A stretch of DNA of 64,000 bases from Thermomonas carbonis (GTDB taxonomy: Bacteria > Pseudomonadota > Gammaproteobacteria > Xanthomonadales > Xanthomonadaceae). The DNA lies in assembly GCF_014396975.1 (NCBI RefSeq), contig NZ_CP060719.1, positions 3,010,001-3,074,000 on the forward strand, read 5' to 3'. A program made the position numbers and the translations under genes. Of this stretch, positions 1 to 64,000 are shown one piece after another (within the stretch, counting starts at the first letter, position 1; each line of letters begins with the position of its first letter). A model generated the notes under the pieces. It did no database searches. It saw only the letters and a list, made by a program, of their open reading frames with translations, and was not told the origin of the DNA.

Positions 1-2
1 GC

Positions 3-563
3 GGCCGGCGCGTCGCCGACTATTCGCTGGGCATGCGCCAACGGCTCGGCCTCGCCCGGGCAATGCTCGGTGCGCCTCCGGTGCTGATCCTGGACGAACC
101 GACCAACGGGCTGGATCCGGAGGGCATCGCCGACATGCGCGGCTTCCTGCGCGAGCTGCCCGCGCGCAGCGGCGCCACCGTGTTGCTGTCCAGCCACCTG
201 CTCGGCGAGATCGAACAGACCGCGACCCATATCGGCATCCTCAGCCATGGTCGGCTGGTGCTGGAAGGCGCGCTGGCCGAACTCAAGGCAGGACTGGCCA
301 CCGAAGTCGCGATCGAGACCGACACGCCGGAGCGCGCGCTGCTGCTCGCCCGCGAACACGGTTTCGATGTCGAACAGGCCGACGATGCCCTGGTCGCGCG
401 CTTCGCCGCGGGCGAGGACGTGCGCGACGCCACCGCCACGCTCAACCGCGTGCTGTGCATCGCCGGCGGCATCCGCATCCATGCCCTTGCGCCGCGTCGG
501 CGCTCGCTGGAAACCCTGTATCGCAATGCCGCCAAGGTCGCCGAACCAGCGGCGCTGGCCTGA
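3..563 (+). CDS. ABC transporter ATP-binding protein (C-terminal part)
   Basis: The nucleotide-binding subunit of an exporter. The window opens inside the gene, so the Walker A region and N-terminus are missing and 186 residues remain. The visible part begins with the ABC signature (SLGMRQRLGLARAML), followed by Walker B (VLILDEPTNGLDPEG) and the switch histidine (SSHLLGEIE). The roughly 100 residues after that are the usual variable C-terminal region of bacitracin/lantibiotic-type exporters. The permease gene starts 16 bp downstream, so the two form an operon whose product probably exports or excludes an antimicrobial or lipid. The substrate cannot be read from the sequence. Confidence 0.93.
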   Translation, partial: GRRVADYSLGMRQRLGLARAMLGAPPVLILDEPTNGLDPEGIADMRGFLRELPARSGATVLLSSHLLGEIEQTATHIGILSHGRLVLEGALAELKAGLATEVAIETDTPERALLLAREHGFDVEQADDALVARFAAGEDVRDATATLNRVLCIAGGIRIHALAPRRRSLETLYRNAAKVAEPAALA

Positions 564-579
564 CTACCGGAGCCCGACC

Positions 580-1332
580 ATGCCGCACGCCGCCCCTCCC
601 CGTTTCGCCACCGCCCTCGCCGTCGAGGCCTTCAAGCTGCGCCGCTCGCTCGCGCTGTTTCTGGCGGCAGTGGCACCGCTGCTGATCGCGGTGTTCGTGT
701 TCTTCAACCTGCTGCGGCTGGAAAAGGGCGCGCCGTGGGCAATGACCCTGCAGTCGTCCGCGGCGATCTGGGCGTTCTTCATGCTGCCGATGAGCGTGAC
801 CGCGCTGACCGCACTGGTCGCGCACACCGAGCACGGCCCGCGCGCCTGGGACCATCTGCGCGCCCTGCCCCTGCCGCGTTGGCACCTGTACGCATCGAAG
901 GCGCTCTGCGTGCTCGGCGTGGTCGCGGCGATGAGCCTGCTGCTGGCCCTGCTCACCATGTTCGCCGTCGAAGCCGCAGGCCTGATCAAGCCGGCGGTCG
1001 CGGCGATCGGTACGCCCGACATCGGCGGATATCTCGCATTGCTCGGCCGCATCTTCCTGGCCGCATGGCTGCTGGTCGCGGTGCAGCTGTGGATCGCGTT
1101 GCGCTATTCGAGCTTTGTCCCCGCACTGGCGGTCGGCATCGGCGGCACATTCTTCGCGGTGGTCGCCACCTCGGCGAAGATCGGCGCGTTCCTGCCCTGG
1201 CAGATCCCGGTCAACCAACTCGCCAGCGATCCGGCACGCGCGCACCTCGCGCTGGCGCTTGGCTGCATCGGCGGTTGCGCCGTGTTCGTGGCGATGCTGT
1301 GGCAGTTGGGCCGACGCGAAGTGCTGGGCTGA
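580..1332 (+). CDS. ABC-2 type transporter permease
   Basis: Integral membrane partner of the upstream ATPase, 250 residues with about six hydrophobic helices (first near residues 26-45, last near 225-243). Length and layout match the lantibiotic-immunity/ABC-2 permease families. I start it at the ATG 16 bp after the ATPase stop. A longer open frame reaching back to 247 only shadows the ATPase. The final residues (QLGRREVLG) are cytoplasmic and polar. The substrate is unknown; genes of this type commonly protect the cell from peptides or export small hydrophobic compounds. Confidence 0.88.
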   Translation: MPHAAPPRFATALAVEAFKLRRSLALFLAAVAPLLIAVFVFFNLLRLEKGAPWAMTLQSSAAIWAFFMLPMSVTALTALVAHTEHGPRAWDHLRALPLPRWHLYASKALCVLGVVAAMSLLLALLTMFAVEAAGLIKPAVAAIGTPDIGGYLALLGRIFLAAWLLVAVQLWIALRYSSFVPALAVGIGGTFFAVVATSAKIGAFLPWQIPVNQLASDPARAHLALALGCIGGCAVFVAMLWQLGRREVLG

Positions 1333-1343
1333 GCGCGGTTCGC

Positions 1344-2267
1344 TCAGCTTGAATTGGCAAGCGCAAAATCGATCGCCGCGCGCACGGCCGCAGCCTGTGC
1401 GTCGTTGCATTGCTGCGGCGTGGCGCGCGGGCTGTCCGGGTAGACCTCGGTGGTGGTGACATAGGACGCATCGGTGGCACCGGCGCACAGGCCGAGCGCG
1501 CGGCAGTCGTACTCGATCACGCCCGGTGCGACCACCGGGGATCCGATGATGGTGCCGTCGGGATCGGCCGGCGCGATATGCGTCACCTTCGCTACTTCGG
1601 CATTGATCGCCTGCTGGAAGCCCGGCTCCGGCCGCGCACTGTCCGCGCACAGATAGAAACCATCGGGAATCGTGCCGGGTTCGTAGTCCTTGCCGTCGCG
1701 CGCGGCCAATGCGGGGCGGAATTCGGACTCGTCGCTGTCGGTGGTTTCGTGCAGGTCGACGTGCACCAGCACGCGGCCTTGCAGCGGCGCGATCAAGGCC
1801 AGCACAGCCGCGGATTCTGCAACCGGGCCGCCGGCCTTGAAGTTTCGGTTCGGATCCAGCGCATCCGGGTTCCAGCGATTGATCCTCTCGTAGGCCCACG
1901 GGCTCACGCAAGGCACGACCAGCAGGTTGGCGCGGCCCGCGTAGTCAGCGGCATGGCGCTCCACGAACTGCAGCGCCCCGTGCACACCGCTGGTTTCGTA
2001 GCCGTGCACGCCGCCGGTGACCAGCATCGTTGGCAGCGCGTCATCCCAGTCGCGGCTGCGGATCGCCAGCAGCGGATATCGGCCATCAGGCGCGCAATCG
2101 AGTTCGCCGTACTGGTCCACATCGAAACGGTCGCGCAGCGCGTCGATCTTCGCCACCACCTCATCGGCATGGCTGCGCAGCTTGTGCTGGCCTGCGCGCC
2201 ATTCGGTTTTTTCGGCTGCGCCCCAGGGCTGGCCTGGCGTGCCGATCGGATACGTCTGGTTGGTCAT
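1344..2267 (-). CDS. M14 family zinc metallocarboxypeptidase
   Basis: A 307-residue protein without signal peptide. It carries the M14 zinc ligands as HGYE near residue 90 and H in HVDLHE near residue 170, where the following E may be functional. The DPNRNF motif lies between them and matches the substrate-carboxylate binding loop of the family. The fold is shared with succinylglutamate desuccinylases and aspartoacylases, but DPNRNF and overall length favour an M14 carboxypeptidase or amidase acting on a small peptide in the cytoplasm. It is convergent with the ABC operon and followed upstream by a RidA gene on the same strand, 15 bp away, suggesting co-transcription with it. Confidence 0.85.
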   Translation of the reverse strand: MTNQTYPIGTPGQPWGAAEKTEWRAGQHKLRSHADEVVAKIDALRDRFDVDQYGELDCAPDGRYPLLAIRSRDWDDALPTMLVTGGVHGYETSGVHGALQFVERHAADYAGRANLLVVPCVSPWAYERINRWNPDALDPNRNFKAGGPVAESAAVLALIAPLQGRVLVHVDLHETTDSDESEFRPALAARDGKDYEPGTIPDGFYLCADSARPEPGFQQAINAEVAKVTHIAPADPDGTIIGSPVVAPGVIEYDCRALGLCAGATDASYVTTTEVYPDSPRATPQQCNDAQAAAVRAAIDFALANSS

Positions 2268-2282
2268 CCTGCCTCCCGGCGC

Positions 2283-2627
2283 TCAGATGGCTGCAGTCAC
2301 CACGATTTCCACCTTCCAGCCCGGACGGGCCAGCGGCGCCTGCACGGTCGCGCGGGCGGGGGCTTCGCCGGGCACGACCCAGGCATCCCAGGCGCGGTTC
2401 ATGGCGTCGAAGTCGGCGATGTCGGCCAGGTAGATCTGCGCGCGCAGGATCCTGCGCTTGTCGCTGCCGGCCTTGGCCAGCAAGGCATCGATCTCCGCCA
2501 GCACCTGGTGGGTCTGGCCCTCGGCGTCGGCGCTGGTGTCTTCCGGCACCTGGCCCGCCAGGTAGACGATACCGCCGTGGACGGTGGCTTCGGACATGCG
2601 CTTGCCGGCGTCGAATCGCTGGATCAT
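2283..2627 (-). CDS. RidA family protein (YjgF/UK114)
   Basis: A 114-residue trimeric enamine/imine deaminase-family protein. In characterised members it hydrolyses 2-aminoacrylate and other reactive intermediates of PLP enzymes. The family arginine is present in the PARATVQAPL motif near the C-terminus, as is the conserved strand with YLAGQVPE. A longer frame extends upstream, but the start at MIQRFDAGKR gives the normal family length and begins directly with the first beta strand. It lies upstream of the M14 peptidase in the same direction. An active RidA or a paralogue with another deaminase substrate are both possible. Confidence 0.88.
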   Translation of the reverse strand: MIQRFDAGKRMSEATVHGGIVYLAGQVPEDTSADAEGQTHQVLAEIDALLAKAGSDKRRILRAQIYLADIADFDAMNRAWDAWVVPGEAPARATVQAPLARPGWKVEIVVTAAI

Positions 2628-2739
2628 GGGCGGAGAACTCGCGGGAGTGAGGGAACTCGCATGGTAACCGCCACCGCCCGCTGGGTGCCCGGCGCGGGCG
2701 TCCCGTACACTGGCGGCCTGCCCCACCCCGTGAGTGCCC

Positions 2740-2895
2740 ATGGCCAAGCCCAATTATTCGTTCGAAAAGCGCCAGCGCGAGCTGGCCAAGCAGAAGAAGA
2801 AAGACGAGAAAGACGCGAAGAAGCGCGCCGAGCGCGAAGCGGCCAAAGCCGACGCCGCACCGGCCGACGCGCCGCAGTCCGGCGACATCGAGTAA
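2740..2895 (+). CDS. Small lysine-rich conserved protein
   Basis: A 51-codon gene starting MAKPNYSFEKRQREL. The body is almost entirely Lys, Arg, Glu and Ala and is predicted to be one continuous helix (KRQRELAKQKKKDEKDAKK), followed by a short Ala/Pro tail ending SGDIE. I recall very similar small proteins in Xanthomonadaceae genomes. The reading frame has clear coding bias with G/C at third positions. Its function is unknown; the charge suggests nucleic-acid or ribosome association, but that is inference only. It is divergent from the RidA gene. Confidence 0.7.
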   Translation: MAKPNYSFEKRQRELAKQKKKDEKDAKKRAEREAAKADAAPADAPQSGDIE

Positions 2896-2955
2896 CTGAT
2901 CCATCCCCATCTCCCGTCTGCGGGAGATGGCGATGACGGCTGCGCCAGGCGCGGC

Positions 2956-5019
2956 TTACCAGATGCGGACACGCTGCTCCGGCGGCAGATACATCGCATC
3001 GCCGGGCTTGACGTCGAACGCCTGGTACCAAGGATCGAAATTCCGCAGCGGACCGTTGGCACGGTACATGCCCGGCGAATGCGGGTTGGTCTTGATCTGG
3101 TTCAGCAACGCCTCGTCGCGGTACTTGCCCTTCCACACCTGCGCCCACGACAGGAAAAAGCGCTGGTCGCCGGTCAGGCCGTCGATCACCGGTGCCGGCT
3201 TGCCGCCCAGGCTGAGCTTGTAGGCGGTGTAGGCCATCGAGACCCCGCCGAGGTCGCCGATGTTCTCGCCCATGGTCAGTGCGCCGTTGACGCACTGGCC
3301 CGGCAACGGGCAATACGCGGCGTACTGCGCGCCCAGTGCCTTGGTGCGCTGCTCGAAGCGGGCGCGGTCTTCGTCGGTCCACCAGTTGCGCTGGATGCCG
3401 GCGAAGTCGGACTTGCTGCCTTGGTCGTCGAAACCGTGGCCCATCTCGTGGCCGATCACCGCGCCGATCGCGCCGTAGTTGACCGCCGGATCGGCGTTCA
3501 CGTCGAAGAACGGCGGCTGCAGGATGCCGGCCGGGAACACGATCTCGTTGAATGTCGAGTTGTAGTAGGCGTTCACCGTCTGCGGGGTCATGCCCCATTC
3601 CTCGCGATCGGTCCTGGTGCCGACGCGGCGGTTCTGGTCGTCGCGGTTGTAGCGGCGCATCGCCACCACGTTCGCCAGCAGGTTGCCGGGCACCACGGAG
3701 GCGCTGGAGTAGTCCAGCCACTTCGACGGATAGCCGATCTTCGGGCGGAAGGTTTCCAGCTTGCGATAGGCCTCGGCCTTGGTCGCATCGCCCATCCAAT
3801 CCATCCCGGCGATGTTCTGGCGCAGCGCGGCGCGCAGGTTCTCCACCAGCGTGTCCATCGCCGCCTTCGATTCCGGCCTGAAGTAGCGCGCGACATACAG
3901 CTCGCCGAGGGCTTCGCCCAGCCCGCCGCGGCCACCGACCAGTGCGACCGCGCGCTTCCAGTCGTCGCGCTGCGCCTTCTGTCCACCCAGCACCTTGCCG
4001 TTGAATTCGAACGACGCATCGTCGATCGCGGTGCTCAGCAGGCCGGCGTTGCCTTTGATCGCGTGGAACGTGAGGTAGTCGCGCCAGGTCGCGAGCGGGG
4101 TGGCATCGATGATGTCGAGGATCGGCTGCACCGCGTCCGGGGTGACCACGTTGATCCGGTCCGGTGCCTGCATGCCCTGCGCGCGCAGGTGCGCGGCCCA
4201 GTCGTAGCCCGGGTACTGCTTCTGCAGGTCGGCGAAGCTGGCCACGTTGTAGGTCTTGTCGCGCTCGCGCAGCTTGGCGCGTTCCCACATCGGCTTGGCC
4301 AGCGCGGTTTCCAGCGCGAGCACCGCATCCGCACGCGCCTTCGCGTCCGCAGCGTTCACGCCGGCGAAGCCGAGCATGCGCTGGATGTGGGCGAGATAGG
4401 CCTCGCGGATCCTGGCGAAGCGTGCGTCCGGATTGACGTAGTAGTCCTTGTCCGGAAGGCCCAGCCCACCGACACCCAGCGAGGCCAGGTAGAGATCGGG
4501 GTCCTTGCGGTCCGCGCCCAGGCCGATGCCGATCGGTCCATTGCCGCCATCCAGGTCGCGGTTGCCGAACGCCGCGATCAGCGCAGCCTTGGAATCGATC
4601 GCGGCATAGCGGTCCAGCACCGGCTGCAACGGCTTGATCCCGGCGGCGTCGCGGCCGGCGCGATCCATGGCGCTGGCGTAGAAATCGCGCAGCTTGCGCT
4701 CGTTGCTGCCGGCCTTCAGATCCTTGCGCTTGCCCAACTCCTCGATCAGCGCATGCGCCTGTTCCTCGGAGCGATCGCGCAGTGCATTGAAGGAGCCGAA
4801 GCTGGTCTCGTAGTCCTTCAGCTGGTAGCTGTCCAGCCACTTGCCGCTCGCGTAGCGGTTGAAATCGTCGCCCGGCTTCACCGTGACGTCGCGGGCGGAC
4901 AGGTCCACGCCGAAACTGCCGATCTGCGCCTTGCCCGCGCCGGGTTGGGCGGCGATCGCGGTCACGGTGGTCAACGCCAGGGCGATGCCCAGGCTCAAGG
5001 TCAATGGCACAAGGCGCAT
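2956..5019 (-). CDS. M13 family zinc endopeptidase (neprilysin/PepO-like), secreted
   Basis: A 687-residue peptidase. The N-terminus (MRLVPLTLSLGIALALTT, then an Ala-rich cleavage region) is a Sec signal peptide, so it acts in the periplasm. The zinc motif HEMGH lies near residue 527 within VIGHEMGHGFDDQGS, and the third ligand is the glutamate of ENIGDLGG about 70 residues later, as in neprilysin. The substrate-binding NAYY motif is also present. The start was moved 22 codons inside the longest frame so that the signal peptide is N-terminal. The length matches Xanthomonadaceae M13 enzymes. The final residues RVRIW replace the more common CRVW, so a C-terminal cysteine is missing. Confidence 0.95.
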   Translation of the reverse strand: MRLVPLTLSLGIALALTTVTAIAAQPGAGKAQIGSFGVDLSARDVTVKPGDDFNRYASGKWLDSYQLKDYETSFGSFNALRDRSEEQAHALIEELGKRKDLKAGSNERKLRDFYASAMDRAGRDAAGIKPLQPVLDRYAAIDSKAALIAAFGNRDLDGGNGPIGIGLGADRKDPDLYLASLGVGGLGLPDKDYYVNPDARFARIREAYLAHIQRMLGFAGVNAADAKARADAVLALETALAKPMWERAKLRERDKTYNVASFADLQKQYPGYDWAAHLRAQGMQAPDRINVVTPDAVQPILDIIDATPLATWRDYLTFHAIKGNAGLLSTAIDDASFEFNGKVLGGQKAQRDDWKRAVALVGGRGGLGEALGELYVARYFRPESKAAMDTLVENLRAALRQNIAGMDWMGDATKAEAYRKLETFRPKIGYPSKWLDYSSASVVPGNLLANVVAMRRYNRDDQNRRVGTRTDREEWGMTPQTVNAYYNSTFNEIVFPAGILQPPFFDVNADPAVNYGAIGAVIGHEMGHGFDDQGSKSDFAGIQRNWWTDEDRARFEQRTKALGAQYAAYCPLPGQCVNGALTMGENIGDLGGVSMAYTAYKLSLGGKPAPVIDGLTGDQRFFLSWAQVWKGKYRDEALLNQIKTNPHSPGMYRANGPLRNFDPWYQAFDVKPGDAMYLPPEQRVRIW

Positions 5020-5149
5020 GGCGGTGTTCCGGATGAAGTGGAACCCGGGAGCGTACCTGCTCGGGCTGAAAGCCTCACCTGCCATTGGTACGGCGGCCAG
5101 TGCGCGAATGCGGCCGGGTTAGCATGCCGCCCTGCATCGGAGATCGCGC

Positions 5150-5992
5150 TTGCCCCGTTATCACGGCCCCCTGCTCACCCGCACGCTCGGCGACACACTG
5201 CGCGCTGCGCGCGATGCCGGCGCATCCACATGGACGGGTTCACTCGACCTGGGCCGCAGCGGCGACACCGCAACGCTGACCGAGACGCATTGGGACTGGC
5301 AAGGCATCCGCTTTCCATATCCCGAAAAACTCAAGGACCGCACCCTGTACCGGTGGGATGGCGAGGCGTTCGAGCCCATCTCGCGCTATGCCGGCAAGCT
5401 GATCAAGCTGGTGCCGACCGAATGGGATGTCCCGACCTTCGAGATCGACGGCATCAAGATGCTGCCCACGTCGAAGGCTTCGCCGCTGGATGACGCGCGC
5501 CAAAAAGTCGCGCTGGTGCAACCCGCAGGCAAGACGGTGCTGGATACTTGCGGCGGGCTGGGCTATTTCGCCGCATGCTGCCTCGATGCCGGTGCCGCGC
5601 GCATCCAGTCGTTCGAGAAGAACGAAGACGTGCTGTGGCTGCGCACGCTCAATCCGTGGTCGCCGGACCCGGATGCACCGGAATACGGCGGGCGGCTGCA
5701 ACTGGCGCATGCCGACGTGTCGCAGGCGATCAGGGCGCTGCCCGATGGATCATTCGATGCCGCCCTGCACGACCCGCCACGTTTCGGCATCGCCGGGGAA
5801 CTGTATTCGCAGGTCTTCTACGATCAATTGGCGCGCGTACTCAAGCGCGGTGGCCGGTTGTTCCACTACACAGGCTCGCCGAACAAATTGACCAGCGGCC
5901 GTGACGTGCCGCGCGAAGTGGCGAAGCGACTGGAGAAAGCCGGCTTCCGCGCGGAACTCGCGCTCGACGGCGTGCTGGGCGTGCGGCGCTGA
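5150..5992 (+). CDS. Class I SAM-dependent methyltransferase, COG2521-like
   Basis: A 280-residue Rossmann-fold methyltransferase. The SAM-binding motif I is VLDTCGGLGYFA near residue 127, followed by the acidic motif II (QSFEKNED). The catalytic-type motif IV is HDPPRF near residue 205. The layout resembles COG2521, predicted methyltransferases first noted in archaea, and the N-terminal 110 residues carry no motif I know. Translation probably starts at the TTG at 5150; no in-frame ATG nearby preserves the N-terminus. The substrate is unknown. DPP-type motifs occur in enzymes methylating amino groups of nucleic acid or protein. Confidence 0.78.
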   Translation: MPRYHGPLLTRTLGDTLRAARDAGASTWTGSLDLGRSGDTATLTETHWDWQGIRFPYPEKLKDRTLYRWDGEAFEPISRYAGKLIKLVPTEWDVPTFEIDGIKMLPTSKASPLDDARQKVALVQPAGKTVLDTCGGLGYFAACCLDAGAARIQSFEKNEDVLWLRTLNPWSPDPDAPEYGGRLQLAHADVSQAIRALPDGSFDAALHDPPRFGIAGELYSQVFYDQLARVLKRGGRLFHYTGSPNKLTSGRDVPREVAKRLEKAGFRAELALDGVLGVRR

Positions 5993-6001
5993 AGAATCGT
6001 C

Positions 6002-6328
6002 TCAGCGCGTCGCCGGATCCGACAGCAGGCCCTTGCGGCGAAACCACATTTCCAGCGGCACCGTGACCAGCGGCGGCACCGCCGCCAGCAGTGCAAGCAG
6101 CAGCGCCCAGCTCGGCCAGCGCAGGCGCACGCCGGCGATCACGGTGACCACGAGGTAGAACAGGAACGCAGCACCGTGCAGGCGCCCGAACAGCCACACG
6201 CCGGTGTCGGTGACCTCAAGCCCGTATTTCAACCACATCCCGACCAGCAAACCGGCCCAGGTCAGGCCTTCGAGGAAGGCGGCGGCGGCGAACAGCTTGC
6301 CGCTCGGGGACAACGAAGGAACAGGCAT
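6002..6328 (-). CDS. DUF3817 family membrane protein
   Basis: A 108-residue inner-membrane protein with three hydrophobic helices and the charged C-terminal tail typical of DUF3817 proteins (FEGLTWAGLL-like first helix, GRLHGAAFLFYL in the second). I prefer the ATG at 6328, which has GGAG six bases upstream, over the ATG four codons further out. Function is unknown for the family. It is convergent with the methyltransferase and lies downstream of the acyltransferase on the same strand. Confidence 0.82.
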   Translation of the reverse strand: MPVPSLSPSGKLFAAAAFLEGLTWAGLLVGMWLKYGLEVTDTGVWLFGRLHGAAFLFYLVVTVIAGVRLRWPSWALLLALLAAVPPLVTVPLEMWFRRKGLLSDPATR

Positions 6329-6383
6329 CGGCGACTCCATGCGTGGGCAGCCATTGTCGCCGATGCCGCTCGAGCGCCGCGAC

Positions 6384-7289
6384 TCAATCGCGCCCGGCCT
6401 CGCGATCCACATCCTTCACCAGCATCCGCGCGAGCTCCGCGTCCTTGTCCTGCCACATCGCGTTCATCCATTGCTGGAACTGCACGCGGAACGCGCGATC
6501 GTTCTGGTAATCGCCGCGCAGGATCTCGGCAGGGATCTCGCGCTGGCGCACCTGCACGCGGATCTCGGGAATGCGGTGGGCCAGCAGATCCAGCAGCGAT
6601 GGCGTGCCGGCCGGATACGCGATGGTCACGTCGACGATCGAATGCAGGCCCTGGCCCATCGCATCCAGCACGAAGGCCACGCCGCCGGATTTCGGCTTGA
6701 GCAGATGCCGGTACGGCGAACCCTGCGTGTCGTGCTTGGCCGGGGTGAAGCGAGTGCCTTCGACGAAATTCATGATCGCCACCGGGATCGCGCGGAATTT
6801 GTCGCAGGCGCGGCGGGTGGCATCGATGTCGCGAAGAGCGAGTTCCGGATTCTTCGCGATCTGCTTCTTGCTGTAGCGACCCATGAACGGGAAATCCAGC
6901 GCCCACCACGCCAGTCCGAGCAGCGGCACCCAGAACAGCTGGCGCTTGAGGAAAAAGCGCATGAACGGGATGCGCCGGTTGAACACCTTCTGCAGGACGA
7001 GGATGTCGACCCAGCTTTGATGATTGGCCAGGACCAGGTAGTGCCCGTCGACGCGCAATCCCGCGTCTTCGCGCAGATCCACGCGCGTATGGGTGAAGGT
7101 CCGCCACAGCCAGTTGTTCACGCCGATCCAGCTTTCCGCCAGGCCGGTCAGCAGCGGATTGCTGGCCACCCGCAGGCGTTCTGACGGCAGCAGCGCCTTG
7201 ATCAGCGCCATCAGCACCAACGGCGGCACGTGCAGCAGGGTATTGCCGGCGATGATCAGGAAGATCAGGGCGAGGCGCAGTGGCAGCAT
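6384..7289 (-). CDS. PlsC-family acyltransferase (YihG-like)
   Basis: A 301-residue 1-acyl-glycerol-phosphate acyltransferase-family enzyme anchored by an N-terminal hydrophobic segment. The catalytic block I is NHQSWVD (H and D of the HxxxxD motif) near residue 89, and the glycerol-phosphate-binding block III is FVEGTRFT near residue 175, where the usual proline is replaced by valine. The length and the long C-terminal part match the YihG/YihG-like acyltransferases of proteobacteria, which modify phospholipid composition. It acts at the cytoplasmic face of the inner membrane. Confidence 0.9.
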   Translation of the reverse strand: MLPLRLALIFLIIAGNTLLHVPPLVLMALIKALLPSERLRVASNPLLTGLAESWIGVNNWLWRTFTHTRVDLREDAGLRVDGHYLVLANHQSWVDILVLQKVFNRRIPFMRFFLKRQLFWVPLLGLAWWALDFPFMGRYSKKQIAKNPELALRDIDATRRACDKFRAIPVAIMNFVEGTRFTPAKHDTQGSPYRHLLKPKSGGVAFVLDAMGQGLHSIVDVTIAYPAGTPSLLDLLAHRIPEIRVQVRQREIPAEILRGDYQNDRAFRVQFQQWMNAMWQDKDAELARMLVKDVDREAGRD

Positions 7290-7419
7290 TCAAGGACCAT
7301 GAAGCAGTGCGGGGACACGGATTTTCGCCGATCGGGCGCAGTTGCGCATGCGCTTCTTGCGCCGGCAACACGGTGGCTCGGGTATGTTGGCGGCATCACG
7401 CAACTGCAGGAATGCCGCC

Positions 7420-8307
7420 ATGACCCGACTGACCGCACGCGATTTCCCACCCGAGTTGCTGGAGCTGTACGACGGCTACGTGCACGGCCGGATCAGCCGC
7501 CGCCAGTTCCTCGACCGCGCCAGCATGCTCGCCCTGGGCGGGATGACGGCGGTCGGCGCACTCGCCGCGCTCACGCCCAACTATGCGTGGGCGCAACAGG
7601 TGAAGTTCACCGATCCCGATATCGTCGCCGAATACATCCGTTATGCGTCGCCGAACGGCCACGGCGAGGTGCGCGCCTACCGGGTGCAACCGGCGAAGCC
7701 CACCGGCAAGCTGGCCGGCGTGGTCGTTGTCCACGAAAACCGCGGGCTGAATCCGTATATCGAAGACGTGGCGCGGCGCGTGGCCAAGGCCGGATTCATC
7801 GCGCTGGCGCCGGATGGACTGAGTTCGGTCGGCGGCTATCCCGGCAACGACGAGAAAGGCCGCGAGCTGCAAAAGCAGGTCGATCCCGCCAAGCTCATGA
7901 ACGATTTTTTTGCTGCCATCGAAGCATTGGCGAAGGATCCTGCAGCCACCGGCAAGGTCGGCATCACCGGCTTCTGCTACGGCGGCGGCGTCTCGAATGC
8001 GGCCGCTGTCGCCTACCCGGAACTGGCCGCGGCCGTGCCCTTCTACGGACGCCAGGCCAAACCCGAGGACGTGCCGCGGATCGAGGCGCCACTGTTGCTG
8101 CACTTCGCCGAGACCGACCCGAACGTCAACGCGACCTGGCCCGCCTACGAGGCCGCGCTGAAAGCCGCCGGCACGACCTACGAAGCGCATGTCTATCCGG
8201 GCACCGGCCACGGCTTCCACAACGATTCCACTCCGCGCTACGACGAAGCGGCAGCGAAACTCGCATGGGAACGCACGCTGGACTGGTTCCGCAAGCACCT
8301 CGCCTGA
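7420..8307 (+). CDS. Dienelactone hydrolase family protein with Tat signal
   Basis: A 295-residue alpha/beta hydrolase. The N-terminus carries a twin-arginine signal (SRRQFLDRASMLALGG around residues 26-42) ending near YAWAQQ, so the folded enzyme is exported. The nucleophile is the cysteine in GFCYGGG, as in dienelactone hydrolases, and the catalytic histidine is in GTGHGFH near the end. The start at 7420 has AGGAA at a suitable distance, and a longer frame upstream is not needed. Known members cleave lactone or ester bonds; the periplasmic substrate here is unknown. Confidence 0.9.
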   Translation: MTRLTARDFPPELLELYDGYVHGRISRRQFLDRASMLALGGMTAVGALAALTPNYAWAQQVKFTDPDIVAEYIRYASPNGHGEVRAYRVQPAKPTGKLAGVVVVHENRGLNPYIEDVARRVAKAGFIALAPDGLSSVGGYPGNDEKGRELQKQVDPAKLMNDFFAAIEALAKDPAATGKVGITGFCYGGGVSNAAAVAYPELAAAVPFYGRQAKPEDVPRIEAPLLLHFAETDPNVNATWPAYEAALKAAGTTYEAHVYPGTGHGFHNDSTPRYDEAAAKLAWERTLDWFRKHLA

Positions 8308-8336
8308 CCACCGGACGCCCCGGCGACGCGCGGTCT

Positions 8337-8864
8337 TCAGCGCATCCCGAGGTGGTCGAGCAGCGCGCGGCGCACCCGAGCCGCGTACGCTTCCGATGTG
8401 TAATCGCCGGTTTCGAACACGCCATTGCGAGCGGCCATGCGCAGCCCGGATTGGGTGGACTTGGGCTCGATCACCACGCGCCAGGTGTCTTCGCCTTCGG
8501 ATGCCTCGATCCGCCGGACCTCGATCGTCGCGATGGTGCGCGCGGTCAACCGCACGTCCCACTGGCTGCGCCAGGCGCGATGGCGGATCAGCAGCGCCTG
8601 CGGTGGAAACGTCCAGACCTGCGACTCGCCCACCAGCCCTGCGCGCAGGAAGGCGACCCCGACTGTGGCCGCGCCGCCGCTGATGATGGCGAACACCGGC
8701 GTCGCGATCGACAACGGCCACAGACCGCGCCCCAGTTCCCACGCGGGCATGACCATCGCGAACACGCCTAGAGCCGCGAACACCCAGCGGAGTAGCAACG
8801 GCAGTCCGTGCCTGACTACGGGCAAATCGTCATGCGAGGTTGGCAGGTGCGCGTTTGGCTCCAT
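8337..8864 (-). CDS. Hypothetical membrane protein with PH-like C-terminal half
   Basis: A 175-residue protein. Two hydrophobic helices (about residues 25-43 and 48-70) are followed by a polar domain of roughly 100 residues rich in beta-strand pattern, including IRHRAWRSQWDVRL and a short C-terminal helix (YAARVRRALLDHLGMR). This resembles small bacterial proteins with a pleckstrin-like domain after a membrane hairpin, but no specific motif was recognised. The start was moved in to MEPNAHLP because the longer frame crosses the divergent promoter region. It is convergent with the dienelactone hydrolase. Confidence 0.65.
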   Translation of the reverse strand: MEPNAHLPTSHDDLPVVRHGLPLLLRWVFAALGVFAMVMPAWELGRGLWPLSIATPVFAIISGGAATVGVAFLRAGLVGESQVWTFPPQALLIRHRAWRSQWDVRLTARTIATIEVRRIEASEGEDTWRVVIEPKSTQSGLRMAARNGVFETGDYTSEAYAARVRRALLDHLGMR

Positions 8865-8953
8865 CCTCTGATTGTGCCGCGCCGGACCACATTCGCTGCA
8901 ACCCCGCGCCCTGCCCGCGTATCCCTGCTGCATCCTTCCAGCAGGTCGTCCCG

Positions 8954-10501
8954 ATGCACGCAACTCCCGTTTTGCCCAAACGTCATCGCACTCCAGGACT
9001 GGCCCGCTGGCTTCCGCTTGCACTGGCCCTGTCGTTGCCACTTGCACAAGCCGCGCCGGCAACTGGCGATGCCTTCAACGCGCTCGCGCAGGCCATCGAG
9101 AAATTCAAGGAAGACACTCGTTACCCGGCTGGCACCGCGGTGATCGTGGTCAAGAACGGCAGGATCGCGTACCAGGGTTACTTCGGCCTGGCCGACATCG
9201 CGACCAACACTCCGGTCGATGCCGACACCGTTTTCTACATCGCGTCGGCGACCAAGCCGTTCTTCGCCTTGAATGCGCTGCTTGCCGAACACGCAGGCAA
9301 GCTCGATACGCACACGTCACTGCAGGCAATGTTCCCCGATGCGCGCTTCCGCGATTTCGATGCGAACGCGGTCACGGGGAAACACCTGCTGACGCATACC
9401 TCCGGCATCGACAATGTCCCCTTGGGCTGGGCCACGGCCTTCAGTGGCGTGCACGACGAGGCTTCGCTTCGCCGGCTGGTGCTTGCATCACGGGCGAATG
9501 CGGAAGCGCCGCTCGGCACCCTCGACTACAGCAACATCGGCTACAACATCGCCAGCCTGTGGCTGGACCGCAGCGATACCGCGCCATGGCAAGCACAGCT
9601 GCAGGCACGCCTCTTCGCGCCGCTGGGCATGCGCCACACGACCGCGCGGGTAAGCGAGGCCGAGGCCCGCGGCTGGACCATCGCCAAGCCCCATGCCTTC
9701 GTGTCCGCCGACCGCAACGTGCCGCTGTACCTGCGCAAGACCGATGCCACGATGCATGCGGCCGGCGGCATGCTGTCCACGGCACCCGACCTGGCGAATT
9801 TCCTGATCGCGCAACTCGATCACGGCAAACTGGGGCGCAAACAGGTGCTGCCGGCATCGATCGTCCACGCATCGCAGCAGCAACAGGTCACGACCGACAG
9901 CAAGTACCTGGGCTTCCCGCGCGACGGTTACGCCTGGGGCTGGTACACCGGCACCTACAAGGGCCGGCGCATGCTCCATCACTTCGGCGGGTTCGCCGGT
10001 TTCCACGCGCACTTGTCGTTCATGCCCGACGCGAACATCGGTCTTGTAGTGTTGAATAACGAAGACGTGCTGGGCGCGCGCCTGACCAACGTGATCGCCG
10101 ATGTCGCGTATGGCATCGCATTGAACGAACCCGGCATCGCGACCAATACCGACGCGCGCTTCGCGCAGTTGGTGGTCGACACCGGCACGCTCGAACAAGC
10201 CGCGCTGCGCCAGCGCGATGCACTCAAGGTGCGGCCATGGCGTTTGTCGCTGCCGCGCGCCGCGTATGCGGGCCGCTATGTCCATGCGGATCTCGGCGAA
10301 ATGACGGTCTCCCTGCAGGCAGGCGACACGCTGGCGATGCGCTGGGGCCAGTTGCAGGCGGTGGCCAGCGGCTACGACCAACCCGAGCATGTGCGGATCG
10401 AGTTGGTGCCGAACTCCGGCAACGTGCTCGAATTCGTGGTGGACGCCGGCAAGGTCGAGGCGCTCGTCCTGGACGGGATGCGCTTCGACAAGCAGCGCTG
10501 A
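8954..10501 (+). CDS. Serine hydrolase, class C beta-lactamase fold (secreted)
   Basis: A 515-residue exported enzyme with a Sec signal peptide (hydrophobic stretch LPLALALSLPLAQA). The nucleophile and lysine are in SATKPFFAL (SxxK) and the tyrosine motif is YSNIGYN (YxN). A HHFGGFAGF segment stands where the third KTG/HxG motif is expected. About 120 residues after the catalytic domain form an extra C-terminal domain common in esterase/D-aminopeptidase-type members. Such enzymes hydrolyse D-amino-acid peptides or esters in the periplasm. It is not expected to be a resistance beta-lactamase. Confidence 0.88.
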   Translation: MHATPVLPKRHRTPGLARWLPLALALSLPLAQAAPATGDAFNALAQAIEKFKEDTRYPAGTAVIVVKNGRIAYQGYFGLADIATNTPVDADTVFYIASATKPFFALNALLAEHAGKLDTHTSLQAMFPDARFRDFDANAVTGKHLLTHTSGIDNVPLGWATAFSGVHDEASLRRLVLASRANAEAPLGTLDYSNIGYNIASLWLDRSDTAPWQAQLQARLFAPLGMRHTTARVSEAEARGWTIAKPHAFVSADRNVPLYLRKTDATMHAAGGMLSTAPDLANFLIAQLDHGKLGRKQVLPASIVHASQQQQVTTDSKYLGFPRDGYAWGWYTGTYKGRRMLHHFGGFAGFHAHLSFMPDANIGLVVLNNEDVLGARLTNVIADVAYGIALNEPGIATNTDARFAQLVVDTGTLEQAALRQRDALKVRPWRLSLPRAAYAGRYVHADLGEMTVSLQAGDTLAMRWGQLQAVASGYDQPEHVRIELVPNSGNVLEFVVDAGKVEALVLDGMRFDKQR

Positions 10502-10541
10502 GCATGGCCGATGACGGCAGCGCTGCGGCTATCCTGCTGCG

Positions 10542-11198
10542 ATGAACATGCCCGAGGCACCCGCCGCATTGCCGCCCGCCGAGCGCATCGCGCGCTGGGT
10601 GGTGGCCGCGCCCGACGCGATCACCGCCGGCTTCTTCCTGCTGCTGTGGCTGGTGCCGCACTGGCTCTGGGCGGACGCGCTGCGTACCGGCCTGCTGATG
10701 ATGCTGGTGGAATTCATCCTGGTGCATGCCACCGGCTTCCTGGGCAGCATGGCGATGACGAATCCCGGGAACACCCGCCGACGATGGAAGCCGATCCTGC
10801 TGTTCGCCGGCTTCTACCTGCTGTTCATTGCTGCATGGTCTTGGAGCTTCGAGGCGTGGTGGCCGCTGCTGGCCTTTGCCTGGCTGGTGGCCGGCAAGCT
10901 GGCACTGGCCTGGCAACCGCTGGCGGATGCGGACAAGGCCGAGCGGCTGCGGTCGGAATGGGGCATCAGCGTGCTGGCCTACCTGGGCGGCGTGTTCATC
11001 ACGATGCTGCTGCCGCTGCCGCGGCTCGGGCTGACCAGCACCGTAGTGGCCGCTGCCGACCTGCCCGGAAGCGGAGAATGGGTGGACAAGCCGCATACCG
11101 TGGTCGCGTTCGGCCTGCTCTACTTCGGCGTGCTGGCGATCAGCAAGCTGCGCGGCTGGACGCTGCCCGGCAAGCCGGTGTCGCTGCGCAACCACTGA
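10542..11198 (+). CDS. Hypothetical six-helix membrane protein
   Basis: A 218-residue protein with six predicted transmembrane helices spread over the full length (starting near residues 25, 48, 77, 96, 131 and 190) and few charged residues between them. No family motif was recognised. It begins 40 bp after the serine hydrolase stop in the same direction, so co-transcription is plausible. It is convergent with the OmpA-like lipoprotein gene, only 6 bp apart. Confidence 0.75.
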   Translation: MNMPEAPAALPPAERIARWVVAAPDAITAGFFLLLWLVPHWLWADALRTGLLMMLVEFILVHATGFLGSMAMTNPGNTRRRWKPILLFAGFYLLFIAAWSWSFEAWWPLLAFAWLVAGKLALAWQPLADADKAERLRSEWGISVLAYLGGVFITMLLPLPRLGLTSTVVAAADLPGSGEWVDKPHTVVAFGLLYFGVLAISKLRGWTLPGKPVSLRNH

Positions 11199-11204
11199 CG
11201 TTGC

Positions 11205-12608
11205 TCAGCGACTGGCAGCAACCGGTTCACTCGCATCGCGGAGTTCGACGCGACGATTGAGTGCGCGGCCTTCGCCGCTGTCGTTGTTCGCGACCGGCCG
11301 CGCTTCGCCGTGGCCTTCGGCACGCAGGCGCGCGGTATCCACGCCACGTTCGACCAGCCACGCCACGACGGCCTCGGCGCGGCGCGCGGACAGCGCCTGG
11401 TTATGCGTGTCGCCGCCTTCGGCATCGGTGTGGCCGCCGACGATCAACTGCAAGTGCGACCGCGCTTCGAGCAAGGCCAGCACCTGTTCCAATACCGCGG
11501 TCGATTCGTCCTTCAGGACCGCCTTGTCGGTGTCGAAATAGATGCCATACAGATCGACCTTGCCCTGCTTGTCGAGTTGCTCGCCCAGGCTTTCGCCGGT
11601 CTTTGCCGACGGTTCCAGTTCCAGCCGAACATCGATGCGCTCGCCGGAAACCAGATCGGCCGCTTCGGTGTCCGCCTGGTAATCGGGATGGCTGCCGGAC
11701 ACCACCGCCAGCCCCGCCGGCACGCCCTCCAGCAGGAAACCGCCATCGGCCGATGTCGTCGCCTGCCGGGTATTGCCGGTCGAGACCAGCACCCCTGCAA
11801 GCGGCTCGCCGCTGGCCTTGTCGACCGCGATGCCATGAATCGTGCCGGCATGGCGCCACGGCTTCGGGTTGATCAGCAGGCGGGCGAAGTCGAAGGCGAA
11901 GCCGTCGGCGACATCGTTTGCAGGATCGTCGATGGCGACCTCCAGCTTGCCGTCGCGCAGCAACGCCAATTGCTCCGGCAGCAGTTGCACGGTGATCAGC
12001 TTGCCGATCGGCCCGGTCTGGTCGAGCGCATTGAGCGTGGTCGCCAGCAGCGGCACCTCCACGCCGTTGATCCGCGCCTGATAGCGCGTGCCCCAGACCG
12101 GGGCCTGGAAGTCATCCACGAACAGTTGCAGGGCCGCGCCGGCGACCTTGATGTCGCCCAGCTCGAACACCACCCGCAACGATTGCGGCAGGTTGCCGGG
12201 GCGTTCGGTGGTTCCGGTGTAGCCGTCGCCACCGGCGGCCTTGTGGCCACTCACCACCATGATCCGGTCAGTGCCGCGCGCATCCTTGTCACCTGGCTGG
12301 AACGGAAACGCATGCGGCGGCGTGGACTTGCCGGTGAACGGATCGAAATCCTTGGGGAATCCGAAGCCGAAATTGTCGAGGTCGCCGATCTGCACCATCA
12401 GTTCCGCATCCGGACCATCGCGTTCGACCTTGTCGGGTGCCGGCCATGCCTGGTCTTCCGCCGGTTGCGTGGCGACGGGCAGCGCCGCCGGCGTGGCGGC
12501 AGCGACATCGGCGACAGGCGTGGATTGCTGCGGCTTGCAGGCCGCCAGGGCGAGCAGCAGGCAACAGGCGAGCGCATGCATGCGACGCGGAAAGGACACG
12601 ATCAGCAT
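11205..12608 (-). CDS. OmpA-family lipoprotein with carboxypeptidase-regulatory-like domain
   Basis: A 467-residue outer-membrane lipoprotein. The signal peptide ends in a lipobox (LALAAC) with the lipidated cysteine near residue 24. Residues of about 60-225 form an unrecognised domain. Then comes a domain of the carboxypeptidase regulatory-like (CarboxypepD_reg) type (GEPLAGVLV ... TTSADGGFLLEGVPAG), and the last 110 residues are an OmpA peptidoglycan-binding domain (IYFDTDKAVL, GGHTDAEG, LSARRAEAV, NRRVEL). It probably ties the outer membrane to peptidoglycan while presenting the N-terminal part elsewhere. Whether Met-10 of this frame is the true start cannot be settled. Confidence 0.87.
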   Translation of the reverse strand: MLIVSFPRRMHALACCLLLALAACKPQQSTPVADVAAATPAALPVATQPAEDQAWPAPDKVERDGPDAELMVQIGDLDNFGFGFPKDFDPFTGKSTPPHAFPFQPGDKDARGTDRIMVVSGHKAAGGDGYTGTTERPGNLPQSLRVVFELGDIKVAGAALQLFVDDFQAPVWGTRYQARINGVEVPLLATTLNALDQTGPIGKLITVQLLPEQLALLRDGKLEVAIDDPANDVADGFAFDFARLLINPKPWRHAGTIHGIAVDKASGEPLAGVLVSTGNTRQATTSADGGFLLEGVPAGLAVVSGSHPDYQADTEAADLVSGERIDVRLELEPSAKTGESLGEQLDKQGKVDLYGIYFDTDKAVLKDESTAVLEQVLALLEARSHLQLIVGGHTDAEGGDTHNQALSARRAEAVVAWLVERGVDTARLRAEGHGEARPVANNDSGEGRALNRRVELRDASEPVAASR

Positions 12609-12672
12609 CGGAAATCACCGTGGACATTCGGACCGCAGGAATCACGCAAGCCCGGCGCGAGCGCGGACATCA

Positions 12673-12894
12673 TCATGCCTCGTCGTCGAGCGCTTGCGTC
12701 GGGTCGGCATCGCCACGCGGCACATGCCGCGCGGCCCACATGTTGTCGACCAGGTTGGGATAACGCCGGCCGGCCTGCACGGCGCGTTCGCGTGCGGCAT
12801 CGACCTGCAATGCGCTGAGCGGACGCGACTTGCCCGGCGGCGACTTGCGCTTCCACGGCGGCAGGCTGGCGGGATCGACGGGCTTGCTCGGCAT
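12673..12894 (-). CDS. Small hypothetical protein
   Basis: A 73-residue protein starting MPSKPVDPASLPPWKRK. It is basic at the N-terminus, with a middle helix (LQVDAARERAVQAGRRYPNLVDN) and an acidic C-terminus ending DDEA. No signal peptide or domain is recognisable. G/C-rich third positions and a compact reading frame support coding. It sits 64 bp upstream of the OmpA lipoprotein start, on the same strand. Confidence 0.6.
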   Translation of the reverse strand: MPSKPVDPASLPPWKRKSPPGKSRPLSALQVDAARERAVQAGRRYPNLVDNMWAARHVPRGDADPTQALDDEA

Positions 12895-12972
12895 GCGCCG
12901 GATGCTACAGCACGCCTGATCCGGGCTGGATGCGATAACTTCCGCCGGCCGTACAATCGGCAATACATCCGG

Positions 12973-13782
12973 TCAGCGTTGCAGGCTGGCCAGTGCCGCG
13001 GTGACTTCCGCCTGCAATTCCGCCGTCGCCTTTTGCATGGCGCGATACTGATTCGCCTGCCCGCGATGCCCGATCAGCAGCTTCGAGTACGCACGGTAGA
13101 CCGCTTCGTCCTTCAGCAGCATCTGCAGGTCGACCGGGAATGGCGGCTGCGCGGTGGAATCGGGACGCGAATATGTCGAGTAATCACGATCCCGGGGAAG
13201 GTCGGCGCCTGCGACCAGCGCGCTGCCATCGAAGAGCTCGGCGACATCGCGCACGCCCGGCTGGTAATACGTTTCGTCGTAACGGGCGACATCGCTGACG
13301 TAGGCATCCATCGCATCCACATAGCGCGGGATTGCGCTGCGCAGCGATGTGGACTGGATGAGGCGCAGGTCGCCGGAAGCGATCAGCGATCGCGCCGTCC
13401 CCAACACCGGCAGCACACGCCGACTCCGCAACGGTTCCGCCATCAGTTTGCGCAGGTCGCCGTCACTGCGTTGGCCTGGGCGCCAGAACTGATGCAGTAC
13501 CGATGCCGATGCCCTGGTCATCCCCTCGATCAAGGCATGCGTGTCGGCCAATGTCTGACTGGAAGCCTGCAGATCCACATGCAGTTGCTGCAGATAGGCG
13601 ATCTCCACCTGTCGCTCCTGACGTCCCTGCCACCAGGCGTTGACCGCCAGCGCGACCAGCACACCGGCCACGATTACGAGGAATTCCGCGAGGAACCAGC
13701 GCAGGCGGGGCCACCAGCCGTTCGCAAAGCGCGTGATCGTACCTGTCGCGGATGTCGCGTCTGGCCTTGCCGGATCACTCAT
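12973..13782 (-). CDS. DUF6090-like membrane-anchored protein
   Basis: A 269-residue protein with one transmembrane helix near residues 27-50 (LRWFLAEFLVIVAGVLVALA followed by NAWW), immediately followed by a charged helix (QGRQERQVEIAYLQQLHVDL). This arrangement is typical of DUF6090-type proteins found in Xanthomonadaceae and Bacteroidetes. The rest is a mainly helical extracytoplasmic domain without enzymatic motifs. Function unknown. It is a single gene between a small hypothetical gene and the LD-carboxypeptidase. Confidence 0.75.
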   Translation of the reverse strand: MSDPARPDATSATGTITRFANGWWPRLRWFLAEFLVIVAGVLVALAVNAWWQGRQERQVEIAYLQQLHVDLQASSQTLADTHALIEGMTRASASVLHQFWRPGQRSDGDLRKLMAEPLRSRRVLPVLGTARSLIASGDLRLIQSTSLRSAIPRYVDAMDAYVSDVARYDETYYQPGVRDVAELFDGSALVAGADLPRDRDYSTYSRPDSTAQPPFPVDLQMLLKDEAVYRAYSKLLIGHRGQANQYRAMQKATAELQAEVTAALASLQR

Positions 13783-13868
13783 GCGACCTGTCCCTTGCGC
13801 ACTGCGCGTTTGGCGAAACGGAATCTGGAATCGTGCATTGCCGCCACGACAGCCGCCTCAGCGGCGAG

Positions 13869-14909
13869 TCAAGTCCGGAACACCGGCTCCAGCAAGCGGA
13901 ATGTGCCGGCGTCGGCATCCAGTTCGACCTTGCCGCCCACCGGCACGATGAACTGCTCGCGCAGGTGGCCGATCATCGCGCCGCGATACGCCGGGATTTT
14001 CAGCGGCAGCAGGTAGTCGTCGAGGATCTGCTCCAGCGTCAGCGAGCCGTAGCCATCGCCGGGATTGCAGTCGCTGCATTCGCCGAAAATCACCCCCGCG
14101 ACCTGGTCCAGCGCGCCCATCAGCTTCAGCGTGCTGAACATGCGGTCGACGCGATACGGCGCTTCGGACACATCTTCGATGAACAGGATCTTGCCGCTGA
14201 AATCCGGCAAGTACGGCGAACCGGCCAGCGCGGTCAGCACCGTGAGGTTGCCGCCCAGCAACTCGCCGCGCGCCTTGCCGCCGTGGATGGTGATGGTGCG
14301 GTTGCGACGCGGCACCAACTCGTCGCCGGCCTCGATCTTGTTGCGGTACTCGATCAGTTCGCGATCCAGCAGCACGCGCTTGAACTGGTCGACGTTGAAC
14401 GGATTCCAGCTGCCCGATCCGATCGGTCCATGGAAGGTCACCAGCCCGGTCTTCGCCTGGATCGCGCAGTGCAGCGCGGTGATGTCCGAATAGCCCAGCA
14501 ACACCTTGGGATTGCGGCGGATGGTGGCGTAATCCAGCAGCGGCAACAGCCGCGCCGCGCCCGAACCACCACGCGTGCAGACGATCGCCTTGACCGCCTT
14601 GTCGGCGAACATCGCATTGAGGTCGCCCGCGCGCTCGGCGTCGGTGCCGGCCAGGTGACCACGACGCGCATCGTAGTGCGCGCCAGTCTTGACCTTGAAG
14701 CCGAGTGCCTCCATCGCCTCGCGCGCGAGTTGCAGGTTCAGGCTGTCGTCGGTGGCCGATGACGGACTCACCAGGCCGACGGTGTCGCCTTTCGCCAGCG
14801 GCACCGGCAGCACGCGCGTTGGTGCCGCTGTTACCGCACGTGCGGTGCCGGACAGCGGCAACAAGGTTGCGGCCAATGCCGTTGTTCCGAGGAATTGCCG
14901 CCGATCCAT
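13869..14909 (-). CDS. S66 family LD-carboxypeptidase with Tat-type signal
   Basis: A 346-residue peptidoglycan-recycling peptidase that cleaves the L,D bond of the tetrapeptide (known family role). The N-terminus MDRRQFLGTTALAATLLP is a twin-arginine signal, so this copy is exported, whereas LdcA of E. coli is cytoplasmic. The catalytic serine lies in GYSDITALH near residue 142, and the histidine lies in RGAMIGHLREQF near the C-terminus. The glutamate of the triad is probably within the 200s but was not pinned down. S66 also contains microcin-immunity enzymes, so another peptide substrate is possible. Confidence 0.88.
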   Translation of the reverse strand: MDRRQFLGTTALAATLLPLSGTARAVTAAPTRVLPVPLAKGDTVGLVSPSSATDDSLNLQLAREAMEALGFKVKTGAHYDARRGHLAGTDAERAGDLNAMFADKAVKAIVCTRGGSGAARLLPLLDYATIRRNPKVLLGYSDITALHCAIQAKTGLVTFHGPIGSGSWNPFNVDQFKRVLLDRELIEYRNKIEAGDELVPRRNRTITIHGGKARGELLGGNLTVLTALAGSPYLPDFSGKILFIEDVSEAPYRVDRMFSTLKLMGALDQVAGVIFGECSDCNPGDGYGSLTLEQILDDYLLPLKIPAYRGAMIGHLREQFIVPVGGKVELDADAGTFRLLEPVFRT

Positions 14910-14994
14910 GCTGCCGCCTGTCGATGCCGAGTCGATGCCAGCCTAGCAACCACGACCCGCGCCAACAATGCGCGCGACCGTGTCGCCGAATTGC

Positions 14995-16614
14995 TCAGCG
15001 CGCGAATCCGCGGGCGCGCAGCCACGCATCCATCACGTCCCAGTACCCCGCGACCATGTGACTGTCGCTGGCGAGATCGCGATTGTTGCCGGTAGTCGTC
15101 GCAGTAAATGCGTGTCCGGTGTTCGGCAGCCGCACGATGCGGTAGTCCGGATGCTTCGCGTCCGCCAATGCTGCGTTCAACGCGCGATCGCTGGCCTCTG
15201 CCGGCACGTTGTGGTCGAGGTCGCCGAGGAACCACAGCACCGGCACGCGGGTGCGGCGCAGGCTGTCGGTCGCCCGATACACCGCGTTCTTCGCCACCCA
15301 TGGCCGGCCCCAGCCGTCCTCGCTCATGTGCATCGGCCAGGCATGGTCGAACCAAGGCTTGCCACGATGTGCGTCGGCCACCGCGACGAAATCATTCCAG
15401 GGAGCGCCGCGCACCGACAGCTCGAACATCGCCGCGGAAGCGGCTTCGGCCTCGCGCGCCGCGGCATCGTCCAGGCCGGCCTCGCGCACGGCCCAGCCGA
15501 CCTCGTGCAGCATGGTGTCGCGCAGGGTCACGCCCGAGCCCGCACGGACGATGACGAAGCCGATGTCGGTGGAACGCGCGGCCATCAACGACGCCGTCCA
15601 GCCACCCTGGCTGGAACCGTGCACGCCGATCCGCTTCGGGTCGATGTCGGTACGCGCTTTCAACATCGCGACGCCCCCCAACCAGTCACCGGCGATGTCG
15701 TCCAGGCTCGACGCATGCCAGTCGCCGGTCGATGCACCGGCACCGCGCTTGTCCAGCGACAACACGGCCATGCCCAGGCGCAGGAAATGCAGGTTCCACG
15801 CGCCGACGTTGCGGGTCGCGTCACCCGACCCATGGGCGAGCACGATCGCCGGATGCGGGCCGGGCGTGGTCGGCAGCATCAGGCTGCCCTTGAGCGCGAC
15901 GTCGCCATTGCGCACGGTCACCGCTTCGACGCGATGCGGGGCGATGCGGCGCGCCTCGACGACCAGGTCCTGCTCGCGCCATTGCAGGCCGGTGATCGCG
16001 CCGGCCGCGTCGCGCTGCAGGTACGCCTCGACTTCGAACGGATACGGCACGCCGATCGACGGGCCGGCAACCAGCCGCGTCGACGACAGCGCATGCAACG
16101 GACCCGTGCGCCGGGTTCCGTGATCGAGAAACACCGGCCCACCGAGTTCATCCATCCAGCCGATCTCGATCACCCGACCCGGCGCGACCTCGTAACTGCC
16201 GGCGAGAGCATCACCGAACGCCTGCGTCATCGGCATCGATGCGACCAGGGTGAAGGTGCCGCTGGCATCGCCCTGCACCACCGTGCCGCTGACCTGCCCG
16301 GCTGCCTCGCGACCGGAAAACACGAAACGGCCCGGCGGCCCCTCGAACTGGAAGCGCAGGCCGCCTGCATCGCGTGCGAATCCGTTGACCGGCACGCCGC
16401 GTGCGCCCAGCGCCGGCAAGTCGACGCTGGGGCCGCCGCTTGAGGGTTCGACCATGCCGGCCTGTATTGCCACCGGCTCATGCAGGATCAGTGCGGTGGC
16501 CTGTCCGTTCAAGCGGAATTCGCCCAGCCATTGACGCTGCGGGGTCGCTTTCGCAAGGCCCGAAGCGGCCAGCAACAAGGCTGCCAGCACGGCGGTGAAG
16601 ATGCGCTGCGTCAT
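14995..16614 (-). CDS. Alpha/beta hydrolase, secreted (S9/BAAT-like)
   Basis: A 539-residue enzyme with a Sec signal peptide (MTQRIFTAVLAALLLAASGL). The first 230 residues are beta-rich and resemble the accessory domain of S9-type hydrolases. The catalytic part has the oxyanion loop LAHGSGDATRN, the nucleophile elbow GSSQGG, the aspartate in WFLGDLDHN and the histidine in NTGHAFT. The long open frame upstream of 16614 overlaps the divergent VOC gene and is a shadow. The substrate is unknown; an esterase or acyl-peptidase role in the periplasm is likely. Confidence 0.88.
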   Translation of the reverse strand: MTQRIFTAVLAALLLAASGLAKATPQRQWLGEFRLNGQATALILHEPVAIQAGMVEPSSGGPSVDLPALGARGVPVNGFARDAGGLRFQFEGPPGRFVFSGREAAGQVSGTVVQGDASGTFTLVASMPMTQAFGDALAGSYEVAPGRVIEIGWMDELGGPVFLDHGTRRTGPLHALSSTRLVAGPSIGVPYPFEVEAYLQRDAAGAITGLQWREQDLVVEARRIAPHRVEAVTVRNGDVALKGSLMLPTTPGPHPAIVLAHGSGDATRNVGAWNLHFLRLGMAVLSLDKRGAGASTGDWHASSLDDIAGDWLGGVAMLKARTDIDPKRIGVHGSSQGGWTASLMAARSTDIGFVIVRAGSGVTLRDTMLHEVGWAVREAGLDDAAAREAEAASAAMFELSVRGAPWNDFVAVADAHRGKPWFDHAWPMHMSEDGWGRPWVAKNAVYRATDSLRRTRVPVLWFLGDLDHNVPAEASDRALNAALADAKHPDYRIVRLPNTGHAFTATTTGNNRDLASDSHMVAGYWDVMDAWLRARGFAR

Positions 16615-16827
16615 GGTGATCGTTCCCCACGCGGCGCGATGCCGCTCTGGTGGGATGATGCCGGGCCGCCGATGGTTTAAGCGCCAGCATCGAACACGCT
16701 CGTCAGGACGGGCGATCATCAGGGCCACGAACGGATTCACTGTCGATTTCCACCACACCCGTTCGTCATACCGGCAAACCCCCAGCGTGACCGGGCTCGA
16801 TCGCGTTTCTGCCGCAGGAGCAATGCC

Positions 16828-17307
16828 ATGACCCCGAACAACACGATCTGCCTCTGGTACGACCACGATGCACTCGCCGCCGCGACGTTCTACGCCGCCA
16901 CCTTCCGCGACAGCGCGGTGGGCCGGATCATGCGCGCGCCGTCCGACTTCCCGTCCGGCAAGCAGGGCGACGTGCTCACCGTGGAATTCAGTGTGCTGGG
17001 CATTGCCTGCCTTGGCCTCAACGGTGGACCCACTTTCAAGCACAGCGAGGCGTTCTCGTTCCAGGTCGCCACCGACGACCAGCAACAGACCGACCGCTAC
17101 TGGAACGCGATCGTCGGCAACGGCGGGCAGGAAAGCGAATGCGGCTGGTGCAAGGACAAGTGGGGCCTGTCGTGGCAGATCACCCCGCGCGTGCTGACCG
17201 ATGCCCTCGTCGACCCCGATCCCGAGGTCGCCCTGCGCGTGTTCGAGGCGATGATGACGATGCGCAAGATCGATATCGCCGCGATCGAGGCAGCAATTCG
17301 CGGCTGA
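16828..17307 (+). CDS. VOC family protein (PhnB/3-dmu-9_3-mt-like)
   Basis: A 159-residue protein of the PhnB-type vicinal-oxygen-chelate superfamily. The pattern matches: ICLWYDHDALAAATFYAATF at the start, LGLNGGPTFKHSEAFSFQV in the middle and the CGWCKDKWGLSWQITP motif near residue 110. Members dimerise and bind metal or small ligands, but physiological roles are mostly unproven and the old name 3-demethylubiquinone methyltransferase is misleading. It is divergent from the alpha/beta hydrolase, with 213 bp of intergenic DNA that holds no gene. Confidence 0.9.
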   Translation: MTPNNTICLWYDHDALAAATFYAATFRDSAVGRIMRAPSDFPSGKQGDVLTVEFSVLGIACLGLNGGPTFKHSEAFSFQVATDDQQQTDRYWNAIVGNGGQESECGWCKDKWGLSWQITPRVLTDALVDPDPEVALRVFEAMMTMRKIDIAAIEAAIRG

Positions 17308-17326
17308 TACGCCTACTCCGCGGCGG

Positions 17327-18784
17327 TCACTGCCACCGCAGGGTCAATGTGCTGGTTGCGCCCAATCGGGCGACATGCCCCAAGTCGCCGTTGCCCAAGC
17401 GCAGATCGTAGAGGCCCAGTGGCGTGACCAAGGCCGCGCGGCCAAGTCCGCCCCCCGGATCAAACCCGACCAGAGTCAGTTGCCCGACATCGCGTTGCGG
17501 CCCTGCGTTCACCCATGTCGCGAATGGCCCCTCCGGCACCGACAGCATGCCCACGCACAGTCCATCTTCGTGCACGAAACGCACGTCGCCGGACAACGGC
17601 TTGCCGTCGAAGTCGCCCTGATATCGCATGGCCCGGAGCGGGCATGCGACTGCCGCCGAGGCGGATGCCAGTGCATCGGCCAGCTGGAAAGGCACCGCCA
17701 GCATCATCGTGGTCTGCTCGATCGACGAAACCCAGAGCGCATTCGACAGCAGGCTCGCAGACAGCCCGTACTCCGGCCACAGGACCAGCGCACTGCGCGC
17801 ACCATTGGTGACGCCCGCGTGGTGGACGATGCGCGCGCCGTCCGGGTCGTGCGAGACCCGCCAACCGAAGCCCACCGCGTAATCGCGATCACGCACCGGG
17901 GTACCATCGGCCAGCGTCGTCGCCTGCAACATCCATCGCAACGTGTCGGGCGCGACCACCGTGCCCGCCAGCACCCGCGCACCGAACTGCGCCAGCGCTT
18001 CCGGCGTCCCCGCCAGGCCGCCGCCCGCCCATGTGTAGCTGTAATCGTGCGGCGCTGCCCGGCGCACCTGTCCATCGACGAATTCGTAGGCGCGTGAGGC
18101 ATCAGGGTCGGCACCATCGGTGGCATCCGCACCGATCGCCAGCCCGGGCACCACGTCGCGCGCCAGGTAATGGAGGAACGACATGTCGGCGCCGGCCTCG
18201 ACCACCGCGCTCAGCAAGGAATAGCCCCAGGAGGAATAGTGGTAACGCGTGCCCGGTGGCGACAGCAGCTGGCGATCGCGGAGCAGATCCACCGCGTCGC
18301 GTACCGATGCGTAGTGCACGCCGCCGCGCGCCTCGTCGATCGCCTGGTAATGCGGCATGCCGGAGATGTGCGCGGCGAGTTGGCGCGGGGTGATCGGTGC
18401 CCAGCCAGCCTGCAGCCAGGGCAAGGTGGATTGCACCGGTGCGTCCAGGTCCAGTGCACCTTGTTCCTGCAACTTCGCCGCCGCCGTGGCGGCGATCACC
18501 TTGGACACGCTGGCCAGGCGGAAGCGGGTGTGCCGGTCGACGCGCAGCCGCCTTTCCAGGTCGCGATGGCCAACACTCCCCGTCCACACGATTTCACCAT
18601 CGCGCACCACCGACGCGCCCATGCCGGGGACACCATTTGCTTCCGCCAATGCCTGCAGCAGGCGATCCGATATGCGCGCGGGTGTTGCATCCGCGAGCTG
18701 ATCTTGCACCTGCGCCAGCGCCTGCGGAGCGAAGAAAAGGGCTATCGCAAGAATGGCCACGTGCAACGAGGCGAATCGGGACAT
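17327..18784 (-). CDS. Serine hydrolase, beta-lactamase fold (secreted)
   Basis: A 485-residue exported hydrolase. The signal peptide is HVAILAIALFFAPQALA. The SxxK motif is SVSKVIA, the tyrosine motif is YSSWGYS, and HHAGVTNGA occupies the third-motif position. The last 100 residues form a separate beta-rich domain. A start at 18784 was chosen over the longer frame because it puts the signal peptide first. It is the second such enzyme in the window, but the two share only motifs, not overall similarity, so they are not a recent duplication. Confidence 0.87.
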   Translation of the reverse strand: MSRFASLHVAILAIALFFAPQALAQVQDQLADATPARISDRLLQALAEANGVPGMGASVVRDGEIVWTGSVGHRDLERRLRVDRHTRFRLASVSKVIAATAAAKLQEQGALDLDAPVQSTLPWLQAGWAPITPRQLAAHISGMPHYQAIDEARGGVHYASVRDAVDLLRDRQLLSPPGTRYHYSSWGYSLLSAVVEAGADMSFLHYLARDVVPGLAIGADATDGADPDASRAYEFVDGQVRRAAPHDYSYTWAGGGLAGTPEALAQFGARVLAGTVVAPDTLRWMLQATTLADGTPVRDRDYAVGFGWRVSHDPDGARIVHHAGVTNGARSALVLWPEYGLSASLLSNALWVSSIEQTTMMLAVPFQLADALASASAAVACPLRAMRYQGDFDGKPLSGDVRFVHEDGLCVGMLSVPEGPFATWVNAGPQRDVGQLTLVGFDPGGGLGRAALVTPLGLYDLRLGNGDLGHVARLGATSTLTLRWQ

Positions 18785-18920
18785 GGGACTGGTTTCCTTG
18801 GCTGGCATCGGGAACCAGCTGGAACGGGGCCATGCCAGCAACGTTGACCGCGCGACCGCCGCGACATCGTCGCGCGGGATCAACAGCACCAACGGGAGGA
18901 CGAACCGCCGTCGCCCCCGG

Positions 18921-19778
18921 TTAATCCATCTCTTCGGCAGCCTCGCGGCCCTGCTGGCGGATCAGCGCTTCTTCGCGCGCATCGTTGATGGCGTGGCGCA
19001 CGCCATCGAGGTCGATCGACGATTCGTCATGCACGAATACACCGGTCAACTCGCTGTCCGGCCGCAACTCGCCGGCTTCGAACAGCGCCCACATTTCCTC
19101 GCCATACCAGGTGTCGAGCAACTCGGGTGCCCACGCGCCGAGGCTGGCGGTGAGGTTGTTGACGTCGCGCAGCAGCATCGTGCGCGCGGCGTTGTTGCCG
19201 GCAGCGCTGACCACCTGCGGGAAATCGATCAGCACCGGGCCATCTGGCGCCACCAGCACGTTGTACTCGGACAGGTCGCCGTGGATCAGGCCGATGCACA
19301 GCATCTTCTGCACCTGGTGGATGAGGAAACGATGGAACCCGCGTGCCTGCAACGCCGACAGCTCCACCTCGCCCAGGCGCGGCGCGGAATGGCCATCGGC
19401 ATCGACCACCAGCTCCATCACCAGCACGCCGTGGAAATAGCCGTAAGGCTCCGGCACGCGCACGCCGGCATCGCGCAGCGCGTACAGCGCCTCGACCTCG
19501 GTGTTCTTCCACGCGGTTTCCTGCTGCTTGCGCCCGTACTTGCTGGCCTTGCCGATCGCCCGCGCCTCGCGGCTGCCGCGCACCTTGCGGCCTTCCTGGT
19601 ATTGCACGCGCTGCTGGAAACTGCGCTGGGCCATGTCCTTGTAAACCTTGGCGCAGCGGATCTCGTCGCCGGCGCGGACCACGTAGACGGCGGCTTCCTT
19701 GCCGCTTTTCAGCGGTCGCATCACGGCGTCGATCACGCCGTCGTCGATGAGGGGCTGCAGGCCCGTAGGGGTTTTCAT
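18921..19778 (-). CDS. RIO1-like serine/threonine protein kinase (PA4780 family)
   Basis: A 285-residue atypical kinase. Visible motifs are the nucleotide-binding loop KSGKEAAVYVV, the invariant lysine in CAKVYKD, the catalytic loop HGDLSEYNVL and the metal-binding aspartate in LIDFPQVV. RIO kinases act in ribosome maturation in archaea and eukaryotes. The bacterial PA4780 group is widespread in proteobacteria and its target is not established. The protein is soluble and cytoplasmic, and ends in an acidic helical tail. Confidence 0.92.
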   Translation of the reverse strand: MKTPTGLQPLIDDGVIDAVMRPLKSGKEAAVYVVRAGDEIRCAKVYKDMAQRSFQQRVQYQEGRKVRGSREARAIGKASKYGRKQQETAWKNTEVEALYALRDAGVRVPEPYGYFHGVLVMELVVDADGHSAPRLGEVELSALQARGFHRFLIHQVQKMLCIGLIHGDLSEYNVLVAPDGPVLIDFPQVVSAAGNNAARTMLLRDVNNLTASLGAWAPELLDTWYGEEMWALFEAGELRPDSELTGVFVHDESSIDLDGVRHAINDAREEALIRQQGREAAEEMD

Positions 19779-19898
19779 GGCATCTCGAAGGGAAAAAGTG
19801 GTGCGGGGACAGCGCCGGAATGCGCGCCAACCCGAAATCCGGGGCGACAGAGTGCCTGATCGCTACACTGCCTGTCCCGAATCCCGCGGTGCCGCTGC

Positions 19899-20633
19899 AT
19901 GTCCGACCCGGTTCACCCCCCCGTTCGACTGGCGAAACAGGTGTCCGAACTCGCCCGATGCTCGCGCATCGAGGCCGAGCAATACATCAAGGGCGGCTGG
20001 GTGTCCGTGAACGGTCGCGTGATCGAGGACCCGGCGCATCCGGTGACGACCCAAACCGTCACCATCGATCCCGCCGCGCAGCTTGAAGCGGTCGAGCCGG
20101 CCACGATCCTGCTGCACAAGCCGGTCGGCTACGACACCATCAGCGGCCGCAAGGCCGCGGCGGGACTCGTGCAGCCGGAGACCCGCTGGGCCGAGGATCC
20201 CTCCGGCGTGCGCCTGCTGGAACGGCATTTCCATCGCCTGACCCCATTGGTGCCACTCGATGCCGAAGCCAGCGGCCTGATGGTGCTGACCCAGGACGGC
20301 CGTGTCTGGCGCCGGCTGACCGAGGATGGCGACGAGATCGAACAGGAGTTCCTGGTCGAAGTCAGCGGCGAGATCGGCCCGTACGGCCTGCGCAAGCTCA
20401 ACCATGGCCTGCACTACAACGGTCGCGCGCTGCCGCCGTGCAAGGTCAGCTGGCAGAACGAGATCCGCCTGCGTTTCGCCCTGAAAGGCGTGCAAGGCGG
20501 GCAATTGCGCGACATGTGCAAGCAGGTCGGACTGGAGGTGGTGGCGATCCGCCGCCTGCGCATCGGCAAGGTCCCGCTGGCGAAGATGCCGGTGGGCGCG
20601 TGGCGCTACCTGCCGGTGGGCGAGCGCTTCTAG
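19899..20633 (+). CDS. RsuA/RluF-family pseudouridine synthase
   Basis: A 244-residue rRNA or tRNA pseudouridine synthase. An S4 RNA-binding domain occupies residues of about 8-60 (CSRIEAEQYIKGGWVSVNGR). The catalytic aspartate is in PLDAEASGLMVLTQD near residue 125; the usual arginine before Leu-Asp in the RLD motif is proline here. C-terminal motifs (HYNGRALPPCKV, VAIRRLRIGKVPL) match RluF/RsuA enzymes. The exact target uridine cannot be inferred. Its stop codon directly abuts the stop of the convergent ABC permease gene, with zero bases between. Confidence 0.88.
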   Translation: MSDPVHPPVRLAKQVSELARCSRIEAEQYIKGGWVSVNGRVIEDPAHPVTTQTVTIDPAAQLEAVEPATILLHKPVGYDTISGRKAAAGLVQPETRWAEDPSGVRLLERHFHRLTPLVPLDAEASGLMVLTQDGRVWRRLTEDGDEIEQEFLVEVSGEIGPYGLRKLNHGLHYNGRALPPCKVSWQNEIRLRFALKGVQGGQLRDMCKQVGLEVVAIRRLRIGKVPLAKMPVGAWRYLPVGERF

Positions 20634-22169
20634 TCAGCGCGCCTCCAGCCTGCGCCAGCCGAGCGCGAGGATCGCCAGCGCCAGCGGCAGTCCCAGCAGG
20701 TGCCACTGCAGGGTCGTCATCGGCGCGATGACCACATTGAGCAGCAAGCCACCCTGCACGCCGACATAGGCCGCGGCGAGCACCACCAGCTCGAACATGC
20801 GGCCGTTGCGGAACAGCACGCCGGTCGCCATGCCCCACAGCGCCAGCGAAATGCCGGTGGCCAGCGTCGCCAGCGCGGCCTGCGGATGCACGGCAGCCAA
20901 GCGCAACACGCCGGGCAGCGTGACGATCCACGCCATGCCGACGACCACGATCGTGCGCACCCACAGCATCCGGGCACGCATGCGCGGCGCAGTGAACACG
21001 AGTGCTGCGGTGTGCGTCTCATGCTCACGCAGGACCAGCCGCGCGAACACATCCATCCCAAGTATCCAGGCCGCGATGATCGCGACCGCAACGGCCTTGT
21101 CGGGCGCGAACGCCTGCACGCCCATCGCTGTCAGTATCGCCAGCCACCACCACGCCTTGCGCGGACGCAGGACCAGCCGTAGCTCTGCCGCCAGCAGCGC
21201 GCCGAAGCGACTGCGCTGCAACGGCGACAGCACCGCGTCCAGCCAGCGCAAGCGCGCACCATCGCCATGCGCTTTCCCGGGGCTGCCGACATGGGCCGCG
21301 CAGCGATCCAGCACGGGAATCGCCAGCGCCAGCAGCAGCAATGCCAAGCCCAGCCAGGCGCTGCGTGCCTGCATCGTCGCCGAGGTGATCGCCCACTGCG
21401 TCCAGTCCAGCAACACCGGTGCCTTGCCCTCCAGCGCCTGCTTGCCGATGCTCAGGCCAAGTTCCTTGCCGGCATCCACCATCGGCCATGCATGCGACAG
21501 GTCGTATTCCGCCACCAGCAGGCCGTGCGGATCGCCCGGCCATGGCAATTGCGCGCCTGGTGCCTGCTCCGCCTGCGACACACCGAACGACAACAACATC
21601 ACCCACACCACGAAGAACACCACGTTGCCGGCGCTGCGCCGCAGCCACGGAACCAGGTCGAACCAGATCGCGAACGCGGCGGTGAGCGCCAGCGACGGCA
21701 GGGTCAGCACCAGCACCGGCTTGACCAGTTCCACCAGGTCGATGCGCAAGTCTTCGGCGCGCAAGACTTGCGCGACCAAACCTACCGCCAGTCCCGCGCC
21801 GACCAGCAGTCCGAACACCACCATGTGGCTCAGCCATTTGGCCAGCAGGTAGCCGCCGCGGCTCATCGTGGTCGCCACCAGCAATTGCCACGTGCGCGTT
21901 TCCAGGTCGCGCACCACGGTGCCGCGCACCAGGTAGAACCCGGCCAGCGACAGCGTGGAACTGTAGATCAGCGCCGCGACCATCCCGATCCATGCGCTGG
22001 AATAGCGCCCGCGCATGCCCTCGCCCACCGATACCGTGAGGTAATCTCGGTCGACCGCGGGAAAGCACCACCACATCAACCCGGCCAGCCCGGCGATCAG
22101 CAGCCAGAAGCGCGGCGTGCGCAGGCGTTGGCGCAGGTCCGCGACCAGCAACGCGATGACGGCACGCAT
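20634..22169 (-). CDS. ABC transporter permease (ABC-2 type, large)
   Basis: A 511-residue membrane protein with about twelve hydrophobic helices, paired with the ATPase gene that ends 5 bp upstream. The first helix (FWLLIAGLAGLMWWCFPAV) is followed by a periplasmic loop, as in the multi-helix ABC-2 permeases that work with one ATPase. I start it at MRAVIALLVADLRQRL. The longer frame upstream overlaps the ATPase. The pair probably exports a peptide or lipid. An inverted repeat in front of the ATPase suggests control of the operon by a ligand-responsive repressor encoded elsewhere. Confidence 0.87.
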   Translation of the reverse strand: MRAVIALLVADLRQRLRTPRFWLLIAGLAGLMWWCFPAVDRDYLTVSVGEGMRGRYSSAWIGMVAALIYSSTLSLAGFYLVRGTVVRDLETRTWQLLVATTMSRGGYLLAKWLSHMVVFGLLVGAGLAVGLVAQVLRAEDLRIDLVELVKPVLVLTLPSLALTAAFAIWFDLVPWLRRSAGNVVFFVVWVMLLSFGVSQAEQAPGAQLPWPGDPHGLLVAEYDLSHAWPMVDAGKELGLSIGKQALEGKAPVLLDWTQWAITSATMQARSAWLGLALLLLALAIPVLDRCAAHVGSPGKAHGDGARLRWLDAVLSPLQRSRFGALLAAELRLVLRPRKAWWWLAILTAMGVQAFAPDKAVAVAIIAAWILGMDVFARLVLREHETHTAALVFTAPRMRARMLWVRTIVVVGMAWIVTLPGVLRLAAVHPQAALATLATGISLALWGMATGVLFRNGRMFELVVLAAAYVGVQGGLLLNVVIAPMTTLQWHLLGLPLALAILALGWRRLEAR

Positions 22170-22174
22170 CGCGT

Positions 22175-23059
22175 TCACGGCGGTGTGCCGTTGCGATGCA
22201 GCAGCCACAGGTAGGCGTCTTCCAGATCCGGTGCGACCGGCACGGCATCGCTGGCTGGCGGCTCCTCGCCCACCACGCGCACTTCCACCCCGTGCGCGCG
22301 GCGTTGTGCGCGGCTGATGCGCAGGCGCGTGCGCGCCTCGGCCAGTTGCTCCGCGGCGACCGTCCATTGCCAGACATGGCCGTCGGCCTCGGCCATCAGG
22401 GCTTCGGGGGTGCCGTGGAAGCGCAGGCGCCCGCCACTCATGACCGCCAAGGTGCTGGCGCTGGCTTCGATGTCGGAGACGATGTGCGTCGACAGGATGA
22501 CCAGGCGCTCGCCGGCCAGCTCCGCGAGCAGGTGACGGAAGCGCACGCGTTCCTCGGGATCGAGGCCGACCGTGGGTTCGTCGACGATCAGCAGCTTGGG
22601 GTCGTTGAGCAGCGCCTGGGCGATGCCGACGCGCTGGCGCATGCCACCCGAATAGCCGCCCAGACGTCGATCCGCGACATCGTCCAGCCCGACCATCTCC
22701 AGGCACTCATCCACCCGTGCCGCCACGCCGGGTGACGGCAAGCCTTTCACCGCCGCCAGGAAGACCAGGAACTCGCGTGCCGACAGCGCCTCGTACACGC
22801 CGAAGTCCTGCGGCAGGTAGCCCAGTTCGCCCCGCAACGCATCCGGCCTGCGGACGATGTCCTCGCCGCGCCAGAGCACGCGCCCGCTGGTCGGCTTGGC
22901 CAACGTGGACAGCACCCGCATCAGGGTCGACTTGCCGGCACCGTTCGGCCCCAGCAAGCCAACGATGCCGGGCGCCATCGTCAATCCAACGCCCGCGACC
23001 GCCTCATGGCCGCCGCGATAGCGATAGCCCACCGATTCCAGTGCCAATTCCAACGCCAT
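22175..23059 (-). CDS. ABC transporter ATP-binding protein
   Basis: A 294-residue ATPase with a complete set of motifs: Walker A GPNGAGKST near residue 38, signature YSGGMRQRVGIA near 135, Walker B LLIVDEPTVGLDPEE near 158 and the switch region ILSTHIVSDI. The C-terminal 70 residues are an extension typical of exporters. It forms an operon with the following permease. A 9-bp imperfect palindrome lies 28 bp upstream of the start codon. No GntR-type regulator gene is adjacent in this window. Confidence 0.93.
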   Translation of the reverse strand: MALELALESVGYRYRGGHEAVAGVGLTMAPGIVGLLGPNGAGKSTLMRVLSTLAKPTSGRVLWRGEDIVRRPDALRGELGYLPQDFGVYEALSAREFLVFLAAVKGLPSPGVAARVDECLEMVGLDDVADRRLGGYSGGMRQRVGIAQALLNDPKLLIVDEPTVGLDPEERVRFRHLLAELAGERLVILSTHIVSDIEASASTLAVMSGGRLRFHGTPEALMAEADGHVWQWTVAAEQLAEARTRLRISRAQRRAHGVEVRVVGEEPPASDAVPVAPDLEDAYLWLLHRNGTPP

Positions 23060-23086
23060 GCCCGCACACCACGACCTAGATGAGCT

Positions 23087-23110
23087 GGTATGTTAGTGAA
23101 GTAACACACC
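23087..23110. promoter_or_regulatory. Palindromic operator candidate for the ABC operon
   Basis: The arms GGTATGTTA and TAACACACC are inverted repeats with one mismatch, separated by six bases (GTGAAG). The site lies 28 bp upstream of the ATPase start, where a repressor could block transcription. This size and position suit GntR/YtrA-type regulators, which often control drug- or peptide-responsive ABC exporters. No regulator gene is adjacent, so the binding protein is unknown. Confidence 0.45.
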
Positions 23111-23147
23111 AAATCATGTGCCGATGGTCAGGGCTGCCCCTCTCAAC

Positions 23148-23618
23148 TCAGGCGGCGCGCACCCGCAGGGTCAATCCCTTCAGGAAATTGCGCAGCAACT
23201 GATCCCCGCACAGGCGGAAATTCTTGTGCCCGGGCTGGCGGAACAGCGCCGACAGTTCCGGCTTGGAAACCGGGAAGCCCGCATCGGCGAAAGCCTGGTG
23301 CATGTCCACGTCGGTGAACTGGAACGCCACCCGCAGCTTCTTCAGCACCACGTTGTTGTTGATCCGTTTCTCGACCGGTCGCGGCGGCAGGGATTCGTCG
23401 CGACCACGCCGGTGGATCACCAGTCCGTCGAGGAAATGCGCCATCACCCGGTCGCTGCAGGCGACATGGCCGGACTCGTCTTCCTTGGTCAGGAACGCAC
23501 GCAGCTCGTCCTTCTCGATCGCGAAGTCCGGGTCCGACAGGCGGATGATCTCGATCACCTTGTTGTCGCTCAAGTCCAGCATGTAGCGGATGCTGCGCAG
23601 GATGTCGTTGTTGATCAT
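23148..23618 (-). CDS. yehS: DUF1456 family protein (YehS)
   Basis: A 156-residue cytoplasmic protein made of two DUF1456 repeats. The first starts NNDILRSIRYMLDLSDNKVI and the second starts NNNVVLKKLRVAFQFTDVDM; each ends in a conserved helix with F-L-x-G (FLDGLVIHRRG and FLKGLTLRVR). Length and repeat pattern match E. coli YehS, whose function is unknown. It stands alone between the ABC operon and the ThuA lipoprotein. Confidence 0.92.
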   Translation of the reverse strand: MINNDILRSIRYMLDLSDNKVIEIIRLSDPDFAIEKDELRAFLTKEDESGHVACSDRVMAHFLDGLVIHRRGRDESLPPRPVEKRINNNVVLKKLRVAFQFTDVDMHQAFADAGFPVSKPELSALFRQPGHKNFRLCGDQLLRNFLKGLTLRVRAA

Positions 23619-23666
23619 CGGTCCGGCATCTGGCGTGAAGTGGCGGCCAGTCTACCGAGGTCGACC

Positions 23667-24434
23667 TCAGCAGTCGTCGGACTGGCCGGTGGCATAGCGC
23701 AACCCGCGCGACAAATGCGCACGGAATCGCGGATCCGCATACAGCGGGATGTCGTGGCCCAGCCCCGTGTACCAAGCGCGTCCACCCAGTCGCGTGTGGC
23801 ACCAGGCGATCGGATGATCCGCGCCCATCGTGCCGCCGGCATAGGTTGACTCGTCGGCGCTGGCGATGACATCGACGTGCGCGCGCGGGTTGCGGCGATA
23901 GTTGTAGAGCTCGTCGCGCACCTGCCAGCCTTCAGTACCGGCGAGCGCATGACCTGCTTCGAAGCGCAGGGGCGAGGCCTGCAGGCCCGGCGGATGGCTG
24001 TCGAACCGAGCGCCGACCAATTCGCCGTACCAGGCCCAGTCGTATTCGGTATCCGCCGCGGAATGGATGCCGATGTAGCCGCCACCCGCGCCGACGAAGC
24101 GCTCGAACGCCTGCTGTTGCGCGACATCCAGCACGTCCAGCGTGGTGTTGGCGAAGACGACGGCGCGATAGCGCGACAGCGTGTCGGCATCGAACTGCAT
24201 CGGATCTTCGCTGTGCTCGACCTGCAAGCCAGCCTCGCCACCGAGTTCGCGCAGTGTCTCGATGGCGACCGGGATCGAATCGTGCCGCCAGCCGGAGGTG
24301 CGGGTGAATACCAGGATGCGCAGCGGCGATGCGACTGGCTCCGGCGCCGCTGCATGCCGCTCGCGCACGGCGCAACCGCCCAGCAGTGCGAGCAGCAGGA
24401 GCAAGGCATGGCGGCTGCATGGAAAGTTCCGCAC
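23667..24434 (-). CDS. ThuA domain lipoprotein
   Basis: A 255-residue lipoprotein with the lipobox LLGGC near residue 21. The rest is a ThuA-like domain of class I glutamine-amidotransferase-like fold: ILVFTRTSGWRHDSIPVAIETL at the start, FANTTLDVL in the middle, GGGYIGIHSAADTEYDWAWY and the late HPIAWCHTRLGGRAWYTGLGHD motif. Relatives are linked to sugar (trehalose) use, but most bacterial members are uncharacterised. It should sit in the periplasm, attached to a membrane. It starts 3 bp after the DUF6164 gene and is probably co-transcribed with it. Confidence 0.87.
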   Translation of the reverse strand: MRNFPCSRHALLLLLALLGGCAVRERHAAAPEPVASPLRILVFTRTSGWRHDSIPVAIETLRELGGEAGLQVEHSEDPMQFDADTLSRYRAVVFANTTLDVLDVAQQQAFERFVGAGGGYIGIHSAADTEYDWAWYGELVGARFDSHPPGLQASPLRFEAGHALAGTEGWQVRDELYNYRRNPRAHVDVIASADESTYAGGTMGADHPIAWCHTRLGGRAWYTGLGHDIPLYADPRFRAHLSRGLRYATGQSDDC

Positions 24435-24437
24435 CGA

Positions 24438-24803
24438 TCAGCTCCGCAACAGCATGACCGGCAGCGCGACCAGGCCCAGCAGCAGCACAATCGCCACCAT
24501 AGTCAGCAACACACGCAGTGGTTCGCTGCGCAACTGCGACCAGAACGTCTCCGCAGTGCCATCGCGCACGGCGGCCGCATATTCCGCGCGGGCACGCTCG
24601 CCGCGCACCTGCTGGTAATCCGCCATCAGCCGCTTCGCCTCGACGATCGCGGCATCCTCGGTGATCCAGATGCCGCCGACCGAAATCCGCCACGGGCCCG
24701 GCTTGGTTTCGTAATAGGCGATGCCGTTGGCATCGAGCATCTCGCGCACGTCATCGGCTTCGTCATCGGGGACGTTGCGCAGGTTGAGCAGGAGTTTCGA
24801 CAT
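24438..24803 (-). CDS. DUF6164-like membrane protein
   Basis: A 121-residue protein. The N-terminal half is a soluble ferredoxin-like domain (LLNLRNVPDDEADDVREMLD, then AYYETKPGPWRISVGGIWI), and the C-terminus is one transmembrane helix (VLLTMVAIVLLLGLVALPVM). This is the arrangement of DUF6164 proteins, whose role is unknown. It is located directly upstream of the ThuA lipoprotein and 22 bp downstream of the esterase stop, suggesting a three-gene transcription unit. Confidence 0.82.
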   Translation of the reverse strand: MSKLLLNLRNVPDDEADDVREMLDANGIAYYETKPGPWRISVGGIWITEDAAIVEAKRLMADYQQVRGERARAEYAAAVRDGTAETFWSQLRSEPLRVLLTMVAIVLLLGLVALPVMLLRS

Positions 24804-24825
24804 GGCCCAGTCTAAGTTGTTGGCC

Positions 24826-25659
24826 CTAGTTGGGTGGGTACAGCGCGGGCAATACAACCGGGGCCATCGCACGGTAGATGGTCTGATGCGTCAGATCCGG
24901 GCGCGCGACCACCTGCCACGCGAGGTGCCGCGGAGATGCAGCGACCAGCGCACGTTCCAAAGATCGGGTATGCGGGCCGATCATGTCCGGCTCCGCCCAT
25001 GCCACATACAGCCTGGCCGATATATCGGGATGCGCCGCCAGCCATGCGGGCGCATCGGATACCAGCTTGCCCGCGTTCCACCAGAGGCTCGGATCCAGCG
25101 CGATGTAGGTGTCGAACATCCCGGGCGACGCAAACAGGGTTTCCACGACGAACAAGCCCGCTGCCGACTCACCGATGATGCCGCGTTGCCCGCTGCCGGG
25201 ATACATCCCCTCGACGTAGGGAATCAGCTCGCGCTCGATGAAGCGACGGAACGCAGCCGATCCACCCACCACGGCGGCAATCTTGCGGTCTTCGTCCACC
25301 GTCGTCGGCCCGGTCATGTCCCGACGGCGCTGGGTATTTTCGATACCGACCAGGATGACGGGCGCCATTTCCCCCTGTCTGATGGCGGTATCGATGGTGT
25401 TGGCCACATGCGGGAAATCCTCGACCACCCCACCGTCGGGCATGTAGATCACGGGATAACGGCGGCCCGCTTGCCGATCCGATGGCGCATACACGTTGAT
25501 GCGCCGGACTTCATCCAAGACCTCGGATGCAAGCGTGAACGATGCGTATCGAGGCCGCGTTTCCGCCACCGACTTCGCGCATCCCGCCAGCCACCCGCCG
25601 GCAAGCAACACGACAATCAAGAATCGTGCAAGCCGCTTCGCTTCAAACTGCCCGTGCAT
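24826..25659 (-). CDS. Esterase-fold lipoprotein (PF00756, Fes/IroE-like)
   Basis: A 277-residue lipoprotein; the lipobox WLAGC lies near residue 27. The alpha/beta-hydrolase core resembles putative esterases that include enterochelin esterase and antigen 85: YPVIYMPDGG, the glutamate-rich region RRFIERELIPYVEG, and the nucleophile elbow GESAAG. The final catalytic histidine is probably in PDLTHQTIYR. The start was moved 21 codons inside the longest frame so that the signal peptide starts the protein. It probably hydrolyses esters in the periplasm. Confidence 0.85.
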   Translation of the reverse strand: MHGQFEAKRLARFLIVVLLAGGWLAGCAKSVAETRPRYASFTLASEVLDEVRRINVYAPSDRQAGRRYPVIYMPDGGVVEDFPHVANTIDTAIRQGEMAPVILVGIENTQRRRDMTGPTTVDEDRKIAAVVGGSAAFRRFIERELIPYVEGMYPGSGQRGIIGESAAGLFVVETLFASPGMFDTYIALDPSLWWNAGKLVSDAPAWLAAHPDISARLYVAWAEPDMIGPHTRSLERALVAASPRHLAWQVVARPDLTHQTIYRAMAPVVLPALYPPN

Positions 25660-25738
25660 CTTTAATTCCGGAGATCGAATGCAATCAAGCGAAGCATAGA
25701 GCCGGCAGCAAGCCGGCAACAAGGCATTTCAATCGCGG

Positions 25739-26116
25739 TCAGCCCAGTGGTTGCAAGCGGTGTTCGGCGCGCTCGCAAACCACTACATCGCCGTCTTCGG
25801 TCACGCTGCCGACGGCCCGCACGCGCTGGCCGACGCGCATCGCCGCGACATCGATCTGCCCCGCCTTGCACAGGTTCCAGCGCGCCGGCAGTTGCACCGA
25901 CACCGTGCCATGCGCCGCGGTCTCCAGCAGAACGACGGCATTGCCATCGTAGGCCCACGGCTGGGTGTCGATGGAGGTGATGGTGCCTTCCAGCGTCGCC
26001 TGGCTGCCTGCCAGGAGTGTGGATGTCGATGGCAGGCTGGCGCAGCCCGCTGCAGCAAGTGTCGCGGCGACGATTGCGGCCTGGACGCCGCGATGGAAAA
26101 GGAGGGACATGGCCAT
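25739..26116 (-). CDS. Small lipoprotein with OB-like domain
   Basis: A 125-residue lipoprotein (lipobox AAAGC near residue 25). The mature part alternates beta strands (ATLEGTITSIDTQPW, GTVSVQLPARWN, GQRVRAVGSVTEDGDVVVC) in a pattern like small OB-fold domains. No family was recognised. It is upstream of the esterase on the same strand, separated by 79 bp, and divergent from the TrmY-like gene. Confidence 0.7.
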   Translation of the reverse strand: MAMSLLFHRGVQAAIVAATLAAAGCASLPSTSTLLAGSQATLEGTITSIDTQPWAYDGNAVVLLETAAHGTVSVQLPARWNLCKAGQIDVAAMRVGQRVRAVGSVTEDGDVVVCERAEHRLQPLG

Positions 26117-26289
26117 TCCGATGAGAGCGAAGAACGCGCGACCCTAGCGCATCGAATGCAAAGGCCGTGACAAGGCGACGAATGCGCGATGACCTCAACG
26201 GATCGCAGGGATGTCGTGCGACTGCATTTGCAGGGACAATGCGTGCAGGCGCGCCCTGCGCCGGACTCAACGATTCGACCAGGACACCC

Positions 26290-26895
26290 ATGCGAACCTT
26301 CGTTCTGCGCGCGCGGGCGGCACCCACCGACAGCCGGAAACTGCTGGCTTCCGTCGGCACGGGCGCGCATGCGGAGATCCTGGCGCATACGCTGATGAAC
26401 GCGGTCTTCGTCGCCCAGTCGCATCGCGCCGACGTGGTGGTCTACCTGGTACTGGAAAGCACGCAGGATTACTCGCGCACGATCCGCTTCGAGCCCGACG
26501 GCATGCGCGACATCGGCGGCTTCGACGAGCGCGCATTGCTGGGCAAGATCGCAAAAGCGCTCGACGCATCGCGCGGCATGGGCAAGGAAGAAGCCCGGCC
26601 GGTCGAATCGGGTGTCACGGTACGCACCGTGAGCTTCGAGCGGCTGGTGCAGGAACTCGCCGTGGACCACCAGTTGTTCGTGATGGACCGCAAGGGCGCA
26701 TCGATCCGCGAGCAGGCATTAGAGGGCAATCCCTGCTTCCTGCTCACCGACCATATCCCGATGCCGAAGAAGACCTTCCACAGTCTGGAACGGCTCGGCG
26801 CGAAGAAACTCACCCTGGGATCGAAGATGCTGTTCGCCTCGCAATGCGTGGTGCTGATCCACCACGAACTGGATCAGCTAGCGCGCGCTCAGTAG
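26290..26895 (+). CDS. trmY: TrmY/DUF358-family SPOUT methyltransferase (archaeal type)
   Basis: A 201-residue protein that matches the archaeal tRNA (pseudouridine54-N1)-methyltransferase TrmY in length and in motifs spread over the full protein: MRTFVLRARA at the start, HRADVVVYLVLES, FDERALLGKIAKAL, CFLLTDHIPMPKK and the C-terminal SPOUT knot region FASQCVVLIHHELD. In archaea TrmY makes N1-methylpseudouridine at tRNA position 54 using SAM. Bacterial homologues exist, but position 54 is normally ribothymidine in bacteria, so the substrate here is open. I start it at MRTFV; the longer frame begins in the divergent promoter region. Its last 7 bp overlap the 3' end of the convergent gene. Confidence 0.85.
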   Translation: MRTFVLRARAAPTDSRKLLASVGTGAHAEILAHTLMNAVFVAQSHRADVVVYLVLESTQDYSRTIRFEPDGMRDIGGFDERALLGKIAKALDASRGMGKEEARPVESGVTVRTVSFERLVQELAVDHQLFVMDRKGASIREQALEGNPCFLLTDHIPMPKKTFHSLERLGAKKLTLGSKMLFASQCVVLIHHELDQLARAQ

Positions 26896-28481
26896 CGCGA
26901 ACCGATCTTGTTGAGCGAGTTGATGAGCTGGGTCTTGTATTCGGTCTCGCGGCGGATGACGTCCGAACGGCGCGTCTCGTAGTTCGAGGTATTCGGCAGG
27001 GGCACGAGCCCCGTGCTCCCTGGCGGCCCTGCGGTGTACGCCGCCCCGGGATGCCTCCTTGCCCACTCCCGCCGCATTTCCTCGCTCTTGCGCTCCCACT
27101 CCTCGCGGTACGCCTTGGCCTGCGCCTCACTGGCGGTGTAGGCCGCCAGCTTCTTCGCGATGCGCTCGTCGTCCGCCTCGTCACGGGCCACGATATCGGC
27201 GCGGGCATCGACATCTTCCTGGTAACGAGGTGAGGCGAGGAAGGCGCGGATGCGCTCTGCCGCCTCGGCACGCAGCTTGGGATCGTCGAGGACCACATAG
27301 TCCTCCGCCAGCGGCCCGTCCTCGGTCCATACACCAAGCGTCCTGCGGTGAGGCGCCAGGATCGCCATGGGCATGCGGGTGATGACGCCAAGCACGACAT
27401 CGCCACCAACAAGATCCAGGTGGGCTTTCTCGATCCGCGGAACGTCTTTGTACTTGTCCGGCCAGATCCATTCCACGCGGGTTCTTGACGCACCGGCGCG
27501 CATCCGACCGTAAGCCACCTTTCCACCCTCGAACCGGCCCTGGAACACGGCCGTTTCCTTGACCAGGACGCCATTGCCGGACGCCTTCAAGGCTTTCCCC
27601 TGGGGCCTCTCCTCCGGAAAGTCACCGAAGTAAAACGCAGGATCGGAACCGCGCCCGATGTCCAGCGGAATCTCCTCGTAAGGGCTGTGGACCGCCACGA
27701 AGCCCCGCACCAGGCGGCCCTCCTTCCATTCACCGACCTGCAGGAAGCTGGTGGGGATCTCCGACGTGCCATTCACGCGGACGCGATACATCGAGGGCAC
27801 ATTCGTGGTCCTGCGCGACACACCCCAACCCTGGCGCTTGCCCGCCTGGAAGAAGCCGATGTAGTCGTCCCCGGGGCCTTGCTGCACACCGATGCCCTGC
27901 AGACGTCCCATGCCATCCCGCTCACCCAGGCTGAGCAGCGTCCCGGGTGGCAGCAAGTACCCCCTTTCAACGACTTCGGTCGTCGCCGTCATGTGGGGCA
28001 CCCGTCCCAGCGGGCGCAGACCGCAAGGGGCCTCGAAGTTGGGTTCAGGCAACGCAGCCGCCTGTCCCTTGGCGCGTCCGGCCTGCAGGGCAAGCGTCCC
28101 GAACCAGACCGTCCCGTCCGGCTTGCGAAACAGGCCCGGGAGGAACCTGCGCGCGGGGCCGGTACCGAATGCCTCGCGCCACTCGAAGCCCAGATACCAG
28201 GACGTCTCGGTCGTGTGCAGCCGGCGCGCACTTCCATCCCGCCCGATGAAGGCTTCCGACAGCCCGGCATCCTTGAAAGGACTTTCCAGCAGGCCGGAAG
28301 CGCCCCCGACGGCCGAGACAGCCGGGGTCATCCCGCCCACGCACTCCGCGGTGTTCACCTTCTTCCAGGCCGCGCGCGCCTCGGCTTCGCCCGCTGGCGT
28401 CGCGGCAATCGCCGGAGCCACGCAGGCGGCAACCAACAGGAGCGCAACCAGGCCCCCTGCGCGGGAGTTGAACGTGGTCAT
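26889..28481 (-). CDS. Secreted hypothetical protein with MORN-like repeats
   Basis: A 530-residue exported protein: the signal peptide is AGGLVALLLVAACVAPAIAA and AGGAG sits at the right distance before the ATG at 28481. The middle contains at least two MORN-like units (YIGFFQAGKRQGWGVS and FQGRFEGGKVAYGRM). The C-terminal 130 residues are strongly charged and probably helical (EAQAKAYREEWERKSEEMRREW). No enzyme motif was recognised. MORN-like units in bacteria bind lipids or other proteins, so an envelope-associated role is an inference. Confidence 0.75.
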   Translation of the reverse strand: MTTFNSRAGGLVALLLVAACVAPAIAATPAGEAEARAAWKKVNTAECVGGMTPAVSAVGGASGLLESPFKDAGLSEAFIGRDGSARRLHTTETSWYLGFEWREAFGTGPARRFLPGLFRKPDGTVWFGTLALQAGRAKGQAAALPEPNFEAPCGLRPLGRVPHMTATTEVVERGYLLPPGTLLSLGERDGMGRLQGIGVQQGPGDDYIGFFQAGKRQGWGVSRRTTNVPSMYRVRVNGTSEIPTSFLQVGEWKEGRLVRGFVAVHSPYEEIPLDIGRGSDPAFYFGDFPEERPQGKALKASGNGVLVKETAVFQGRFEGGKVAYGRMRAGASRTRVEWIWPDKYKDVPRIEKAHLDLVGGDVVLGVITRMPMAILAPHRRTLGVWTEDGPLAEDYVVLDDPKLRAEAAERIRAFLASPRYQEDVDARADIVARDEADDERIAKKLAAYTASEAQAKAYREEWERKSEEMRREWARRHPGAAYTAGPPGSTGLVPLPNTSNYETRRSDVIRRETEYKTQLINSLNKIGSRY

Positions 28482-28616
28482 GGCGCAAAACTCCTGCGAA
28501 AAGACGGCCGAACCGCGTGCCCGGAAGACGTAGCGTGTCGCTCTCTGCGCCCAGGCAAGATGGCGAACAGGGGACATATATAACCGATAGCCATCGAACA
28601 GGCTTTGCAGCGCCTT

Positions 28617-29702
28617 TCAGTCAAGAAAGCAAGTCATCCGCTGCAGTTCGTGGTCCAGCGCATTGCGGAAAACGCGATCCTTCGGCGCACGTTCGGCATA
28701 GCCGAGTTCCGCTTCCACGCGTCCATCGCGGACAGCGACGTTCGCCCAGCCGATCACGCGATCGCACCACAGCATCGGCAAGGCGTAGTAGCCGAATGTG
28801 CGCTTGGCCGCGGGCGTATAGGCCTCGAACTTGTAGGTCCAGCCCCACAACAGCTCGAAGCGACGACGGTCCCAGACCACGGGGTCGAACGGGGCCAGCA
28901 GTCGCACTGCGTCATCAACGGCGTGACGCCGCGTCTTCGGGTTTTCACCGGCAGGCCAGTACCAGGTGACGCCATCGATGCGGACGCTCGGCAGGGATTC
29001 GCGCGCTTGCCTGAGCGCAGCCTGGATCTGCGTCGACAGGTGCGGCGCACCGTAGCCGAGCAACCTCGCCAGGTAGGTCAGGCTGGCTGCGGGCAACGGC
29101 GCGTATTTGCGCACGACCAGATCGACCAGTGCGGCGGCACGACGCGCGCGTCCTTCGGCGCTGTCATCGGCAGACGGATGCGCAACTGCCTCGTAAACGC
29201 GGATGCCGCCGTCGCGGCGTTGCACGCGCAGCAGGCCACGATAGTGCAGGCCGTCGAGCAATTGCGTGCTCGCGTTGCTGGAACCGCCCCAGTAGTTGCG
29301 CACCCGGCCATGGGCGAAGTGCTGGTCGACCTCGCGCGGGTGCACCGGCCCGTGTTCGCGCACGAAGGCCAGCACATCGGCCGCCCGACGTCTGGTCGCG
29401 GCATCCCACACGCGACGAGGCTCGCGCGGATGCATGAGGGCGAGGTGCTCGCGCGGCAGGAAACCGTAATTGACCAGGCAGTCCTCTTCCACTGCGAGGC
29501 GCGGATAGCGCCGTTCCAGGTCGCCGGCGCGGTAGTCCTTGACCCGATGGCGCAGGGTCAGGTCCTGCGCGCGCGCCGGCGCGCGGATCGGATCGGCCTG
29601 CACGAAACCCAGGCGCTGGATCGCGCGCGGCAGCGTGGTCGGCTTGAACAGCGTGCGGGCGATCGCATAGCGGCGCAGCGCGTCGAGGGTGGGATCAGGC
29701 AT
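28617..29702 (-). CDS. YcaQ/AlkX-family DNA glycosylase (HTH_42)
   Basis: A 361-residue protein of the YcaQ/AlkZ winged-helix glycosylase family, which unhooks DNA interstrand crosslinks in characterised members. The catalytic-type Q-x-D motif is QAD in GFVQADPIRAPARAQ near residue 36. Other family features are VEEDCLVNYGFLPREH, the tandem winged-helix region and the C-terminal FELLWGWTYKFEAYTP ... YYALPMLW block. The start at MPDPTLDALRR removes seven codons of the longest frame. It is a likely DNA-repair enzyme acting in the cytoplasm. Confidence 0.88.
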   Translation of the reverse strand: MPDPTLDALRRYAIARTLFKPTTLPRAIQRLGFVQADPIRAPARAQDLTLRHRVKDYRAGDLERRYPRLAVEEDCLVNYGFLPREHLALMHPREPRRVWDAATRRRAADVLAFVREHGPVHPREVDQHFAHGRVRNYWGGSSNASTQLLDGLHYRGLLRVQRRDGGIRVYEAVAHPSADDSAEGRARRAAALVDLVVRKYAPLPAASLTYLARLLGYGAPHLSTQIQAALRQARESLPSVRIDGVTWYWPAGENPKTRRHAVDDAVRLLAPFDPVVWDRRRFELLWGWTYKFEAYTPAAKRTFGYYALPMLWCDRVIGWANVAVRDGRVEAELGYAERAPKDRVFRNALDHELQRMTCFLD

Positions 29703-29741
29703 GCGCGGATTGCAGCACACCACGGGACAGTGCGTCAGCGA

Positions 29742-30509
29742 TTATCCCGAAGAACTGCCGTGGGCCGCCGTGGCGGCGTTCCGCTCCTGCTCGGTGGCCA
29801 GCTTCGGGACGGGTAGCGTAGCGAAGTCGATGGGCCGGAACACCGGCAGTTGCGTCGGCGGGAATCGCGCCCAGCGCGCTTCGGTGCGCGAATACAGGGT
29901 GATGCCGCGGCAGCCGTCGCCGCACCAAAGCGGCAGTTCGACCCGGCGGACTTCATGGTCTTCGCGCAGCAGCAGGCCGCCGCCGACGTCGCGGGCCAGT
30001 TGATGCGCATCCGACATCGCCATCCAGCCATCGCTGCATTCCAGACTGAGCTCGAACGCCCGAACCGGCGTGGGGCCCGGCACCGACGATGCCAATGCGA
30101 CCGCAGGCGTGCCCGGCTCGACTGGATACGACAGCACATCGCGCGCGCCACGCCACCACACCACGTATTCCGCGTCGTCGCGCCAGGCGAGCGTGGCCAC
30201 CTTCGATTCGATCTCCTTCGATGTCCACCACATCGCGAGACGCAATGCCGCGCCCTGCCCGGCGAACTCGATCGCGGAGGATTCCTTGTCGACCAGTGCG
30301 CCGAAACGCGCCAGCGCCGGCTCGCTGCCGGCATCCACCACGCTGGAAAACGTGCCGGTCAGGTCCGGGCACGCGGGCATCCCCGGCATGCGCGCGGTAT
30401 CGATGGCCGGAAAATTCGCAGGAGGCGGCTGGTCGCCGCGTTGCACGCAGCCGACGAGCAGCAGCAAGGCAAGTGGCACGCAGGTGTTGCGTTGCAAGGA
30501 TGCGGACAT
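29742..30509 (-). CDS. Hypothetical lipoprotein
   Basis: A 255-residue lipoprotein: the signal LALLLLVGC gives the lipobox near residue 17. The mature protein has two close cysteine pairs (CPDLTG, and CGDGC near residue 205) and many tryptophans, but no recognised domain. The start at MSASLQRNT was chosen so that the lipoprotein signal is N-terminal. It is divergent from another lipoprotein gene across a 160-bp region and lies upstream of the YcaQ-type gene in the same direction, 39 bp away. Confidence 0.7.
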   Translation of the reverse strand: MSASLQRNTCVPLALLLLVGCVQRGDQPPPANFPAIDTARMPGMPACPDLTGTFSSVVDAGSEPALARFGALVDKESSAIEFAGQGAALRLAMWWTSKEIESKVATLAWRDDAEYVVWWRGARDVLSYPVEPGTPAVALASSVPGPTPVRAFELSLECSDGWMAMSDAHQLARDVGGGLLLREDHEVRRVELPLWCGDGCRGITLYSRTEARWARFPPTQLPVFRPIDFATLPVPKLATEQERNAATAAHGSSSG

Positions 30510-30669
30510 GGGAACGCGGGCTGGTCGGGACGGCCACCATAGCGGTTCCCGCACCGCCGCGATCCGATTCGGGCCTCTGCCCGTTTCCCGCGTGTTTTCC
30601 CGTATCGAGATCATCGGCGATGCTGATCTGCCTCGCCGGCCTCATCGACCCTCAATCGGACACCTGCCC

Positions 30670-31182
30670 ATGTCATCGCACCGCATCCTCCCGTTCGTCC
30701 TGCTGATGTCCCTGACTGCCTGCACGACCACCGAAGCTCAGACACCGGCCGCGCCTGCATCGCATCCACGGGAAAAATTCGGCGACCCGGTTGAATACGA
30801 AAGGCGCGACGTCCCCGTTTCCATCGAGGATCTCAAGACACTGGAGCGTGCTTCCGAACTGCTGGGCAACGAGTCCGTCTGGAACCGCAACGACGACCGC
30901 CTCTGCACCGACGACGAAGCCATGAACAAGCGCAGCCTGTTCTGCGCGCTGCATCGCGCGTCCGCGGAATCCTATGGCTCGCATGATTCTGCGCGGGTGG
31001 CAGACCATCGACGGGTCGCGTTGCAGGAAGTCCGGTTCGCGGTGGAAGAAGCCACCCGAGGCCGCGATCTGAACCACCGGCTGATGGATTTCAACAATCT
31101 GCCGGAAACGCGCTTCGCCGATATCCAGGGCGTCCTGGCACGCGCGACGGAACGGGTGCGCGCTCGATTGGCGGCGAAATGA
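30670..31182 (+). CDS. Hypothetical lipoprotein
   Basis: A 170-residue lipoprotein with lipobox SLTAC near residue 17. The mature part is polar and mainly helical, with a cysteine pair (RLCTDDEAMNKRSLFCALHR) that could form a disulphide. No domain was recognised. A longer frame reaching back to 30070 overlaps the divergent gene and was rejected. Downstream of the TGA stop the same frame stays open and coding-like for 36 more codons before TAA. Confidence 0.7.
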   Translation: MSSHRILPFVLLMSLTACTTTEAQTPAAPASHPREKFGDPVEYERRDVPVSIEDLKTLERASELLGNESVWNRNDDRLCTDDEAMNKRSLFCALHRASAESYGSHDSARVADHRRVALQEVRFAVEEATRGRDLNHRLMDFNNLPETRFADIQGVLARATERVRARLAAK

Positions 31183-31396
31183 CGACATGAGCAGCTTCGA
31201 GCCTGGCTGGATACCCTGGCCGCGCTGGAACTGATGGTGATGGAACCCGCGTTGGTGGATGCCCCTGCAGGATCCGGCTCGCCAGCGCTGTAACCGGCGA
31301 CCCGCTCGCGCGGGTGGCCCCTGTTCCCGCGCGGGAACGTATAGTTCGGGGAGCAAGGCGGGCAAGGTGCCTGGCCATCAATCGCGGAGAGCGGTC

Positions 31397-32545
31397 ATGG
31401 GTCTGATTCAAGCGGTGACGGGTGCGGTCGGCGGCATGCTCGGCGACCAGTGGAAGGACTTCTACACGGTGCCGGCCGGCCTGCCCTCCACGGCGGCGCT
31501 GTTCGCCGCGGTGCCGCAGGGCACCAATGCAGGACGCGGCTCCAACACCAGCGCCTCCTCGAACATCATCACCAACGGCTCGAAGATCGTGGTGCCGGAA
31601 GGCTACGGCCTGCTGCTGTTCCAGGACGGCAAGATCACCGGCTTCGTCGCCGAGCCGGGCGGCTACGAATGGCGTTCGGACGATCTCAACTCGCAGTCGA
31701 TCTTCGCCGGCGACGGCATCGTCAGCCCGCTGATCAAGCAGAGCTGGGAGCGCTTCAAGTTCGGCGGCCAGCCGGGTTCGCAGCAGGCGGCGTTCTTCGT
31801 CTCGCTCAAGGAACTGCCGGACAACCGCTTCGGCACCCAATCAGAGATCTACTGGGACGACGGCTTCCTCAACACCCAGGTCGGCGCGGTCACCCGCGGC
31901 TCGTACACACTGAAGATCGTCGACCCGATCCTGTTCGTGAAGAACTTCGTGCCGGCGTCCTACCTGCAGCCCGGCAAGGTCTTCGACTTCACCGACCTCG
32001 ACAATGCCGCCGCCGCGCAGCTGTTCAACGAAGTGGTCGGCTCGCTGGCACCGGCCTTCAGCCTCTACACCAACGACCCAAGCAAGGGCAATCGCATCAC
32101 CAAGCTGCAGCAGGATTCGCTCGGCTTCGCCAGGAGCCTGTCCGATGCAGTGGAGGCCGGCTACCAGTGGAAGTCGGATCGCGGCCTGGTCATCGCCAAG
32201 ACCGCCATCGTCTCCATCGAGTACGACGCCAACACGCGCGAGTTGCTGAAGACGGTGCAGCGCGCCGACGCGCTGTCCGGTGCACGCGGCAATTCCAACC
32301 TGCAGGCCAGCGTGGCGCAGGGCATCCAGTCCGCGGGCGAGACCAGCGGTGCCGCAGGCCTGATGGGCATCGGCATGGCCAGCGGCATGATGGGCGTCGG
32401 TAACATGCAGCAACCGGTGGCACCGGCCGCACCGGCAGCCGATGACCCGATCGCCAAGCTGAAGAAGGCCAAGGAGATGCTGGAGCTCGGCCTGATCACC
32501 CAGGACGACTACGACACGCTCAAGGCCAAGGCGCTGGGCCTGTAA
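31397..32545 (+). CDS. SPFH-domain protein with C-terminal SHOCT motif (COG4260-like)
   Basis: A 382-residue protein of the group often called virion core protein-like (YdjI-type). An N-terminal region (MGLIQAVTGAVGGMLGDQWKDFY) is followed by an SPFH-like domain (VVPEGYGLLLFQDGKITGF, GSYTLKIVDPILFV). Then come a Gly/Met-rich linker (residues of about 310-345) and a 33-residue SHOCT motif at the end (LKKAKEMLELGLITQDDYDTLK pattern). SPFH proteins form membrane-associated ring assemblies. It is the first gene of an operon with the zinc-ribbon gene 21 bp downstream and a small membrane protein after that. Confidence 0.87.
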   Translation: MGLIQAVTGAVGGMLGDQWKDFYTVPAGLPSTAALFAAVPQGTNAGRGSNTSASSNIITNGSKIVVPEGYGLLLFQDGKITGFVAEPGGYEWRSDDLNSQSIFAGDGIVSPLIKQSWERFKFGGQPGSQQAAFFVSLKELPDNRFGTQSEIYWDDGFLNTQVGAVTRGSYTLKIVDPILFVKNFVPASYLQPGKVFDFTDLDNAAAAQLFNEVVGSLAPAFSLYTNDPSKGNRITKLQQDSLGFARSLSDAVEAGYQWKSDRGLVIAKTAIVSIEYDANTRELLKTVQRADALSGARGNSNLQASVAQGIQSAGETSGAAGLMGIGMASGMMGVGNMQQPVAPAAPAADDPIAKLKKAKEMLELGLITQDDYDTLKAKALGL

Positions 32546-32566
32546 GCCGCCGATCGCGAGACGACC

Positions 32567-33874
32567 ATGTCGAACACCACTACCCCGCCGCCGGTGCCAC
32601 CCACCGGCCCGGGATCGCCGCAGGACGTGCCGCCGTTGCCGGGAAGTTTCCCGATCGATCCGGCCACCCTGCCCGACCCCATCCGCGACGAATTGCTGGC
32701 GCCCGACCCGGTCGCCATCGACACCTCCGCCGAGGAACTCAAGGACGGTGCCAATCGCTGCCCGAAGTGCGGTGCCACCGACATCAGGCAGCGACCCGGC
32801 ACCGACCTGCTGATCTGCCTGTATTGCCGCAACGAGTGGCACGGGCAGCGGGTCGAGGAAGAATTCGGCTTCGGCGAAGGGCTGGACGACCTGACCGGTA
32901 CGGTCATGGCGTCCGGTGCAAAGAACATCGATGCCGATGTCTCCAGCCTGATGACCTACAAGTGCACGGGTTGCGGTGCCGAGGTCACGGTGAACACCGA
33001 AAGCACCATGACCGCGCGTTGCCACTGGTGCCGCCACGTGTTCGGCGTCAACGAGCAGGTGGCGAACGGCGCGGTGCCGGATGCGGTGTTGCCTTTCCAC
33101 ATCAAGAAGGACGATGCGGTCGCGCGCATCCGCCAGTTCGTGGACAAGCGCCGGATGTTCGCCCTCAAGGCATTCAAGGAACAGTTCACCCCGGAGAACG
33201 TGGTCGGCGTGTACCTGCCGTACATGATCGTGGACGGCAAGGCGAGCGCGGACGTGGCCGGCCAGGGGGAGATCGAGACGCGCCGCTACACCCAGGGCAG
33301 CGGCGACAAGAAGAAGACCTATTACGACGCCGACATCTACCGGGTCGAACGGCACGTGGACTTCACCGTGGACGACCTGCCGCTGGAGTCCTCCACCGAA
33401 CGCGGCAAGCTGGACACGAGCGTCAACACCAACAACATCATCAACACGATCCTGCCGTTCGACACCAAGAACGCGGTGAAGTGGAACGCGTCCTACCTCT
33501 CCGGTTACACCTCCGAGAAGCGCGACACCGACGTGGAACAGCTGCGCCCGCGGCTCGAAGACCAGCTGTTGTCGATCGCCCGTTGCCAGGTCGAACCGTC
33601 GATGAAACGCTTCGACCGCGGCGTGCGCTGGGAACAGGAGCGCCTGGACGTGCACGGCACCCGCTGGGTGGCGATGTACCTGCCGGTATGGCTGTATTCC
33701 TACCACCAGCCCGGCCGCAACGGCGGCATGCTGCACTACATCGCGGTCAACGGCCGCACTGGCGAAACGATGGGCAGCGTGCCGGTACAGCAGTGGAAAC
33801 TGCTCACCGCCGCGATCACCGTCGGCACCTTCCTGGAAGGCATTGCACTCTGGATGTTGGGGAGTTCCTCATGA
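32567..33874 (+). CDS. Double zinc-ribbon protein with C-terminal membrane segment
   Basis: A 435-residue protein. It begins with about 55 Pro-rich residues. Two zinc ribbons follow: CPKCGATD with CLYCRNEW, and CTGCGAEV with CHWCRHVF. The long central region (residues of about 170-390) is a mixed alpha/beta domain (VVGVYLPYMIVDGKASADV; WVAMYLPVWLYSYHQ). The end is a hydrophobic segment (LLTAAITVGTFLEGIALWML). The ribbon pairs look like TFIIB-type ribbons, but no DNA-binding partner domain is present. It is translationally coupled to the next gene by an ATGA overlap. The order SPFH, ribbon, small membrane protein suggests a membrane complex. Confidence 0.83.
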   Translation: MSNTTTPPPVPPTGPGSPQDVPPLPGSFPIDPATLPDPIRDELLAPDPVAIDTSAEELKDGANRCPKCGATDIRQRPGTDLLICLYCRNEWHGQRVEEEFGFGEGLDDLTGTVMASGAKNIDADVSSLMTYKCTGCGAEVTVNTESTMTARCHWCRHVFGVNEQVANGAVPDAVLPFHIKKDDAVARIRQFVDKRRMFALKAFKEQFTPENVVGVYLPYMIVDGKASADVAGQGEIETRRYTQGSGDKKKTYYDADIYRVERHVDFTVDDLPLESSTERGKLDTSVNTNNIINTILPFDTKNAVKWNASYLSGYTSEKRDTDVEQLRPRLEDQLLSIARCQVEPSMKRFDRGVRWEQERLDVHGTRWVAMYLPVWLYSYHQPGRNGGMLHYIAVNGRTGETMGSVPVQQWKLLTAAITVGTFLEGIALWMLGSSS

Positions 33875-34137
33875 GCGACGATGGTGGCCTGGCCCTGCTC
33901 CTGCTCGGCCCGGCCGGTGGCGCCGGCCTGTACTGGATGCTGTATCGCTATTACCGCAACACCGACAAGTCGCACGCGTTCGAGCGCGAAACCGTGGTCG
34001 ATGCCAAGCCGGTCACCGGCAGCGAACGCGACAGGAAAATCGACGAGATCAAGGGCACCCGCGAATCGCGGATCGATGGCGACAACCTGCGCGAATACCG
34101 CAAGCGAGTGCAGCGCATCAGAGACGACGGCAGCTGA
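33871..34137 (+). CDS. Small membrane protein of the SPFH/zinc-ribbon operon
   Basis: An 88-residue protein whose ATG overlaps the TGA of the zinc-ribbon gene (ATGA), so translation is coupled. One hydrophobic segment (GGLALLLLGPAGGAGLYWML) is followed by a strongly charged cytoplasmic tail (RKIDEIKGTRESRIDGDNL). It has no similarity I recognise. Its position and coupling make it the third subunit or accessory factor of the operon. The frame shows normal high-GC codon use. Confidence 0.75.
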   Translation: MSDDGGLALLLLGPAGGAGLYWMLYRYYRNTDKSHAFERETVVDAKPVTGSERDRKIDEIKGTRESRIDGDNLREYRKRVQRIRDDGS

Positions 34138-34194
34138 GGACACTCAGCCGCTGGCTTCCTTCAGTCGGAGCAGGTGCACGTCGATCGCCCACGA

Positions 34195-34830
34195 TCAACG
34201 GAGCGCGTCGGCCGCCCTGAAATGCGCAAGCTGTTCGGCGTGCGCCTTGCGGAATGCCGGACGGTCGGTGGCGCGAATCACGTAGGCTTCGGTCGCGGGT
34301 CGCTCGCCGTGCGCACGCAACTTCGGCACGCGCAGCACGTCGGCCATGATCAGGTCGGCCACGGTGAAGCGATCGGCGGCCAGCCAGTCGCGCGTGGAGA
34401 GCACCGCCTCGAGTCGGGCCAGCCGCCCGTCCATCCAACCGGTCAAACCGGCATCGTCGTGCCCCGACAGCGACAGGAACCACCATGGGACGGTGACCAT
34501 CTCGATGGAATTGAGCGCGGCCATGACCCATTGCAACGTGTCCGCCGCCGCGGATGCATTTAGCGGCATGAGGGATTCGCTTTTGCCCGCCAGGTGCAAC
34601 AGACAGGCACCGCTCTCGAACAGGTGGATATCGCCATCGGTCAGGAACGGTATCTGGCCGAACGGTTGGCGGTCGAGATGGTTGGTTTCGCGCCCGTCGA
34701 ACGGGACGGTATCGACCTTGTAGGACAGTCCCGCTTCTTCCGCCGCCCAGCGCAGGCGCAGATCGCGGACGAAACCGCGCGGGCCGTTGGGCACCCAGTC
34801 GTAGGTGAAGATCGTCAAGGTGTCTGTCAT
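34195..34830 (-). CDS. Glutathione S-transferase family protein
   Basis: A 211-residue GST. The N-terminal thioredoxin-fold domain has the cis-proline motif GQIPFLTDGD and the glutathione-binding ESGA segment (HLFESGACLLHLA). The C-terminal helical domain includes the N-capping motif FTVADLIMADVLR. It probably detoxifies electrophiles in the cytoplasm. The YDWVPNGPRG start lacks an obvious catalytic serine or cysteine at the usual place, so the class is uncertain. It is monocistronic and convergent with the SPFH operon. Confidence 0.88.
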   Translation of the reverse strand: MTDTLTIFTYDWVPNGPRGFVRDLRLRWAAEEAGLSYKVDTVPFDGRETNHLDRQPFGQIPFLTDGDIHLFESGACLLHLAGKSESLMPLNASAAADTLQWVMAALNSIEMVTVPWWFLSLSGHDDAGLTGWMDGRLARLEAVLSTRDWLAADRFTVADLIMADVLRVPKLRAHGERPATEAYVIRATDRPAFRKAHAEQLAHFRAADALR

Positions 34831-34976
34831 GGCAGGGTTCCAGGAGTGAGGAGGTCGGGTTCAACATGAGGATCGATGCCGGCAACGGTCCGTGAGTCCC
34901 GTGCAGCGATGCCGTCTCGGTTGTGACGAATGGAGACAACCGGATTCGACGTGGTTGCCGACATGATGGCGACGCC

Positions 34977-35753
34977 TCACCACGCGATGTCGCTGCCGTC
35001 CCAGGCGATGAAACGACCGCTGTCGCGTGGCTGCAGCCCGGCGATGATGTCCAGCAACTGGCCGGCGGCACGCGCGGGGGTGAACAACGCCCCGGCCGGC
35101 ACCCGCGACTGGAACGGTCGCGACAGCGGCGTGTCCACGGTGCCGGGGTGCAACAGCACGCAGGTGGCCAACGGATGGGTGCGCCTCAGCTCGATGGCCA
35201 GCGTGCGCAGGAACTGGTTCTGCGCCGCCTTCGACGCGCGGTAGGCATACCAGCCACCCAGCGTGTTGTCGCCGATCGAACCTACGCGCGCCGACAGCGA
35301 CGCCACCACCCAGCGCGACCGCGCATCCAGCAACGGCAGCAGCGCCTGCACCAGCAGGACCGGGGCGAACGCATTCAACGCGAACACCTGTTGCAAGGCC
35401 GCGCGATCCAGTGTGGCCAGCGATTTCTCCGGGTGCAGCGCGTCGCCATGCAACACCCCCGCGCAATTCACCAGCAGGTGCAGCGCATCCGTCACCGACC
35501 GCGCGCCGGTCGCCACGGCATCGATTCCCGCGTCGGTGGTCAAGTCGGCATCGATGCAATGCAATCTCGCTCCGTGCACGCGTGCCAGCGCATGCAATCC
35601 CGGAGACGCAACCGCGTGGCGGGACACCGCGCAGACACGGGCGACCGCAGCATTACCCAACAACGCCTCGACCATCGCCAGGCCGATGCCGCTGCTGGCA
35701 CCGGTGACCAGCACCTGCGCCGGCACGTCCAGACCATTCACGGGCGTTCGCAT
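34977..35753 (-). CDS. SDR family oxidoreductase
   Basis: A 258-residue classical short-chain dehydrogenase. The cofactor-binding motif is TGASSGIG near residue 17, the adenine-ring region is VNCAGV (normally NNAG), and the catalytic tyrosine and lysine are in YRASK with the serine in VASLSAR. C-factor and other short SDRs share this layout. Two in-frame ATGs occur; I use the second because GGAG lies nine bases upstream of it. The substrate is unknown. Confidence 0.88.
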   Translation of the reverse strand: MRTPVNGLDVPAQVLVTGASSGIGLAMVEALLGNAAVARVCAVSRHAVASPGLHALARVHGARLHCIDADLTTDAGIDAVATGARSVTDALHLLVNCAGVLHGDALHPEKSLATLDRAALQQVFALNAFAPVLLVQALLPLLDARSRWVVASLSARVGSIGDNTLGGWYAYRASKAAQNQFLRTLAIELRRTHPLATCVLLHPGTVDTPLSRPFQSRVPAGALFTPARAAGQLLDIIAGLQPRDSGRFIAWDGSDIAW

Positions 35754-35889
35754 CCACTTGCACTCCATCGTAGGCGGTTACGTTGACCGCGATCATCGAT
35801 CCGCGCAATCGGTGCGGCAATGACGCAGTGCTGGCCGACGCCGTCCTGCATGACGATACTCGTGGCATCTTCACTGGCGGAGACGAAGC

Positions 35890-36558
35890 ATGCGCATCCT
35901 GCTCACGGGCGCGACCGGACTGGTGGGACAAGGTGTCCTGCACGAAGTCCTGGCCGATGCGTCAGTCACACACATCGGCCTGCTGGGCAGGCGCGCCGTC
36001 GATCACGACGATCCACGGGTGCAATCGCTGGTGGTCGAGCGTTTCGATGAGCTGGACGCCGTCGCCGATCAACTCACGCCATGGGATGCCTGTTTCTATT
36101 GCGCCGGTGCGCCGCCAGTGGGTACGGCGGAGCGCGCGTACCGGCACGTCACCCTCGACCTGACACTGCACGTGGCACGCGTCTTCGCCGAGCGCAACCC
36201 GCAGGGCCGGTTCCTGTACATCTCCGGCGCCAACGCCAACCCGCGCAGCAAGATCATGCCGTTGCGCATCAAGGGTGAAGTGGAGGCGGCGCTGCAGGCG
36301 CTGCCGACCACCACGGCGATGCTGCGCCCAGGCGGCGTGCAACCCGCACATGGCGAACGCAGCCCGCATGCATGGATGCGCCCGATGTATGCGGTGGGCA
36401 GTCCGCTCATGGGGCTGGGCGTGCGCCTGCTGCCAGGCCTGCTGACCAGCACCGCCGCCATCGGCCGCACGCTGCTGGCGCTGGCCGCGATGGACGACCC
36501 GCCGCGCGTGCTCGAAAACGCCGCGATCAATCGCATCGCCGCGGGCACGCAGGCCTGA
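35890..36558 (+). CDS. NAD(P)-binding Rossmann protein (NmrA/HTATIP2-like)
   Basis: A 222-residue atypical SDR. The dinucleotide-binding motif is LLTGATGLVGQGV at the N-terminus and a YISGANANP segment holds the active-site-like serine, but the YxxxK catalytic pair is not obvious. This suits NmrA/HTATIP2-type redox-sensing or oxidoreductase proteins. GGAG precedes the ATG at good spacing. It is divergent from the SDR gene, sharing a promoter region of about 135 bp. Confidence 0.85.
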   Translation: MRILLTGATGLVGQGVLHEVLADASVTHIGLLGRRAVDHDDPRVQSLVVERFDELDAVADQLTPWDACFYCAGAPPVGTAERAYRHVTLDLTLHVARVFAERNPQGRFLYISGANANPRSKIMPLRIKGEVEAALQALPTTTAMLRPGGVQPAHGERSPHAWMRPMYAVGSPLMGLGVRLLPGLLTSTAAIGRTLLALAAMDDPPRVLENAAINRIAAGTQA

Positions 36559-36684
36559 CCAACCACAAACCCGCCTCCGTGCAGAAGCACCGGAAACAGG
36601 ATGTTGTGCCCTGCTCCGCGTTCGAAAGCCGAATCTCCGCAAGAGTCGCGCGAACCCGCACTTTTGCGTCGATGCTTCTTGCCG

Positions 36685-37143
36685 CTATTTGCCTTCACCA
36701 AAGTCGACGGCAGAACCCGATAACTTGATCTTGTAGCTGGCGTTGCCCGACACCACCAGTTTCACGATGATGCGGCGCTTGATGGTGATCGGCAGATCTT
36801 TTACTTGTCGTGCCGGTGAGCCTTGTGCCGACAGATTCTCGTATTTCAGCTTGTCGAACTTCGGGGTGAGCAAGGTCCACTGCAGCACGCCACCCGCATC
36901 CGATCGGTTGGTCGGCATCAAGTCAAGCGTCCACGTCAGCGTGCCTTTCCTGACATCGAACGCGTAGTAATAGGTGTTGTCTTCGCTCAGGTTGCTCGCG
37001 TTGATTCCGCTGATCGTGTGTTCGGTCACCAGCGTCGGCGCATCGGGGTCGGTCGACTGCGCGAACGTTGCCTGTGCGGGCAGAACGGCCAACGCAAGCA
37101 GAAGGAACGCGCGGACCAATACTCCAGCCTTGATTCTATTCAT
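36685..37143 (-). CDS. Hypothetical secreted protein
   Basis: A 152-residue exported protein: the signal peptide is LVRAFLLLALAVLPAQATFAQ, and GAGGAG before the ATG at 37143 supports this start over the longer frame. The mature part looks like a single beta-sandwich domain (YYYAFDVRKGTLTWTLDL; ITIKRRIIVKLVVSGNASYKI), similar in feel to bacterial pre-peptidase C-terminal or calcium-binding modules, but no motif proves it. It stands alone between convergent and divergent neighbours. Confidence 0.7.
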   Translation of the reverse strand: MNRIKAGVLVRAFLLLALAVLPAQATFAQSTDPDAPTLVTEHTISGINASNLSEDNTYYYAFDVRKGTLTWTLDLMPTNRSDAGGVLQWTLLTPKFDKLKYENLSAQGSPARQVKDLPITIKRRIIVKLVVSGNASYKIKLSGSAVDFGEGK

Positions 37144-37318
37144 GCCTGATCTCCTCTCCAATCCATTGCTGTCGCGGGCAGCGGCTCGGCGATTCGCTCG
37201 CGATTCGATGACCACCACTCTGGATACGCGGCAACGGGTGCGGGCAGGACATCGACCCGCCTGGAGAGGTTCATAGATATCGCCGACGCAGGGCGACTGA
37301 CGATGTGACAGGGGCGCT

Positions 37319-37984
37319 TCAGGTTCCCGTATTTCCAGCCGCCGCATCCAGCAACAACGCGATCTGCTCGCGCAACTCCGCAACATCGGCTTCAAGCGCT
37401 GACACGCGCGCGGCCAGACCCGTTGCAGTCGATTCGCCCGCGCCACTCGGCTCGCGCACGACGATGGCGTCCACATCCACCGGCCCGCAAAGCAGGTGGG
37501 CGAAGCGATCCTCGCGCTGGCCGGCACCGCGCGGCAGCTGGATCACCAGCGCGGGCTCGCGTTTGCCCATCCGCTCCAGTTGGTGGCGCACGCCTTCCAC
37601 ATCGGCGAAGGCATGCAGGCGTTCGCTGCGCGACAGCAGTTCGCCCGCGGTTTGCGGCCCGCGCAGCAACAGCAAGCCAAGCAAGGCAGCCTGCTGCGAT
37701 GTGAGGCCGAAATGCTGCGTCGTCCGATGTTCGTAGCGCTCCGCGCGCGAGGAGAACACCTGGCGCGCCAGGCCCTTCGCCTCCAGTTGGCGTAGCGCGT
37801 GATTGACCACGCCGGTTTCCAGCGCCATCACCGGCTCGCGCGCGGTCTTCTGGTTGGCAGCGGACAGCACCGCAGCGATCGTCAGCGGATACACATCGGG
37901 CGTGGTCGCTTCTTTCTCGATCAGGCAACCCAGGGCACGTGCCTCGACGGCGGTGAGCCATGCATGCGAATCGGTGACGTCCAT
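37319..37984 (-). CDS. yceH: DUF480 family protein (YceH)
   Basis: A 221-residue protein with the two winged-helix domains of the YceH/DUF480 family: [20 protein letters not shown] starts the first domain and [21 protein letters not shown] marks the second. A C-terminal coiled-coil stretch ([21 protein letters not shown]) is visible and typical. Function is unproven; the fold suggests DNA binding. It is divergent from the DUF305-LVIVD gene. Confidence 0.92.
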
Positions 37985-38161
37985 GCGCGATCCTGTTCTG
38001 CGGGGCCTTCCATTCTAGGAGGACTGAGGGGAAGACCGCGCTCGCGATCGCATCTCGCTTTTGCTGCGGGCGCAAAATCGCCTGCACGAGCTGTTGCTAG
38101 ACTCGATGGCCGCGGCGCGCGAGGCGCCGTCATCCTCCTATTCCGCCACAGGACCGACGCG

Positions 38162-40687
38162 ATGACCCGACTGCGCCCACCGCCCACCGCCTCGCACGAT
38201 GCACGCTCGCTGCGCGCACTTCGTCCCGTGCTGCTCGCTTCCATGCTTGCCGCGGCATGCGCGCCGGCCATGGCCCAGGTGAGCATCGTCAATCCCGGCG
38301 CACCGGGTCAGGCGTCGCGCCAGCTGTCCGCAGACGAGGCGGTGAAGATCGCCGCGTCGCGCCATTCGGCGGCCGATGTGCAATTCATGCGCGACATGAT
38401 CCCCCATCATCAGCAGGCATTGGAGATGGCGGCGCTGGTCGGGACGCGCACCAATTCACCCGGGCTGATCGAGGCGGCGAAGCGCATCGAATCCTCGCAG
38501 CGCGACGAGATCGGCTTCATGCAGCAGTGGCTGACCGCACGTGGCGAAAGCGCGCCGGATCCTGCAGCGCACGCAGGCATGCACGCCTCCCACGCGATGC
38601 CCGGGATGGCGGCTCACACGATGGCCGGCATGGCATCGCCGGCGCAGATGGCGGCGCTGGCCAGGGCGGAGGGCCGGGACTTCGACCGCCAGTTCCTGCA
38701 GCTGATGATCATCCATCACGCGGGTGCGCTGAAGATGGTCGAGGATCTGCTGAAGCAATCGGGTTCGGCCTACGATCCGACCCTGCTCGAATTCATCAAC
38801 GACGTCAGCAACGACCAGGCCGCCGAAATCGAGCGTATGACCGGCTTGCTCGCGTCGGTGAGCAATGATAGGCGCACGGGTCTGTCCGCAGGGTTTCGCG
38901 ACGCCGGGACCGCCATCGACAACCTGCGTCTGGTGGCATCCCTGCCCAAGCCTGCGGGCTTCTTCGACCCGCAGAATCCGGCCGACCTGCCGCTGGAACC
39001 GGTCGGTGACAAGAACAAGGCAGACGACAAGCAGGACGATCCCGGCAAGCAAAAGCCCGATCAGGCGTTCAAGCGCTTCAAGGGCGAATCCACCGGCGGT
39101 GGCCGCGGCGGCCTGTTGAGTTTCGCCAACACCGACATGGCGTTTTCGGGCGATGTGCTGGTGGTCGGCAACTACCACGGCTTCAACGCCTACCGACTGG
39201 GCGCGGACGGCGTGCCGGCGCTGGTCAGCTCGGTGGTCTGCCCCGGCGGCCAAGGCGATGTATCGATCGTCGGCAACCTGTTGTTGATGTCCGTGGAGGA
39301 AACCCGCGGTCGACTCGACTGCGGACTTCAAGGCATCAGCGAAGACGTGTCGAAGGAACGCTTCCGCGGTCTGCGCATCTTCGACATCAGCGATCTGGCG
39401 CAACCGAAGCAGGTCGGCGCGGTGCAGACCTGCCGCGGCTCCCACACTCACTCGGTGGTGTCCAGCGACGCCAGCCGCATCGTGGTCTACAACTCCGGGA
39501 TCGGTTCGGTGCGCAGGCAGGAAGAATTGCAGCGCTGCGTCGACGAGTTGCCCGGCGACCAGCGCACCGCGCTGTTCCGCATCGACGTGATCGAGATCCC
39601 GGTCGCCGATCCTTCGAAAGCCCGCATCGTCGACAGCCCGGCGGTGTTCGCCGACGACAAGACCGGCGCGCTGGCGGGTCTGTGGCGCGGCGGCGACCAC
39701 GGCGACATGACCCAGGACACCAGCCAGACCGATCACTGCCACGACATCACCGTGTTCCCGCAGAAGAACATCGCCGCCGGTGCCTGCTCGGGCAACGGCA
39801 TCCTGTTCGACATCACCGATCCGCTGAAACCCAGGCGCATCGATGCAGTCATCGACTCCGGCTTCGCCTACTGGCATTCCGCCACGTTCAACAACGACGG
39901 CACCAAGGTGATCTTCACCGACGAATGGGGCGGTGGTGGCCGGCCACGCTGCCGGCCATCCGATCCGCGCAACTTCGGTGCCGATGCGATCTACGACATC
40001 GTCGACGGCAAGCTGGTGTTCCGCAGCTACTTCAAGTTGCCGGCACCGCAGGCGGTGACCGAGAACTGCGTGGCCCACAACGGTTCGGTGGTGCCGATCC
40101 CGGGCCGCGACGTGTTCCTGCAGGCGTGGTACCAGGGCGGGCTGTCGGTGATCGATTTCACCGACTCGGCCAATCCGGTCGAGATCGCGTCCTTCGATCG
40201 CGGCCCGATCAACAACGAGACACTGATCACCGGCGGCTTCTGGTCGGCGTATTACTACGACGGCTACATCTACGGCTCGGAAATCACCCGCGGCCTGGAC
40301 GTGCTGGCGCTGGAACCCAGCAAGGCCCTCACCGGCCATGAAATTTCCGCAGCCGCACAGGCCGACAACGGTGGCGTGTTCAACCCGCAGCAGCAGTTCG
40401 CGGTCACCTGGCCGCACGCGCCCGCGGTTGCCGCTGCCTACGTGGATCAGCTGGTGCGCGGCGGCGCTCTGCAACCCGCGGAAGCGTCCGAGCTGCATGC
40501 GGCGCTGGATGCCGCCGGAACTGCGCTGGCAAGCGGGCCCGAATCCGCGAAGAACACCGAGCTGGCCCGTCGCCTCGACGCGATGTCCGGCAAGGTCACC
40601 CGCGGATCGAACGCCAAGGACCGCACGGCCGAACGACAGGCAGCGCTGTCGGCGGCGCTGAAGGGGCTCGCGGCGCGGTTGCGCTGA
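38162..40687 (+). CDS. Secreted DUF305-LVIVD repeat fusion protein
   Basis: An 841-residue exported protein (signal VLLASMLAAACAPAMA). Residues of about 45-235 are a DUF305 domain with both histidine motifs, FMRDMIPHHQQALEMA and LMIIHHAGALKM, separated by a Met/His-rich linker (AGMHASHAMPGMAAHTMAGM). DUF305 proteins are four-helix bundles linked to metal handling. Residues of about 300-780 are LVIVD-type beta-propeller repeats (RGLRIFDISDLAQPKQVGAV, GLSVIDFTDSANPVEIASF). The C-terminal 80 residues are helical. The two parts usually occur in separate proteins, so this is an unusual fusion, possibly a periplasmic metal-binding surface protein. Confidence 0.87.
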   Translation: MTRLRPPPTASHDARSLRALRPVLLASMLAAACAPAMAQVSIVNPGAPGQASRQLSADEAVKIAASRHSAADVQFMRDMIPHHQQALEMAALVGTRTNSPGLIEAAKRIESSQRDEIGFMQQWLTARGESAPDPAAHAGMHASHAMPGMAAHTMAGMASPAQMAALARAEGRDFDRQFLQLMIIHHAGALKMVEDLLKQSGSAYDPTLLEFINDVSNDQAAEIERMTGLLASVSNDRRTGLSAGFRDAGTAIDNLRLVASLPKPAGFFDPQNPADLPLEPVGDKNKADDKQDDPGKQKPDQAFKRFKGESTGGGRGGLLSFANTDMAFSGDVLVVGNYHGFNAYRLGADGVPALVSSVVCPGGQGDVSIVGNLLLMSVEETRGRLDCGLQGISEDVSKERFRGLRIFDISDLAQPKQVGAVQTCRGSHTHSVVSSDASRIVVYNSGIGSVRRQEELQRCVDELPGDQRTALFRIDVIEIPVADPSKARIVDSPAVFADDKTGALAGLWRGGDHGDMTQDTSQTDHCHDITVFPQKNIAAGACSGNGILFDITDPLKPRRIDAVIDSGFAYWHSATFNNDGTKVIFTDEWGGGGRPRCRPSDPRNFGADAIYDIVDGKLVFRSYFKLPAPQAVTENCVAHNGSVVPIPGRDVFLQAWYQGGLSVIDFTDSANPVEIASFDRGPINNETLITGGFWSAYYYDGYIYGSEITRGLDVLALEPSKALTGHEISAAAQADNGGVFNPQQQFAVTWPHAPAVAAAYVDQLVRGGALQPAEASELHAALDAAGTALASGPESAKNTELARRLDAMSGKVTRGSNAKDRTAERQAALSAALKGLAARLR

Positions 40688-40735
40688 CGCCGCGCTGCAT
40701 AACGGGGTCAGGCTGTTTCCTGCCCCCCGGGCAAA

Positions 40736-40751
40736 GGCGGGCAAGCCCGCC
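40736..40751. terminator. Hairpin between convergent genes
   Basis: GGCGGGC, AA, GCCCGCC forms a perfect seven-base-pair stem between the ends of the convergent DUF305-LVIVD and DUF1993 genes. No T-tract follows on either strand, so it may be a bidirectional attenuating structure rather than a strong intrinsic terminator. Confidence 0.4.
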
Positions 40752-40772
40752 TGGCCAGTGGATGCCGGCGCC

Positions 40773-41281
40773 TCAGTACGCGCCCATGTAGTCCTTCTTG
40801 CCGACCTCCACGCCGTTGTGGCGCAACAGGTCGTACGCGGTGGTCACATGGAAGAAGAACTGCGGCAACCCGTACGCCAGCAGGTAGGCCCGGCCGCCGA
40901 TGCGACGCTCCTTCGGTGTGCCCGGACGCAACACCAACTCACGCTCCTCGCTGCCTTCAAAAGCAGCAGCATCCAACCCGCCGATGAAGGCCAGCGTCGC
41001 GGCAATGCGTTGCTGCAGCTCGGCGAATGTCGCATCGCCGCCTTCGTACGCCGGCACCGCCACGCCCACCAGTCGCGCCGAGACGCTGCCGGCGAAATCG
41101 CAGGCGATCTGCACCTGCCGCGCCAGCGGGAACATGTCCGGGAACAGCCGCGCCTGCAGCAGTGCGGGCGGGTCGATCTTGCGTTCGGTCGCGTGGGCTT
41201 CGGCCTTGGCCAGCACGCCACTGAGCGCAGTCAGCATCTGCTGGAACACGGGACGGACGCAGCGTGCATCGAGAGGGACAT
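40773..41281 (-). pseudogene. DUF1993 family protein, frameshifted near its start
   Basis: Homologue of DUF1993, a helical-bundle protein of unknown function. The normal family start MSLSMHAASVP is encoded from the ATG at 41281, but the frame then runs to a stop after five more residues. The remaining protein (VFQQMLTALSGVLAKAEAHATERKIDP through HVTTAYDLLRHNGVEVGKKDY) continues in the -1 frame. Adding one G in the CCG|GTG position around 41247-41252 restores a 169-residue protein. Either the gene is broken or the base was lost in assembly. A start in the second frame at 41324 is an artefact. Confidence 0.83.
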
Positions 41282-41375
41282 GAGCGATTCCGTTGAATGA
41301 GGGAACGGCATGGTAGCGGGCCACAATCGAAATGGTGTCATGGACAATTCCTGCGCCTTCATGCGCGCTTGCGCT

Positions 41376-41636
41376 TCATTCCCGGAACGGCACCGGCACG
41401 ACCGGACACTGCGCCACCGCCAGCGGGTCCGGCGTTTCGCTGTGGTTGATCCAGCATGCGTCGAACGCCGGGAAATGGCAGGACCGGGTGACGATGCGGC
41501 CGAACCTGGCCTTGTCCAGCGCACTCCCGCTATCGGGGTAGAGTCGACGCCGTCCTTGTTCTGAACGCGAGTACGCGCCCACGCTTTTTTCCCTCCAGAT
41601 GCTAATGTGGAGAGCGCGGTCCGTGGCGATGACCAT
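41376..41636 (-). CDS. Possible small hypothetical gene
   Basis: An open frame of 86 codons in an otherwise empty 408-bp gap. The first third has mixed codon use, but the last 45 codons are strongly G/C-ending and give a plausible protein (ARFGRIVTRSCHFPAFDACW, ending VVPVPFRE). It has two cysteines and no signal peptide. The frame could be a whole small gene, or the tail of a broken one starting nearer 41540. No function or family was recognised, and no other gene was seen in the gap from 41282 to 41689. Confidence 0.35.
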   Translation of the reverse strand: MVIATDRALHISIWREKSVGAYSRSEQGRRRLYPDSGSALDKARFGRIVTRSCHFPAFDACWINHSETPDPLAVAQCPVVPVPFRE

Positions 41637-41689
41637 CCGACGCGCGACTCTGGCAACGCTGGGTGACTACAAGAGGGGTACTTCCACCC

Positions 41690-42885
41690 ATGGATGCCTT
41701 GACGGCGGGACTTGCGCTCATCATCGGCCAGTTGTGCATTGCTCTGGTGATGGTCGGCGCTCATTTCGCCGCACGCCCGGAACGCGCCACCTGGTACTGG
41801 TCGCTGGCCGCCGTCGCTGTGCTGGTCGGCGTACTGATGGTCGTCGCCAGCAGCAGATTCCCGATCCTGCAGGCAATCGGAAGCAGCAGCCTGGTTCTGG
41901 GTGCCGTGCTGCAGTACCGGGGCCTGCAGGCGTTCTACAAGCTGCGCGCCGACGCGTCGGGCTGGGTTATCGGCTCAATCGCCTGCATGTTGTTTTTCCT
42001 GCTGTTTGCAGCGGATGCACGGAACCACCTGCATTTCATTCTGTTGGCGACCGCGAACCTGGCTTTGTTCGTCATGAGCCTGCGCGTACTGCTGGCCGGC
42101 ATACGTCCCAGATGGACGTTCGCCGGCATGTTGACGACCGGAGCCGTGCTGCTGCTCATTTCCAACAACATCACTCGCATCGTGTTGGCGGTCGAGCAAG
42201 AACCGTCCCTGTCGGTCACGCAGTCGCCGATGGGCATCGCCACCATGTACCTGGTGCCACTGGGTGGCATCTTTCTGTACGCAACGGGATTGCTGCTTCT
42301 CTATTTCGAGCGCTTGGTAAACGACAAACACAACCTCGCCACGCACGACGAACTGACAGGACTCCTGAACCGCCGGGCGATGGTGGCCGCAGGCGAGCGG
42401 GAAGTGGCAGTCGCGATCCGTCATCGGCGGCCGCTCACCGTCGCCTTCGTGGACATCGATTTTCTCAAGCGGATCAACGACACGTATGGGCATAAAGCCG
42501 GCGATACGGCCATCGCCGATGTCGCCAGGCTGCTCAAACAGGCATGCCGGAACCTCGACCTGGTCGGGCGCTACGGGGGCGACGAATTCTGCCTGGTATT
42601 CCCTTGCGCAGACAGCGACAACGCAGCGCTGGTCGGGAACCGGCTGCTCGCGGCAATAAAGCGCTATTCCTTCCGCGGCCAGCACCCACTCAGCCTCAGC
42701 ATCGGATTGGCTTCGCTCCCCCACATGGCGACCAATCGTGGGCAAGCCTGGTCCACCGAGCCGACGTGGCGCTGTACGAAGCCAAGAGCCAGGGTCGCAG
42801 CAGATTCTGCATCGCCCCGCAAGTCCAGACGTCGCAGGAGAGCCGCGACCCTCCCGATGGCTCGAACAACGTTGCAGGGCAATAA
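41690..42885 (+). pseudogene. Diguanylate cyclase (membrane GGDEF protein), frameshifted
   Basis: A membrane diguanylate cyclase: about 200 residues with six or seven helices, then a GGDEF domain starting THDELTGLLNRRAMV. The active-site loop GGDEF and the upstream inhibitory RxxD site (RNLD, five residues before) are both present, so c-di-GMP synthesis with product inhibition is expected from an intact protein. Near 42724 the frame breaks. The C-terminal alpha/beta part (WASLVHRADVALYEAKSQGR) continues in another frame to 42885. Restoring one G after CAC (making PHDGDQ) gives a normal 398-residue protein. Without it, the protein runs into 97 unrelated residues and the final domain elements are lost. 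Confidence 0.87.
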
Positions 42886-42960
42886 CGAGCAGGGCATGAG
42901 ACTGCTTGCGCTGCGGAACGACGCCCCTGCCGACTGCGTTGCCCTTCGCGGGCAACGCGC

Positions 42961-44465
42961 TCAATTGGTGAAGCAGGCTTGCCTCTGCCCGGACTTCGTG
43001 TCGCCCGCCCAGTAGCAACGGGTCGTCGGTGCGTTTCTCCACAAATAGTTCTGCCGCGGAAGCGTGGATGGCACGACTGGTTGTTGCCTGCGCATTTCCG
43101 CTGCGTAGGCATCCCGCTTGCGCGCTTCTTCGGCGTCGTAAGCGCCACGTGCGCGGGCAAGCATCGAAACGGGCACGTGTTCGCACATGGCGGTCTCCGC
43201 CTCTGCGGTGTAACCGAGCCGGGCCAAGGTCTGGAACGCCGACGGGCCGTTGTCTGCATTCGTTACCGGGCCCATTGCCCGGGAGCGCGCGTAATACAGC
43301 ACCGCAGCGCAATCGGAGTGAGCCTTGCCGGATGCGACCCGTTGCGTCGGGTAACGCGACATCCAGGTGCTCGCAAAAGACCGCCAATCCTCCAGCGTCT
43401 TGCCGAATGCCGGCCCCTTGCCGGCGCGGAACGCGGTATAGGGATCAGGCGAGGCCTGGAAGGTCGCCATCGGTTGCTTCTGGGTCCACGCGCTGAGCGC
43501 CAGCGGCATCGGCGGACAGGCCTTGCCACCGAGGTTTGCCTTCTCGTAGTCCAGGGCCCAGCCGATGGCGGTATCCGGCACCTTGCCCACGGTGCCCTGC
43601 CTGGAATTGATGCCCTGCAAGACCAGGCTGTAGGCGATCTGGCAGCCATTCAGTCCGGCAAAGCGTTCGGCATCGGTTCGATTCGTCAACCGCAGACGCG
43701 TGGCTTCGGCCTGTGACATGCGCTGTGCTGCATCCGACCTGGTTTTTTCTAACGCTCCGCCCAGGATCCCGGCGAGGCTGGTCGGCGCAATCGAACATGC
43801 CTGCACCTGCCTTGAAGGTGCCGTGGCGTTGGAAGCCACCAGGTTACTCACCACCGTCACCCAGGCGCGGACCTCGGGTCGCTTGGCGAACTCCCGGTCG
43901 ATCTGATACGGCGCGGCATTCGTCCATGGCGCATGGATCTTCTTGATTACCCCCATGCAGGCCTCCATGGGCGTGTCGACCCGCACCAGTCCCAACTCCT
44001 GCAAGGTCAGTGCCTGGCTGTCCTTGCCGAAGCAACGGCCAACGCCACCCGCGGCGAACCTGATGGCGTCCGCTGGTGGCGGATTCGAGAAATACACATC
44101 GGCCGCATCACCGGGCTGGACTTCCCTGCCGTTGAGCACGCCCCACAGCACCTCGCCCACTGCTGCGTTCCTGGGCAACCCACAGTCCGGAGCGCCCTCG
44201 AACGACTGGAAGCATTCGACGAAACGATGCAGGTCTTGCCCATGGAGATTCCTCGCGAACGCATCCCCCAGACATACCACTGCAGGATCATGCCTTGCGC
44301 GGACGCCGCCCCGTTTCTCGCGTCGGGCTTGGTGAAATAGTTCCTGGACACCAGGCAGGTCGGGTCTTCCTCGAATGGCGACCAGTCCTGCTGTTGGGCC
44401 TGTGCAACAGCGGCGCCTGCAATGGCGAGCCACAAGAATGCGATGACGACAATCGTGCGAGTCAT
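42961..44465 (-). pseudogene. Large secreted hypothetical protein, frameshifted near the N-terminus
   Basis: An unrecognised exported protein of about 501 residues. The signal peptide (IVVIAFLWLAIAGAAVAQAQ) and the first 65 residues, up to ILQWYVWG, are encoded from the ATG at 44465. The rest (DAFARNLHGQDLHRFVECF and onward to the stop) lies in the next frame. One missing G in a run that reads GGGGG on the coding strand (about 44265-44269) explains the break. The mature part has many cysteines and a C-terminal Arg/Glu-rich helix (RGAYDAEEARKRDAYAAEMR), with no known domain. Confidence 0.65.
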
Positions 44466-44716
44466 GGAACCTCAACTTCGGAGTGAGCCGCGGTCGAGTG
44501 TAACCGGCGAGATCGGACACCTTCGCATGCGCCTGGCTGGCGCTGGTGTGCGCATGCGGCGCGAAAAATGGCGGGGCTCAGCCTGCCGACCAGCCACAGC
44601 CCTTTCGTGCTCGCAGATGCGGAGCCGATCGATCCTGCCGGCTGCAAGATCATCGACAACTGACGAGTTGCGGAACCCAGAACCGGCAAAACCGGGACGG
44701 AGGCCGTTGCGTTGGC

Positions 44717-44968
44717 TCAACTGTCTCCGTCGCGGCTTTTGGCCGCAGCAGCAAGTTCCATGATCCTGGCCGCACGCATTTTCTCGGTCTTCCTGAGCGC
44801 GTCGCGCGCCTCTTTGACGACTTCGTGAGCAAGATTCTGGTTGGTGTGATGCCGCTTTGCGTCGATCGCGGCATCAAGCCGTTGCTGGGCCAGCTTGATC
44901 GCCTTGTCGACGCGATACAGCGGGCTGTGCCCATCCACAGTCAGAGGTGGATCGTAAAGTCTCGTCAT
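44717..44968 (-). CDS. Small hypothetical helical protein
   Basis: An 83-residue protein beginning MTRLYDPPLTVDGHSPLYR, then one long amphipathic, Lys/Arg/Ala-rich helical stretch (KLAQQRLDAAIDAKRHH to KEARDALRKTEKMRAARIME) that could form a coiled coil. No signal, motif or family was recognised. A second ATG three codons upstream is possible. It lies between the secreted hypothetical protein and the HNH nuclease. Confidence 0.55.
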   Translation of the reverse strand: MTRLYDPPLTVDGHSPLYRVDKAIKLAQQRLDAAIDAKRHHTNQNLAHEVVKEARDALRKTEKMRAARIMELAAAAKSRDGDS

Positions 44969-45019
44969 CGCGCCCATCCATGATCAGAGGGGCACGATAG
45001 CCAGATTCAATTTTGGTGG

Positions 45020-45406
45020 CTACCGGTCTTTTGCAGGGAGCTTGCCAAGCAGTGACCTCAGGTCGCCGAAGGGGTTGGATGTCGCTGCGGGCGGCTTGTC
45101 CTCGGCGTTCTGCGCGCTGACTCCGGTGTAGTCGGTCTGCCGCGAATGCTCGTTGTCATGGCAGTACACGCACAGCAGTTCCCAATTGCTGCCGTCGGAC
45201 GGATTGTCGTCGTGGTTGTGGTTGCGGTGGTGAACCGTCAACTCGCGCAGGTTGGTGCGGGTGAACTCGCGCGCACAACGGCCACAAATCCACGGATACA
45301 TCTTCAGCGCACGCTCGCGATACCCCTGGTCGCGCTGCTCGGCATTGCGGCGGGCCTCGGCCACGATGCGGTCGAGTCGGGCGTCTTCAGGCGTGGTCAT
45401 GGTCAT
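45020..45406 (-). CDS. yajD: YajD-family HNH nuclease
   Basis: A 128-residue HNH nuclease of the YajD type. It has the zinc-binding cysteines CGRC and CVYC, the HNH core HHRNHNHDDNPSDGSNW, and a terminal NEHS. It is small, soluble and typical in length. YajD is widespread in proteobacteria as a stand-alone gene, not tied to restriction systems; its biological role is not settled. It is divergent from the molybdopterin oxidoreductase gene, with a 214-bp intergenic stretch without other genes. Confidence 0.9.
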   Translation of the reverse strand: MTMTTPEDARLDRIVAEARRNAEQRDQGYRERALKMYPWICGRCAREFTRTNLRELTVHHRNHNHDDNPSDGSNWELLCVYCHDNEHSRQTDYTGVSAQNAEDKPPAATSNPFGDLRSLLGKLPAKDR

Positions 45407-45620
45407 GGCGTCCGTGGGGCGGCACGCAGCACGGTATCAAAGGAACCAGACCACTTGTTCCAACGCAGCGTCCACAATCCACGCGTTTGACGCGGTTCAA
45501 ACGCGAATGCTCTCCGACCGGCCCTTTTCTCCCACTCGAGCTGACCCTGCGTGCTGGCCCACGTGTTGGCCCGGCTGGCTTACGATCGACCTTCGGCATT
45601 TCCCGATCCGGAGCAACCCC

Positions 45621-47707
45621 ATGCGCACCACTGCCTATCGCGCGTGCGACCTGTGCGAGGCGATCTGCGGGCTGGAGTTGCAGTTCGAGGACGGCGCGCT
45701 GGCGGCGATCCGCGGCGATGCCGCCGATCCCTTCAGCCAGGGGCATATCTGCCCGAAGGGCAACGCGATCATCGATCTGGAAGCAGACCCGGACCGGCTG
45801 CATGTGCCGATGCTGCGCGAGGGCTCGACGTGGCGCGCGATCGGCTGGGACGAGGCGTTCGCACTGGCGGGCTCAAAGCTGGCCGCGATCCAGCAGGCGC
45901 ATGGCCCCGCATCGGTGGCGGCGCACCTGGGCAATCCCAATGTCCACCACTTCGGGCATATCGCGTATTTGCCTTCGCTGCTGAAACTGCTGCGCACGCC
46001 GAACATCTTCAGTGCGTCGTCGGTGGATCAGTGGCCGCACCAGTTCACCTGTTCCCAGATGTACGGGCACCAGTTCCTGCTGCCGATCCCCGACATCGAC
46101 CACACCGACTATTTCCTGATGCTCGGCGCCAACCCGATGGCCTCCAACGGCAGCCTGATGACTGCGCCCGGGATCCCGCGGCGGCTGAAGGCGCTGACCG
46201 CACGCGGCAAGCTGGTCGTGGTCGATCCCCGTCGCACGGAAACGGCCGCCATCGCCAGCCAGCACATCCCGATCCGTCCGGGTGGCGATGCGTTGTTCCT
46301 GATCGCGTTGCTGCAGGCGATGCAGCGGATCGGCCCGCCGCGAGTGGACGCGTATGCAGGACGCCTGGCCGGTCTGGACACCGCACTGGCCGCAATCAAC
46401 GCCATCGACACCACTGCACTGGAAGCCGAGACCGGCATCGCGATGGAGGTCGTCAGCCAAGTCGCCAGCGATTTCCTCGCCGCCCCGCGTGCGGTGGCCT
46501 ATGGGCGCATGGGCGTGTCGGTGCAGCCCTGGGGCACGCTGTGCCAGATCCTGTTGCAACTGATCAACCTGGTGAGCGGCAACCTCGACCGCGTCGGCGG
46601 CTCCCTGCCGAACGAGCCGGCCATGCCAATCACTGGCCCGGGCACCAATCCCGGCACGCAGGGACGATGGCGCAGCCGGGTGCGCGGGCTGCCCGAATTC
46701 GCGGGCGAGTTGCCGGTGGCCTGCATGGTCGAGGAGATCGCCACCCCGGCGATGGCCAGGTCCGCGCCCTGCTCACCTGCGCCGGCAATCCGGTCCTGTC
46801 CACGCCGGACGGGCGTGCGCTGGACGAGGCGCTCGAGGGCCTCGAGTTCATGGTCTCGATCGACATCTACATCAACGAAACCACGCGGCATGCCGACCTG
46901 ATCCTGCCGCCGGCATCGCCGCTGACCCAGGATCATTACGACTCGATCTTCAATGCCTTCGCGGTGCGTCGGGTCGCGCGCCTCAATCGTGCCTTGCATC
47001 CACGCCGCGATGACGAATGCGCCGACTGGGAAATCGTCAACGGCCTCGGCACCGCGTATGCGGCCAGCGCCGGCAAGCAGTGGCAGCCGTTGCCGCCGCC
47101 GCGCGACCTGATCGCGATGAGCCTGGCGCGCGGCGACAGCGGGATGGACCTGGCCGCGCTCGATGCCGCGCCGCATGGGCTTGATCTGGGTCCGTTGCGG
47201 CCTTCCCTGCTCGCGCGCCTGCAGACGGCGAGCGGCTGCATCGAATGCGCGCCACCCGCGTTGCTGGCCGAACTCGCGCGTTTCGCCGCACGCGAGCGCT
47301 GCGACATCGCGAATGATGGCCTGCGCCTCATCGGCCGCCGCGAGGTACGCAGCAACAATTCGTGGATGCACAACGCACCGCGGCTGGCCAAGGGCAAGCC
47401 GCGCCACCAGTTGCTGATGCACCCCGGCGACATGACCGCGCGCGGTTTGCAGGATGGCGAGCGCGTCGCGGTGCGTTCACGCATCGGCGAGATCCGGACC
47501 GAAGTGCTGGGCGATGCCAGCCTGATGCCCGGCGTTGCCTGCCTGCCGCACGGCTTCGGACACGGTCGCCCCGGCATCCAGCTGGCGCGTGCGTCGACAC
47601 TCCCGGGCGAAAGCTACAACGACCTGACCGATCCGCTGGCGATCGAAGGCGGCTGCGGCAATGCCGCGCTCAATGCACTGCCGATCGAGGTGGAGGCGCT
47701 GCCGTGA
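45621..47707 (+). pseudogene. Molybdopterin-dependent oxidoreductase, frameshifted
   Basis: A formate dehydrogenase/nitrate reductase-like catalytic subunit of about 695 residues. The [4Fe-4S] ligands are in YRACDLCEAICG and GHICPKG at the N-terminus; molybdopterin-binding stretches (LMLGANPMASNGS, VVVDPRRTET) follow, as does a C-terminal cap (NSWMHNAPRLAKGK). The frame breaks near 46748. Up to VEEIATP it is in one frame, and from GDGQVRALLTCAGNPVLS it is in another. Restoring one G in CCGGCGATG rejoins them. No beta or membrane subunit gene is adjacent, so it would act as a lone soluble enzyme without signal peptide. Confidence 0.87.
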
Positions 47708-47767
47708 CGCAACCCAGTGAAGTCGCTGCCAAGCCGAACCACATCGAACAGTCCGCTGCCTGTTTCT

Positions 47768-47929
47768 TCATTTCGATTCCTTGATCGAAACGGGATTCGG
47801 AAATGTGGACGCATCGGTGGCAACAGCGGCCGTCGGCGACCGCGTATTGATCAGCGCATGGATCAGCGCGCCATTGGCCAGCGCACCGATCAGCACGATG
47901 CAAATCGCCGCGATCACGGCGCGCCACAC
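47768..47929 (-). CDS. Possible small one-helix membrane protein (start uncertain)
   Basis: Within the 366-bp gap between the molybdopterin gene and the VWA gene, the minus strand encodes 53 coding-like residues: a transmembrane helix (VIAAICIVLIGALANGALIH) and a polar tail ending NPVSIKESK. No ATG precedes the helix in this frame. A GTG at 47929 is the best in-frame start, but the frame stays coding-like further upstream (IQSGWIAKAAKLP) to a TAG. The gene is either short with a GTG start or broken near its beginning. Nothing else was seen in 47708-48073. Confidence 0.4.
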   Translation of the reverse strand: MWRAVIAAICIVLIGALANGALIHALINTRSPTAAVATDASTFPNPVSIKESK

Positions 47930-48073
47930 GGGGAGTTTTGCGGCCTTGGCGATCCAACCGCTCTGGATCTATCTTGCAGCCCTCCTGCGCACAAGACGGG
48001 TGGCGATGTCCGGATCGCGTTCGCACCTGCGTAACTGACCCGATCGACACATCGTCCACAGGAGCCCCACCCC

Positions 48074-49252
48074 ATGTTCATGCCGTCACGGATCCGTCCC
48101 GCGCTGCTCGCCAGTGCCCTCCTGCTGGCCACGGCATCGGTCACCGCCAGCGATCCCAAACAACCGCGGACGATCATCGTGATGGACGGTTCGGGGTCGA
48201 TGTGGGGCCAGATCGACGGGCGGCCCAAGCTCGAAATCGCGCGCGATACCGTTGCCGAAGTGGTCGGCAAACTGCCGGCCAACCAGACGTTGGGCCTGAT
48301 CGCCTACGGCCATCGCCGCAAGGGCGACTGCAAGGACATCGAGCTGATCGTGCCGCCCGCGCCCGGCACATCGGGCAAGGTGCTCAGTGCCGTCAACGAC
48401 ATGCGCTTCCTGGGCATGACGCCGCTGTCGGAGGCGGTGCGCCAGGCCGCGCAGGCTCTGCGCCACACCGAGCAAGCCGCCACCGTGGTACTGGTCACCG
48501 ACGGGCTGGAAACCTGCAACCTCGATCCCTGCGCGGTGGCCACCGAACTCGAGAAAAGCGGGGTGAATTTCACCGCCCATGTGATCGGCTTCGGGTTGAC
48601 CAAGGACGAAGGCGCGAAAGTCGCCTGCCTGGCCACGAACACCGGCGGCCGGTACCTGCAAGCCTCCGATGGCGCTGCGCTGGCGACCGCATTGCGCGAT
48701 GTCGTGAGCGAGCCCCCGCCGCCGCCCGCATCCGCCACCCTGAGCGCACCTGCCAGCGCGCCGATGGGTTCGCAGGTCGCGATCAAGTGGACCGGACCCG
48801 CCGGGAAGCTGGATACAGTCGCCATCGTCCAGCTCGTGGATGGCAAGCCCACCACGCACGACTACGGCTACGTCAAGGACGGCAACCCGCTGACGCTGAC
48901 CATGCCCGGCGAACCCGGTGCCTACACCCTGCAGTACCGCCATCGCGACCAGACCGTCATCGCCACGCGCCCGATCCAGGCGTCGGCGGCGCAGGCGGTG
49001 CTCAAGGCCGTGGAGGTCGCGCAGGCCGGCAGCGCCGTCCGCATCGGCTGGACCGGACCGAATGCGTCACTCGACAACATCCAGATCGCCGAAGTGGGCA
49101 GCGACAGCTACATCTCCTACACCTACCTCAACGACACCAAGCAGGTAGAACTGACCATGCCGGACCAGCCAGGCAACTACGAGCTGCGCTACGTGTTCCG
49201 CGACCGCGAAACCATCGCGACCCGGCCGATCCGCGTGGTCGCCAAGCCCTGA
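48074..49252 (+). CDS. Secreted VWA-domain protein with two Ig-like repeats
   Basis: A 392-residue exported protein (signal ALLASALLLATASVTA). A von Willebrand A domain occupies residues of about 30-220, with the metal-ion-dependent adhesion site DGSGS near residue 38, the threonine in GMTPLSEAV and the aspartate in VLVTDGLETC. Two related modules of about 80 residues follow (APMGSQVAIKWTGPAGKLDT and AQAGSAVRIGWTGPNASLDN; each ends in a YTLQYRHRD/YELRYVFRD-like strand). It probably binds a protein or polysaccharide ligand outside the inner membrane. It lies 75 bp before an OmpA-family lipoprotein, so the two may work together at the outer membrane. Confidence 0.87.
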   Translation: MFMPSRIRPALLASALLLATASVTASDPKQPRTIIVMDGSGSMWGQIDGRPKLEIARDTVAEVVGKLPANQTLGLIAYGHRRKGDCKDIELIVPPAPGTSGKVLSAVNDMRFLGMTPLSEAVRQAAQALRHTEQAATVVLVTDGLETCNLDPCAVATELEKSGVNFTAHVIGFGLTKDEGAKVACLATNTGGRYLQASDGAALATALRDVVSEPPPPPASATLSAPASAPMGSQVAIKWTGPAGKLDTVAIVQLVDGKPTTHDYGYVKDGNPLTLTMPGEPGAYTLQYRHRDQTVIATRPIQASAAQAVLKAVEVAQAGSAVRIGWTGPNASLDNIQIAEVGSDSYISYTYLNDTKQVELTMPDQPGNYELRYVFRDRETIATRPIRVVAKP

Positions 49253-49327
49253 CGCCTTTTTGCGGATGACATACTCCGGATTCCGCGCCCGCCGCATGCG
49301 CGCGCGACATCACCAGGGAGCAGCGAG

Positions 49328-50425
49328 ATGAGCGAGCGGACGATGACGCAGCGGGTCTGGCCGAGGCATGCATTGCCGGTTGCCGCGTTGGTGTGGGTGC
49401 TTGCCGGGTGCGGCGCAGACAAGCCGCCGCAGGCAACGGCACCGACGCCGGCCGACCCGATGGTGGCCAGCCAGGATGCGGGCACCGACGACAGCACGGC
49501 TCAGGCCGTCGCGGAGGAATCGGCGGCACCAACAAGCGCGGCGAACGTCAATGCCGAGCCTGCCGGCTTCGACCCGGCATCGCTGGCGGTGAGCACCGCC
49601 GCGCTCGGCGCGTTCCCGTATTTCTCGCTGCCGGACGGCTATCTGGCCAAAGGCGAGAAGATGCTCGATTTCGGCCAGATGGCGGTCTGGACCGGCGAGC
49701 GCCATGAGATCGTGGAAGGCAAGGTCGCGGTGATCGGCATCGTCCACGATCGCAAGGCCGGCAAGGCGTTCTCCCTGCTGGAGGTCACCCGCAACTTCGA
49801 GCAGGTGATCAGCGAGGCCGGCGGGGTGAAGGTGTTCTCGGGCAAGGTGCCCAACGAGCACCGCAACGACGCCGATGCCAAGGCCGCGATGGCCGATTAC
49901 CACCCGCAGGCGAAGTGCTGGCCGAATGACGACGTCCACGTGTACGCACTGCGGCGGCCGGACGGGCTGACCTGGGTGCGGCTGTGCGGCAACCGGGGCT
50001 TCGCCGGCCTGATGGTGGCCGATGTCGGCGCACTGAAAACGACGGCGGCGCTGCTGCCGGCGTCGGCGCTCAAGCAGCAACTCGACGGCACCGGCAAGGT
50101 GGCCTTGCAGGTCAACTTCGCCACCGACAAGACCGACATCCTCGCGGACTCGCTGCCGCAGATCGATCAGGTGGTACAGCTACTCAAGGACGACCCCGGC
50201 TTGCAGCTGGCGGTGAATGGGCATACCGACAACACCGGGGATGCCGCCCGCAACAAGCGCCTGTCGGAAGGCCGTGCGCAGGCGGTGGTCAAGGCGATCG
50301 TGGACAAGGGCATCGACGCGACCCGACTCGACGCCAAGGGGTTTGGCGATACCCAACCCGTGGCCGGAAACGACACCGATGCGGGCAAGGCACAGAACCG
50401 GCGCGTGGAGCTGGTGAAGCGCTAA
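49328..50425 (+). CDS. OmpA-family lipoprotein
   Basis: A 365-residue lipoprotein (lipobox WVLAGC near residue 28). AGGGAG before the ATG supports the start. Residues of about 90-240 are an unrecognised domain (YFSLPDGYLAKGEKMLDFG). The last 110 residues are an OmpA peptidoglycan-binding domain with VNFATDKTDIL, VNGHTDNTGD, LSEGRAQAVV and NRRVELVKR. It tethers the outer membrane to the wall. The sequence directly after its stop codon is a fragment of a GH43 gene, which marks a recombination or deletion boundary. Confidence 0.88.
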   Translation: MSERTMTQRVWPRHALPVAALVWVLAGCGADKPPQATAPTPADPMVASQDAGTDDSTAQAVAEESAAPTSAANVNAEPAGFDPASLAVSTAALGAFPYFSLPDGYLAKGEKMLDFGQMAVWTGERHEIVEGKVAVIGIVHDRKAGKAFSLLEVTRNFEQVISEAGGVKVFSGKVPNEHRNDADAKAAMADYHPQAKCWPNDDVHVYALRRPDGLTWVRLCGNRGFAGLMVADVGALKTTAALLPASALKQQLDGTGKVALQVNFATDKTDILADSLPQIDQVVQLLKDDPGLQLAVNGHTDNTGDAARNKRLSEGRAQAVVKAIVDKGIDATRLDAKGFGDTQPVAGNDTDAGKAQNRRVELVKR

Positions 50426-50560
50426 CCACGACGGCGCGTTCGCCACCGGTGACCGGCACAGCGCGATCGGCCGGCGTGCGCTGACGGTCGACACCCTGCG
50501 CTACAACGCCGACGGCACCATGAAGTCCGTCGTGCAGAAGGGGCCGGTGTCTCGGTTCCT
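50424..50560 (+). pseudogene. C-terminal remnant of a GH43 glycosidase gene
   Basis: Immediately after the OmpA stop codon, one frame reads NHDGAFATGDRHSAIGRR and continues LTVDTLRYNADGTMKSVVQ. This matches the end of the intact-length GH43 gene at 51.2-52.2 kb (NNAALAIGDQHGAIGRCAV with HLHYNPDGTLKPVVQTEAG). It has no start and no catalytic region, so it is a broken copy or the leftover of a paralogue. The match extends through GGTGTCTCGGTTCC, which is also found at the end of the GH43 gene and again near 56.95 kb. Confidence 0.75.
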
Positions 50561-50565
50561 TCGGA

Positions 50566-50594
50566 TTAAAACGGGGTCGGCGCGAACCGACCCC
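50566..50594 (-). terminator. Intrinsic terminator of the XRE regulator gene
   Basis: On the minus strand GGGGTCGG, six bases, CCGACCCC forms a perfect eight-base-pair stem followed by GTTTTAATCC, just downstream of the XRE gene stop at 50603. It also contains the AAAACGGGGTC motif shared with other repeat-like sites at 40.7 and 55.6 kb, so it may derive from a mobile repeat. Confidence 0.6.
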
Positions 50595-50602
50595 TGTCTT
50601 GC

Positions 50603-51028
50603 TTATTGCATGGAGGCGAGGCGCTTCGCTGCCTCACGCTTGCCGATGCCTCGCACAGATGCCAGGGCCGGGAGCTGCGAGGCGCGGGGAACGCCCTTGC
50701 CGGTCTCCCACTTGTAGATCGACTGCCCGCTGGCGCCGACCAACAGGCCGAACTCCCCGGCAGACAGACCCAGTTTTGCCCGCAACGACTTCAGGCCCTT
50801 GGCCGAGAACCGCGTGCCTGCCGGCGCTTCACCTTCTTGCTTCACAACCTTGGAAGGCTTGAGCGATGCCTTCAGGTCTCGCTGCAGGGCCGCCATCTGG
50901 CGCTTCAGCTCGGCGATCTCTTTTCGCTGGCCGGCATTGGCTTTGCGAACCGGATCCACCGCCGCCTTGATCTCCTTGCGGGCCAGGCGGGTGATCTCAC
51001 CCTTGAGGATCGTGCTGAGATTGGGCAT
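50603..51028 (-). CDS. XRE-type helix-turn-helix protein
   Basis: A 141-residue regulator. Residues of about 1-60 are a charged helical region (LARKEIKAAVDPVRKANAGQ; EIAELKRQMAALQRDLK) likely to mediate dimerisation. Residues of about 80-135 form an XRE helix-turn-helix (LRAKLGLSAGEFGLLVGASG, then YKWETGKGVP). This is a known stand-alone family in proteobacteria; antitoxin-like similarity is limited to the HTH. An imperfect palindrome 17 bp upstream suggests self-regulation. The start at MPNLSTILK was chosen over the ATG ten codons earlier, which lies inside that palindrome. Confidence 0.82.
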   Translation of the reverse strand: MPNLSTILKGEITRLARKEIKAAVDPVRKANAGQRKEIAELKRQMAALQRDLKASLKPSKVVKQEGEAPAGTRFSAKGLKSLRAKLGLSAGEFGLLVGASGQSIYKWETGKGVPRASQLPALASVRGIGKREAAKRLASMQ

Positions 51029-51044
51029 GAGCGGCTCCGATGAG

Positions 51045-51059
51045 TGTAAATATTTCACA
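51045..51059. promoter_or_regulatory. AT-rich imperfect palindrome upstream of the XRE gene
   Basis: TGTAAATATTTCACA is an unusually AT-rich, nearly palindromic element 17 bp upstream of the XRE start in very GC-rich surroundings. It is a candidate autoregulatory operator and promoter core. The symmetry is imperfect and there is no proof of binding. Confidence 0.35.
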
Positions 51060-51220
51060 TCGTAGCAGCGCTGGCCCGCCCCATTAAGGGCTCAGGCCAA
51101 TTCGAGCGTTGCGGGCAAACCGGGACGAAGGCAGTGAGGCCGGCATCCCCACCGCGAAAATGGTCCCGACCGCTCTCGCGGCCTTGCCACCCTCAACCAT
51201 CTGGTTTGCGAGGGCACGCC

Positions 51221-52229
51221 ATGCAGCACACAGCTCGGCGCGCGGCGCCACTGATGGCGATGCTCCTGTCCACATGGATGCTCTGGCCGCATGCGGCCTG
51301 CACCCAGGCGGCCGCGCCCGGCTCGAATCCCATCATCCGCGACAAGTTCACCGCCGACCCTGCCCCGCTGGTCGTGGGCGACCGGCTGTATCTCTACGTG
51401 GGGCATGACCAGGCGCAGCGCGACGAGATGTTCGACATGCGCGAGTGGCTGGTCTATTCCACCACCGACATGACGACCTGGACCGAACATGGGCCGATCA
51501 TGACGGTGGCCGATTTCAAGTGGGCGAAGGCGGACGCCTGGGCATCGCAGGCCATCGAGAAGGACGGGCGGTTCTGGTTCTACGCCGCGGTCGAGCACGA
51601 TGCCAGCCATCCCGGCAAGGCGATCGCCGTCGCCGTGTCCGACCGCCCGACGGGCCCGTTCGTGGACGCCAAGGGGTCCGCGCTGATCACCAACGCGATG
51701 ACACCCAAGGGCACGCACAGCTGGGAAGACATCGATCCGACCGTGCTCACCGACGACGACGGCAGCACCTGGATCGCATGGGGCAACCGCCAGTGCTACA
51801 TCGCCAGGCTCAAGCCCAACATGATCGAACTCGACGGCCCGATCACCGAGATCACCCCGCCGCACTTCGAGGAAGGTCCGCGGCTGCACAGGCGCGGCGA
51901 CCTGTACTACCTGACCTACGCCTCATTACCGAGCGACGCATCGGGACGAAAAAGTGTCCTGCGCCACCGCGCCCTCGATCCGCGGGCCGTGGACCTATCG
52001 CGGCGAACTGACGGGCTGGGGCAAGTACAGCTTCACCATCCATCCCGGCATCGCCGAATTCAAGCGCAACTGGCACCTGTTCCTGAACAACGCCGCGCTC
52101 GCCATCGGTGACCAGCACGGTGCGATCGGACGGTGTGCGGTAATGGTCGAGCACCTGCACTACAACCCGGACGGCACCTTGAAGCCCGTGGTGCAGACGG
52201 AGGCGGGTGTCTCGGTTCCATCGCCATGA
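51221..52229 (+). pseudogene. GH43 family glycoside hydrolase, frameshifted
   Basis: A secreted GH43 enzyme (arabinofuranosidase/xylosidase type) of about 335 residues with an N-terminal signal (PLMAMLLSTWMLWPHAA). The GH43 residues are visible: the catalytic-base aspartate in FTADPAPLVV, the aspartate of DIDPTVLTDDDGSTW and the general-acid glutamate in EEGPRLHRRG. The frame breaks at 51942-51945. Removing one G from GGG rejoins SDAS to DEKVSCATAPSIRGPWTY, and the C-terminus is in the second frame to 52229. If the break is real, the final 95 residues of the five-bladed propeller are lost. Confidence 0.87.
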
Positions 52230-52254
52230 CACCTTTCTTCCTGCTCCGCGGCAC

Positions 52255-52779
52255 TCAGCGTTTCGCGCGTTCCTCCGCCAGGCATGCCTTGATCCACTGG
52301 TAGGCCTGCCCCGGCATTCCGAACTGGACGCTGCCTGCCTTCTTGCCCGCGATGAAAATCTCCGCGCTGTTGTTCCCGCGCAACATCTCGAATGCGTCCA
52401 GCGAATCCTGCTCGACACCCTTCTTCTTGCTGTGCCAGGTTCCCCAAATGCCCTGCGAGAACCCATCGGTGTAGCCACCATGGCGCGACGTTGTCTCTTG
52501 TCCGTCCGCAAACCTGATGGTGACCGGCTTGTCCGTAGCGTCGGCGTCCTGACCGTCAGCGATGTCCCAGCTCGGACGAGTGGCCGCCAGGGTGAACGTG
52601 TTGTCGGCGATCCCCAGGCCGAACATGACCTTGGTACCGTCGTCGGTCTTGCCCCCGGCCATGCAGTCGTTCTTTCCCGTATCGACGCTCATCGACGAAG
52701 AACTCGCCGTCTGGCGCACCGGTTCAGCCTGATGTGTCCCGAGTGCCATCAGTGCAGCGATCACGATTGTTGAATACAC
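52255..52779 (-). CDS. Hypothetical secreted protein
   Basis: A 174-residue exported protein with a short signal peptide (STIVIAALMALGTHQA) and a single compact domain. Features are a cysteine pair (NDCMAGGK and WIKACLAEE), VMFGLGIADNTFTLAATR, and an aromatic motif GFSQGIWGTWHSKKKG. No family was recognised. It is followed on the same strand, upstream, by two Sel1-repeat genes, so the three may form an accessory cluster of secreted proteins. Confidence 0.7.
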   Translation of the reverse strand: MYSTIVIAALMALGTHQAEPVRQTASSSSMSVDTGKNDCMAGGKTDDGTKVMFGLGIADNTFTLAATRPSWDIADGQDADATDKPVTIRFADGQETTSRHGGYTDGFSQGIWGTWHSKKKGVEQDSLDAFEMLRGNNSAEIFIAGKKAGSVQFGMPGQAYQWIKACLAEERAKR

Positions 52780-52850
52780 GGCTTATCTCCTGTGGTTGAT
52801 GCATCTGGATCGACAAACTTGTTTCGAGAACCTGCCTCCAGGCCCGTCTT

Positions 52851-53609
52851 TCACAACGCGCTGTACGCACGCTCCAGTGCATTCGCGAAATTGCCGGCTT
52901 CGAGAAGTTCGAATGAAAGCGTCTTGCCCGCGTCCATCTCGTCCTTGCTCATCGTCTTGATGAGCTTCGCCCGGTTGTCGATCGCCTTGTTGTCGGGTGC
53001 CGGGTCCGATGCCGCCGACAGCGTCAGCAGCGCGAATGCAACCACCTTGCTTGGCTTGACGCCTTGACCCGTCATGAACAGGTAACCCAGCTGACCCGCG
53101 CCACGAACGTGCCCTTGCGCCGCGGCTTGGGCGAACCATTTCGCCGCGCTGCCGAAATCCTGATCCACGCCATTGCCAGCCGCGCAGTAAAGACCCAGCG
53201 TGTATTGCGCAGTCGCATCGCCCTGCTTGGCGGCCTTTTCGTACCAATAGGCTGCCTCACCGGCATCCTGGTCCACGCCCTGGCCCTTCGAATACATGAC
53301 GGCGACCAGAACTTGCGCCTGCGCGACATCCTGGCCGGCCGATTTGCGTGCCCAGGAATACGCTTCATCCAGGTCCCGGGGCAGGCCTTCACCCAGGTAG
53401 TACATCTTGGCCAGGCGCACTTGCGCGGCGGCATCTCCTGCCTGCGCAGCCGCCTTGAGCTCCTGGACTTCAGGCGCCTGCTGCGGTGCCAGCATCGCAG
53501 CGCTCACCGCGATGGCGCCCGCGTGCGCCGGCTGCGAGGCAAGCGGCATGCCCGCGATTGTGATCCCCAACAATGCGGTCATGAATGCAGTGCGGCGCGT
53601 GTCGATCAT
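52851..53609 (-). CDS. Secreted Sel1-repeat protein
   Basis: A 252-residue exported protein (signal MTALLGITIAGMPLASQPAHA). Residues of about 50-200 hold four tandem Sel1/TPR-like repeats, each with the pattern A-A-x-x-x-L-G-x-x-Y, such as AQVRLAKMYYLGEGLPRDLD and AQYTLGLYCAAGNGVDQD. Sel1 repeats form a right-handed superhelix that binds peptides or other proteins. The start was placed at MIDTRRTAF. It lies downstream of the longer Sel1 protein in the same orientation, 71 bp away. Confidence 0.88.
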   Translation of the reverse strand: MIDTRRTAFMTALLGITIAGMPLASQPAHAGAIAVSAAMLAPQQAPEVQELKAAAQAGDAAAQVRLAKMYYLGEGLPRDLDEAYSWARKSAGQDVAQAQVLVAVMYSKGQGVDQDAGEAAYWYEKAAKQGDATAQYTLGLYCAAGNGVDQDFGSAAKWFAQAAAQGHVRGAGQLGYLFMTGQGVKPSKVVAFALLTLSAASDPAPDNKAIDNRAKLIKTMSKDEMDAGKTLSFELLEAGNFANALERAYSAL

Positions 53610-53680
53610 GTCTACTCCCCGGATGGTGGCGATTCGATAGTCGACGCGTCTTGGTCGACCAGCGTCTGGTTCTGGATGCC

Positions 53681-55459
53681 TTACCGGCAATAACTGCCAA
53701 CGCACGCCGTTCCGTGAACGATGTTGTTGACCCGGCTGTTGAATGCGGCGTTGTCGGCGGCGCGTTGGTACCTGGACCAGCTTGCCGCGGCCATGCTGGC
53801 GCTGGACGAGCTTCCCGAACCGTTGATGGCGCTCGAGCCTGCGCCACTCGCGGCCATCCGCTTCTGCTGCGCGAAATAGGCTTCCCAACGACGCAGGCCC
53901 TCTTCGTAGGCCTTCGCATTGGCGATGCGGGTCTTTTCCTGCTTCATGGATCGCAGGATCGCGGCGGCGGAACTGCTGCCCCTGTCCGACGCAATCGCCA
54001 TGTAGCTCCTGGCTTTCTTCTGGTCAACGGCAACGCCATTGCCTTCCCAGTACGCCATGCCCATGAACTCCGCAGCGGCAACATGACCGACGCGCGCGGC
54101 GTTTTCGATGAGGATGATGCCGTCGCCCTTGTTGACGTCGAACACGCCCGGCAGTCCGTAGAAAAACCAGTTGCCGAGCAACCAGCTTGCTTCTTCGTCG
54201 CCCTCTTCCATCAGGCGCGCAACACGCATCGCGCCGTACTTCCTGTCGCCGCCATCGACCTGCTTCAGCGCGGCGGCGAGTTGGCGTGCGACAGGCCAAG
54301 CCGGATCGATGCGGGTCTCTCGCGCATATTCGACGGGATCCGGATCAAGCAATGGGACGGTTTCACAGGCAGTCTTGTCGCCAAGTGCACATGCGCGCCT
54401 GGTGAGGGCAACCACGAAGTTGTAGTTTTTCCTGACCTCGATGCCGTCGATGTAGGCATCGACAAGCAGGTTGCAGGCACCGGATGCACCGAGGTCGCAG
54501 CCCCGACGCGCCATGCCGACCGCCTCCAGCAGAGTGGTCGTCGCACCCCGCAGCTTGCGAAACCCGACACTGGCCATCTGCTCGCACGCAAACGCCTGTC
54601 CATCAAGGCAACCGTGATAGAGCAGTTGCTCGCCGCGATTCACGGAGGCAGCGTCGCCCGACCTGACCAGCGCCGCGCCATGCACGGCGCAAACGTGAAT
54701 CTTCTCGCCGTCGCTTTCCAGGCAGCCTTTGCGGGCGAATTCCTCGGCCTTTGCCCGATCCAGCGCGACGCCTCTTCCACTCAGGTAAGCGTCTGCCAGG
54801 CCGCTGCAGCCCCAGGCCTGTTTGCGCGAACATGCAGCCTCGAACAACGGGATGGCTCCAGCCCGGGTCTTGGCATCGGCCGATTCGTAGAACAAGGCGC
54901 CGGCTTGCAGGCGGCACCCGTCATCCTCCCCTGACGCGCAGCTCTTTTGCCACAGGTCTCGTGCGGTCGCAGGACTGCTTGCAGCAGCAAGACCGCGGAA
55001 ATGCAGCAGTCCCAGCGATGCGCATGCCGCCTGATTGCCGAGCTGTTCGCATCCGCGCGTGGCGGTCGCGAGCGCCAAGGCCTTGTCGGTGTATTCAGCC
55101 CAACCCTCGCGCACGATTGTCGTAGCGCTCGCGCACGATGGACCGTCGCCGAGCGTGCACGCTTTCAGATAGAAACCCACTGCGATTCGCACGCTCGCAT
55201 CCAGGTCGCCGAGGCCCGCGTCGAATGCCGAGCCCAGCCGCATGCAGGCCTTCGCATCACCCCCAACGCACGCTTTGTTCCAGTCCTGCGCAACGCCGTA
55301 GAGCACCGTTGGCATGTTCTGCTTGCCATTGAATATCTGGCCATTCGCATAGCCATCGACGGCACGCGGAATGGCGTTGTCCTTCGCGTACGCCATCGCC
55401 GGCAGGAATAGCGCAGCAAGAACGAGCGCGAACGCCGTGCCGGCCCTTGCTTCAAGCAT
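53681..55459 (-). CDS. Large secreted Sel1-repeat protein
   Basis: A 592-residue exported protein (signal AFALVLAALFLPAMAYA). At least nine Sel1-type repeats are visible, many with a cysteine in the helix pair (GDAKACMRLGSAFDAGLGD, KQAWGCSGLADAYLSGRGV, DLGASGACNLLVDAYIDG), suggesting helicobacter-cysteine-rich-like disulphide-stapled repeats. The C-terminal 80 residues are low-complexity (Ser/Gly/Ala-rich) and end in VHGTACVGSYCR. It may recruit other envelope proteins. It sits upstream of the second Sel1 gene, and the paired genes suggest one system. Confidence 0.88.
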   Translation of the reverse strand: MLEARAGTAFALVLAALFLPAMAYAKDNAIPRAVDGYANGQIFNGKQNMPTVLYGVAQDWNKACVGGDAKACMRLGSAFDAGLGDLDASVRIAVGFYLKACTLGDGPSCASATTIVREGWAEYTDKALALATATRGCEQLGNQAACASLGLLHFRGLAAASSPATARDLWQKSCASGEDDGCRLQAGALFYESADAKTRAGAIPLFEAACSRKQAWGCSGLADAYLSGRGVALDRAKAEEFARKGCLESDGEKIHVCAVHGAALVRSGDAASVNRGEQLLYHGCLDGQAFACEQMASVGFRKLRGATTTLLEAVGMARRGCDLGASGACNLLVDAYIDGIEVRKNYNFVVALTRRACALGDKTACETVPLLDPDPVEYARETRIDPAWPVARQLAAALKQVDGGDRKYGAMRVARLMEEGDEEASWLLGNWFFYGLPGVFDVNKGDGIILIENAARVGHVAAAEFMGMAYWEGNGVAVDQKKARSYMAIASDRGSSSAAAILRSMKQEKTRIANAKAYEEGLRRWEAYFAQQKRMAASGAGSSAINGSGSSSSASMAAASWSRYQRAADNAAFNSRVNNIVHGTACVGSYCR

Positions 55460-55548
55460 CTCAGCACTCCAGCGATCCCAGTCGTCTGGAGTCTAGGCGG
55501 CCCTCTTCCGGCACCACATCCCGCGAATGCGGGGGGTCGCGAAAACCG

Positions 55549-55619
55549 GGGGCAGAGTCGACTTTTAGAGCCGGCCAACCTCAACCTGCCTGACTTCTGA
55601 AAAAGTCGACTCTTGCCCC
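55549..55619. repeat. Long inverted repeat, REP-like
   Basis: GGGGCAGAGTCGACTTTT (55549-55566) and AAAAGTCGACTCTTGCCCC (55601-55619) are inverted copies with a single extra T in the right arm, 34 bp apart. Two T-tracts (GTTTTTTGACCCCGTTTTTTT) follow. The site lies between two divergent genes, so it is not their terminator. It resembles REP-type or IS-derived palindromes that REP-associated transposases mobilise. No transposase gene is in the window. Confidence 0.65.
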
Positions 55620-55680
55620 GTTTTTTGACCCCGTTTTTTTAGTGCCCCCGGCACTTTTCTCGCCGCGGTCTGTTAGCGTG

Positions 55681-56793
55681 ATGGACGCTTCCCGAGTACC
55701 TCCCATGCACGCTTTCGCTGTTGTTGCCGCCCTGCTCCTCGCCGTCGCGCCCTTCCACCCGTCCTCCGCCAGCGACGCGCCCGCCACTGCGCTGGCGCCT
55801 GCATCGCTGTGCGCCTCGCCCGCGACGCCAGTGGCGTTTTCCGGCTACGTGCCGATCGGGGGCATCGAGCAATGGGTCACGATCCGCGGTGATCGCTGCG
55901 ACCAGCCGATCGTGCTGGTCGTGCATGGCGGCCCAGGCAACCCCCTCACGCCCTTCGCCGATGCGTTGTTCGGCGACCTGGAGGCCGAGTTCGTCGTCGT
56001 GCAGTGGGACCAGCGCGGCGCCGGACGCACCTTCCGGCGCAACCCGCAGCTGGCCGAAGCACCGCTGACGCTGGCGCAGATGACGACCGATGGCGTCGAC
56101 GTGGCGACGCGGGTTGCCGCTGCCCTCAACCAGCCGAAGGTGATCCTGCTCGGCGGCTCCTGGGGCTCCGCGCTGGCGGTCCACATGGCGAAGGCGAAGC
56201 CAGCGGCCTTCCATGCCTACGTCGGCGCCGGGCAACTGGTGCAGGAACTCGATAACGACATCGACACCGTCGCGCGCCTGCGTGCACTGGCCGAACCGGC
56301 CGGCGACACCACCACGCTGGCGATGCTGGACGCGCTGGGCGCGCCGCCGTGGACCAACCCGCGCGCATTCGGCCAGTTGCGCCGCGCGACCCGTGTCTAC
56401 GAGTCCAAGACCAGCACGCCGGCGCCGGCGCACTGGTGGCGGCCGTCCGCCGAGTACGCAACGCCGGCCGACGCCGCGGCCACCGAAGCCGGCGAGGAGT
56501 ACTCCTACATCGAGTTCGTCGGCATGACCGGCGGCGGGATGCTCTCTCAGATCGACCTGTGGAAGCTGGGAACCGATTTCCCGCTGCCGATCACGCTGAT
56601 CCAGGGCGAACACGACCTGGTGACCACCAAGGGCGTCGCCCGCCGCTGGTTCGATAGCCTGCAGGCGCCGCAAAAGTCCTTCGTCCTGCTCGCCCACACC
56701 GGCCATGATCCGAACGAGGAGATGATGGCGGCGGAAGGCGCTGCGTTGCGCCGCATCCGGGCATCACTGGTCGAGGCTGGCGCGCCCAAGTAG
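55681..56793 (+). CDS. Alpha/beta hydrolase, prolyl aminopeptidase-like (S33), secreted
   Basis: A 370-residue hydrolase with an N-terminal signal (FAVVAALLLAVAPFHPSSA). It has the S33 hallmarks HGGPGNPLTP and WDQRGAGRTF, then the nucleophile elbow GGSWGS, an aspartate in IQGEHDLVT and a histidine in HTGHDPNE. These motifs are typical of prolyl iminopeptidases, though secreted members may have other peptide or ester substrates. An ATG eight codons further in (55705) is an equally plausible start. It ends in a REP-like region. Confidence 0.87.
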   Translation: MDASRVPPMHAFAVVAALLLAVAPFHPSSASDAPATALAPASLCASPATPVAFSGYVPIGGIEQWVTIRGDRCDQPIVLVVHGGPGNPLTPFADALFGDLEAEFVVVQWDQRGAGRTFRRNPQLAEAPLTLAQMTTDGVDVATRVAAALNQPKVILLGGSWGSALAVHMAKAKPAAFHAYVGAGQLVQELDNDIDTVARLRALAEPAGDTTTLAMLDALGAPPWTNPRAFGQLRRATRVYESKTSTPAPAHWWRPSAEYATPADAAATEAGEEYSYIEFVGMTGGGMLSQIDLWKLGTDFPLPITLIQGEHDLVTTKGVARRWFDSLQAPQKSFVLLAHTGHDPNEEMMAAEGAALRRIRASLVEAGAPK

Positions 56794-56815
56794 GACGGGC
56801 CATCCGAAAAAAAGA

Positions 56816-56852
56816 AAAAGGGACGAAGGGAATTAAGCGTGCTTGATTCCCT
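56816..56852. repeat. REP-like hairpin, copy 1 (acts as terminator on the minus strand)
   Basis: GGGAATTAAG, CGTG, CTTGATTCCC forms a ten-base-pair stem with one mismatch, preceded by a poly-A stretch that reads as a T-tract on the minus strand. It follows the minus-strand gene ending at 56987 and could terminate it. A closely related hairpin with the same CGTG loop lies at 62.94 kb. Confidence 0.6.
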
Positions 56853-56986
56853 CTGGCGTGGCCCGGGTTCTACAGACACCTGAAAATGGGGACAACCCCG
56901 GGGGTGTTTGGTGGCAAGACAGCGATTCAGTGCAGACGCAGGCCGGTGTCTCGGTTCCACTTATTTGCGTGCTTTCCTCGACCCGC

Positions 56987-57829
56987 TCACTTGAGCTGCT
57001 TGGTCAGCCATTCCATGGCCTTGTTGATCCCCTCCGCGATCGCTCCGGAATTCGCGGCATGCGCACCGCCAAGGCCAATCGGCGACATCATCTGGAAGAA
57101 GCCGAGGAACATCTGGTAGTTCAGGTCCTTCTGGATCGAGAGCAGGCGGTTCCTGGCCACGCCCGGGCACATCTTGCGGGCCACCACGTAGTCGCGGTAA
57201 TCCATCAACGCGGTGGTGGCGATCGTCTTGCGGATATGGAACTCGGTGTTGTTCCTGGCGCGTGCACGCCAGTACGCCTCGTCGTTGCGCAACATCAGGA
57301 TCCCCTGCACACGCTTGTTGGGGTCGGAGACACATTGCGTGTTGGATTGCGCGGATTTCCACAGGAGGATCGAGGTGTAGTGCTGCGCAAGCGACCCCGT
57401 GGCCGGGAACTCCCGGGCCTCGGCGGGGGCGGTAGGCGTTTTCAGCACCCACGCGGCCGCCTCATGGCCGAAATCCCGGACCAAGCTCGCCTTTTCGGCG
57501 TCGGAAAACGTCCAGCTGGGTCCCGAGGGTGGCTTGGGCGGCACCGGCTTGAGATGGGCGGCAAACAACGCCGCCAATGTCTGCCCCGCCTTGTCCACGC
57601 GCTTGTCGGGGTTCTGGTAGCCCAGGAAGCGCCGCTGGAAGCTGCCGATCGCATCCTTCGTCTTGGGGCCGCACTGCCCGTCGACCGTCAGCGGAGCCAG
57701 GCCAGGCAACAGGCCGTCGTTGATCAACGTGGTCAGGCGCGACTGGATCACGATCACGTCCACCTGGCGATTCACGCCGTTCTGTCCCACCGATGCATCG
57801 ATATATGTTTCCACGGAGATTCTCGTCAC
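56987..57829 (-). CDS. Hypothetical protein with peptidoglycan-binding-like N-terminal domain
   Basis: A 280-residue protein. Residues of about 10-90 resemble a PG_binding_1-like domain: VIVIQSRLTTLINDGLLPG, then VDGQCGPKTKDAIGSFQRR, with the G-P-x-T-x-x-A-I-x-x-F-Q signature. After a Pro-rich linker comes a helical domain with a few cysteines and no known motif (DYRDYVVARKMCPGVARNRL). There is no signal peptide; a GTG at 57829 places the start just before the first domain. Such proteins are often secreted through type VI or other routes, or are spike-associated. A role in cell-wall or toxin delivery is only an inference. Confidence 0.65.
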   Translation of the reverse strand: MTRISVETYIDASVGQNGVNRQVDVIVIQSRLTTLINDGLLPGLAPLTVDGQCGPKTKDAIGSFQRRFLGYQNPDKRVDKAGQTLAALFAAHLKPVPPKPPSGPSWTFSDAEKASLVRDFGHEAAAWVLKTPTAPAEAREFPATGSLAQHYTSILLWKSAQSNTQCVSDPNKRVQGILMLRNDEAYWRARARNNTEFHIRKTIATTALMDYRDYVVARKMCPGVARNRLLSIQKDLNYQMFLGFFQMMSPIGLGGAHAANSGAIAEGINKAMEWLTKQLK

Positions 57830-58080
57830 GAATAAGTTATGCCTGCGAAGGCGTGCAGTCTCGGGCCAGGCATCGCGCGTGCCTATATCGCGAATGGCGT
57901 AGGCCGCGCGGAAATGGGAAAAATGGCCCGGCATCGACCTGCGGCATCGACCTGGATATTGTCCAGCGCGGCAATGATCGACACACCTGCTTCGCGGATG
58001 ACGCCGACTAGGCGCTGATCCTGGATTGAGCAGCGGCGGCCTACACGCGTCGGCGACGCCGATTCGGCGAAGGTGCGTGC

Positions 58081-58890
58081 ATGCGTTCCGTCCACCCGCC
58101 CTCGCCACCCGCCTGGTGGATCGTCCAGCAAGGCGACGATCCGGTGATTGCCACCGCGATCCACGACGGGCACGCCGTGGCTGCAACGACCCGGGCGAGG
58201 ATGCGGCTTGCGGAGGACCAGCGCCTGCGCGAGGAGGATCCGCATACCGGCCAGGCGATCGTCGATGTGCCGACCCACGTCATCGCCCTGCGCTCCCGGT
58301 TCGAGGCCGACCTCAACCGGGGACTCGCGCAGTCCGTCTACATGGATCCCAGCCAGTGCTGGGGCCTGCAGGTCTGGAACGATCCTCCCGACGGCACCTT
58401 GTTGCGGCAGCTGCACGCTTACCACCGCGGCTTCTACCGGATGCTGGGGGAGACGCTGGATGGCATCGTCGCCAGGCACGGACGCTTCGTCCTGCTGGAC
58501 GTGCACAGCTACAACCACCGGCGCGATGGTGCCGATGCCGCGCCGACGCCGCAGGCGCAGGCACCCGACATCAACATCGGCACGTTCTCGATGCCGCGCG
58601 ATCGCTGGTCCTTCCTGCTGGATCCGCTGATCGACACGATGCGCGCGTTCGCATTCAATGGCCGTCGCCTGGACGTGCGCGAAAACGTGGCGTTCCAGGG
58701 CAAGGGCGAGCTGACGCGCTTCGTGCACGCACGCTATCCGGACAGCGGGTGCGCCATCGCCCTGGAGTTCAAGAAGTTCTACATGGACGAATGGAGCGGC
58801 ACGCCCTATCCGGACGAACTGGCGGCGATGCGTACCTTCATCGCGCATGTCGCAGCGCGCGCGCGGATGCTGCTGGTCGACGCGCCTTGA
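58081..58890 (+). CDS. N-formylglutamate amidohydrolase family protein
   Basis: A 269-residue protein of the HutG-type N-formylglutamate amidohydrolase superfamily (zinc amidohydrolases acting on N-acyl or N-formyl amino acids). The metal-binding motif LDVHSYNHRR lies near residue 141, and DVPTHVIALRSRFEADLNR and GCAIALEFKKFYMDEW are also family-typical. No histidine-utilisation genes are nearby. Instead the stop codon overlaps the TTG start of a DUF1704 gene (TTGA), so the protein is made together with the following peptidase and ligase, probably as a set acting on a common substrate. Confidence 0.85.
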   Translation: MRSVHPPSPPAWWIVQQGDDPVIATAIHDGHAVAATTRARMRLAEDQRLREEDPHTGQAIVDVPTHVIALRSRFEADLNRGLAQSVYMDPSQCWGLQVWNDPPDGTLLRQLHAYHRGFYRMLGETLDGIVARHGRFVLLDVHSYNHRRDGADAAPTPQAQAPDINIGTFSMPRDRWSFLLDPLIDTMRAFAFNGRRLDVRENVAFQGKGELTRFVHARYPDSGCAIALEFKKFYMDEWSGTPYPDELAAMRTFIAHVAARARMLLVDAP

Positions 58891-60799
58891 AGGCGGTCGC
58901 GCCGACGCAACGGGAGCCTTCGCCCGACCTCGACGGTGAACACGCCTATCGGCGGGCGCTGCCGGCGGGCGGGCGCGTCCACATCGACCGCCCCCTGCCA
59001 TTCCTGCTGCTGGCCAGGCATCCGGACGCTCCCTTCAGCCTGGCGCGGCGCATCGCCTCCATCAGCGCCGCCAGCGTGGTCTGGCCCGAAGCCGGCGGCG
59101 AGCAGGCGGATGCCGACGCCGGCGCGGAAATCGGCGCGCTGCTCGACCACCTGGCAATCGCCTATCCGCGCTTCCTGGTCATCGTCCTGCACGACCTGCC
59201 CCGCGATGCCGGCCTGCGCGAAGAAGGCCCGGAGCTCGAGGCCTTCGAATTCGTGCTTGGCTCCAGCGGAGCGGCCGCGGCCACCACGGTGGTGCGCACC
59301 CTGGCCGAAGCCCTCTCGGACGTGAAGCTGGACCTGCGGACACCGACCGTGCTGGAGCGGCAACGGGCGGCGCTCCCCCCCGAGGTCGAATCCGCCCTGC
59401 GTGGACGCAACGGGCTGTCGATCGTCTCGCTCGGCGTGCCGCAGATCCACCGCATACCCGGCGATCGTCGGCGCGTCTACTCGCAGGTCTACCACCACAT
59501 CGAGAGCGCCGTGCACGACGCGCTCCTCAAGAGCGCCGCGCGCTTCGTCGCGCTGGCGGCCGCCGATGCGCCGCCCGGCCCGGGCCGCGCTGATCGACCG
59601 CACTACCGCTCGCTCGGGCGCAGCCGCTTCGTCCAGGCCGCGCGCCGCGCGGACGCGGCGCTCGCACGCATCAGCGCCTCCTTCGATTTCCTGCTGGGGG
59701 TCTCGCCGATCAATAGCGTGCAGGCCTGCGACGCCTTCGAGGCCGGGGCTGCAGGACGCAGCCGCAGTTCCAGTACCGGCCATTGCCGGTCAATCCCGAC
59801 ATCGTCAAGCGACGGCTGTACGCCATCGACCTGCGCGCGGTGGAAGACCCGGTGCTGGAGCACCTGTTCGCCGAGAAGCGGATGGAGCTGGACCAGCAGC
59901 TGACGATGCTGCAGCGTCGCAACACGCCGGCGTTCCGCTACGTGTCCCTGCTCCAGTACGGACCGGTCGAGCCAGACTTGCTCGCCCTGGCGAACACCTT
60001 GCTCGAGGCCTTCCCGCCCGGCACCGGGCGCTGCGGCGAGCGCCTTGGCGCGGCTGCGGTCCAGGCCGAGGCCACCCGCATGCTTGCGCGTTACGCGCGT
60101 CGCGCACCGGCATTTGCCGCGGCGGAAACGAGCCTGCGCTCCGACACCGGTCCCGGGCTCATGGTCTCCGGTTCCTCCCTGCTGATTTCGACCGCGACCA
60201 TGGTGCCGCGCGACCGCCTGGATCCCCTCCTGCAGCACGAGATCAGCGTGCATGTGCTCACCTACATCAACGGCAGCCAGCAGGGGCTGGGCATCTTCGG
60301 GGCCGGCCTCGCCGGTTACGAAGGCTTGCAGGAAGGCCTGGGCGTGTTCGCCGAGTTCCTGGTGGGCGGGCTGACCGTGGCCCGCCTGCGCCTGCTGGCG
60401 GCGCGCGTGGTCGTGGTCGACGCGATGCTGGGCGGGGCCGATTTCATCCAGTGCCACCGCCTGTTGCAGGGCAAGCACGGCTTTTCCAGCGGCGGCGCGT
60501 TCAACATCGTGGCGCGCATCTTCCGCTCCGGCGGGCTGACCAAGGATGCGATCTACCTGCGCGGCTTCCAGCAGGTGCTGCAACGGGTCGCCGACGGCGG
60601 CTCGCTGGATCCGCTCTGGTACGGAAAGATCGCCGAACACCACGTGCCGGTGGTGGAGGAACTCAAGGCGCGCGGAATGCTCCGCTCGCCGGTTGCCACC
60701 CCCGAATTCCTCGAACGCCCCTGCGCGCAGGCCAGGTTGTCGCACCTGCGCCAAGGCCATTCCTTCATCGACGTGCTCAAGGATCCCCCGCCATGCTGA
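58887..60799 (+). pseudogene. DUF1704/QEGLA-motif metallopeptidase family protein, frameshifted
   Basis: Belongs to TIGR02421, flavohemoglobin expression-modulating QEGLA motif protein (DUF1704). The same family includes the human tubulin carboxypeptidase MATCAP. Zinc ligands are in HEISVH (HExxxH, at 60236-60253) and the third-ligand region is the QEGL motif (60329-60340). A TTG overlaps the upstream stop. The frame breaks at a G-run at 59745-59748 between FEAGG and QPQFQYRPLPVNPD; one extra G restores about 637 residues. The catalytic part lies in the second frame. If the break is real, no active peptidase is made. Confidence 0.85.
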
Positions 60800-61845
60800 T
60801 CGCTTTCTTCGTCAACTCGCTCGAGTCCGAGTACCCGCGCTACACGACCACCGTGCTTGCCCACGAGGCTTCCCGCCGCGGGCACGACGTCTGCTATCTG
60901 ACCCCGGGCGACTTCGTGCTCAACCCGGACGACACGCTGCAGGTGCACGCGCGCATGATCCCCGCCGGCAAGGGCAAGGCGCGCAGTCGGGAGGAGTTCT
61001 TCAAGGCACTCAAGGGAGTAGGCAAGAAGAACACCCTGATCGACATCGCGGACCTCGACGTCCTCATGTTGCGCAGCGACCCGTCCACCGAGGCCAGCGA
61101 GCGCCCCTGGGCCGAAACCATCGGCGTCCAGTTCGGCCAGCGCGCGACGGAAGCTGGGGTGCTGGTGCTCAACGACCCGACCTCGCTCTCGCAGGCGATC
61201 AACAAACTCTACTTCCAGTCGTTCCCGCGCGAGGTTCGCGCGAAGACCCTGATCAGCCGCCACATCGCCGACATCAAGGCATTCGCCAAGGCCAATGGCG
61301 GCAAGATCGTTGTGAAGCCGTTGCAGGGGTCCGGCGGCCAGGGCGTGTTCGTGGTCAATTCGAAGTCATCGGGCAACCTCAACCAGATGGCGGAGGCGAT
61401 CGCGCGCGACGGCTACATCATCGCCCAGTCGGTGGTTCCGGAAGCCGACAAGGGCGACATCCGCCTGTTCATGATGAACGGCAGGCCGCTGCAGGTCGAC
61501 GGTAAATACGCCGCGATGCGGCGCGTCGGTGCGGAGGACGACGTACGCAGCAATATCCACGCGGGCGGGACCGCCAAGCCGGTCAAGATCACGGAGCGTG
61601 AATTGCGCCTGGCCGAACTGATCCGACCGAAGCTGCAATCCGACGGCATGTTCCTGGTGGGCATCGATATCATCGGCGACACCATCCTGGAGGTGAACGT
61701 GTTCACCCCGGGCAACCTGTTCACCTGCAGCGAGATGGCCGGCGTCAACTTCGCCGCGCACATCCTCGCGTCGATCGAGCGCAAGCTGGAGATCCGCGAC
61801 GAGTACCCCGGCCAGTTCACCAATGCGGAACTTGCGGTGATGTGA
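60793..61845 (+). CDS. Glutathione-synthetase-like ATP-grasp ligase
   Basis: A 350-residue ATP-grasp enzyme similar to GshB. The ATP-binding elements are KIVVKPLQGSGGQGVFVV near residue 173 and the metal-binding end is DIIGDTILEVNVFTPGNL. An N-terminal preATP-grasp fold starts MLIAFFVNSLESEYPRYT. ATP-grasp ligases join a carboxylate to an amine with ATP; here the partners are unknown. Its ATG overlaps the stop of the DUF1704 gene by seven bases, so the three genes are translationally coupled. It is unlikely to be the housekeeping glutathione synthetase, given this company. Confidence 0.85.
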   Translation: MLIAFFVNSLESEYPRYTTTVLAHEASRRGHDVCYLTPGDFVLNPDDTLQVHARMIPAGKGKARSREEFFKALKGVGKKNTLIDIADLDVLMLRSDPSTEASERPWAETIGVQFGQRATEAGVLVLNDPTSLSQAINKLYFQSFPREVRAKTLISRHIADIKAFAKANGGKIVVKPLQGSGGQGVFVVNSKSSGNLNQMAEAIARDGYIIAQSVVPEADKGDIRLFMMNGRPLQVDGKYAAMRRVGAEDDVRSNIHAGGTAKPVKITERELRLAELIRPKLQSDGMFLVGIDIIGDTILEVNVFTPGNLFTCSEMAGVNFAAHILASIERKLEIRDEYPGQFTNAELAVM

Positions 61846-62010
61846 GCGCTGCGCGCTCGCGGTGCATCCCCGGCAGCTGTCGACAGACCACGCTACCGGG
61901 CCGTGTCTGCATCCGTGCGCATCGAGGGCGATGCGCCTGCAACACGCACCCTTGCCGGGCACACCGGCGTGTTCGCGCCGGACATCGCCGGCGGCATCAC
62001 CTTGCGGCGG

Positions 62011-62337
62011 TTACGCCATCGCGCGGCATGCCTCGGCACAACGGCGGCAGGCTTCGGCGCAGCGCTGGCAATGCGCCATGTCGTGGGCACCGCACTGTTC
62101 GGCGCACCAGTCGCAGACTTTCGCGCACAGTGCGCAGAGTTCGTTCGCGAACGGGCTGTGGCGCGCCATGGCATCGGCGCACAAGCGGCATAGCGCCGCG
62201 CAGTCGATGCAGCAGGCCGGGCACGCGTTGTCGCTGTGCTTGCCGGCCATGTGGCTGAAGCACTCGGCGCACGCGGTCGCGCACGCGTTGCATGCGGCGA
62301 TGCAGTCGCGGATCGCCTGGTCCAGGTGGTGGCTCAT
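62011..62337 (-). CDS. Four-helix-bundle cysteine-rich copper-binding protein (DUF326)
   Basis: A 108-residue protein with 21 cysteines in helical CxxxC-like spacing: CIAACNACATACAEC, CPACCIDCAALCRLC, CALCAKVCDWCAEQC and CQRCAEACRRCAEAC. This is the copper-storage type four-helix bundle (Csp-like, DUF326), in which cysteines inside the bundle hold many Cu(I) ions. No signal peptide is visible, so it is cytosolic like Csp3. I start it at MSHHLDQ. It probably buffers copper. No copper exporter or regulator is next to it. Confidence 0.9.
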   Translation of the reverse strand: MSHHLDQAIRDCIAACNACATACAECFSHMAGKHSDNACPACCIDCAALCRLCADAMARHSPFANELCALCAKVCDWCAEQCGAHDMAHCQRCAEACRRCAEACRAMA

Positions 62338-62584
62338 GGGGGCTCCTTGCGTCTGTGGAAAGACGGACCCCTGCACGGGGCATCACCGTCATCCTCCGCC
62401 TCGCATCGATAAGCCCGCGTCGAGAAACCGTTGGCGCGACGTGAGCCGGGGCGATGGGATGCGTCGGGTCAATGAAGCATGTCCCTGCCCCTTCTTTTCT
62501 TGTCCACGCATGCGGCGCGACTTCACACCGGGCAATCACGTCGATGGATACGGTGCCGTCACCCACTGAAGATCAGGACTCTCC

Positions 62585-62863
62585 ATGACCGACGAACGCA
62601 ATATCGCCCACGACAAGAAGATCGCCGACGAGAAGCGCGGACGCGGCGAAGACGTGCAGGACAATGCGGCGGTGCAGCCGCAACCCGGCAAGAAGCCGCC
62701 GCTGGTCGACGACGACACCGATCCATCCAACAGCCGTGCGCGCGAGATGTACAAGGACGGTGATGCGCCGCGCGACCATTCTCACGAAAGCACCGAGAGC
62801 CCACCCGAAGGCGAAGAGCGCATCAAGCCGGATGCGCCGAGGCGGGATGCGGGAGCGCGTTGA
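62585..62863 (+). CDS. Small hydrophilic hypothetical protein
   Basis: A 92-residue, almost entirely hydrophilic protein (DERNIAHDKKIADEKRGRGE, DDDTDPSNSRAREMYKDGDA, PPEGEERIKPDAPRRDAG). It is probably disordered. The high content of Asp, Glu, Lys, Arg, Pro and lack of hydrophobic core suggest a stress-associated or linker-like protein. No family was recognised. It is divergent from the copper-binding gene across 247 bp that contains no other gene. Confidence 0.6.
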   Translation: MTDERNIAHDKKIADEKRGRGEDVQDNAAVQPQPGKKPPLVDDDTDPSNSRAREMYKDGDAPRDHSHESTESPPEGEERIKPDAPRRDAGAR

Positions 62864-62900
62864 GTCGAAGCTGTCTCCGGCGCGCCCTTAAAACCCGAAA

Positions 62901-62921
62901 CCAAGGTCAAGCAGACCTTGG
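62901..62921. repeat. Perfect inverted repeat
   Basis: CCAAGGTC, five bases, GACCTTGG forms an eight-base-pair perfect stem between the ends of the convergent small protein and membrane protein genes. It may act as a terminator or be part of the REP-like cluster next to it. There is no T-tract. Confidence 0.5.
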
Positions 62922-62941
62922 CCTAGACATTCGACAGAAGA

Positions 62942-62981
62942 GGACGGAGGGAATCAGGCGTGCTTGACTCACCCCGTCCCC
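62942..62981. repeat. REP-like hairpin, copy 2
   Basis: GGACGG, then GGGAATCAGGCGTGCTTGACTC, then CCCCGTCC. It shares the GAATYARGCGTGCTTGAYTC core with the hairpin at 56.83 kb. It overlaps the stop region of the following minus-strand membrane protein gene (stop at 62969), so that gene's end lies inside the repeat. Confidence 0.6.
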
Positions 62982-63535
62982 GATCGTTCTGACATGTTCC
63001 CCGAGTCGCTCATTGGTATACGGGCGACGCGGAACCGCAGGCCCAATGACGTCGCGACGGCGTAGCCCAGCAGGATCCCGGCCACGCCGATCAATCCTCC
63101 ATGCGTGGCCCATGCCGTCATCCCGGTGTCCGGTCCATCGCGCCAGGCCAACCAGAGGCCCAACGCGATGCGTGCGGCGAGCAGCAACGAGACGCCGAGT
63201 ACCAGCCACTGATTGGGCGTGCGGAACAGTCCTTGCGGGGTCACTTCGAATCGATCGAGGGACAGGCCGACCACGCCGATGACGCCACCCACGCCCAGCC
63301 CAAGCACGGCGTCCAGCAGGGCGCGGTCGACCCAATTCGCTGCCACCCAGGACGAGGCAACGAAGGCAACCACGGACATCGCCAGCAACCAGGCATTCAG
63401 GCGCACCGCCCAAGGCAGCACGCGGCGACGCGCCTTGCCGTAGCGATAGCGCTGGACGATCGAGATCGGGAGCAGCAGCACCCACAGCACGAACAGGCCG
63501 GCGACCAGCAGGGGAATAATGAGCAGCAGCGGCAT
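62969..63535 (-). CDS. Membrane protein (DUF1453-like)
   Basis: A 188-residue membrane protein with about five helices (first: LLIIPLLVAGLFVLWVLLLP). The polar loop RYRYGKARRRVLP, the LFRTPNQWLVLGVSLLLAARIALG segment and the GYAVATSLGLRFRVAR end match DUF1453/CcdC-like proteins of Xanthomonadaceae. Its stop codon lies within a REP-like hairpin. The function is unknown. It is followed upstream, on the same strand, by a VOC-family gene. Confidence 0.72.
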   Translation of the reverse strand: MPLLLIIPLLVAGLFVLWVLLLPISIVQRYRYGKARRRVLPWAVRLNAWLLAMSVVAFVASSWVAANWVDRALLDAVLGLGVGGVIGVVGLSLDRFEVTPQGLFRTPNQWLVLGVSLLLAARIALGLWLAWRDGPDTGMTAWATHGGLIGVAGILLGYAVATSLGLRFRVARIPMSDSGNMSERSGTG

Positions 63536-63568
63536 GGCCGAAACGCGCCGGTCGTCGTCGCGTTGCGC

Positions 63569-63988
63569 TTACTTGCCGGTCGTATTGACCATCCACGGCA
63601 CGCCGAAGCGATCGACCACGCTGCCGTACCCCGGCGACCAGAAGGTCTCGGCGAAGTCCATCACCACGGTGCCGCCTTCCTTCAACGCATCGAACCAGCG
63701 TCGCGCTTGCTCGATGTCCTCGGTATGCAGGGTCACGTCGAAGCCGTTCTTGGGCTTGCCGATATTGGGAGCCCACTGCTCGTCCATGTCGGCCCCCATC
63801 AACGCCTGGTCGCCGACCTCGAGCCAGCAATGCATCAGCCACTCCTTGTACGTCGGGTCGACCGGCATGTCCGGCGGGCCCTCGCCGTAGGGAAAGGCGG
63901 CGGTGATCTGGCCGTCCAGGACTTTTGCGTAGAACTCGAAGGCCTCGCGGCACTGGCCGCGAAAGCTGAGGCTGGTGACGATTTTCAT
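63569..63988 (-). CDS. VOC family protein (PhnB-like)
   Basis: A 139-residue protein of the PhnB-type vicinal-oxygen-chelate family. It begins KIVTSLSFRGQCREAFEFYA, with ADMDEQWAPNIGKPKNGFD and ARRWFDALKEGGTVVMDFAE in the middle and SVVDRFGVPWMVNTTGK at the end, which fully matches small dimeric members. Its biochemical role is undefined, as for most such proteins. It is a paralogue-level relative of the VOC gene at 16.8 kb, but the two are not close copies. The gene is intact and ends 12 bp before the right window edge. Confidence 0.92.
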   Translation of the reverse strand: MKIVTSLSFRGQCREAFEFYAKVLDGQITAAFPYGEGPPDMPVDPTYKEWLMHCWLEVGDQALMGADMDEQWAPNIGKPKNGFDVTLHTEDIEQARRWFDALKEGGTVVMDFAETFWSPGYGSVVDRFGVPWMVNTTGK

Positions 63989-64000
63989 GGTGACTCTCCC

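Follow-up and report, generated by a model that had tools for sequence, protein, structure and literature searches.

Within the window analysed here, a 64,000-nucleotide stretch of the Thermomonas carbonis genome (NZ_CP060719.1), we found three overlapping genes on the forward (+) strand. They encode a 269-residue FGase-type amidohydrolase (58081-58890), a DUF1704/QEGLA protein (58887-60799) and a 350-residue GshB-like ATP-grasp ligase (60793-61845). A sequence-only reading had reported this trio, with overlaps of 4 and 7 bases between neighbouring genes. The family names held, with Pfam or NCBIfam matches above cut-off for all three, and the coordinates agree with both overlaps: the TTG start of the QEGLA gene (58887-58889) lies over the TGA stop of the FGase gene (58888-58890), and the QEGLA and ligase genes share bases 60793-60799. 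That reading overlooked, however, that the middle gene is split over two frames. The GC content of the trio was 0.68 versus 0.66 for the window, a comparison that gave no sign of a foreign island.

Domains of the two hydrolases

The first gene belongs to the family PF05013 (79.5 bits, cut-off 28.9). In an alignment with 16 trio FGases, the motifs IHDGH, REEDP, DVHSYNHRR and LEFKK were all in place, and we take these to hold the zinc ligands and the catalytic glutamate. The protein scored 24.1 bits against TIGR02017, the equivalog of HutG N-formylglutamate deformylase, which has a cut-off of 278.75.

The C-terminal part of the QEGLA gene (59747-60799) encodes a MATCAP-type zinc carboxypeptidase domain, as judged by its score against PF08014 (260 bits, cut-off 27), its HExxxH motif, its E-G motif and its fold. 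HEISVH, which had been proposed as the HExxxH metal motif, was located at 60236-60253, and QEG at 60329-60337 is the counterpart of the EEG motif that, according to PMC10499314, carries a putative third metal ligand in MATCAP enzymes. Both HExxxH and QEG occurred in all 76 loci with the ordered trio described below. The score against the QEGLA family TIGR02421 was below its cut-off (301.4 bits against 338.65), and this match involved the C-terminal part alone, beginning at profile position 29. Among the records examined, bacterial relatives of the domain were mostly annotated as "flavohemoglobin expression-modulating".

The N-terminal part of the QEGLA gene (58887-59746) had no Pfam match. We found that the N-terminal domain of long QEGLA proteins is a degenerate FGase, a homology newly recognised here. 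It was established by hhalign, by a profile of the domain that matches real FGases, by structure and by the pattern of residue loss; both profile and fold place the domain in the FGase family. Sequence searches of the PDB were less informative: the profile of the domain (A4) gave chance-level matches only and that of the live FGase (A3) gave no match up to E 1, whereas fold comparison did find matches.

The domain does not carry the full set of three zinc-ligand positions presumed for an active FGase. The histidine of IHxGH and the glutamate of EED were lost in 76 of 76 loci, and the histidine of DxHSYN, the third presumed ligand, was gone in 70. Because that histidine was kept in the other 6 loci and in the T. 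carbonis window, and the presumed catalytic glutamate in 9 of 76, we only infer from these losses that the domain is inactive. It may serve to dock the live FGase.

A frameshift in the QEGLA gene

The QEGLA span comprises 1913 bases and is not divisible by three. Its N-terminal part is read in the frame of 58887 until about 59746, a frame that continues to a stop at 59903, while the MATCAP part lies in a different frame from about 59747 onwards. Three-frame translation and comparison with the listed homologues placed the switch at a run of four G (59745-59748). Each part, read in its own frame, had a third-position GC of 0.88, as expected of coding DNA. Since the QEGLA homologues listed (120 of 577) are unbroken single proteins of 567-647 aa, the break is confined to the T. 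carbonis genome or to its sequence. The module of this organism is therefore probably not fully working, or the sequence is wrong by one base.

If the frameshift is real, the T. carbonis trio could be a decaying pseudogene cluster and the module dead locally, a serious prospect that we place somewhat short of an even bet. Besides the frame change itself, this is suggested by the rarity of the QEGLA N-terminal domain within the genus, where only 1 of 25 genomes had it, so that the trio may be dispensable. However, a single lesion was seen, the FGase and ligase genes are intact, and the coding signature is present on both sides of the junction. One-base errors in G runs are moreover common in sequencing, and such an error would be an alternative cause. 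The pseudogene explanation concerns the local copy only and is compatible with the trio being a module that acts on amide bonds. A programmed ribosomal frameshift would account for two frames that are both conserved and otherwise open, but it is not needed by the 120 listed homologues, and the local sequence does not fit a classical slippery heptamer; we would be very surprised if it proved correct. Separately, a related metagenome-type genome (G035) has breaks of its own.

Conservation of the trio

The sequence-only reading had suggested comparing gene order across bacteria. The order FGase-QEGLA-ligase was found in 76 of 80 named loci, picked by similarity to trio members and spanning about eight phyla, and with such recurrence the order is not due to chance. 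On pSymB of the laboratory strain Sinorhizobium meliloti 2011, the FGase, long QEGLA and ligase genes likewise follow one another in this order. In the ordered loci, the ligase profile match started at a median of 9 nt from the QEGLA stop, with 20 nt or less in 73 of 76 and an overlap in 14. A strong match to the N-terminal domain of long QEGLA proteins was present in 10 of 274 genomes of the class, and these were exactly the 10 with a non-divergent trio ligase. Distance matrices of the three proteins correlated at r 0.88-0.92, values that are uncorrected for species kinship. The FGase was fused to the MATCAP domain in Photobacterium, Vibrio and three other genomes, each time as one open frame, which was 667 aa long in two genomes and 674, 676 and 665 aa long in the others.

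The genes keep their order, lie close together or overlap, are present or absent together, and in some genomes are fused. Together with the published co-induction of a ligase/QEGLA pair discussed below, these observations strongly support the proposal that the trio is functionally coupled. The further claim that the three proteins must be made together goes too far for the T. carbonis copy, because its QEGLA gene is frameshifted and because fused hydrolases and divergent ligases occur alone elsewhere. The parts of the trio can thus stand apart: no ligase was annotated or found within 19 kb of the fused hydrolase of Vibrio sp. HDW18, none was found in the 11 kb available around that of a second genome (G163), and neither MATCAP nor FGase genes were found within 19 kb of the divergent ligases of two others (G268 and G250).

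When flanking ORFs of 110 aa or more were clustered, no further gene proved to accompany the trio consistently. The biggest cluster covered 22 loci at variable distance, and the one member tested was an oligopeptide-type ABC ATPase; the other clusters, where tested, look lineage-specific. We also searched for precursor peptides. No widely conserved small ORF was present within 1.5 kb across 95 loci, and the largest small-ORF families came from 6 close rhizobial loci. This argues against graspetide-type RiPP maturation, in which the ligase would modify, and the hydrolases trim, a linked precursor peptide. Although neighbourhoods combining ATP-grasp and peptidase genes do occur in graspetide clusters, as PMC8939145 describes, we regard this explanation as very improbable here.

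The ATP-grasp ligase

The ligase scored 164 bits against PF02955, and its GSH-S_N and GSH-S_ATP Pfam domains were both above cut-off. It belongs to the subfamily NF009110 (PRK12458; 423.8 bits, cut-off 408) and fell below the cut-offs for glutathione synthase GshB TIGR01380 (194.1 bits, cut-off 299.05), NF003573 (206.7 bits, cut-off 272) and the RimK family TIGR00768 (76 bits, cut-off 143.4). Its closest solved structure by sequence (alignment A1) was the glutathione synthetase 1gsa (E 1.7e-59); the protein-modifying RimK structure 5zct matched at E 2.8e-22.

These results bear on two other explanations. The ligase could be a second synthetase of glutathione or of another gamma-glutamyl peptide, with the hydrolases salvaging conjugates, as the nearest structure and the name of NF009110, glutathione synthetase, would suggest. 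We consider this improbable given the scores under both curated cut-offs, a gap in ligase scores between 15 copies (at least 353 bits) and the other matches listed (at most 244), and another GshB-type gene in the T. carbonis genome, at genome position 1898142. Alternatively, along the lines of the sequence-only reading, the ligase could extend a bacterial protein by one C-terminal amino acid, in the manner of TTL or RimK, the MATCAP enzyme remove it and the FGase clear a side product. ATP-grasp enzymes do include RimK, and MATCAP/TMCP enzymes act on tubulin tails (PMC10499314), the MATCAP substrates found in print being protein tails. However, the ligase is much nearer to GshB than to RimK, a second hydrolase of N-acyl type is hard to fit, and no conserved target gene was found beside the trio, although the target could be encoded elsewhere. 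Such a tubulin-like cycle is possible, if unlikely, and less likely than a module for a small metabolite.

Published evidence

One published lead was found. In Photobacterium damselae at low salt, adjacently numbered "GshB" and QEGLA genes were up 38.4- and 27.5-fold (PMC10308900). This pair probably represents the fused form, and the reading "GshB" in that salinity study is probably misleading. Our literature search found no paper linking DUF1704 with ATP-grasp and none linking N-formylglutamate amidohydrolase with ATP-grasp, while DUF1704 on its own led to a paper on malaria parasite genomes. The search gave no other lead to the trio, which may nevertheless be mentioned in the MATCAP discovery paper or in the 2009 article by Iyer et al., which reportedly deals with amidoligases.

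A proposed function

We propose, with a probability of roughly 0.5, that the trio is a self-contained module whose enzymes form and break amide bonds in a single common substrate, a small molecule or short peptide, presumably in the cytosol. The ligase would couple a carboxylate to an amino acid at the expense of ATP, and the MATCAP-type carboxypeptidase would strip the C-terminal amino acid from the product; the direction of these reactions is likewise our conjecture. The FGase-type hydrolase would cleave an N-acyl amino acid that is either the substrate of the ligase or what the carboxypeptidase leaves behind. Docking of the live FGase by the degenerate domain would bring the two hydrolases next to each other, an arrangement that is covalent in the fused variants. 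We think a small substrate more likely than a protein tail, given that the ligase resembles GshB more closely than RimK and that no conserved gene for a substrate or precursor was found beside the trio.

More tentatively, the trio may be an undescribed, widespread cycle of one ligase and two hydrolases that builds and trims an N-acyl peptide metabolite, possibly in response to salt. The docked MATCAP and FGase enzymes would act in sequence, and the tubulin detyrosinases would in that case descend from, or share ancestry with, the carboxypeptidase of this bacterial cycle. The trio and its degenerate FGase domain form a specific, testable system. If the substrate were found, a function could be assigned to genes across hundreds of genomes, and the origin of the chemistry of the tubulin enzymes might come to light.

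Comparison with known systems

RimK with its partner protease and the NAGGN osmolyte trio likewise combine genes for an ATP-grasp ligase and a neighbouring peptidase. Those systems use other peptidase families and are not known to include an FGase.

The trio FGase resembles N-formylglutamate amidohydrolase (PF05013; HutG; 2q7s) in family and motifs, but it lies far below the HutG cut-off, is linked with a MATCAP protein and a ligase, and is of a type fused to MATCAP in some lineages. The ligase has both GSH-S domains in common with GshB (TIGR01380) and 1gsa as its nearest structure, but it is under the curated cut-offs, falls in the subfamily NF009110 and stands beside two hydrolases. The QEGLA protein shares the PF08014 domain with the MATCAP/TMCP tubulin carboxypeptidases (KIAA0895L and KIAA0895), with 17% identity in the structural match; unlike them, it is a bacterial protein, has a degenerate FGase domain preceding the MATCAP domain and is paired with a ligase and a live FGase.

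The trio and its frame-split middle gene

The plus strand of the window carries a trio of genes at 58081-61845, whose families were assigned by profile match. Within this span, the first gene encodes an amidohydrolase of the N-formylglutamate amidohydrolase family (FGase, PF05013) and the second, at 58887-60799, a QEGLA/MATCAP-type zinc carboxypeptidase (PF08014); they are followed by the gene for a GshB-like ATP-grasp ligase (PF02951 and PF02955; NF009110). The sequence-only reading had described three coupled genes with overlaps of 4 and 7 bases. Inspection of the sequence gave the same overlaps and the profiles confirmed the families, although the middle gene proved to be split between frames, which had been missed. 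The trio is real, and more conserved than that reading could tell.

The QEGLA gene spans 1913 bases. The frame opened at 58887 stops at 59903, whereas the MATCAP domain is read in a different frame, which ends at 60799; the sequence places the switch at a G run (59745-59748). Third-position GC is strong on both sides of the junction, each in its own frame (0.88 and 0.88). A protein search with a query from a relative (L033, cluster named from Aerolutibacter daejeonensis) matched 577 proteins, and each of the 120 homologues among the matches listed is a single chain of 567-647 aa. The break is therefore special to the window genome or an error in its sequence, and the local copy is flawed. A few fetched relatives have breaks as well: both FGase and QEGLA are split over frames in G035 (L036), the FGase alone in G068 (L086), and the ligase in L156. 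Both PF08014 genes and the FGase of G035 (L036, L037) look frame-split, and given these genes its sequence may contain many indels.

Around the trio, an open frame at 56987-58186 (-) overlaps the FGase start and has a weak peptidoglycan-binding match (22.4 bits, just under the cut-off of 23). Nearby are an alpha/beta hydrolase at 55642-56793 (+) (PF00561, 57 bits) and a frame at 53681-55459 (-) that by eye resembles a Sel1-type repeat protein. On the other side, a Cys-rich protein at 62011-62376 (-) matches PF03860, with weak similarity to Csp1 copper storage (28.5 bits versus a cut-off of 100).

Gene order and linkage

We scanned named genomes with an alignment of the long QEGLA type, which confirmed at least 562 relatives; the best 80 loci were kept, picked for their similarity to members of the trio. 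Of these 80, 76 have FGase, QEGLA and ligase in that order on a single strand; the sequence-only reading had proposed comparing gene order across bacteria. Of the other four, L152 and L158 reach the contig edge without an FGase, and in L159 the FGase and ligase genes are on the opposite strand; in L164, QEGLA is followed by FGase and no ligase was found. By record title, the ordered loci include Pseudomonadota (Xanthomonadales, Sphingomonadales, Rhizobiales and others) as well as Campylobacterota, Planctomycetes, Kiritimatiellae, Acidobacteria, Gemmatimonadota, Bacteroidetes and Poribacteria; the non-proteobacterial ones are mostly metagenome bins, and Planctomycetes bacterium Pan216 is a complete chromosome. 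A long QEGLA protein was also matched by 127 plasmid records (79 from Sinorhizobium). No further conserved partner was found by clustering flanking ORFs around the loci or among small ORFs near 95 loci. Among Gemmatimonadota and planctomycete contigs, L146 has two ligase genes, and L158 and L161 each have the QEGLA-ligase unit twice.

A scan of 274 genomes of the class is a fairer test of linkage than these 80 loci, given the way in which they were selected. With NF009110, 14 genomes had a total of 15 copies scoring at least 353 bits, and the next score was 244 bits. Eleven copies, in 10 genomes (one with two tandem ligases), lie within FGase-long QEGLA-ligase runs, and two (G278, G161) adjoin an FGase::MATCAP fusion; around the remaining two (G268, G250), neither MATCAP nor FGase was found in the 19 kb taken. 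The N-terminal domain of QEGLA, used as a profile over 274 class genomes, matched 16 of them, ten strongly and six weakly. The ten strong ones are exactly those with the runs, from which sequences had been used to build the profile. NF009110 (PRK12458), labelled glutathione synthetase in NCBIfam, scores above its cut-off in 9 of the 274 genomes, beside MATCAP in all nine, and its family name may mislead annotation.

Two PF08014 types among relatives

The genome of the window has a second PF08014 gene, of the shorter type (C1:751940-753013 (-), 385 bits), adjoining rsgA. PF08014 is present in 47 of 60 relatives; most of these genes are of the shorter type, judged by score, with eight loci fetched around and typed. 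A gene of the shorter kind by score occurs in all 24 other genomes of the genus (the G009 copy is split). The long type is rare among close relatives: its N-terminal domain was found in 1 of 25 genus genomes; among 296 family genomes, 11 had it at E 1e-47 or better and six more matched weakly. These counts leave out trios lacking this domain (G027, G035).

Fused forms and salinity

In a study of Photobacterium damselae RM-71 (PMC10308900), A0J47_RS17020, a 'glutathione synthase GshB', and the QEGLA gene A0J47_RS17025 were up 38.4-fold and 27.5-fold at 1% versus 3% NaCl, and RS17005, a hypothetical gene of close numbering, 18.6-fold. A pair of this kind occurs in the related Photobacterium sp. 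GJ3: an FGase::MATCAP fusion, overlapped by the open frame of a divergent ligase of the trio type. We infer that the induced pair is probably the fused form of the module and that its 'GshB' is probably not the housekeeping enzyme. An FGase::MATCAP fusion in Vibrio sp. HDW18 (L173:8308-10299), with maoP and nagB as neighbours, has no ligase annotated alongside. In Pseudoalteromonas sp. HL-AS1 (L176), a standalone short QEGLA gene is flanked on one side by betIBA, for betaine synthesis, and on the other by genes of arginine catabolism; the betaine proximity is only suggestive.

Motifs and possible function

Carboxypeptidase motifs HExxxH and QEG occur in all 76 ordered loci. A loose pattern for the first FGase motif matches 74 of 76 and the DxHSYN pattern 69 of 76, and presumed ligands are retained in all 17 aligned FGases. 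Ligase Lys138, Lys175, Asp292, Glu300 and Asn302 are among the invariant alignment columns; we take these residues to have ATP and metal roles.

The pairing of one ligase with two exo-type hydrolases suggests that one amide-linked compound may be built and trimmed. FGase and MATCAP may act in contact, to judge from the degenerate FGase domain of long QEGLA proteins and from the fusions. We favour a small substrate, since the ligase is near GshB, no linked target or precursor gene was found, and a hydrolase of the N-acyl-amino-acid type is present. The resemblance to the tubulin tyrosination cycle, raised in the sequence-only reading, is one of several interpretations and an improbable one.
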